Virus record (IMG/VR): IMGVR_UViG_3300022749_000028
Location: 1 to 20,784 of that record
DNA: 20,784 nucleotides
Source: a virus
Strand: one strand, 5' to 3'
Shown: positions 1 to 20,784 of the stretch, piece by piece
How positions within the stretch are numbered: the first letter of the stretch is position 1
Layout: every line of letters starts with the position of its first letter
Position numbers and translations under genes: made by a program
The notes under the pieces: generated by a model
What the model was told of the DNA's origin: nothing
The model's database searches: none
What the model saw: the letters and a program-made list of their open reading frames with translations, nothing else

Positions 1-1
1 C

Positions 2-1435
2 AACGGCGGATATTATCCGATCGTGTACGATCCTGCTCAAGCGTTCGACGTGATGCAGCGCTCGGATAAGGAGATTGACGCGCAATTCGACAACTCGACA
101 TTCAGCCGCCCGGCCGTTGCACACGGGTTCACCAAGGCGCGCGTAGACAATTATTCCCGACCGATCCTTTTGGATCTGCGCGCGTTAACCGGACATATCG
201 ACAAGGCCATTCAGAATATCACCCATCGCGAGCCGGTCCGCGACACACTGAAGCTGATCTCCGACCCGGAGCTTCAGCGGACGTTGATCGAGACCATGGG
301 GCGGCCCGTGTATCAGGAGATGTACAAATGGCTGGACCGGATCGCGAAGGACCGCGGGGAGCCGCCGGCAAACGCATCGATCGCGCGCCTGATGTCGGGG
401 GCGAGGGCGAACATCTCCCTATATGCGATGGGGTTCAGGCTGACGACGGCACTGTCACAGCTTGCCGGATGGTCGAACGCCATGGAGATGGTCAAGCCGT
501 CTTTCATGGGCTCGGCGCTGGCGGCCACGATCCGGCATCCCATCGAGACATGGGAGACGATCACGGCGAAGTCCGGCGAGATGCGGGACCGGACGAACAA
601 CCTAGACCGCGACGTTCGCTCCGCTCTCGCCCGGCTTGAGGGCAAGACGGGGGCGGTGGACCAGTTCAAGAAGTTCGCGTTCTGGGGCACGGCCATGGCG
701 GACCGGGCGGTGGCCGCGCCGACATGGCTGGGCGCGTACAACCAGCACATCGCCACATACCCGACCGACGAGGCCGGGGCGATCCGCGCGGGCGACCGGG
801 CGGTGCGCCTGACGCAAGGGTCCGGCGCGGCCAAAGACTTGTCATCGATCATGGGCAACAAGAACGAAGCCCTGCAAGTCTACACCATGTTCTACTCGTA
901 TTTTAACCTGTACTATAACAGGTTGCGCGCGCTCGGCCGGGACACCCGGATCATGATGCGCGATGGTGAATACGAGGATATACCCCATCTGCTCGCGCGG
1001 TCCGTGTTCCTCGTCATCGTGCCGGCGATCATGGCCGACGCGCTGGTGGGCAAGTGGAAGGATGATGACGAGGGGTGGGCGTGGTGGGCGTTCCGCAAGG
1101 CGTCGCTGTACCCGATGATGTCCGTGCCGCTTTTGCGGGACATTGGCGGCGCGCTCGATAGCGGGCTCGCTTACCAGATGTCGCCGCTGGCCCGGTTCGG
1201 CGAGCTTGCGACGCGGCTGGCACAGGACGCGAACAAGAAGCTTCACGGCGAAGACGTGGAAGGCCGGCTGATGGCGAAGCGCGCGGCAGAGCTTGCGGGC
1301 TACACGTTCGGCCTGCCGCTCGGCCAGGGCGTCAGCACGGCGTCGAACGTCTGGCAGGGCTTGGAGCAAGGCGACTTCAAGACGCGGGATCTGCTGTTTA
1401 GCAGGCGGTCGTTCGGCGACACGCGCGACCAGTAA
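2..1435 (+). CDS. PLxRFG-type large virion protein, C-terminal part (5' end outside window)
   Basis: The frame is open from the left edge, and the residues before the first GTG at 23 read NGGYYPIVYDP in the same frame, so this is the C-terminal part of a longer protein. About 478 residues are visible. A PLARFG segment near nucleotide 1185 matches the PLxRFG motif that names a family of very large phage proteins with polyvalent-protein-type domains, thought to be carried in the virion. The segment EDIPHLLARSVFLVIVPAIM (near nucleotides 975-1035) is hydrophobic and could be a membrane helix; most of the rest looks helical. It appears to end the structural gene block, because lysis genes follow on the same strand. 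The family call rests on the motif and general style, not on an alignment. Confidence 0.6.
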   Translation, partial: NGGYYPIVYDPAQAFDVMQRSDKEIDAQFDNSTFSRPAVAHGFTKARVDNYSRPILLDLRALTGHIDKAIQNITHREPVRDTLKLISDPELQRTLIETMGRPVYQEMYKWLDRIAKDRGEPPANASIARLMSGARANISLYAMGFRLTTALSQLAGWSNAMEMVKPSFMGSALAATIRHPIETWETITAKSGEMRDRTNNLDRDVRSALARLEGKTGAVDQFKKFAFWGTAMADRAVAAPTWLGAYNQHIATYPTDEAGAIRAGDRAVRLTQGSGAAKDLSSIMGNKNEALQVYTMFYSYFNLYYNRLRALGRDTRIMMRDGEYEDIPHLLARSVFLVIVPAIMADALVGKWKDDDEGWAWWAFRKASLYPMMSVPLLRDIGGALDSGLAYQMSPLARFGELATRLAQDANKKLHGEDVEGRLMAKRAAELAGYTFGLPLGQGVSTASNVWQGLEQGDFKTRDLLFSRRSFGDTRDQ

Positions 1436-1455
1436 CGCCGCGAACGGTTTGGTGG

Positions 1456-1515
1456 TTGACTCACCAATCCGTGCATGTATGGTGCTCGTGTTGTTGGGAC
1501 AACGCGAGACACAAC
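1456..1515 (+). promoter_or_regulatory. Promoter plus conserved GGGAC leader for the 43-aa gene
   Basis: TTGACT at 1456-1461 and TATGGT at 1478-1483, 16 bases apart, form a good sigma70-like promoter. The leader that follows contains TTGGGACAACGCGAGAC, a variant of the GGTTGGGACCAAACGAGACG element repeated through this window, and runs straight into the ATG at 1516. GGGAC begins at position 41 counted from the first T of TTGACT. The GAGA of the leader is the only Shine-Dalgarno candidate. Confidence 0.6.
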
Positions 1516-1647
1516 ATGTTCGGTTACAGCCTCGATGGGCGCAAACTGCTGCGCGCCGGTCGCGTCATCCGTGAATACGAGAGCCGAGGCGATGCGGTCG
1601 CCGCATTCGCCAAGCTCCTGCGCCTGATCCACGTCCTGGCGCGCTGA
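1516..1647 (+). CDS. Small basic protein, 43 aa, unknown function
   Basis: I do not recognise this protein. The start is the ATG at 1516 because it lies just after the conserved leader element; an upstream in-frame start at 1456 would fall inside the -35 hexamer. The product begins MFGYSLDGRKLLRAGRVIRE. It is short, basic and probably helical, with no cysteine pairs and no membrane segment. It is the first gene after the virion protein and has its own promoter, so it is probably expressed separately from the structural genes. The next ORF starts two bases after its stop, which suggests a two-gene unit. Confidence 0.55.
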   Translation: MFGYSLDGRKLLRAGRVIREYESRGDAVAAFAKLLRLIHVLAR

Positions 1648-1649
1648 TC

Positions 1650-1841
1650 GTGGCGCACGATCAGACCGGCAACCCCTACGGCGAGAAGCCTGTTCTTCCG
1701 CCGCTACCGCGGGGCCTCGCCCCGCGCATGACCCGACGCGGCCGTGAGAGCCGGGCCGAGACCGTGGCGCGTGCTGTCGCGGCGCGCGCCCGCATGGCAG
1801 AACTGATGCGACGCGCCGTCAACGAATGGGAACGCGATTGA
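1650..1841 (+). CDS. Small Arg/Ala-rich protein, 63 aa, unknown function
   Basis: The frame begins with GTG at 1650, two bases after the stop of the 43-aa gene, and is followed by a palindromic segment and another gene. The product is rich in proline in its first third, then has a long Arg/Ala/Glu stretch (residues about 27-60) that should form a charged helix. There is no clear ribosome binding site, so translation may be coupled to the upstream gene; ATG at 1729 is an alternative start. In DNA this GC-rich such a frame can be open by chance, so the call is moderate. No function is proposed. Confidence 0.4.
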   Translation: MAHDQTGNPYGEKPVLPPLPRGLAPRMTRRGRESRAETVARAVAARARMAELMRRAVNEWERD

Positions 1842-1842
1842 T

Positions 1843-1858
1843 GTCAATATCAATTGAC
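1843..1858. repeat. Inverted repeat upstream of the HTH gene
   Basis: GTCAAT, four bases, then ATTGAC form a perfect 6-bp inverted repeat just before the GAGGAG ribosome binding site (1859-1864) of the HTH gene. A second overlapping pair, TTGAT and ATCAA, lies at 1838-1853. The half sites resemble the TTGAC/GTCAA halves of the promoter palindromes elsewhere in the window, but their order and spacing differ. Autoregulation of the HTH gene is one reading. Confidence 0.4.
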
Positions 1859-1869
1859 GAGGAGCCGCA

Positions 1870-2072
1870 ATGACACCTGAAGCATTTCGTTGCTGGCTGG
1901 CTGTGATGCGCGAGCGTCACGGCTGGACACTACACGACGCCGCGCGCGCCCTTGGGTGCGGCGTAAATTCCCCAACGCATGGTCTGTGCAAGGCGCGCCA
2001 TTATACATCGCTCTCGCCTGTGCTGCTCTTGCCGACGGAATCCCGCCATGGCACAGGACCCTAGACGGGTGA
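1870..2072 (+). pseudogene. Small phage HTH regulator, apparently frameshifted
   Basis: The start is the ATG at 1870, with GAGGAG five bases upstream. Frame 1 gives an N-terminal part typical of small phage helix-turn-helix proteins (MTPEAFRCWLAVMRERHGW, then LHDAARALG). After about residue 37 this frame loses family character. The -1 frame from about 1972 continues as GAPLYIALACAALADGIPPW and stops at 2072, which is the C-terminal signature I recall for these proteins in alphaproteobacteria. Adding one base to the CCCC run at 1969-1972 would join both halves into a protein of about 67 residues. Explanations are a disabling mutation, a homopolymer sequencing error or, less likely, programmed frameshifting. 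If functional, it would be a DNA-binding regulator. Confidence 0.6.
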
Positions 2073-2075
2073 TGT

Positions 2076-2085
2076 GGTTGGGACC
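2076..2085 (+). promoter_or_regulatory. GGTTGGGACC element abutting a start codon
   Basis: GGTTGGGACC touches the ATG at 2086 directly, with no GAGACG part and no room for a separate Shine-Dalgarno site. If the element marks a transcript 5' end, as its spacing at other promoters suggests, this mRNA would have only a few untranslated bases. Confidence 0.45.
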
Positions 2086-2307
2086 ATGAGAACTGTCGGC
2101 GTCGCCTCATTGGCGGCGGTTGTACTAGCTTTGCCGCTAGTTACTGCCGTCTCTAGTCATGCTCACGCCGGCACGTTCTGCGCCCCCGTCAGGTGGGAGG
2201 GCGTCGGAACGGTGCAGATCTGCGCCCCTCCGCGCCCTCCCCGGCGCAAGCGAGGGCAGTACGGGATATGGCCGAAATCATTCCAGCCCCGGCCCTCGGG
2301 TTTCTGA
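2086..2307 (+). CDS. Small secreted protein with signal peptide, 73 aa
   Basis: The ATG at 2086 is chosen because it follows the conserved GGTTGGGACC element. The N-terminus is a clear Sec signal peptide: MRT, a hydrophobic core VGVASLAAVVLALPLVTAV, then SSHAHA as a likely signal peptidase I site. The mature part is about 45 residues, has two cysteines (TFC and QIC) that could form a disulfide, and a Pro/Arg-rich tail. Its last 40 bases overlap the start of the endolysin gene. The position at the head of the lysis cassette suggests a periplasmic role in lysis or envelope interaction, but I recognise no family. There is no lipobox, so a spanin-type lipoprotein is not supported. Confidence 0.5.
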   Translation: MRTVGVASLAAVVLALPLVTAVSSHAHAGTFCAPVRWEGVGTVQICAPPRPPRRKRGQYGIWPKSFQPRPSGF

Positions 2308-2987
2308 GCTTCATCGCGAGCTTCGAGGCCCCGAAGGGGTACGACACGGTTTATGACAACCGCATGTCGCAGATGCCGAAGCCGCTTACCTCGATGACCT
2401 TGGCCGAAGTCATCGCTGACGGGCCGCGCCGGACAAAAGCTTTCGGCTCCTCGGCGTGCGGCCGATACCAGTTCATGACCGCGACGCTTCAGGACTTGCG
2501 CAAGACGCTGGTTCTGATAGGCGACGACTTGTTCTCTCCGGCGCTACAGGATCGTCTCGGGTTCGAGCTGCTGAAGCGGCGCGGGTACCTGAAGTTCGTG
2601 GCCGGCAGCATGTCGGCCCAGGCGTTCGGGCTGGGGATTGCCCAGGAGTGGGCGTCGTTCCCGGTGTTGGCTGCGGTGTTCAATGGCAAGCGGGCGCTCG
2701 CTCGCGGGCAGAGCTACTATGCGGGTGACGGCGTGAACAAGGCGCTCGTTCGGCCTGAAGCCGTCGAGGCCGCGCTTGCCAAGGTCCTGGCGGTCGGCAA
2801 GCTGCCCCCCGTGGTCGTCGCCGAGCCGAAGCCCCTGCCGACTCCTTCGCACCCCGAGAGCGCTGTAGTTCCGATCCCGGCCGCGCCATCGTTCACGGTG
2901 CCCGCTGCGCCGCCGGACACCCGCACCGTGTGGCAGCGCATGGCGGACCGCCTGCGCGCCGCGTTCCCCGCTCAGAACAAGGCGTAA
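2268..2987 (+). CDS. Endolysin, lambda R-like lytic transglycosylase/muramidase
   Basis: The product should cleave the peptidoglycan glycan strand during lysis. It resembles phage lambda R along its length. IASFE places a glutamate at residue 20, close to the catalytic Glu of lambda R. SSACGRYQFM (61-70) matches the STAAGRYQ motif. LFSPALQD, LLKRRG and EWASFPV match later conserved blocks. I chose ATG 2268, with GAGGG 11 bases upstream, because the family begins near here; the frame stays open back to 2193. After the catalytic domain (about residue 165) comes a Pro/Ala-rich linker and a C-terminal amphipathic helix (VWQRMADRLRAAF). There is no signal peptide, so export would depend on the holin encoded four bases downstream. 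Confidence 0.8.
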   Translation: MAEIIPAPALGFLSFIASFEAPKGYDTVYDNRMSQMPKPLTSMTLAEVIADGPRRTKAFGSSACGRYQFMTATLQDLRKTLVLIGDDLFSPALQDRLGFELLKRRGYLKFVAGSMSAQAFGLGIAQEWASFPVLAAVFNGKRALARGQSYYAGDGVNKALVRPEAVEAALAKVLAVGKLPPVVVAEPKPLPTPSHPESAVVPIPAAPSFTVPAAPPDTRTVWQRMADRLRAAFPAQNKA

Positions 2988-2991
2988 GGCC

Positions 2992-3531
2992 ATGGCCGCA
3001 GGCATCCTCGGTACTATCCTCGGCGGCGTCGTGACGGGCGGGATCGGCCCGGCGATCGGCGCGGCTCTGCCTACGGTGGCGGACACCGCCAAGGTGCTGG
3101 TCGATCGGCTCGTGCCAGATCCGAACGCCAAGGCGGCGGCGCAGGCCGAAGTCGAGAAGGCCCTTGCCGCGCGAGAAATCGCGCTGGTCACGGCCACGGC
3201 CGAGATCGCCAAGTCACAAGCCTCGATCAACCTCGCAGAGGCGCAAGGCAACGATCGGTTCTCCGCGCGCTGGCGTCCGTCTGTCGGATGGATCTGCGCG
3301 GCCGGCTTCGGCTACCAGTTCGTGCTGGCCCCGGTTCTGTCGTGGACCACGAATCTCATCAACGCTCTGGTGGGCTGCGCCATTCCGGTCGCCCCGTCCC
3401 TGTCCATCAACGACTTAATGGTAGTTCTCGGGGGCATCCTGGGTCTTGGCGCGTTCCGTACTACAGAGCGCGTCAGCGGCGTCCCTGCGGCCGCGGCAGC
3501 AAGCCAAGCCGCTGCGGGTCTCGCCCGCTGA
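2992..3531 (+). CDS. Holin, 3TM type (GTA_holin_3TM-like)
   Basis: The 179-residue product has a Gly-rich hydrophobic N-terminus, a charged Ala-rich helix (about 45-85), then the hallmark RWRPSVGWICAAGFGYQFV followed by hydrophobic segments near 97-117, 120-135 and 137-156. This layout matches the three-TM holin family associated with phage and gene-transfer-agent release in alphaproteobacteria. It would form inner-membrane lesions that release the endolysin encoded four bases upstream. ATG 2992 lies close behind the endolysin stop, so translation is probably coupled. The gene end is buried in a strong hairpin (3514-3542). Confidence 0.82.
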   Translation: MAAGILGTILGGVVTGGIGPAIGAALPTVADTAKVLVDRLVPDPNAKAAAQAEVEKALAAREIALVTATAEIAKSQASINLAEAQGNDRFSARWRPSVGWICAAGFGYQFVLAPVLSWTTNLINALVGCAIPVAPSLSINDLMVVLGGILGLGAFRTTERVSGVPAAAAASQAAAGLAR

Positions 3532-3542
3532 GCGAGACCCGC
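3514..3542. repeat. 11-bp hairpin spanning the holin stop codon
   Basis: GCGGGTCTCGC (3514-3524) pairs perfectly with GCGAGACCCGC (3532-3542) around a 7-base loop. The holin TGA (3529-3531) lies in the loop. No T run follows and the next gene's GGAAGG ribosome binding site starts three bases later, so this is more likely a transcript-stability or attenuation structure than a simple terminator. Confidence 0.7.
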
Positions 3543-3557
3543 ACGGAAGGCGCCCCG

Positions 3558-4025
3558 ATGCTCGACTACAAGTCTCCTCTTAACCGCACCCGCTCGACGG
3601 AGTGGATGCTGTCCTGCCTCCTGCTGGTCTGGGGGTACAAGATGGTGAGCCCGGAGGAGTTTTTCGACGGGCCGACGTATATCGTGATGAAGGCGCTTGC
3701 CGATGAAAGCACCTGGGGCCTCGTGGCGATCCTGTGTGCCGGCGTCCGCCTTGTCGGTCTGTATATCAATGGCTGGTGGCGGCGCACGCCCATCGTCCGG
3801 TGCTTTGGCGCCTTCATGGGCGGGACATTCTGGCTGTTGATTGGTTCGCTCATGTACATGGGCGGGCATGCCACGGGCACAAAGCTTCCGCCGGGGCTGT
3901 GGTACTACGGCGTATTCTTCGCCTTTGAGGGCTGGTGCATCCTGAGCACTGGTTACGACATGGCGCAGGAAGGTTCGTTCGGTAAGAGGCCACCGGCACG
4001 CTATGCTGTCACCCGAGCAACTTAA
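3558..4025 (+). CDS. Four-TM membrane protein of the lysis cassette, 155 aa
   Basis: The start ATG 3558 follows GGAAGG with good spacing. The product has about four hydrophobic segments: WMLSCLLLVWGYKMV (about 15-29), WGLVAILCAGVRLVGLYI (about 52-69), CFGAFMGGTFWLLIGSLMYM (about 80-99) and LWYYGVFFAFEGWCI (about 112-126). I do not recognise a named family. It lies between the holin and another membrane protein, so a second holin, antiholin or lysis-associated role is plausible but not shown. Its last 23 bases overlap the next gene in another frame. Confidence 0.7.
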   Translation: MLDYKSPLNRTRSTEWMLSCLLLVWGYKMVSPEEFFDGPTYIVMKALADESTWGLVAILCAGVRLVGLYINGWWRRTPIVRCFGAFMGGTFWLLIGSLMYMGGHATGTKLPPGLWYYGVFFAFEGWCILSTGYDMAQEGSFGKRPPARYAVTRAT

Positions 4026-4380
4026 GGGTTACGCTGATATCGCCGTCTCCCTGCTGGGGGCCGGCGGATTCGGCGCGATCGTCCTTGCTGTTCTGGGCAT
4101 CAAGAAGGGGTCGGCAGAGAGGCCGGCAGACCCGGTCCCCTCAATCGGCGCGGGCAGCATGGCGCACCTCGCCGGCATGATGGTCGGCGAGCATTTCGGG
4201 ATGCAGCTTCTGGAAAAGCTTCAGGGGCTCAACGACGGGATCAAGTCACTGGTCCGCGCCCACGAGGACGAAACCCGCGCGATCCGCGAGGCGTCCGAAG
4301 ACAGGCGCAATAGTACCCGCCGGCTGTGCGAGGAGATCGACAGCCTGACGGATGCGACAAAGGCGAGCCGGTCGCACTAG
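4003..4380 (+). CDS. Single-TM protein with C-terminal coiled coil, 125 aa
   Basis: The ATG at 4003 overlaps the preceding gene by 23 bases, which is typical of coupled phage genes. One hydrophobic segment (about 10-33, IAVSLLGAGGFGAIVLAVLG) is followed by a polar linker and a charged helical tail from about residue 65 (LLEKLQGL to the C-terminus) that looks like a coiled coil. This layout resembles membrane-anchored lysis accessory or spanin-like proteins, but there is no lipoprotein partner to confirm that. The stop TAG lies in CTAG (4377-4380), which also supplies the stop of the convergent gene. Confidence 0.65.
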   Translation: MLSPEQLKGYADIAVSLLGAGGFGAIVLAVLGIKKGSAERPADPVPSIGAGSMAHLAGMMVGEHFGMQLLEKLQGLNDGIKSLVRAHEDETRAIREASEDRRNSTRRLCEEIDSLTDATKASRSH

Positions 4381-4769
4381 GCGGCCCGGCTCCGGGCGGC
4401 GATGCTGTTCTCGACGGCGATCCGCCCGGCCGCCGCGCCGGCCGTCTGCATGACGACGACGCGGAGCGGGGCAAGCCCGGCGTGCAGTTCGTCGTAGGCT
4501 CGCCAGGACTGCCGGCCGCCGCGCTCGCTCACGTCCTCGGCCCGCCACTGGCGGGCAAGCTCGCACGTCAGAGCCCAGAGGCCGCGCACCTGTGCAAGGC
4601 CGCGCTCGTACCGCAGCAGCATGAACATGTCATAGAGCTGCGAGCCGCGGAGCATCCGCCGGTTCGAGAAAGTCTTCTTGCAGGGCTTCGAGCAGAAGAT
4701 AGGCGCGCTGCCGCGCCCCTTGTTCATGGCCGTGAACGGCCGTCCGCATTCGCGGCACGTCTTGCACAT
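4377..4769 (-). CDS. Zinc-finger protein with helical C-terminus, 130 aa
   Basis: The start is the ATG at 4769: it begins the zinc finger and sits nine bases after a GGATGGGACC copy of the leader element; the 80 further upstream residues of the open frame look non-coding. The N-terminus, MCKTCRECGRPF, and FCSKPCKKTFSNRR (about residues 25-38) provide two Cys pairs for one zinc site. The rest (LYDMFMLLRYERG and onward) is helical. Similar small phage proteins with this CxxC...CSxxC and asparagine-arginine pattern exist, but their role is not known to me; nucleic-acid binding is likely. It is the distal gene of a two-gene minus-strand unit and shares a CTAG stop with the lysis cassette. Confidence 0.65.
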   Translation of the reverse strand: MCKTCRECGRPFTAMNKGRGSAPIFCSKPCKKTFSNRRMLRGSQLYDMFMLLRYERGLAQVRGLWALTCELARQWRAEDVSERGGRQSWRAYDELHAGLAPLRVVVMQTAGAAAGRIAVENSIAARSRAA

Positions 4770-4786
4770 TGCGCTGGTCCCATCCA
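4770..4786 (-). promoter_or_regulatory. GGATGGGACC leader element before the zinc-finger gene
   Basis: On the minus strand GGATGGGACCAGCGCA leads directly into the ATG at 4769. It is a one-mismatch copy of GGTTGGGACC. No TTGAC palindrome lies at the usual distance upstream; a GC hairpin (4803-4820) is there instead, so the element may act here in translation rather than at a promoter. Confidence 0.4.
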
Positions 4787-4802
4787 CGCAAGAGCTATGA
4801 GA

Positions 4803-4820
4803 GCGGGGCCGTAGCCCCGC
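4803..4820 (-). terminator. GC hairpin with UACG loop between two minus-strand genes
   Basis: On the minus strand GCGGGGC, TACG and GCCCCGC form a 7-bp stem with a stable UACG tetraloop, nine bases after the stop of the 75-aa gene. TCTCAT follows rather than a T run, so termination is probably partial. Confidence 0.45.
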
Positions 4821-4828
4821 CGGGCGTG

Positions 4829-5056
4829 TCAGCAATCCCCATCCGGGCGAGTGTGATAGTAGCCCTCCGGCCGCTCCGGCATGGCGACCGGCGGCGCGGC
4901 GCGGTCGATCAGCCACTGCTTGCGACCAAGCTCCCATTCCCGCGCGAGATGCGGGCAGGCCGGCGGCGTGTCGATGCCGTCGTGGCGGGAGAAATAGCCG
5001 TCGTGCCAAGAGTCAATCAGAGCTTCGAGGTCAAGATCATCGAGGTATGAGGTCAT
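4829..5056 (-). CDS. Small acidic/aromatic protein, 75 aa, unknown function
   Basis: The ATG at 5056 follows GGTTGGGACCGACGCG, a copy of the leader element, which fixes the start. The product begins MTSYLDDLDLEALIDSWHDG and later contains PHLAREWELGRKQWLID. It is soluble, with no Cys pair or membrane segment. I recognise no family. It heads a two-gene minus-strand unit with the zinc-finger gene and has its own palindromic promoter region (5108-5148), separate from the recombination operon upstream. Confidence 0.6.
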   Translation of the reverse strand: MTSYLDDLDLEALIDSWHDGYFSRHDGIDTPPACPHLAREWELGRKQWLIDRAAPPVAMPERPEGYYHTRPDGDC

Positions 5057-5148
5057 CGCGTCGGTCCCAACCGGTTCAGGGGTCTAGCCCCTTCACGATG
5101 CATAGACGCCCGCACGGTTGTTGACAAGAGGTCAAGTACCGTGCGGGC
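5057..5148 (-). promoter_or_regulatory. Palindromic promoter/operator with long leader
   Basis: TTGAC-N5-GTCAA (5121-5135) is followed on the minus strand by CAAC-CGTG, as at three other promoters in this window. It sits at the centre of a larger palindrome: GCCCGCACGGT (5108-5118) pairs with ACCGTGCGGGC (5138-5148) around the same midpoint, 5128. TTGTCA and TATGCA with 17 bases between them give an alternative minus-strand promoter. The leader contains AGGGG-TCTAG-CCCCT (5078-5092) and then GGTTGGGACC (5071-5062) before the ATG. The operator-to-GGGACC distance is 31 bases longer than at the other copies. A plus-strand terminator reading is possible because TTTTT follows at 5152. Confidence 0.6.
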
Positions 5149-5154
5149 TGATTT

Positions 5155-5481
5155 TTACGCGGCGCGGCGGCGGCGCCCTGCGGGCTCCTCCTCGGGGGCA
5201 CGGCCGCCCTCGTTATCCTCGACTTCGCCGGCCGCCTGATCGGCGATTTCCTCGGCCGTTTCCGCCTCGGGGTGCTCGGTCTCTTCCTCGGCCTTGGCGC
5301 GGCTCGTGAAGCGGTGATCGACCTTCATCACGTCAGCGCCGGCCGCGGCCAGTCCGTTGAGGTCGTTCGACTGCTGCGCCTGATAGATCGCGTCGGCCTT
5401 GGCCTTCGTGTCTTCCAAGCTCTTCGGGTTCACCGGGAGAAACATCTTCACGGTGACGACGTAGCCCTTTTCGCGTGCCAT
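5155..5481 (-). CDS. Acidic-tailed protein downstream of recT, 108 aa
   Basis: The ATG at 5481 shares one base with the recT stop (TGATG), so translation is coupled. The N-terminal half (MAREKGYVVTVKMFLPVNP, then a helix with DTKAKADAIYQAQQ) looks folded. The C-terminal half is a low-complexity Glu/Ala stretch ending in GRRRRAA. I recognise no family. As the last gene of the RecE/RecT-like operon it could support recombination or single-strand handling, but nothing in the sequence shows that. A TGGGACC leader-like copy lies about 30 bases upstream inside recT. Confidence 0.65.
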   Translation of the reverse strand: MAREKGYVVTVKMFLPVNPKSLEDTKAKADAIYQAQQSNDLNGLAAAGADVMKVDHRFTSRAKAEEETEHPEAETAEEIADQAAGEVEDNEGGRAPEEEPAGRRRRAA

Positions 5482-6494
5482 CAGATTCTATCATCCTCTC
5501 GTTCGTCGGTCCCATCCTCGGCCCCTACGGGTTCGAGGTCTTCGACATCCTCGGAGCGCTCGGGCTCGGAGGTCTGCGAACTTGTGGCCGCCGCGGCGCT
5601 GGCGCGCTCCTGGCGGGCTTTGTCGAGAGCGGCCTTGCCACCGCCCTCCTTCTTCCTGCCGGCCGCTGGCGGGCTTGTCTCGCCATCCTGCGGGGCTTCG
5701 GTCTCGTCGTGGTCGATCTCCTCGCCCTCAGAACGATAAAGCCCGTCCACTCGTTCGAACATGGCGGCCGTCGCGCTATCAAACGGCAGTTGCTTGGAGT
5801 GCCGCCGCAGCACGGTTTTGCGCGCCATCTCGTGGGTGTGCTGCGCCCAGATCCCCACGAGATCGCCCTTGCGAATGCCCTTCTTCTTGTCGTCATACCG
5901 GGCGACGTTCTTGGACTGTAGCGCCGCAATGCGCATAACCTCAGACCAGCGCATCACTTCGATGGATTTGTGCCCGGTGTTCATGGTCACGACGGAATAG
6001 ACCGCGACAGGTTCTCCGAGTTCGCCCGTGAGGAGCGGGCGGTGGATAAGTCGCGGGTCGGAACCGGCCTGATATTCGAACAGCCCTTCCTTCATTTCGC
6101 CATCGTAGACGATGCCGGTTTCTAGCACAGACACAAGGCCGGAATTGTAGATCCGGCGACGCATTCCCGCGACCATGGGGATATATTGCGCCTCACGGGC
6201 GACGGTCACGAACGAGCCGTCTTCCTGACGCTCGCGCTTGTTGTAGATCACAAGCGCGGCCTCGCGACCGTCGAGCAGCAGGCCGTCTGATGCCGCCTTC
6301 TCGCACGCGGCGACGATGCTCTTCGGCGTGCATTCCCGAAGCTCCGGGTTGCCGTTGAGCGCCGACTTGACCAGCCCGACGAAGCGTTGCGTCGGGATGT
6401 TCTTGGGCAGGAGTTCGCCGAAGCGCTCCTGCGCGCGCACCAGTTCGGACCCGATGCGTTGGATGTTCTCGGTCTTGGCCGGCAGGTTGCTCAC
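5481..6494 (-). CDS. recT: RecT-family single-strand annealing protein
   Basis: The 337-residue product matches the RecT family: an N-terminal helical region, then TPKSIVAACEKAASDGLLLDG (about 59-79), EAALVIYNKRER, EAQYIPMVAGMRRRIYNSG (about 106-124) and later DLVGIWAQHTHEMARKTVLRR with LPFDSATA. RecT proteins anneal single strands exposed by a partner exonuclease, here the RecE-like gene upstream. After about residue 255 comes a long disordered acidic tail rich in Glu, Ala and Ser, which lengthens the protein beyond the usual size of about 270. The start is GTG 6494, overlapping the stop of the 50-aa ORF by four bases (GTGA). The end overlaps the next gene by one base. Confidence 0.9.
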   Translation of the reverse strand: MSNLPAKTENIQRIGSELVRAQERFGELLPKNIPTQRFVGLVKSALNGNPELRECTPKSIVAACEKAASDGLLLDGREAALVIYNKRERQEDGSFVTVAREAQYIPMVAGMRRRIYNSGLVSVLETGIVYDGEMKEGLFEYQAGSDPRLIHRPLLTGELGEPVAVYSVVTMNTGHKSIEVMRWSEVMRIAALQSKNVARYDDKKKGIRKGDLVGIWAQHTHEMARKTVLRRHSKQLPFDSATAAMFERVDGLYRSEGEEIDHDETEAPQDGETSPPAAGRKKEGGGKAALDKARQERASAAAATSSQTSEPERSEDVEDLEPVGAEDGTDEREDDRI

Positions 6495-6643
6495 GATTGG
6501 CTCTCCTTCTTGCGGGCCTTGGCGCGCTTACGGCGGGCCGCTCGGCGGCGGTTGCGAGCCGCCTTGATCTCGCGATGGTCGATGATCTCGCCGGTTTCCT
6601 GAGTGCGGTCCCCGGCGATCACCTCGTCTGCGATCTCGCCCAC
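6491..6643 (-). CDS. Small basic protein between recE-like and recT genes, 50 aa
   Basis: This ORF fills the gap between the RecE-like gene and recT. It starts with GTG at 6643, two bases after the upstream stop, with GAGG about seven bases before it, and ends in a GTGA overlap with recT. The product begins with about 22 mostly acidic residues and ends in a very basic tail (ARNRRRAARRKRAKARKKE). The tail suggests nucleic-acid binding; otherwise the protein is unknown to me. Exact fit at both ends is the main support for it being a gene. Confidence 0.6.
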   Translation of the reverse strand: MGEIADEVIAGDRTQETGEIIDHREIKAARNRRRAARRKRAKARKKESQS

Positions 6644-6645
6644 AG

Positions 6646-7524
6646 CTAAGCCTCAACCTGCGGGCGGATCGTGTTGCGGTAAGCCCAGGGCGGGATGTCC
6701 AGGGGCTCCGGGTCTTCCGGGTAGCCGGGCCACGCCTCGTCCGGCGCGAGCATCTTGCTATCCTCGCGCCCGACACACCGCGCGTAGGTTTCGAGAGCGC
6801 GCTTGTAGGTCTCGCGCCCTTCGTCCACGGCCGCGGGGGAAAGCTCGTAGCAGGAGACCAGAAACGGCGCGGTCTTCTCGATCACGACGAAGACAAAGGC
6901 GTCCACCTCGAACGCCCTGCCGTCGAATGTCGCGGGCCGCGCTGGGTATCGGGCCGCGCTCTTCCACACATCCGTGTAGAACGCCTCTTGCACGTGGTAG
7001 CCGTAATTCGCGCTCGCCCGGCTGAACGCCTCGCGCCCGCCGTCCGGCGTGGTCTTCAGGTCCAGGATGACACCGGCCGCCGCGTTGTAGGCGTCCGGCC
7101 GGCAGCGGCAGAGCATCCCGGTTTCGGCGTCGATCGCGTACCCTGACGCCTCGACCAGCGCGCCGCGCCGGAGATCCCGCAGCGTGGCGTTGCGCTCGCC
7201 GCTGTCGCGGATGCGCTCGGCCCGCTCGTAATCGCCCTCTGTCAGCAGCAGCCAGCCGTTGGCGTCGGCGTGAAGCTCGGCGTCCTTCCACTTGTTGCCG
7301 CGCCTGTCTGCCGGCCCCTTGATCGCCTTGACGTGGAACAAATCCGGCTCAAGCAGCGCGAGATGCGCGGCTGTGCCCAGGTCGAATGCGGCGCTGTCCT
7401 TGCGTTCGCCGAAGCGATAGTGCGCGGGCGTCTTGGTCGCGATGGTCCAGAGACCGGACTTAGAGATGCCGGGTCCGGCGTGGTAGTCTTCGTTGGATAT
7501 GTTCAGGTGAATGCCGGGCGTCAT
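6646..7524 (-). CDS. RecE-like PD-(D/E)XK exonuclease
   Basis: The 292-residue product resembles the RecE C-terminal nuclease / exodeoxyribonuclease 8 PDDEXK-like family. It begins with the typical phrase GIHLNISNEDYHAGPGISKS, then GTAAHLALLEPDLF (about 50-63), then CRPDAYNAAAGVILDLKTT (about 139-157), where the D and the DLKT provide the PD-(D/E)XK metal site, then YGYHVQEAFYTDVW (about 173-186). It would resect double-strand ends to leave 3' single strands for RecT. The start ATG 7524 follows GGTGGAGA and overlaps the stop of the 44-aa ORF (ATGA). It is encoded two ORFs before recT in the same operon. Confidence 0.85.
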   Translation of the reverse strand: MTPGIHLNISNEDYHAGPGISKSGLWTIATKTPAHYRFGERKDSAAFDLGTAAHLALLEPDLFHVKAIKGPADRRGNKWKDAELHADANGWLLLTEGDYERAERIRDSGERNATLRDLRRGALVEASGYAIDAETGMLCRCRPDAYNAAAGVILDLKTTPDGGREAFSRASANYGYHVQEAFYTDVWKSAARYPARPATFDGRAFEVDAFVFVVIEKTAPFLVSCYELSPAAVDEGRETYKRALETYARCVGREDSKMLAPDEAWPGYPEDPEPLDIPPWAYRNTIRPQVEA

Positions 7525-7655
7525 GACTTGCTGATCTCCACCGATGCGGGGATACAGAACAGCAAAAGTTCCCGAATGTGGTGGATAGCTTCATCTAATG
7601 TCAGATATGCTATTGAACATGCCTCGGCATGTTCGTTCCATCGCACCACGTACAT
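7521..7655 (-). CDS. Leader-operon small protein, 44 aa
   Basis: The ORF starts at ATG 7655, immediately after the leader element (GGGACCAAGCGAGAGCGACC), and its TGA overlaps the start of the RecE-like gene in ATGA. The product begins MYVVRWNEHAEACSIAYLTL and is otherwise unremarkable, with a helical middle and two cysteines. Its position as first gene of the recombination operon, the leader and the overlap argue for translation. It may be a functional small protein or may serve to couple translation of the nuclease gene. I recognise no family. Confidence 0.6.
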   Translation of the reverse strand: MYVVRWNEHAEACSIAYLTLDEAIHHIRELLLFCIPASVEISKS

Positions 7656-7749
7656 GGTCGCTCTCGCTTGGTCCCGAAGCCACCATTCACGTTTGATGAC
7701 ATGATGTCAAGCGCGTGCTACGGTCGCCGCGGGCCACGGAGGCAGACGG
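7656..7749. promoter_or_regulatory. Divergent promoter/operator region, recombination operon versus HTH regulator
   Basis: On the minus strand TTGAC-ATCAT-GTCAT (7711-7697) is followed by CAAA-CGTG, and GGGACC starts at 7675, position 37 of the module. TTGACA then serves as -35, with AATGGT 17 bases later as a possible -10. The core TGACAT-G-ATGTCA (7698-7710) is a perfect palindrome. On the plus strand TTGATG at 7694-7699 could be an overlapping -35 for the regulator gene, whose GGAGG (7738-7742) lies before ATG 7750. A protein bound at this palindrome could control both directions. Confidence 0.65.
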
Positions 7750-8085
7750 ATGAAAACAAGGGTTGATAAGCTTTGCGAGCTATTCGCGGACAAGAAAGAG
7801 TTGTGCGACTGGCGCGCCAAGAACAACACGGTTAAATACAACGGCGGTAATAAGAACTTAGCCGCCGCTATTGGCGTCGATCCTGCCGTTGTATCGCGAT
7901 GGAACGGAACAGGGGCGCGCGGAAACTTCGGCAACATTCCTCCGCAGTACAATCAACGCATCGTTGAGGCGTGCGACGCGCGTAAGATCAGCCGCGATCT
8001 CCTGCATGACATCCTCGACGGGCAAACCTGTCCGTGCTGCGGGCAGGATCTGCCGGTTGGTCAGTTCGTGGAGGCGCGGCGATGA
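7750..8085 (+). CDS. Small HTH regulator with C-terminal Cys motif, 111 aa
   Basis: The product has a helix-turn-helix-like centre, NLAAAIGVDPAVVSRWNG (about 36-53), followed by GNIPPQYNQRIVEACD, a phrase common in Cro/CI-like regulators of alphaproteobacterial phages, and a tail CPCCG (about 97-101) that could bind metal with a further ligand. ATG 7750 has GGAGG at proper distance. It diverges from the recombination operon across the palindrome at 7697-7711, so it is the best candidate in this window to bind the TTGAC palindromes. Its own leader lacks the GGGACC element. It overlaps the helicase gene in ATGA. Confidence 0.7.
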   Translation: MKTRVDKLCELFADKKELCDWRAKNNTVKYNGGNKNLAAAIGVDPAVVSRWNGTGARGNFGNIPPQYNQRIVEACDARKISRDLLHDILDGQTCPCCGQDLPVGQFVEARR

Positions 8086-9548
8086 GCCTGTTCGTCCCCA
8101 AGGCGCAGAAGATCGAATTGCGCCCGTTCCAGGCGGACATGGTGACGGAGACCCGCGCCAAGCTCCGCGTGCATGATGCGGTTCTGGTCCAGCTTCCGAC
8201 CGGCGGCGGCAAGACGGTGCTGTCGTCGTTTATGATGCAGTCGGCCGTGTCCAAGGGGCAGCGGCCGTGGTTCGTCTGCCACCGCGATTTTCTCGTGGAT
8301 CAGACGAGCAAAACGCTGGATCGCGTCGGCGTCGATCACGCATTCATCGCTGCCGGCAGACGGTGGAACCCCTACGCCCCGGCGCAAGTCTGCGGCATCG
8401 ACACGCTGAAATCACGCCTCGACCGCGTTCCGCGCGAGTGCATGCCAACCGTGATCTTCGTGGATGAGGGGCACCATAGCTGCTCCCCGACCTGGGCACG
8501 CACCATCAATTGGGCGCGCGCTGGTGGTTCCAAGATCATTGGCCTGTCGGCGACGCCGGAACGCCTCGATCGCAAGGGGCTCGATGAACTGTACGGCGAC
8601 ATGGTCCGCGGGCCTTCGCTGTCGTGGCTTATCGAGCAAGGCTATCTGTCGAAGTACGAGGCGTTCGCGCCAAGCGTGCCGGATCTGGCATCGCTCTCGA
8701 CGCGAGCGGGCGACTACAAGACAGAAGAGCTAGAAGAGGAGATGAACACCGATGTCTTGGTCGGCGACATGGTATCTCATTATCGGCGCCTTGCTCATGG
8801 TAAGCGCGCTGTTTACTTTTGTGTTAGCATTCGACACTCACAGCATGTCGCCGCCGCCTTCCGTGCTGCCGGCGTTTCGGCTGTGCATCTTGACGGCAGC
8901 GATCCTTCTGATGTTCGCAGGTCTGCGGCTAGATCGATGGCCTTAGGCGAGCTTGACGTAATTACGAACGTCAACCTGTTCGGCGAGGGCTATGACCTCG
9001 CGGCCCAGGCGGGGCAGGACGTGACGATTGAGTGCGTCGGCATGGCCCGGCCCACGAAGTCGCTGGCAATGTACATGCAACAGGTCGGCCGGGCGCTGCG
9101 TCCGAAGGACGATCCTGCGATCATCCTCGATCATGCCGGCAACCTCCTGACCCACGGCCTGCCCGACGACGACCGCGAGTGGCAGCTAGCACCGCGGGCG
9201 AAGACCAAGAAGAAGAAGGGCGAGGCCGCGGCGGCTCCGATCAGGGTGTGCCCGAACTGCTTTGCTACCGCCGCGGCCAACTCGATGGTCTGCACGTTCT
9301 GCGGCGAGCCGTACCCGACCAAAGACGGCCGCATGCCCGAGGAGACGGAGGACGAGTTGCAGCCGGTCGATAAGGCCGCTCTTCGGGCGTTCCGCGCGCA
9401 GCAGGAGCGTGACTGCGAAAGCGTCGAAGATCTCGTGAAAGTCGGCAAGGCCCGCGGGTATTCAAAGCCGGTCGAATGGGCTGCGCATCTTTGGACGGCC
9501 AGAAATAGGAGGGTTGAAGAGCAAGCAGCAGCACAAAAGCGTTGGTAG
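8082..9548 (+). CDS. SF2 DEAD/DEAH-type helicase with zinc motif
   Basis: ATG 8082 overlaps the upstream stop (ATGA), with GGAGG at 8070-8074. The 488-residue product has the superfamily 2 motifs: LPTGGGKT (38-45, Walker A), VDEGHHS (127-133, motif II with DEGH instead of DEAH), SATPERL (156-162, motif III), NLFGEGYD (298-305) and QQVGRALRPK (333-342, motif VI). After a Lys-rich linker, a four-Cys zinc site follows (C390, C393, C404, C407). It resembles phage helicases annotated as type III restriction res-subunit-like. A role in phage DNA replication or recombination with the VRR-NUC nuclease encoded just downstream is likely. No methylase is present, so a restriction role is not supported. 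Confidence 0.87.
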   Translation: MSLFVPKAQKIELRPFQADMVTETRAKLRVHDAVLVQLPTGGGKTVLSSFMMQSAVSKGQRPWFVCHRDFLVDQTSKTLDRVGVDHAFIAAGRRWNPYAPAQVCGIDTLKSRLDRVPRECMPTVIFVDEGHHSCSPTWARTINWARAGGSKIIGLSATPERLDRKGLDELYGDMVRGPSLSWLIEQGYLSKYEAFAPSVPDLASLSTRAGDYKTEELEEEMNTDVLVGDMVSHYRRLAHGKRAVYFCVSIRHSQHVAAAFRAAGVSAVHLDGSDPSDVRRSAARSMALGELDVITNVNLFGEGYDLAAQAGQDVTIECVGMARPTKSLAMYMQQVGRALRPKDDPAIILDHAGNLLTHGLPDDDREWQLAPRAKTKKKKGEAAAAPIRVCPNCFATAAANSMVCTFCGEPYPTKDGRMPEETEDELQPVDKAALRAFRAQQERDCESVEDLVKVGKARGYSKPVEWAAHLWTARNRRVEEQAAAQKRW

Positions 9549-9549
9549 T

Positions 9550-9580
9550 GGTTGGGACCAAACCAGACGTAGAGGAAGCT
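9550..9580 (+). promoter_or_regulatory. GGTTGGGACC leader element before the VRR-NUC gene
   Basis: GGTTGGGACCAAACCAGACG (9550-9569) starts two bases after the helicase stop and is followed by AGAGGAAG and the ATG at 9581. The match to the consensus is one mismatch in 20. TTGAAG lies 41 bases before GGGACC, but no convincing -10 or TTGAC palindrome is seen, so an independent promoter is uncertain. Confidence 0.55.
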
Positions 9581-9970
9581 ATGCAGGAACGGGATATTAC
9601 GAACCCGCTGCTTAAAGCAGCGTCGAAAGCTGGCGCACGACTGTTCCGCCAGAACGTGGGCGTTGGCTGGGTCGGCCGCGTCGTGCGGAAGACAGATGAT
9701 AGTGTCACGCTCGCCAATCCTAGGCCGCTGCACGCGGGTCTGTGCAAGGGTTCATCCGACGTGATCGGCTGGACGCCCGTCGTGGTCACGGCAGACATGA
9801 TCGGCCGGCGCGTAGCGGTGTTTACGGCGCTTGAGATCAAGACGCCGGGCGTGGTGACGACGCCGGAGCAAGCGCGCTTCGTTGAGACGGTCCGCGAGGC
9901 CGGCGGATATGCGGCCGTGGTCCGCAACGTCGAGGACGGTGTTGCGGCGCTGTCGCCGACGCTGATCTGA
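9581..9970 (+). CDS. VRR-NUC domain nuclease, 129 aa
   Basis: The start ATG 9581 lies behind AGAGGAAG and the leader element; the open frame extends upstream to 9542 but those residues are encoded by the element itself. The product shows the VRR-NUC core: GSSDVIG (D60), ALEIKTP (E85, K87), TPEQARFVETV (Q97) and GGYAAVVRNVED. This family contains stand-alone phage nucleases that act on branched or flap DNA, related to the FAN1 nuclease domain. It follows an SF2 helicase, a pairing seen in many phage replication modules. The length is usual for a stand-alone domain. Confidence 0.88.
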   Translation: MQERDITNPLLKAASKAGARLFRQNVGVGWVGRVVRKTDDSVTLANPRPLHAGLCKGSSDVIGWTPVVVTADMIGRRVAVFTALEIKTPGVVTTPEQARFVETVREAGGYAAVVRNVEDGVAALSPTLI

Positions 9971-10012
9971 GGGCAGACGGGAACTCCGCCATCAACATGA
10001 GGAGAGACGAAC

Positions 10013-10201
10013 ATGCAGGCAGAGGCGCGCAAATTCGTGGTCGAAGTCCACGTTACGCAGCGGTTCGAGATCGAAGTCACGGCACAGGACGAAGGCACGG
10101 CAGAACTGGCCGCGCTAGAGGTCTATCGGTCCGCGGATGAGGTCGGCGGCTATGAAATCGGCGACCTGCCGGCAGAGGCAGTCGCCGTAACCGCCGCCTA
10201 A
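10013..10201 (+). CDS. Small protein, DpnD/PcfM-like pattern, 62 aa
   Basis: ATG 10013 follows a strong GAGGAGAG. The product has a beta-type start (KFVVEVHVTQRFEIEVTAQD) followed by a helix (EGTAELAALEVYRSAD) and an acidic end. This resembles small single-domain proteins such as the DpnD/PcfM group, whose function is unknown; the resemblance is weak. It belongs to a run of small plus-strand genes between the VRR-NUC nuclease and the ParA cassette. Confidence 0.55.
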   Translation: MQAEARKFVVEVHVTQRFEIEVTAQDEGTAELAALEVYRSADEVGGYEIGDLPAEAVAVTAA

Positions 10202-10243
10202 ATATGGGGAGGGGAAATCTTTCGAACGGAGTAAGGGCAGGTC

Positions 10244-10474
10244 ATGGCAAAGCGGCGCGCAGTAATAAGCCTCACATTCTCGACCGATATGGACATGATA
10301 CCGGGATGGGGGCACGAAATTGAGGATTGGACCAATCTAGTAAATCGGGCGCTTATGCAGCAGTCGCACTACAATCCGAGCGTTGAGATACATTCGGCCG
10401 AGGCCCGACCGATGCGCTTCGACAATGAAAAGGGATGGACGCTCGACGCACCGGCCGCTCAAGCCGCCGAATAG
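10244..10474 (+). CDS. Hypothetical protein, 76 aa
   Basis: The ATG at 10244 is preceded by CGGAGTAAGGGCAGG. The product starts MAKRRAVISLTFSTDMDMI and contains GWGHEIEDWTNLVNRALMQQ, with a beta start then a helix. There is no motif I can name. Its untranslated leader shares GGAGGGGAAA-N4-TCGAAC (10208-10227) with the leader of the next gene (10478-10497), which suggests duplicated control elements. It lies in the run of small plus-strand genes of unknown role. Confidence 0.55.
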   Translation: MAKRRAVISLTFSTDMDMIPGWGHEIEDWTNLVNRALMQQSHYNPSVEIHSAEARPMRFDNEKGWTLDAPAAQAAE

Positions 10475-10512
10475 CGCGGAGGGGAAAGAAATCGAACTCG
10501 GGAGAGTAGGCG

Positions 10513-10743
10513 ATGAAATGTATGATGTGTGGGGCCGGGCCGTCAGAGGACGGGGGTGGTACTTCAATCTTCCGGCTCAACGACAAGGGCCAGACGGGCG
10601 TGTGGGCCTGCCGGGCGCACTACGCGGATGCCAAGGCGCGGTACTATCCCGACGACGTTCCGAACGCCCCGGCACCGGCCTCGAAGAAGCGTACCGATGA
10701 CGAGCCGTTGGGCCCATGGACCGGCGGCTTCACGCCGGCCTAG
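10513..10743 (+). CDS. Small Cys-containing protein, 76 aa
   Basis: The ATG at 10513 follows GGGAGAGTAGG. The product begins MKCMMCGAG and has WACRAHYADAK (about 32-42); C3, C6, C34 and H37 could form a zinc site of the CxxC...CxxH kind. The C-terminal half is Pro/Ala-rich and probably unstructured. Such zinc knuckles often bind nucleic acid or protein, but no family is recognised. It is the last small gene before the ParA promoter. Confidence 0.55.
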   Translation: MKCMMCGAGPSEDGGGTSIFRLNDKGQTGVWACRAHYADAKARYYPDDVPNAPAPASKKRTDDEPLGPWTGGFTPA

Positions 10744-10795
10744 TTCGACGGAGGGGGCATCCGCTGTTAACCAATCCTTAACCATTTGCCAGCCT

Positions 10796-10827
10796 GTCGG
10801 TGCATCGGTGTATCGGAGGATCGGTAA
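10796..10827 (+). repeat. Four tandem 8-bp repeats at the parA start (operator/centromere-like)
   Basis: TCGG occurs at 10797, 10805, 10813 and 10821, exactly every eight bases, in units close to ATCGGTGT. The last unit runs into the ATG of parA at 10828. Tandem short direct repeats like this are typical binding sites for ribbon-helix-helix partition proteins, which both repress their promoter and mark the centromere. AGGA within the third unit (10817-10820) may serve as ribosome binding site, so RHH binding would also cover it at the DNA level. Confidence 0.7.
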
Positions 10828-11499
10828 ATGCGGATTGTGACCCTGGCATCTCAGAAGGGTGGGGCGTCGAAGACGACGCTCTGCCGGCACCTTGCCGTCG
10901 CGGCCCATCGTCAGGGGTTCGCTACGGCGATCCTCGACACGGACATGCAGGGCGGTTCTCGGGATTGGGGCGATACGCGGGGCGCACAGGGCCACGGGCC
11001 GCCGCTGGTCACTGTCGAGCTATCGCCGAACGAGCGCCATTTATACGCGGCCCTGGCGAGCCTGAAGGCCAAGGGGACGGAAGTCGTGTTCATCGACACG
11101 CCGGGATCGCTCAACGGCCCGATCGCGCTCAACGCGGCCAAGGCCGCCGATATCGTGCTCGTGCCGATGCGCCCAACCGCCGATGACATCAAGGCTCTGC
11201 CGCCGTTCATAGCTCTTATGCGCGGCAGCAAGGTCCCGTTCGTCGTCGTGGTCTCCGCGGCTGTCACCAACACCAGCCGCCCGGAACGCGAGGCGATCGA
11301 ATACCTACAGGCGAGCCGCCTGCCGGTGCTTGATACCGTCGTGCATCAGAAATCGGTAATTCCCGAAACACTGATATCGGGGCAAACCGTTTTCGAGATA
11401 TCGGGGTTGACCGACGCGGAACAGCGCGCGGTCGATGAGTTCCAAGCGGTGTGGGACTGGACCAGGGCGAAGCTGTCGCTGACGGAGCGCCCGGCATGA
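10828..11499 (+). CDS. parA: ParA-type partition ATPase
   Basis: The 223-residue product has the deviant Walker A of the ParA/MinD family, QKGGASKTT (9-17, with K10 and K15), ILDTDMQG (35-42, Walker A') and VVFIDTPGS (86-94, Walker B). It lacks an N-terminal DNA-binding domain, as in small plasmid ParA proteins that work with a separate RHH partner. It would move or tether replicons over the nucleoid by ATP-dependent DNA binding. The gene begins inside tandem 8-bp repeats and overlaps the RHH gene in ATGA. Orphan ParA proteins also occur in lytic phages, but the paired RHH gene and repeats support a partition cassette. Confidence 0.88.
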   Translation: MRIVTLASQKGGASKTTLCRHLAVAAHRQGFATAILDTDMQGGSRDWGDTRGAQGHGPPLVTVELSPNERHLYAALASLKAKGTEVVFIDTPGSLNGPIALNAAKAADIVLVPMRPTADDIKALPPFIALMRGSKVPFVVVVSAAVTNTSRPEREAIEYLQASRLPVLDTVVHQKSVIPETLISGQTVFEISGLTDAEQRAVDEFQAVWDWTRAKLSLTERPA

Positions 11500-11732
11500 A
11501 GCGCCCCCGCAGCACTCTCGGCGAGATCGCGCCTATCGTGCCCGATGAGCCCGAACCGCCGGCCGCGGAGCCGCCGAAGCTCGATGACCCGAACGCGCGC
11601 CGGAAGCTCTCGCTCTACGTCAAGCAGGCGCACTACCGCGCGATTCGAAAAGTCGCGGCGGATCAAGATGTTAAGATGCAAGACGTGGTAGACGACGCGC
11701 TGACCGTATACTTCCGGGCGAAGGGGTATTAA
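11496..11732 (+). CDS. Ribbon-helix-helix DNA-binding partner of ParA, 78 aa
   Basis: ATG 11496 overlaps the parA stop (ATGA). The first 33 residues are Pro/Glu-rich and probably flexible, like the ParA-contacting tails of small ParB-type proteins. Residues about 36-76 read RKLSLYVKQAHYRAIRKVAA then DQDVKMQDVVDDALTVYF, a strand followed by two helices as in the RHH fold. The likely sites are the 8-bp ATCGGTGT repeats before parA and directly after this gene. It would act as centromere binder and autorepressor. Confidence 0.8.
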   Translation: MKRPRSTLGEIAPIVPDEPEPPAAEPPKLDDPNARRKLSLYVKQAHYRAIRKVAADQDVKMQDVVDDALTVYFRAKGY

Positions 11733-11737
11733 CTGAA

Positions 11738-11764
11738 ATACCGATATCGGTGTATCGGTTTATC
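11738..11764. repeat. Second cluster of ATCGGTGT repeats after the RHH gene
   Basis: ATACCGAT, ATCGGTGT and ATCGGTTT lie edge to edge from 11738 to 11761, followed by a degenerate ATCTTG. The first unit is inverted, which gives a perfect ACCGATATCGGT palindrome at 11740-11751. The units match those in front of parA, so this is a candidate parS-like site downstream of the operon. Confidence 0.7.
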
Positions 11765-12005
11765 TTGAGCGCGCGACACCTGTCCACGGCACTTACCGGG
11801 TTGCCATGCGTGAAAATCATGCCGAAACGCATGGCTGATTTACGCATAAGTGCCATTATGGAACCTGCGCCCGCGGCCATGCGTGCGGCGCAGGTCTCGC
11901 CGTGAGCGCAGCGTAACAAGCTGAAGCGCCAAGCGATTGCATTGCTGGCTGCGATTATTCGAGCCTGACGTTGCGCAATAATGCGGCAATGAGAGCCCTA
12001 AAATA
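11765..12005. other. Intergenic stretch with CCATGCGT repeats
   Basis: No convincing gene lies here. GCCATGCGT (11803-11811) and ACGCATGGC (11827-11835) form a perfect 9-bp inverted repeat with a 15-base loop, and a third copy, CCATGCGTG, lies at 11877-11885. Nearer the end, CATTGC...ATTATT (11939-11958) and AATAAT...GCAATG (11977-11991) form an imperfect inverted repeat ahead of the terminator. It may hold cis sites for the partition cassette or a small RNA; neither is shown. Confidence 0.4.
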
Positions 12006-12039
12006 AAACGCCCGCGGCCATCACTGGCGGCGGGCGTTT
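12006..12039. terminator. Bidirectional rho-independent terminator
   Basis: AAACGCCCGC (12006-12015) pairs with GCGGGCGTTT (12030-12039). On the minus strand a TTTTATTTTA run follows, a good terminator for the primase operon. On the plus strand the stem ends in TTT then CCTCG, a weaker end for the parA operon. Convergent transcription makes a shared terminator sensible here. Confidence 0.8.
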
Positions 12040-12047
12040 CCTCGTGG

Positions 12048-12065
12048 TTGGGACCAAACGAGACG
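12048..12065 (+). promoter_or_regulatory. Orphan copy of the GGTTGGGACC leader element
   Basis: GTGGTTGGGACCAAACGAGACGC sits right after the terminator (GGGACC at 12050-12055) and is the best match to the consensus in the window. It points into the 3' end of the minus-strand operon. The usual start position carries CAGATTGG rather than an ATG, and no convincing plus-strand gene follows. Confidence 0.6.
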
Positions 12066-12089
12066 CAGATTGGCTGCGCGGGGAGAGTC

Positions 12090-12323
12090 CTATCCAGGGC
12101 GGTCCGTTTCGTCAAGATTTTTCGTTTGTTTGATCGCCTGCCGTATCACGCCCTCGTGATCTTTCATAAAACTTATGGTTGAAATGACTTCGTTAAGTAC
12201 GTCTAAATGGAATGCTGTCATATTGTCGTAATATTCTATTTGCTGGATTGCTCCCGCGGCAATTCCGGCCTTAAGCACCTGTAATGACGAAAGTTGCTGG
12301 TTTAGACCATGCCGCTTAGCCAT
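12090..12323 (-). CDS. Small helical protein downstream of the primase, 77 aa
   Basis: The start is ATG 12323, overlapping the primase stop by eight bases, with AGGAGG 11 bases upstream; the longer open frame to 12365 lies inside the primase gene. The product is a mostly helical protein (LSSLQVLKAGIAAGAIQQIE, then TAFHLDVLNEVISTISFMKD) with no recognised motif. The gene is visibly richer in A and T than the primase gene, which may point to a different origin. It is the last gene of the minus-strand operon, before the terminator at 12006-12039. Confidence 0.6.
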   Translation of the reverse strand: MAKRHGLNQQLSSLQVLKAGIAAGAIQQIEYYDNMTAFHLDVLNEVISTISFMKDHEGVIRQAIKQTKNLDETDRPG

Positions 12324-14766
12324 TAGTCCCCGGCCTCCTGAATGCGTCGATCCTTCTACGTCCACTTATCTTCGTGTATTTCACCCAACCGTTTGCGATC
12401 AGGTGCGAGATGATGCGGTCAGCCTTGTTCCCATCCTGCATGTGCGTCGGAATGGACAAAGCAATGAATACCTCAGACAACGTGACATTATCAGCATTAC
12501 TTCCGACGCGCGTCTCAAGAAACGTGTCGATTGGCCCAGCCCAAGCATCGGCCTGGAAGCGTTTACGCTGTTCGATAGCAGCGTGTTCGACTTCATCACC
12601 TTGCAGCCACCACGGGACGCCGGCTCTGTAGAGGTGGACAGCTTCAGCCCAGAGTTGATCTCGGTCGCGCGTAAGCGCGGCAATATCAGTACTCTGCGAC
12701 ACGTACACCGGCCAGAAGCGCCGCGCGCCGGTCGGGTCTTTGAGATAGCCTCGACCGCGTGGGTTCATCGTGCCGGCAAGAACGAACCGGCGCGGCAAGT
12801 CCGTGACTGTCTTGCCGTAAGGCAGGCGCGTGCTGTCGATCTTGCGAGACAGAAAGCTCTTCACGACTTCCGTGTCCGCCTTGCTGATCGCAACAAGCTC
12901 GTCCATCTCGATGATGATGTTACCTTGCATCAGCATGATACCGTCCTTCGACGTAACGTCGCTGATGCCGGACGTGAAGTACCGTTCGCCGTTGATCGTC
13001 GCCAGGACTTCGAGCGCGGTCGATTTGAGACGTGATTGCTCGCCTTCTAACACAAGCATGTTATCGACCTTCTCGCCGTCCGGCCGCTCCGACAGGTTCC
13101 GGGCGACGGCGGCAATCATCCAGCGCATTCCGAACGCGCGTTCAATCTCGTTCTTGGTCGGCTTGACGCCCATATACTGTGTCAGCCACGGCGCATGTCC
13201 GTCGATCCCTTGCAGCCGTGGCTTTCCGTCCCATCGCAGAGCCGTGAAATAGTCCCGGATTGGGTCTATCTTGGTCGCTTCGGCCGCGGCCATGACGGCG
13301 GTCCCTGTGCCGGTGTGCGTCGGCGTGAGCCCCGCCCGTTCCAGCCACGTCATCGCCAGCGTCACGTCATTGTCCGTGAGCTTGCGTGGCCGCCACTCGC
13401 CCGCGCCTCGATCCCATGCCGGCCGCTTCGCGATGATCGTCTGCGCGGTGAAAGCGTTCTTCGTGAGCACGCCGCGCATCTGCGGGTGACGCTGTAGGAA
13501 CGTGACGAAGTTCGTCATCAGCTTCGGCTTGGTCAGGCCGTTTTCGTTAAGCTCAAGGTACGACCGCCAGTGCATCCCGTCTTCGTAGTCGCCGGGATCG
13601 GCCTGGATGGCGCGGAGCGGTACAACCTTGGCTGACGGCCGCTCGTCCGGCTCGGCCTGGATCTTCTCTTGCGCCACCTGTTTCAGCGCCGGGCGCGCGG
13701 CGCGCTTCTCCTGGCGGGGCGGCGGTGGCGCGCTCGCGGCGATCGGCGGGGCCTCGGCCGCTGGCGGCGTCCAGTCCCTGGCCCCGGCTCGGGCGAACCG
13801 CAGGACGTCGGCCCTGGTCCAGCCCGCCGCCTCGGCGTCGGCGATGTCCCACCCCTTGGCTTGCTCGTCGCCCGGCGGGTCGATGATCCTGATGCGCTCC
13901 GCGCCGGCCGCGTGGGACAGCCGCGCGACCTCGTGGGCGGCCTCGACGCCGGCGGGGTCATTGTCGGGCCAGATCAGGACCTCACGCCCGCGCACGGGGC
14001 TCCAATCACTCTTCCCGGCCGCCTTGCCGCCGCCCTGCCAGCAAGTCGCGACCACGCCGGGCAGCAGCCGCGCCGCGGCATCGGCACATTTCTCGCCCTC
14101 GACAACAAGCACCTGGGCGTCGGGCCGCTCAGCGAAGGCCGGCAGATTGTACAGCCGCCTCGGCCCGGTGAACGGCCGGTGGCACCAGCCGACCTCGCCC
14201 GTCTCCGTGTTCTCGCACCACAGCACGAGCGGCGTGAGCTTGCGACCACGGATCTCGACCCGCAGCACGTAGCCGATGACCTGCGAGTTACTGAGCCGAT
14301 ACGGATATACCGATATCGGTGTGTACTGCGGCGGCGGGCGATCGGGCCGCTTCGGGTTGACGATCGGCGGCGTCCGCTTGCCTGCCACGATCGGCGGCGC
14401 GTTCCCAGGCGGGAGCTTCGCCACCCACGCCGCATAGATGTCCGCGCGCTCAACAGGCGCGGGTGCCGCCTCGCGACGGACCTCCTCGCGCGTGCCGCCC
14501 AGGATCTCGCAAGCGCCCGTGAAATCGACCCCGTCGTATTGCTGGACGAAGTCGATCACGTCGCCCTTGGCGGGACAGCCGAAGCAGTGGAACTCCTGCG
14601 TCCCCTTCCGGCCGCGGTACACCGTGAAAGACGGCGTTCCCTCGGCATGGAAGGGGCAGCAGGCGGTCCACTCCGAGCCGCCGCCGGTCAGCTTGATCCC
14701 GCGCTTGGGCAGGTATTCGGACAGCGGATTGTCCCGCCGCACTGCGTCGGCGTCAAAGCTAGGCAC
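12316..14766 (-). CDS. Primase-helicase: CHC2 zinc finger, Toprim and VapE-type ATPase
   Basis: The 816-residue product combines priming and unwinding in one chain. CPFHAEGTPSF and FHCFGCPAKGDVIDFV give the CHC2 zinc ligands C37, H40, C61 and C64. A Toprim domain follows, with VLVVEGEKCADAA (about 217-229) and LIWPDNDPAG. After a Pro/Ala-rich linker, residues about 550-710 are VapE-like: GEQSRLKST (575-583) as degenerate Walker A, NIIIEMDEL (616-624) as Walker B, then FLSRKIDSTRLPYG and GARRFWPV. The C-terminus looks like a winged helix. Start GTG 14766 follows GGGGG; the ATG at 14777 is out of frame. It probably initiates phage or plasmid-type replication. Nucleotides 14307-14322 copy the ParA-site repeat. 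Confidence 0.88.
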   Translation of the reverse strand: MPSFDADAVRRDNPLSEYLPKRGIKLTGGGSEWTACCPFHAEGTPSFTVYRGRKGTQEFHCFGCPAKGDVIDFVQQYDGVDFTGACEILGGTREEVRREAAPAPVERADIYAAWVAKLPPGNAPPIVAGKRTPPIVNPKRPDRPPPQYTPISVYPYRLSNSQVIGYVLRVEIRGRKLTPLVLWCENTETGEVGWCHRPFTGPRRLYNLPAFAERPDAQVLVVEGEKCADAAARLLPGVVATCWQGGGKAAGKSDWSPVRGREVLIWPDNDPAGVEAAHEVARLSHAAGAERIRIIDPPGDEQAKGWDIADAEAAGWTRADVLRFARAGARDWTPPAAEAPPIAASAPPPPRQEKRAARPALKQVAQEKIQAEPDERPSAKVVPLRAIQADPGDYEDGMHWRSYLELNENGLTKPKLMTNFVTFLQRHPQMRGVLTKNAFTAQTIIAKRPAWDRGAGEWRPRKLTDNDVTLAMTWLERAGLTPTHTGTGTAVMAAAEATKIDPIRDYFTALRWDGKPRLQGIDGHAPWLTQYMGVKPTKNEIERAFGMRWMIAAVARNLSERPDGEKVDNMLVLEGEQSRLKSTALEVLATINGERYFTSGISDVTSKDGIMLMQGNIIIEMDELVAISKADTEVVKSFLSRKIDSTRLPYGKTVTDLPRRFVLAGTMNPRGRGYLKDPTGARRFWPVYVSQSTDIAALTRDRDQLWAEAVHLYRAGVPWWLQGDEVEHAAIEQRKRFQADAWAGPIDTFLETRVGSNADNVTLSEVFIALSIPTHMQDGNKADRIISHLIANGWVKYTKISGRRRIDAFRRPGTNG
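14307..14322. repeat. 16-bp copy of the ParA-region repeat inside the primase gene
   Basis: ATACCGATATCGGTGT here is identical to 11738-11753 downstream of the RHH gene, and a further partial unit (ATATCCGTAT on the minus strand) adjoins it. It encodes part of TPISVYPYRL in a linker-like region before the Toprim domain, so protein constraint does not obviously explain the match. Confidence 0.65.
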
Positions 14767-14777
14767 GAAGCCCCCAT

Positions 14778-14800
14778 CTTGTCCGTTTCGGTCCCAAGGT
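14778..14800 (-). promoter_or_regulatory. TTGGGACC leader element before the primase gene
   Basis: On the minus strand CCTTGGGACCGAAACGGACA precedes the GGGGG ribosome binding site and GTG start at 14766. TTGCGC (from 14833) and GCATAC, 17 bases apart, give a plausible promoter, with GGGACC beginning at position 39 from that -35. No TTGAC palindrome is present. Confidence 0.5.
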
Positions 14801-14811
14801 GAGGGTATGCG

Positions 14812-15099
14812 CTAGCTGTAAAGGCACGCGCAAATCCCGAGCACGCCGCCTGTGAACATGACGGTGACTACGCCCCAGAACGCGAATTCCAGCCACTGGG
14901 GCGGCTTCTCGGCCAACAGGCGGTCAACATGCGCCTGGAAATCAGTATCCGGTTCTTGGGCCTGCGCTGCGGCCTCTGCCGGCTGTCGCGGACGGAACCG
15001 CTCCGACAGGTCGATGAGGTTCGAGAGCCCGATCGGGCAGTCAAATCCCTCTACGTTAGCCACAAACGTATCGCGGCTTGCCTCTGCTGAGAATCGCAT
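14812..15099 (-). CDS. Tail-anchored membrane protein, 95 aa
   Basis: ATG 15099 (MRFSAEASRD) is chosen because it lies right after the leader element with GAGACGAGACG as ribosome binding region; the open frame further upstream reads through the promoter. The first 65 residues are soluble and polar. A single hydrophobic segment near the C-terminus, LEFAFWGVVTVMFTGGVLGI, is followed by only a few residues, so it is probably anchored with its N-terminus in the cytoplasm. The family is unknown. It has its own palindromic promoter, between the DUF4031 gene and the primase gene. Confidence 0.65.
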   Translation of the reverse strand: MRFSAEASRDTFVANVEGFDCPIGLSNLIDLSERFRPRQPAEAAAQAQEPDTDFQAHVDRLLAEKPPQWLEFAFWGVVTVMFTGGVLGICACLYS

Positions 15100-15154
15100 C
15101 GTCTCGTCTCCTGGTCCCAACCGGAGCGTGTCACGATTATTGACGGGCTGTCAA
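15100..15154 (-). promoter_or_regulatory. TTGAC palindrome promoter with GGGACC leader
   Basis: On the minus strand TTGAC-AGCCC-GTCAA (15154-15140) is followed by TAAT-CGTG, and GGGACC begins at 15118, position 37 of the module. The leader reads GGTTGGGACCAGGAGACG and ends at ATG 15099. TTGACA suits a -35; the -10 region (ACACGC) is not sigma70-like. The palindrome covers the stop codon of the upstream DUF4031 gene. Confidence 0.65.
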
Positions 15155-15546
15155 TCGGCCCTGGCGGCAATCCTCTCCGACGTTGTGCCGGCCCGTATCG
15201 CACGGCACGCTTCCACCGATTTGAGCCTGTTGCGCCCAACAGCGACGATGCGCGGCTCGTCGGACACCAACTGCTGCCGGGCCTTCCATTCGAGCGGGCC
15301 GAACTTGTCCGTCTCGATCGCGCCAGCCGCGACGGCCAGGGCTCGCTTTTCCTTCGCGATGTCGAAGTGGACCCAGGACGCGAGGCGATGCTTGCCCCAC
15401 GATAGCGTCGGGTGGCCCTGTATCCACTTTCGTTGCACGCCGATGCGATCGACCATCGCCAGCAGTTCTTCGAGGCTGTCCGCCCACATGTGGCACATGA
15501 TCATCCGGCCGAACGGGTGAACGGCGGGATCGACGTAAACGGCCAT
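15151..15546 (-). CDS. DUF4031-like protein, 131 aa
   Basis: The product begins MAVYVDPAVHPFGRMIMCHM and continues WADSLEELLAMVDRIGVQRKWIQ, closely following the pattern I recall for DUF4031 (MAVYVD...WADTxEELHxFAxRIGLKRxWFQ). WVHFDIAKEKRALAVAAGA also fits the end of that domain. The domain is common in phages and actinobacteria and has no established biochemical function. The last 40 residues (SDEPRIVAVGRNRL and onward) extend beyond the domain. ATG 15546 shares one base with the upstream stop (TGATG), so the two genes are coupled. Confidence 0.75.
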   Translation of the reverse strand: MAVYVDPAVHPFGRMIMCHMWADSLEELLAMVDRIGVQRKWIQGHPTLSWGKHRLASWVHFDIAKEKRALAVAAGAIETDKFGPLEWKARQQLVSDEPRIVAVGRNRLKSVEACRAIRAGTTSERIAARAD

Positions 15547-15893
15547 CAGATCCGCTCCTCTTCTGCCATCTCCTCGTTCCCGTCGATCGCGTCAGCCTCT
15601 GGCAGGTACACGCGGATCTCAAGCCGCTCCCGACGCTTTCCACCGCCCGGCGGGTCACGCCGCGTCAACCGCTTCGTCTCGGGTACAAGCACCTTGACCC
15701 GGCCCATCAGGATCAGCCGTTGCACGGCCGCCCATCGCGCCTTGCGGTCGTCGTTCACCGTCAGCGCCATGCGCCGCGGGTGCTTGAGTTCGGCAAGAAT
15801 GTCGTCCTCTGCACGCGCCACAAGCGCCTGGAATGTGCTGAGCAACCGCGCTTCCCTGTGCTGCTCGCTCTGCTGCCTCATCCGAAACCCCAT
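15546..15893 (-). CDS. Hypothetical basic helical protein, 115 aa
   Basis: The frame is open from 15905. I place the start at ATG 15893; ATG 15881, with GGGG seven bases upstream, is equally possible. The product is helical and charged: QQSEQHREARLLSTFQALVA, then HPRRMALTVNDDRKARWAAV, then a strand-like part with LEIRVYLP and an acidic end. The middle (RKARWAAVQRLILMGRVKVL) could be a helix-turn-helix-like or wing element, but I cannot name a family. It heads the two-gene unit with the DUF4031 gene, beside the AT-rich gap. Confidence 0.6.
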   Translation of the reverse strand: MGFRMRQQSEQHREARLLSTFQALVARAEDDILAELKHPRRMALTVNDDRKARWAAVQRLILMGRVKVLVPETKRLTRRDPPGGGKRRERLEIRVYLPEADAIDGNEEMAEEERI

Positions 15894-15905
15894 CGTTAAC
15901 GGCAA

Positions 15906-16254
15906 ACGTAAGCTAACACACTGAGCATTTCCTCGGGAAGCGTCGATTTTGCAGTTTGGAACGACTTTGAACTAGGGGGGTGTTTCGCTGTTGGCGTCTC
16001 GGCTTAGGTACCTATTGCGCTGTAAATAGCGGGGGGTGCGAGAAACATAGGCCGAGCAACGGTCATATTCATCTACCTGAATATATATGAGACTAACCAT
16101 TTGCGTCTTAGAGGGTTATATTTATATGGCTATTAATAGCTAAGATGCTGATTACCAACGATAAAAGCGCTTTTTTCAATCTGCTTATGAAATGCTTATT
16201 ATTATTCGTGATAAATATGTAACGTTAGGGACAGATAAAGACTTCAGTCCTAAT
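15906..16254. other. AT-rich intergenic region, candidate replication or control region
   Basis: No gene is supported here. The sequence is far richer in A and T than its surroundings, especially at 16060-16255. It holds two perfect 12-bp palindromes, GCTATTAATAGC (16129-16140) and AAAAGCGCTTTT (16163-16174, followed by TT), and runs such as GAATATATATGAG and TTATTATTATTCG. It separates divergent transcription units, the minus-strand primase region and the rightward operon starting at 16313. A DNA-unwinding region of an origin is one reading; horizontally acquired or degraded DNA is another. I saw no clear DnaA box. Confidence 0.5.
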
Positions 16255-16312
16255 TTGACAGAGTGGCAAGAACCGTGATTCCCTGTCTCCGGGACCAAAC
16301 GGAGACGTTACG
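16255..16312 (+). promoter_or_regulatory. TTGAC palindrome-type promoter with GGGACC leader
   Basis: TTGAC-AGAGT-GGCAA (16255-16269) is followed by GAAC-CGTG, and GGGACC starts at 16291, position 37 of the module. The second palindrome half has one mismatch. The leader CCGGGACCAAACGGAGACG leads to ATG 16313, with GGAG as ribosome binding site. It faces right and would drive the operon of small genes before the terminases. Confidence 0.65.
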
Positions 16313-16564
16313 ATGAGGCGCACGGATACCGTGTGCAGCCCTGGCGTGTTGCGCCGGCTGCTCGGGTTGGGCGATGGAACGCCGTTGGGTGAAGAGCCCA
16401 TTCCAGTCAGTCAGAAGCGGCGTCGCGAGTGGCGCGGCGAGTGGCAGCTAGACCCCAACGGGCAGTGGCGGTTCTGGGAGTACGAGCCCGCGCCATGCCC
16501 GCCCGTGATGGGCATATTGGCTCCTGAGCCTCCCGGCGGACGGCGAGGGCGTGGCCATGCGTGA
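16313..16564 (+). CDS. Hypothetical protein, first gene of the rightward operon, 83 aa
   Basis: The ATG at 16313 directly follows the leader element (GGAG eight bases upstream). The product begins MRRTDTVCSPGVLRRLLGLG, has a basic middle (SQKRRREWRGEWQLDPNGQW) and a Pro/Gly-rich end. I recognise no domain. It is the promoter-proximal gene of a tightly packed operon running to 17951 and overlaps the next gene by eight bases. Confidence 0.6.
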   Translation: MRRTDTVCSPGVLRRLLGLGDGTPLGEEPIPVSQKRRREWRGEWQLDPNGQWRFWEYEPAPCPPVMGILAPEPPGGRRGRGHA

Positions 16565-16805
16565 GTGCTGGATCAACGTGTATCCGCGCCTGTGCTACGG
16601 CCACCATGCCGCCGTCCTCGGTGCTGAGTGCTCGTCATCCGTGGAGGCCGACGAAGCGGCGATCGGCTTCCCGAACGTTCCGGCGGACCCGGCTCTGTTG
16701 AAGAGAGCACTCCGCTTTGCTGGCGTCGGCTACCGCCTGCACGTGCGGCTCAAGACGGAGGCGGTAATCGGCGAGCACGTGCGCGCCCTGTTGGGGGCGT
16801 GCTGA
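16557..16805 (+). CDS. Small phage protein, 82 aa, unknown function
   Basis: ATG 16557 has GAGGG upstream and gives MRECWINVYPRLCYGHHAAV; GTG 16551 is a second option. The later part, GVGYRLHVRLKTEAV, reads like a beta strand pair found in small phage proteins that begin MREEWVNVYP, whose function I do not know. It overlaps the preceding gene by eight bases and the following one by one base (TGATG), which supports translation of all three. Confidence 0.6.
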   Translation: MRECWINVYPRLCYGHHAAVLGAECSSSVEADEAAIGFPNVPADPALLKRALRFAGVGYRLHVRLKTEAVIGEHVRALLGAC

Positions 16806-16993
16806 TGGTCGCCTCGTCCAAGCTCTCCAAGCCTCGCGACGCGCTCGCGCCGCGGGCCGCCATGGCAGAAGAGCTACGCCGCAAGGTCGGCCGCTCCATC
16901 AACGCCCGCCACACGGTCACGCTGGCCGGGTCCGTGCGGGATGACCGGTTCGTAGACGAAGCGATCCGGCGGGACGGGAGGCGTAGCGCCTAG
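16805..16993 (+). CDS. Small basic protein, 62 aa
   Basis: ATG 16805 shares a base with the upstream stop (TGATG). The product is basic and helical (MVASSKLSKPRDALAPRAAM, then AEELRRKVGRSINARHTVTL) and ends RRDGRRSA. There is no recognised motif; nucleic-acid binding would fit the charge only in a general way. The HNH gene begins five bases after its stop. Confidence 0.5.
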   Translation: MVASSKLSKPRDALAPRAAMAEELRRKVGRSINARHTVTLAGSVRDDRFVDEAIRRDGRRSA

Positions 16994-16998
16994 ACCGC

Positions 16999-17442
16999 AT
17001 GTCCTGCTGGCTCGACCCGCGCACCCTGCGGATCGAGCGCCCAGACGATGCGCTCTGGCTGTCGCTGTCCGATCGCATCGACATCGGGTGCTGGCTCGAC
17101 CGCCAGGACCACGAATGGGCCAGGGGCCTCGGTAGCGGCCTCTGGTGCCACACCTACGGGTCGGGCGACATGCACCCGGAGACGGGCGTCATTGCCCGCC
17201 CTGCCGGCATCTACGCTCGCAAGACGCTCTGCGGGCGAACGCTGTTCCTCCACCGCGAAGTGGCGCGGCGAGCTTACGGGCCGCCGACGCTGCTCAATAT
17301 GGTGGTGGATCATAAGAACGGCGACACGCTCGATAATAGACGTTGCAATCTGCAATGGGTTACGCGTAGCTATAACGCGATCAACATAGCAGGGTCTGTG
17401 TTGCGAGAAAGATTAATCCGAGAAATGGAGACTGCGTTATGA
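16999..17442 (+). CDS. HNH endonuclease, 147 aa
   Basis: The C-terminal third contains MVVDHKNGDTLDNRRCNLQW (about 99-118), the core of phage HNH endonucleases of the homing type (H for metal, N-x-x-N in the second strand and helix). The motif LFLHREVARRAYGPP before it is also typical. The N-terminal 70 residues contain ALWLSLSDRIDIGCWLDRQD and may recognise DNA. Such genes are often free-standing mobile elements, but an HNH near the terminases may instead assist packaging, as in HK97-type phages. Here it lies in an operon and overlaps the next gene in ATGA. The codon use does not look foreign. Confidence 0.82.
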   Translation: MSCWLDPRTLRIERPDDALWLSLSDRIDIGCWLDRQDHEWARGLGSGLWCHTYGSGDMHPETGVIARPAGIYARKTLCGRTLFLHREVARRAYGPPTLLNMVVDHKNGDTLDNRRCNLQWVTRSYNAINIAGSVLRERLIREMETAL

Positions 17443-17951
17443 AGCAATACCAGTGCCATAAGATTGTCGAAGCCGCCCCGATTGTTGCGGCAGAGTTCAA
17501 GGCGGACGGATCGGGGCAGGTATGGATTGCTGACCCGAAGGGCGGGAACCTGCTGGTGAATGTTCCGCCGGGCTTCAAGCGGCCGAATACAGAGCCGGGC
17601 ATGAACTCGGACGGCGGCGACTACCTCGTCCGCTACGACGGCGTTTATCTGTCGTGGTCGCCCAAGGACGTGTTCGAGGCGGGGTATTCGGAGGTGCTCG
17701 CCAGCCACGTCACGGCGGACGGCGGGCCGTCTCCGGCATCGGTGGCTGCCGTTCCGGCCCCCGACTACAGGGAGCGGGTTCGCATGGAACGCCGAGAATT
17801 GGCCGACAAGCTCGAACGCCTACGCGCGTTCAACGCGAGCGACCCGCGCTCGGACAATCTGATGAGGGCACAAGAGGAGATGATGGGCGGCTATCTAGAA
17901 ATCTTGGATAAGAGGATTTCCAAGTTTGACGACGCGCCAAATCAGACCTAA
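17439..17951 (+). CDS. Two-part phage protein with C-terminal helical hairpin, 170 aa
   Basis: The N-terminal part (YQCHKIVEAAPIVAAEF, then GGDYLVRYDGVYLSWSPKDV with FEAGY, about residues 60-84) matches a pattern common in phage proteins, usually written GYYVVYxDGYxSFSPxxAFExGY. After a Pro/Ala linker, residues about 110-165 read RERVRMERRELADKLERLRA, then QEEMMGGYLEILDKRIS, which looks like the two-helix hairpin of small phage proteins called crAss001_48-related. The combination may be a natural fusion. The function is not established; no enzyme motif is visible. Start ATG 17439 overlaps the HNH stop (ATGA). Confidence 0.65.
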   Translation: MKQYQCHKIVEAAPIVAAEFKADGSGQVWIADPKGGNLLVNVPPGFKRPNTEPGMNSDGGDYLVRYDGVYLSWSPKDVFEAGYSEVLASHVTADGGPSPASVAAVPAPDYRERVRMERRELADKLERLRAFNASDPRSDNLMRAQEEMMGGYLEILDKRISKFDDAPNQT

Positions 17952-17990
17952 CAACCAATAGCCCCTTGGGCGTTTCCTCCCTAGACTTGG

Positions 17991-18024
17991 CCCGCGCGCT
18001 TCGGCGTTGCGGGTCATTTCTTTT
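17991..18024 (+). terminator. Rho-independent terminator with UUCG loop
   Basis: CCCGC-G-CGC, TTCG, GCG-TT-GCGGG (17991-18013) forms a strong stem with a UUCG tetraloop, followed by TCATTTCTTTT. It lies 40 bases after the stop of the helical-hairpin gene and would end the 16313-17951 operon. Confidence 0.7.
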
Positions 18025-18036
18025 GTGAACACCCCC

Positions 18037-18095
18037 TTGCGCTCTTGAATCGCGCTCTGCATGGTCTTGCCCGTGTTGGGACACACGAGACGACT
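18037..18095 (+). promoter_or_regulatory. Promoter plus GGGAC leader for the terminase operon
   Basis: TTGCGC (18037) and CATGGT (18060-18065), 17 bases apart, give a possible promoter. GTTGGGACACACGAGACG (18075-18092) is a leader copy close to the ATG at 18096. The layout, with ATGGT about 12 bases before GGGAC, is the same as at 1478-1500, so these two promoters form a subtype without the TTGAC palindrome. Confidence 0.5.
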
Positions 18096-18275
18096 ATGCG
18101 ATCGTTGCCAAAGCTGGCGGCGCGCCCCGGTGGCGTGACCGTCGCTGATGTTATGCGCATCCGCTGCTGCTCGATGCGCGAGGCGTTGCCGCTCCTGCGC
18201 ACGGCCACGGAAGCCGGCCTGATCCGCCGAACGGGTGGTGAGCCCGGTTCCGCGTTCCGGTGGGTGCTGCCGTGA
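18096..18275 (+). CDS. Small winged-helix-like protein, 59 aa
   Basis: ATG 18096 follows the leader element. The product (MRSLPKLAARPGGVTVADVM, RIRCCSMREALPLLRTATEA, then GLIRRTGGEPGSAFRWVLP) has the order expected of a small winged helix: helix, turn, recognition-like helix, then a GLI...F.W wing. It could regulate the terminase operon it heads, but this is inference. It overlaps the next gene in GTGA. Confidence 0.55.
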   Translation: MRSLPKLAARPGGVTVADVMRIRCCSMREALPLLRTATEAGLIRRTGGEPGSAFRWVLP

Positions 18276-18469
18276 AGGCGAACACGGGAAGCGTCTGGCT
18301 ATTCGGCCCCGTCAACGGGATGGATGAACTTGACGCCGAAGGTTCGTATTTCCGATTGGCGATCATCCAGGACGGAAAGCCTGTTGCGGCCTGTCTGATC
18401 TCTCGCGACTCGGCCGAGACGCTGCGAGACGAACTTGTCGTCGCGCTATCTGAAGAGCCCAGATCATGA
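18272..18469 (+). CDS. Hypothetical protein, 65 aa
   Basis: GTG 18272 overlaps the preceding stop (GTGA). The product starts VKANTGSVWLFGPVNGMDEL and continues with YFRLAIIQDGKPVAACLISR and DSAETLRDELVVAL, a beta-sheet part followed by a helix. No family is recognised. It is the second gene of the terminase operon and overlaps the next gene in ATGA. Confidence 0.55.
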   Translation: MKANTGSVWLFGPVNGMDELDAEGSYFRLAIIQDGKPVAACLISRDSAETLRDELVVALSEEPRS

Positions 18470-18720
18470 AGGCGACCGAAGGCAACGGCGGCGCGCCCAT
18501 CGTACTGCATCGCGATCCCGTGCGCGTGCCGGACATCCCGCGCGGCTCGATGTTCCCGCGTGGCGTCTTCCGCGGCGCGGACCGCATCACATTCGAGTTG
18601 CTGACCGGAGAAGCGCTGCTGACCTATCACGACGTGGCCGTGATCTCGGACGGCACGCACACGCCGGCTCAGGTGTTCGTCACGCCGCAAGACGTGGTGA
18701 CGTGGGAGCCGCGGCCGTGA
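18466..18720 (+). CDS. Hypothetical beta-rich protein, 84 aa
   Basis: ATG 18466 overlaps the upstream stop (ATGA) and the TGA overlaps the small terminase start (GTGA). The product (MKATEGNGGAPIVLHRDPVR, then DRITFELLTGEALLTYHDVA and TPAQVFVTPQDVVTWEP) looks beta-rich with no Cys pair or membrane segment. The place directly before the terminase subunits suggests a late or packaging-linked role, but nothing specific is visible. Confidence 0.55.
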   Translation: MKATEGNGGAPIVLHRDPVRVPDIPRGSMFPRGVFRGADRITFELLTGEALLTYHDVAVISDGTHTPAQVFVTPQDVVTWEPRP

Positions 18721-19343
18721 GAACCACAGCCGAAAGAGCCGGCCAGCCCCTCGACGGTATCGAGGAAGAAGAGCGGCTTATCGTTGCAGAAGCCGGGCTG
18801 AACGACAGGCAAAAGCTGTTCGTGCATTCCTACATGCGCACGCTGAATGTCAGCCGGGCGTACAAGGATGCCGGTTACGGCAAGTCCGTCAACTCGAAGA
18901 CCATCAGTGCGGGCGCACATCAACTCTACAACAAGCCGGCCGTCAACGAAGTCATCAAGACGCTGCTCGACGGGCGGATGCGGCGCATTCAGGCGACGCC
19001 CAAGCGCATCGAGGACGAGCTTGCCAAAGTCGCGTTCGCGAGCCTCGGGCGCATCATGGTCGTGCAGGCCGATGGCTCGGCGTACCTCGATTTCTCGCGG
19101 GCTGACGAGGCGGACCTTGCCGGCCTGAAGAAATTCAAGTGCGAGGTCCAGTACAAGCCCGGCGATGATCCCGACGATCCGAAGCAAGTGCTGAAGATGG
19201 AAGCGGAGGTCGGCGACAAGCTGCAAGCTCTGATCGCGCTCGCCCGTATTCATAAGATGCTCGGCGGCGACGACGGCGTGGTTGCACTGGTGGACATCGC
19301 TCAAGCCATTCGGGACGGGCGCAAGCGGGCGGGGCTGGAATGA
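18717..19343 (+). CDS. terS: Terminase small subunit (Terminase_2-like)
   Basis: GTG 18717 overlaps the upstream stop (GTGA); the frame is open further upstream but that part overlaps other genes. The 208-residue product has the family pattern LNDRQKLFVHSYMRTLNVSR with AYKDAGYG (about 28-55), a helix-turn-helix that recognises packaging sites, then AHQLYNKPAVNEVIKTLLDG, then IEDELAKVAFASLGRIM (about 98-114) and a helical C-terminus that includes DKLQALIALARIHKMLGG. It would bind the packaging site and recruit the large subunit encoded four genes downstream. Confidence 0.87.
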   Translation: MRTTAERAGQPLDGIEEEERLIVAEAGLNDRQKLFVHSYMRTLNVSRAYKDAGYGKSVNSKTISAGAHQLYNKPAVNEVIKTLLDGRMRRIQATPKRIEDELAKVAFASLGRIMVVQADGSAYLDFSRADEADLAGLKKFKCEVQYKPGDDPDDPKQVLKMEAEVGDKLQALIALARIHKMLGGDDGVVALVDIAQAIRDGRKRAGLE

Positions 19344-19588
19344 ACGACAACATATTACGAGCCGATGAAGACGCGAAGTGGCGCGCCGATGGCGAGCGCC
19401 ACGGTTGGGAAATCCTGCCCGCTTCGTGGCCGTTGCGGCTTCCCGTCATCCGGTTCTTCCGCTGGGCATGGCTCGACTATCGAACCCACGCCAACGCAGC
19501 CCATTGGGCCGCGGTCGGCATCGGCGTTGGCGGGCCGAACCAGCGCGATCTCTGGGTGCTCTACGCGATCCGCAGGGGCTGGGCATGA
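19340..19588 (+). CDS. Trp-rich small protein, 82 aa
   Basis: ATG 19340 overlaps the small terminase stop (ATGA). The product has many tryptophans and aromatic residues: GWEILPASWPLRLPVIRFFR, then WAWLDYRTHANAAHWAAVG and WVLYAIRRGWA. It may be a membrane-associated protein of the kind in which a short hydrophobic hairpin is flanked by Trp and Arg. I recognise no family. It overlaps a 26-aa ORF in ATGA. Confidence 0.6.
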   Translation: MNDNILRADEDAKWRADGERHGWEILPASWPLRLPVIRFFRWAWLDYRTHANAAHWAAVGIGVGGPNQRDLWVLYAIRRGWA

Positions 19589-19665
19589 TCGGAATATTCC
19601 TCGTCGTGGCTTGCTGCGTCGCCGGCTTCGCAATCCTCAAGGCGCTTGGGGAGTGGTGGTCATGA
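19585..19665 (+). CDS. Very small membrane protein, 26 aa
   Basis: This ORF is bounded by ATGA overlaps on both sides (19585-19588 and 19662-19665), which is strong support for translation despite its size. It is almost entirely one hydrophobic helix (IGIFLVVACCVAGFAIL) with a short polar end, KALGEWWS. It has the form of a single-span membrane peptide. A link with the Trp-rich protein upstream is possible. Confidence 0.55.
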   Translation: MIGIFLVVACCVAGFAILKALGEWWS

Positions 19666-20033
19666 TCGTCACCAAAGGCATCACGGTCCTGGCGATCTCG
19701 TTCGACGCCAAGCCTCCCGCCGTGCTGGTCGAAGGCGCGGACGGCCACGTGCAGATCTGCCCCGTCAAGAAGTGGTTCGCGGCCGGCGATCCGCCGCGTG
19801 AGGTCACGAGCCACCTGACCGCAGACATCGCGACGATTGAGGTGCTAGGCGAGGACGTGGACGGCTACGCAGCGCAAGGCCGGTACGACGTGCTGTTGCA
19901 GGGTATCGGCCCGGCGATCCCGCGCAACGCTGATGGGTCTTTCGGCGAGAAGGCTGGGAAGCGCCTCGAACGTAGGCTTGCCAGCGACGCGGCGCGCATC
20001 CCGGCTGTGTTCGACCGGGAGGGCATGTCTTAG
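19662..20033 (+). CDS. Hypothetical protein between the terminase subunits, 123 aa
   Basis: ATG 19662 overlaps the stop of the 26-aa ORF (ATGA). The product (MIVTKGITVLAISFDAKPPA, then VLVEGADGHVQICPVKKW, then DVLLQGIGPAIPRNADGSFG) is beta-rich at first and then helical, with no motif I can name. It lies between the small and large terminase genes. The large subunit ATG is four bases after its stop. Confidence 0.6.
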   Translation: MIVTKGITVLAISFDAKPPAVLVEGADGHVQICPVKKWFAAGDPPREVTSHLTADIATIEVLGEDVDGYAAQGRYDVLLQGIGPAIPRNADGSFGEKAGKRLERRLASDAARIPAVFDREGMS

Positions 20034-20037
20034 CGCC

Positions 20038-20784
20038 ATGCTCTCGAACTTCGACAACTTCGACCCGGACCGCGAATTGGCCGCGCTCATGGGCCAATTC
20101 TTCGCCGATCCGCTCGGCTTCGTGCTGTTCAATTACCATTGGGGCAAGGGCGATCTCGAACACCATCACGGCCCGGATCTCTGGCAAATCGACTTCCTCG
20201 AAGCATGGGGCCAGGATATCCGCAAGCGTGGGTTCGATGGCACAGCTTCTGTCCTGCCCATGCGCTACACGACGCGCGCCGGGCACGGCGTGGGCAAGAG
20301 CGGCCTAGTCGCCTGGATCGTAGACTTCATCCAATCCACCCGGCCGCACAGCCGCGGCATCGTCACAGCCAACTCAAGTCCGCAGCTAGAGACCAAGACG
20401 TGGGCCGAGATCGCCAAGTGGCACAAGCGCGGCATGACTTCGCGCTGGTTCAACCTCTACGCCTCGCGCGGCTCGCTCCGTCGTGTCCACAAGCAGCATC
20501 CGACCACGTGGCGAACGGATGCGATCCCGTGGCGGAAAGAGATGCCCGAGGCGTTTGCCGGCCAACACGCGGTGGACAGCACGTCGTTCTACATCAACGA
20601 CGAGGCGTCCGCGATCGAGCGCAACATCTTCGAGACGCAGGACGGCGGTCTTACGGACGGAGAGCCGATGCAATTTCTGTTCGGCAACGCGACGCGGCCG
20701 AGTGGATACTTCTTCGATACGCACATGAACCCGCGTATCTCGAAACTGTACCGCTGTTTCAAGGTGGACAGCCGGGAAGCGCTG
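20038..20784 (+). CDS. terL: Terminase large subunit, N-terminal part (3' end outside window)
   Basis: The frame runs open to the right edge; 249 residues are visible. TRAGHGVGKSG (79-89) is the Walker A motif, FYINDEASAI (184-193) the Walker B with catalytic Glu, and FGNATRPSG (215-223) the coupling motif, all in the order of the packaging ATPase. The nuclease domain would lie beyond the window. The enzyme drives DNA into proheads. GGGAGGGC lies 17 or more bases before ATG 20038, so translation may depend on coupling with the upstream gene (four-base gap). The assignment as ATPase domain is firm; the exact terminase subfamily is not. Confidence 0.92.
   Translation, partial: MLSNFDNFDPDRELAALMGQFFADPLGFVLFNYHWGKGDLEHHHGPDLWQIDFLEAWGQDIRKRGFDGTASVLPMRYTTRAGHGVGKSGLVAWIVDFIQSTRPHSRGIVTANSSPQLETKTWAEIAKWHKRGMTSRWFNLYASRGSLRRVHKQHPTTWRTDAIPWRKEMPEAFAGQHAVDSTSFYINDEASAIERNIFETQDGGLTDGEPMQFLFGNATRPSGYFFDTHMNPRISKLYRCFKVDSREAL

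Follow-up and report, generated by a model that had tools for sequence, protein, structure and literature searches.

Palindromic sites of the form NTGAC-N5-GTCAN overlap the -35 hexamer of weak predicted sigma70 promoters in a 20,784-base IMG/VR virus contig (the window), and we consider it likely that they are operators through which a Cro-like protein encoded at 7750-8085 represses these promoters. Judged from sequence, the element that recurs at these promoters is real but is made of two modules, the palindrome and a GGGACC box. Together they probably place a small set of genes under repressor control, an arrangement that is known in kind and new for this phage group.

The composite TTGAC-N5-GTCAW-NAAN-CGTG lies at 5135-5113 (-), 7710-7688 (-), 15154-15132 (-) and 16255-16277 (+). 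An initial annotation of the window had reported these four copies, three of them correctly and the second one base off, and had described the palindrome as conserved; it is kept, but the fourth copy has GGCAA in place of GTCAW and is therefore degenerate. Counted from the first T of TTGAC, GGGACC begins at position 37 in the copies at 15154 and 16255, as had been claimed for the last three copies, but at position 36 in the copy at 7710; in the copy at 5135 it begins at position 68. Searched as TTGAC-N7-CA-N2-AA-N-CGTG, the composite occurs four times in the window and not once in 1000 dinucleotide-preserving shuffles. TTGAC lies 36-37 bases before GGGACC three times, compared to a mean of 0.02 in shuffles, and the palindrome gives four strand-matches where 0.018 are expected. 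The sites and the candidate regulator are as follows.

7688..7710 (-): operator-promoter element toward the k/exonuclease/RecT operon, TTGACATCATGTCATCAAACGTG; GGGACC from position 36 (7675)
7696..7735 (+): the same dyad toward the regulator, ATGACA-N17(...CGTGC)-TACGGT-N6-GGGCC; start codon at 7750
15132..15154 (-): operator-promoter element in front of gene p and the primase operon; GGGACC from position 37
16255..16277 (+): operator-promoter element in front of gene s; second half-site degenerate; GGGACC from position 37
5108..5156 (strand unassigned): site 3, palindrome at the core of a longer inverted repeat, GCCCGCACGGT...ACCGTGCGGGC, then TGATTTTT
7750..8085 (+): candidate regulator, 111 aa, Cro/YdaS-like helix-turn-helix (HTH), helices at 33-41 and 45-52; C-terminal CxxC

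Four syntenic contigs of uncultured phages, whose early genes are related and keep their order, were found: G1 (IMGVR_UViG_3300007640_000075), G2 (IMGVR_UViG_3300017407_000001), G7 (IMGVR_UViG_3300017681_000009) and G8 (IMGVR_UViG_3300021060_000001), which with the window (W) make up the five genomes compared below. Two further contigs, L115 and L116, were retrieved by a profile of the regulator, so that seven contigs in all were found to encode it. Identity of the regulator is 37-86% in the four contigs compared in full (G1, G2, G7 and G8) and about 45% over 75 residues in L115 and L116. In all seven, NTGAC-N5-GTCAN lies between the divergent exonuclease and HTH-regulator genes, no more than about 60 bp ahead of the regulator start, where by sequence it overlaps the regulator's own promoter. 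This constant company argues for the 7750-8085 protein as the likely regulator, as the initial annotation had supposed.

G1, G2, G7 and G8 each have a counterpart of the element at 7688-7710 in this intergenic region, and the 7710 site can also be read as a promoter on the opposite strand, toward the regulator, which had previously been missed. On the same dyad in G8, L115 and L116, the regulator-side promoter reads TTGACG-N17-TATGAT, and the G2 site forms a promoter element both ways, with CACG and CGTG on both sides. The G1 orthologue of the degenerate site at 16255-16277 has a complete palindrome. G7 carries ten palindrome copies, including a run of four at 22772-22847 (mean over permuted cores, 1.4); many have G/C as their outer base pair (GTGAC...GTCAC), and at promoter-linked sites the half used as the -35 stays TTGAC. 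All palindrome copies in the relatives lie within non-structural regions. L018, L019 and most other contigs that matched the pattern were without GGGACC or without the remaining layout and were taken as chance matches. A search of Genome_contigs returned no regulator relatives and no composite sites, and no phage in INPHARED gave a megablast match to the whole window. Paracoccus phage KLEP18-1 is the closest isolate for the exonuclease only, a match that does not prove the host class of the window phage; its early region is syntenic, with an unrelated regulator at the corresponding place, ordinary TTGAC-N17-TANNNT-like promoters and no palindrome.

The Pfam matches of the candidate regulator are weak and both fall below the cut-off (P22_Cro, 1.4e-4; YdaS, 7e-4). 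Its structure model is of medium confidence (pLDDT 77), with N15 Cro as the best fold match in Foldseek, at a score that is not significant, and lambda CII (E 0.44) is one weak match in a PDB profile search with the HTH region. No tyrosine integrase was found in the five genomes (W, G1, G2, G7 and G8), and there is thus no direct sign of an integrated lysogeny that would need a repressor.

Promoter geometry supports the idea of a protein-controlled promoter class in which TTGAC serves as the -35, a view that the initial annotation had put forward. The TTGAC half of the palindrome is the consensus -35. Across 12 operator-linked sites in the five phages, several of which are orthologues and so not independent, the first T of TTGAC lies 35-37 bases from GGGAC (or GGGCC/GGGGCC), at 36 in 8 of the 12 (sd 0.55), whereas the distance from GGG to ATG at the same sites is looser (19-23, sd 1.55). 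In published start-site surveys that cover alphaproteobacteria too, 17 bp separate the -35 from the -10 and transcription begins 6 bp downstream of the latter (PMC8407463), so that a sigma70 promoter predicts a start at 36. The box thus falls at the expected +1, as had been proposed, and the spacing that had been named as a check in related phages is kept. A position of the box at the predicted +1 stands as a common feature of the operator-linked promoters.

With GGG set as +1, a T is found at -7 in 9 of the 12 sites, and the other -10 positions are weak (AATGGT, CACGCT, TTCCCT, etc.); the p and s promoters of the window are among the poor ones (CACGCT and TTCCCT), and a promoter scanner called none of the four window sites. 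The -35 and the spacing fit sigma70, and no phage RNA polymerase turned up among those window proteins that were searched. To call the -10 regions not sigma70-like, as was done initially, is too strong given the T at -7 and the sister promoters on the regulator side, where the window has TACGGT and G8, like L115 and L116, has TATGAT. At the 37-base sites, the TG of CGTG falls at -15/-14, the position of an extended -10. The block is also displaced outward from GTCA by about one helical turn, and a role as an outer operator contact is equally possible; it may aid the weak -10, serve as such a contact, or both. Folding of the leaders was no better than that of shuffles.

We therefore propose the following model, in which protein binding, repression and the transcription start are inferred from these sequences. 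NTGAC-N5-GTCAN would be the operator of the 7750-8085 protein, with one half-site doubling as the -35 of sigma70 promoters with 17-18 bp spacers, so that a bound dimer, centered at about -28, would block RNA polymerase. In the 7.7 kb region, one operator serving two divergent promoters would allow the regulator to repress both itself and the exonuclease/RecT operon, and the further copies would add the p-primase and s operons to the same set. GGGACC lies where the +1 of the operator promoters is expected, but it is a separate start-associated tag and marks genes within operons as well.

This independence is seen in the distribution of the box. Across the window, GGGACC by itself shows no excess (15 compared to 13.0 expected), but TGGGAC stands upstream of 10 of 37 starts where 0.5 are expected, the strongest enrichment among all hexamers. 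About seven GGGAC boxes, which had been missed, lack the TTGAC palindrome (1496, 2080, 4781, 9554, 12050, 14795 and 18078). At the primase start, GGGAC without the operator is present in all five genomes, and the 26-base leader of gene p, CTCCGGTTGGGACCAGGAGACGAGAC, is identical in W and G1, although G1 has no TTGAC upstream of it. Conversely, the operator occurs without GGGACC at position 36 at site 5135, in the G7 array and on the regulator side of G7 and G8. Since box and operator each occur alone, the suggestion of a single evolving unit made up of operator, promoter and first transcribed bases fails. A further GGGACC at 5513 lies within the recT coding sequence and may be incidental. The boxes near starts are as follows.

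7670..7675 (-): GGGACC box, gene k; start-associated
15113..15118 (-): GGGACC box, gene p; leader shared with G1, as above
16291..16296 (+): GGGACC box, gene s
5063..5068 (-): GGGACC box, gene h
4776..4781 (-): operator-free GGGACC box, gene g; near-identical leader before a different 68-aa open reading frame (ORF) in G1
14790..14795 (-): operator-free GGGACC box at the primase start
9554..9559 (+): operator-free GGGACC box at the nuclease-like gene that immediately follows the helicase stop codon; also present in G1
1496..1501 (+): GGGACA box preceded by TTGACT-N16-TATGGT, which resembles an ordinary promoter
2080..2085 (+): GGGACC box abutting ATG (GGGACCATG); kept in G1
12050..12055 (+): GGGACC box in GTGGTTGGGACCAAACGAGACG; no ORF found behind it in W, a 45-aa ORF in G1
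18078..18083 (+): GGGACA box, gene v; GGGACC in G1

An alternative hypothesis is that the regulator is an activator like lambda CII, which would bind around the -35 and recruit RNA polymerase to a deficient -10. Several -10 hexamers are indeed very weak, and lambda CII is a weak profile match, as noted above, but we regard this as improbable. CII sites are direct repeats (TTGC-N6-TTGC) flanking the -35, whereas the window sites are inverted repeats (TTGAC-N5-GTCAA) that cover the -35 itself; the regulator's own -10s (TACGGT in W, TATGAT in G8) are good enough that activation should be unneeded; and the best fold match, though not significant, is Cro and not CII. Another phage or host protein could also bind the palindrome, either a host regulator or a second phage repressor encoded outside the 20.8 kb contig, with the HTH gene adjoining it merely as an early-switch gene. 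Host regulators with TGAC-N-GTCA-like sites are common and the HTH assignment is weak, both of which count for such a binder. Against it, the operator accompanies the regulator gene in seven contigs despite large divergence, and the syntenic Paracoccus phage, with its unrelated regulator, has no palindrome; we find this reading quite improbable.

The chance that some copies, above all 5108-5156, are terminators or RNA hairpins instead of operators falls only a little short of even. Site 3 lies between convergent late (+) and early (-) genes and forms a strong hairpin (z = -4.4 relative to shuffles) followed by TGATTTTT. It is kept in G1, G2 and G7, and the G2 copy has N6 between the half-sites, a change that preserves the hairpin but would twist an operator. 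Site 3 is thus probably a terminator for rightward late transcription and possibly an operator too. The extended stem and T run are confined to this site, however, the other copies being short palindromes at promoters. A role of GGGACC in translation only, with its 36-base distance to TTGAC merely mirroring short leaders, seems to us rather unlikely. In its favor, the box is start-associated, present inside operons and strand-specific (seven sense and no antisense boxes near starts in W, with the same sense-strand bias in G1, G2 and G7, and hardly in G8), and at genes c, g and h it abuts the ATG or lies within 6 bases of it. However, the operator-linked box tracks the promoter more tightly than the start codon, it pairs no more strongly with the 16S tail than is seen at other genes (medians of -7.0 compared to -8.2 kcal/mol), and at operator-free sites it stands at widely differing distances from the start codon. 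The reading that we prefer remains repression from an operator over the -35, with the box as a separate element.

Several known systems share parts of this layout. In the Cro/CI operators of lambda, P22 and N15, a small HTH protein acts at a palindrome over the -35, and transcription diverges from one intergenic region. The window resembles them in the palindrome over the -35 and in divergent transcription, and its candidate regulator has a putative Cro-like HTH. It differs in that one operator is shared by the divergent promoters, more copies lie at distant early promoters, no integrase was found and the protein carries a C-terminal CxxC. The stoperators of mycobacteriophage L5 and cluster A are likewise repressor sites dispersed in one genome; the L5 sites are 13 bp long and asymmetric, whereas those of the window are palindromes at non-structural gene promoters, and the L5 stoperator GGTGGMTGTCAAG has no window match with fewer than three mismatches.

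The closest precedent is SAS/ESAS in cluster K mycobacteriophages. A literature search for earlier descriptions outside actinobacteriophages gave nothing relevant. In TM4 and Adephagia, SAS is a strand-specific start tag present in many copies at non-structural genes (PMC3203893, PMC11373665, PMC12699233), and about half of the tags have an upstream inverted repeat (PMC3203893). In the upstream motif (ESAS), a putative SigA-like promoter (PMC11373665) with hexamers 17-18 bp apart is accompanied by a 15-bp inverted repeat whose sequence differs between subclusters (PMC3203893, PMC11373665, PMC12699233). In architecture only, the window shares the start tag (GGGACC) and the subset with an upstream inverted repeat (TTGAC-N5-GTCAA). 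Of the promoter features, the -35 and the 17-18 bp spacing agree, but the -10 is weak at several sites. In cluster K the tag occupies the Shine-Dalgarno position. Here it sits at the expected +1, the inverted repeat covers the -35, one regulator gene travels with the operator, and a candidate regulator can be identified. The 13-bp SAS tag GGGATAGGAGCCC is not enriched in the window (six matches with up to three mismatches, compared to 6.8 expected). Microbacterium cluster EF phages have a start tag, GGGAAAGGACCCC, and an extended upstream motif centered on GTAGAG (PMC7302621); they are an unrelated group of phages with this two-part arrangement, and their sequences differ from those of the window. 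The window system, whose motifs are unrelated, is a variant beside the SAS/ESAS families and not a member of them. We speculate, as a doubtful extension, that it forms a phage-wide regulon with two separately moving tags, the operator as -35 and GGGACC as first transcribed bases or internal start mark, read by a phage or host factor. If so, the SAS/ESAS architecture would have arisen independently for a third time, here in phages whose hosts are Gram-negative and probably alphaproteobacterial. The window phage is of another kind than those of the SAS/ESAS families but has their two-part layout, with one part that accompanies a single regulator gene and shifts in sequence between relatives. The comparison offers a testable reading of such layouts, with the inverted repeat as an operator over the promoter and the tag as a separate element, in a system that names both a candidate regulator and its target operons.

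The window and its close, syntenic relative G1 share a 30-base leader with two differences (4766-4800 in the window, 34283-34316 in G1), on which the GGGACC start box of gene g lies in the window, and the genes behind it differ between the two. This pattern in the sequences suggests that the leader has stayed in place while the genes that follow it were exchanged. Between the start box of gene h and site 3, the operator palindrome within the long inverted repeat, lies a hairpin-like block (GGGGCTAGACCCC / GGGACTAGACCCT, 5079-5092) that is retained in G1 and in a second syntenic relative, G2. In the relative G7, four operators stand side by side upstream of a leftward ORF (2772-2847), their outer bases a mixture of TTGAC and GTGAC.

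Both the window (10828-11732) and G1 encode ParA with a small second gene, judged by eye to be ribbon-helix-helix-like, and no tyrosine integrase was found in any relative across the genomes covered (the window, G1, G2, G7, and G8). Phages of this group may therefore persist as plasmids. On both sides of the pair in the window are repeats of ACCGATATCGGTGT and CGGTG(C/T)ATCGG (10798-10830, 11738-11753, and 14307-14322), one copy of which falls within the primase gene; these are possibly partition or autoregulation sites. The stretch between the divergent genes r and s (15950-16250) is AT-rich, reaching 68% A+T compared to 37% for the genome, and is a possible replication origin or regulatory region.
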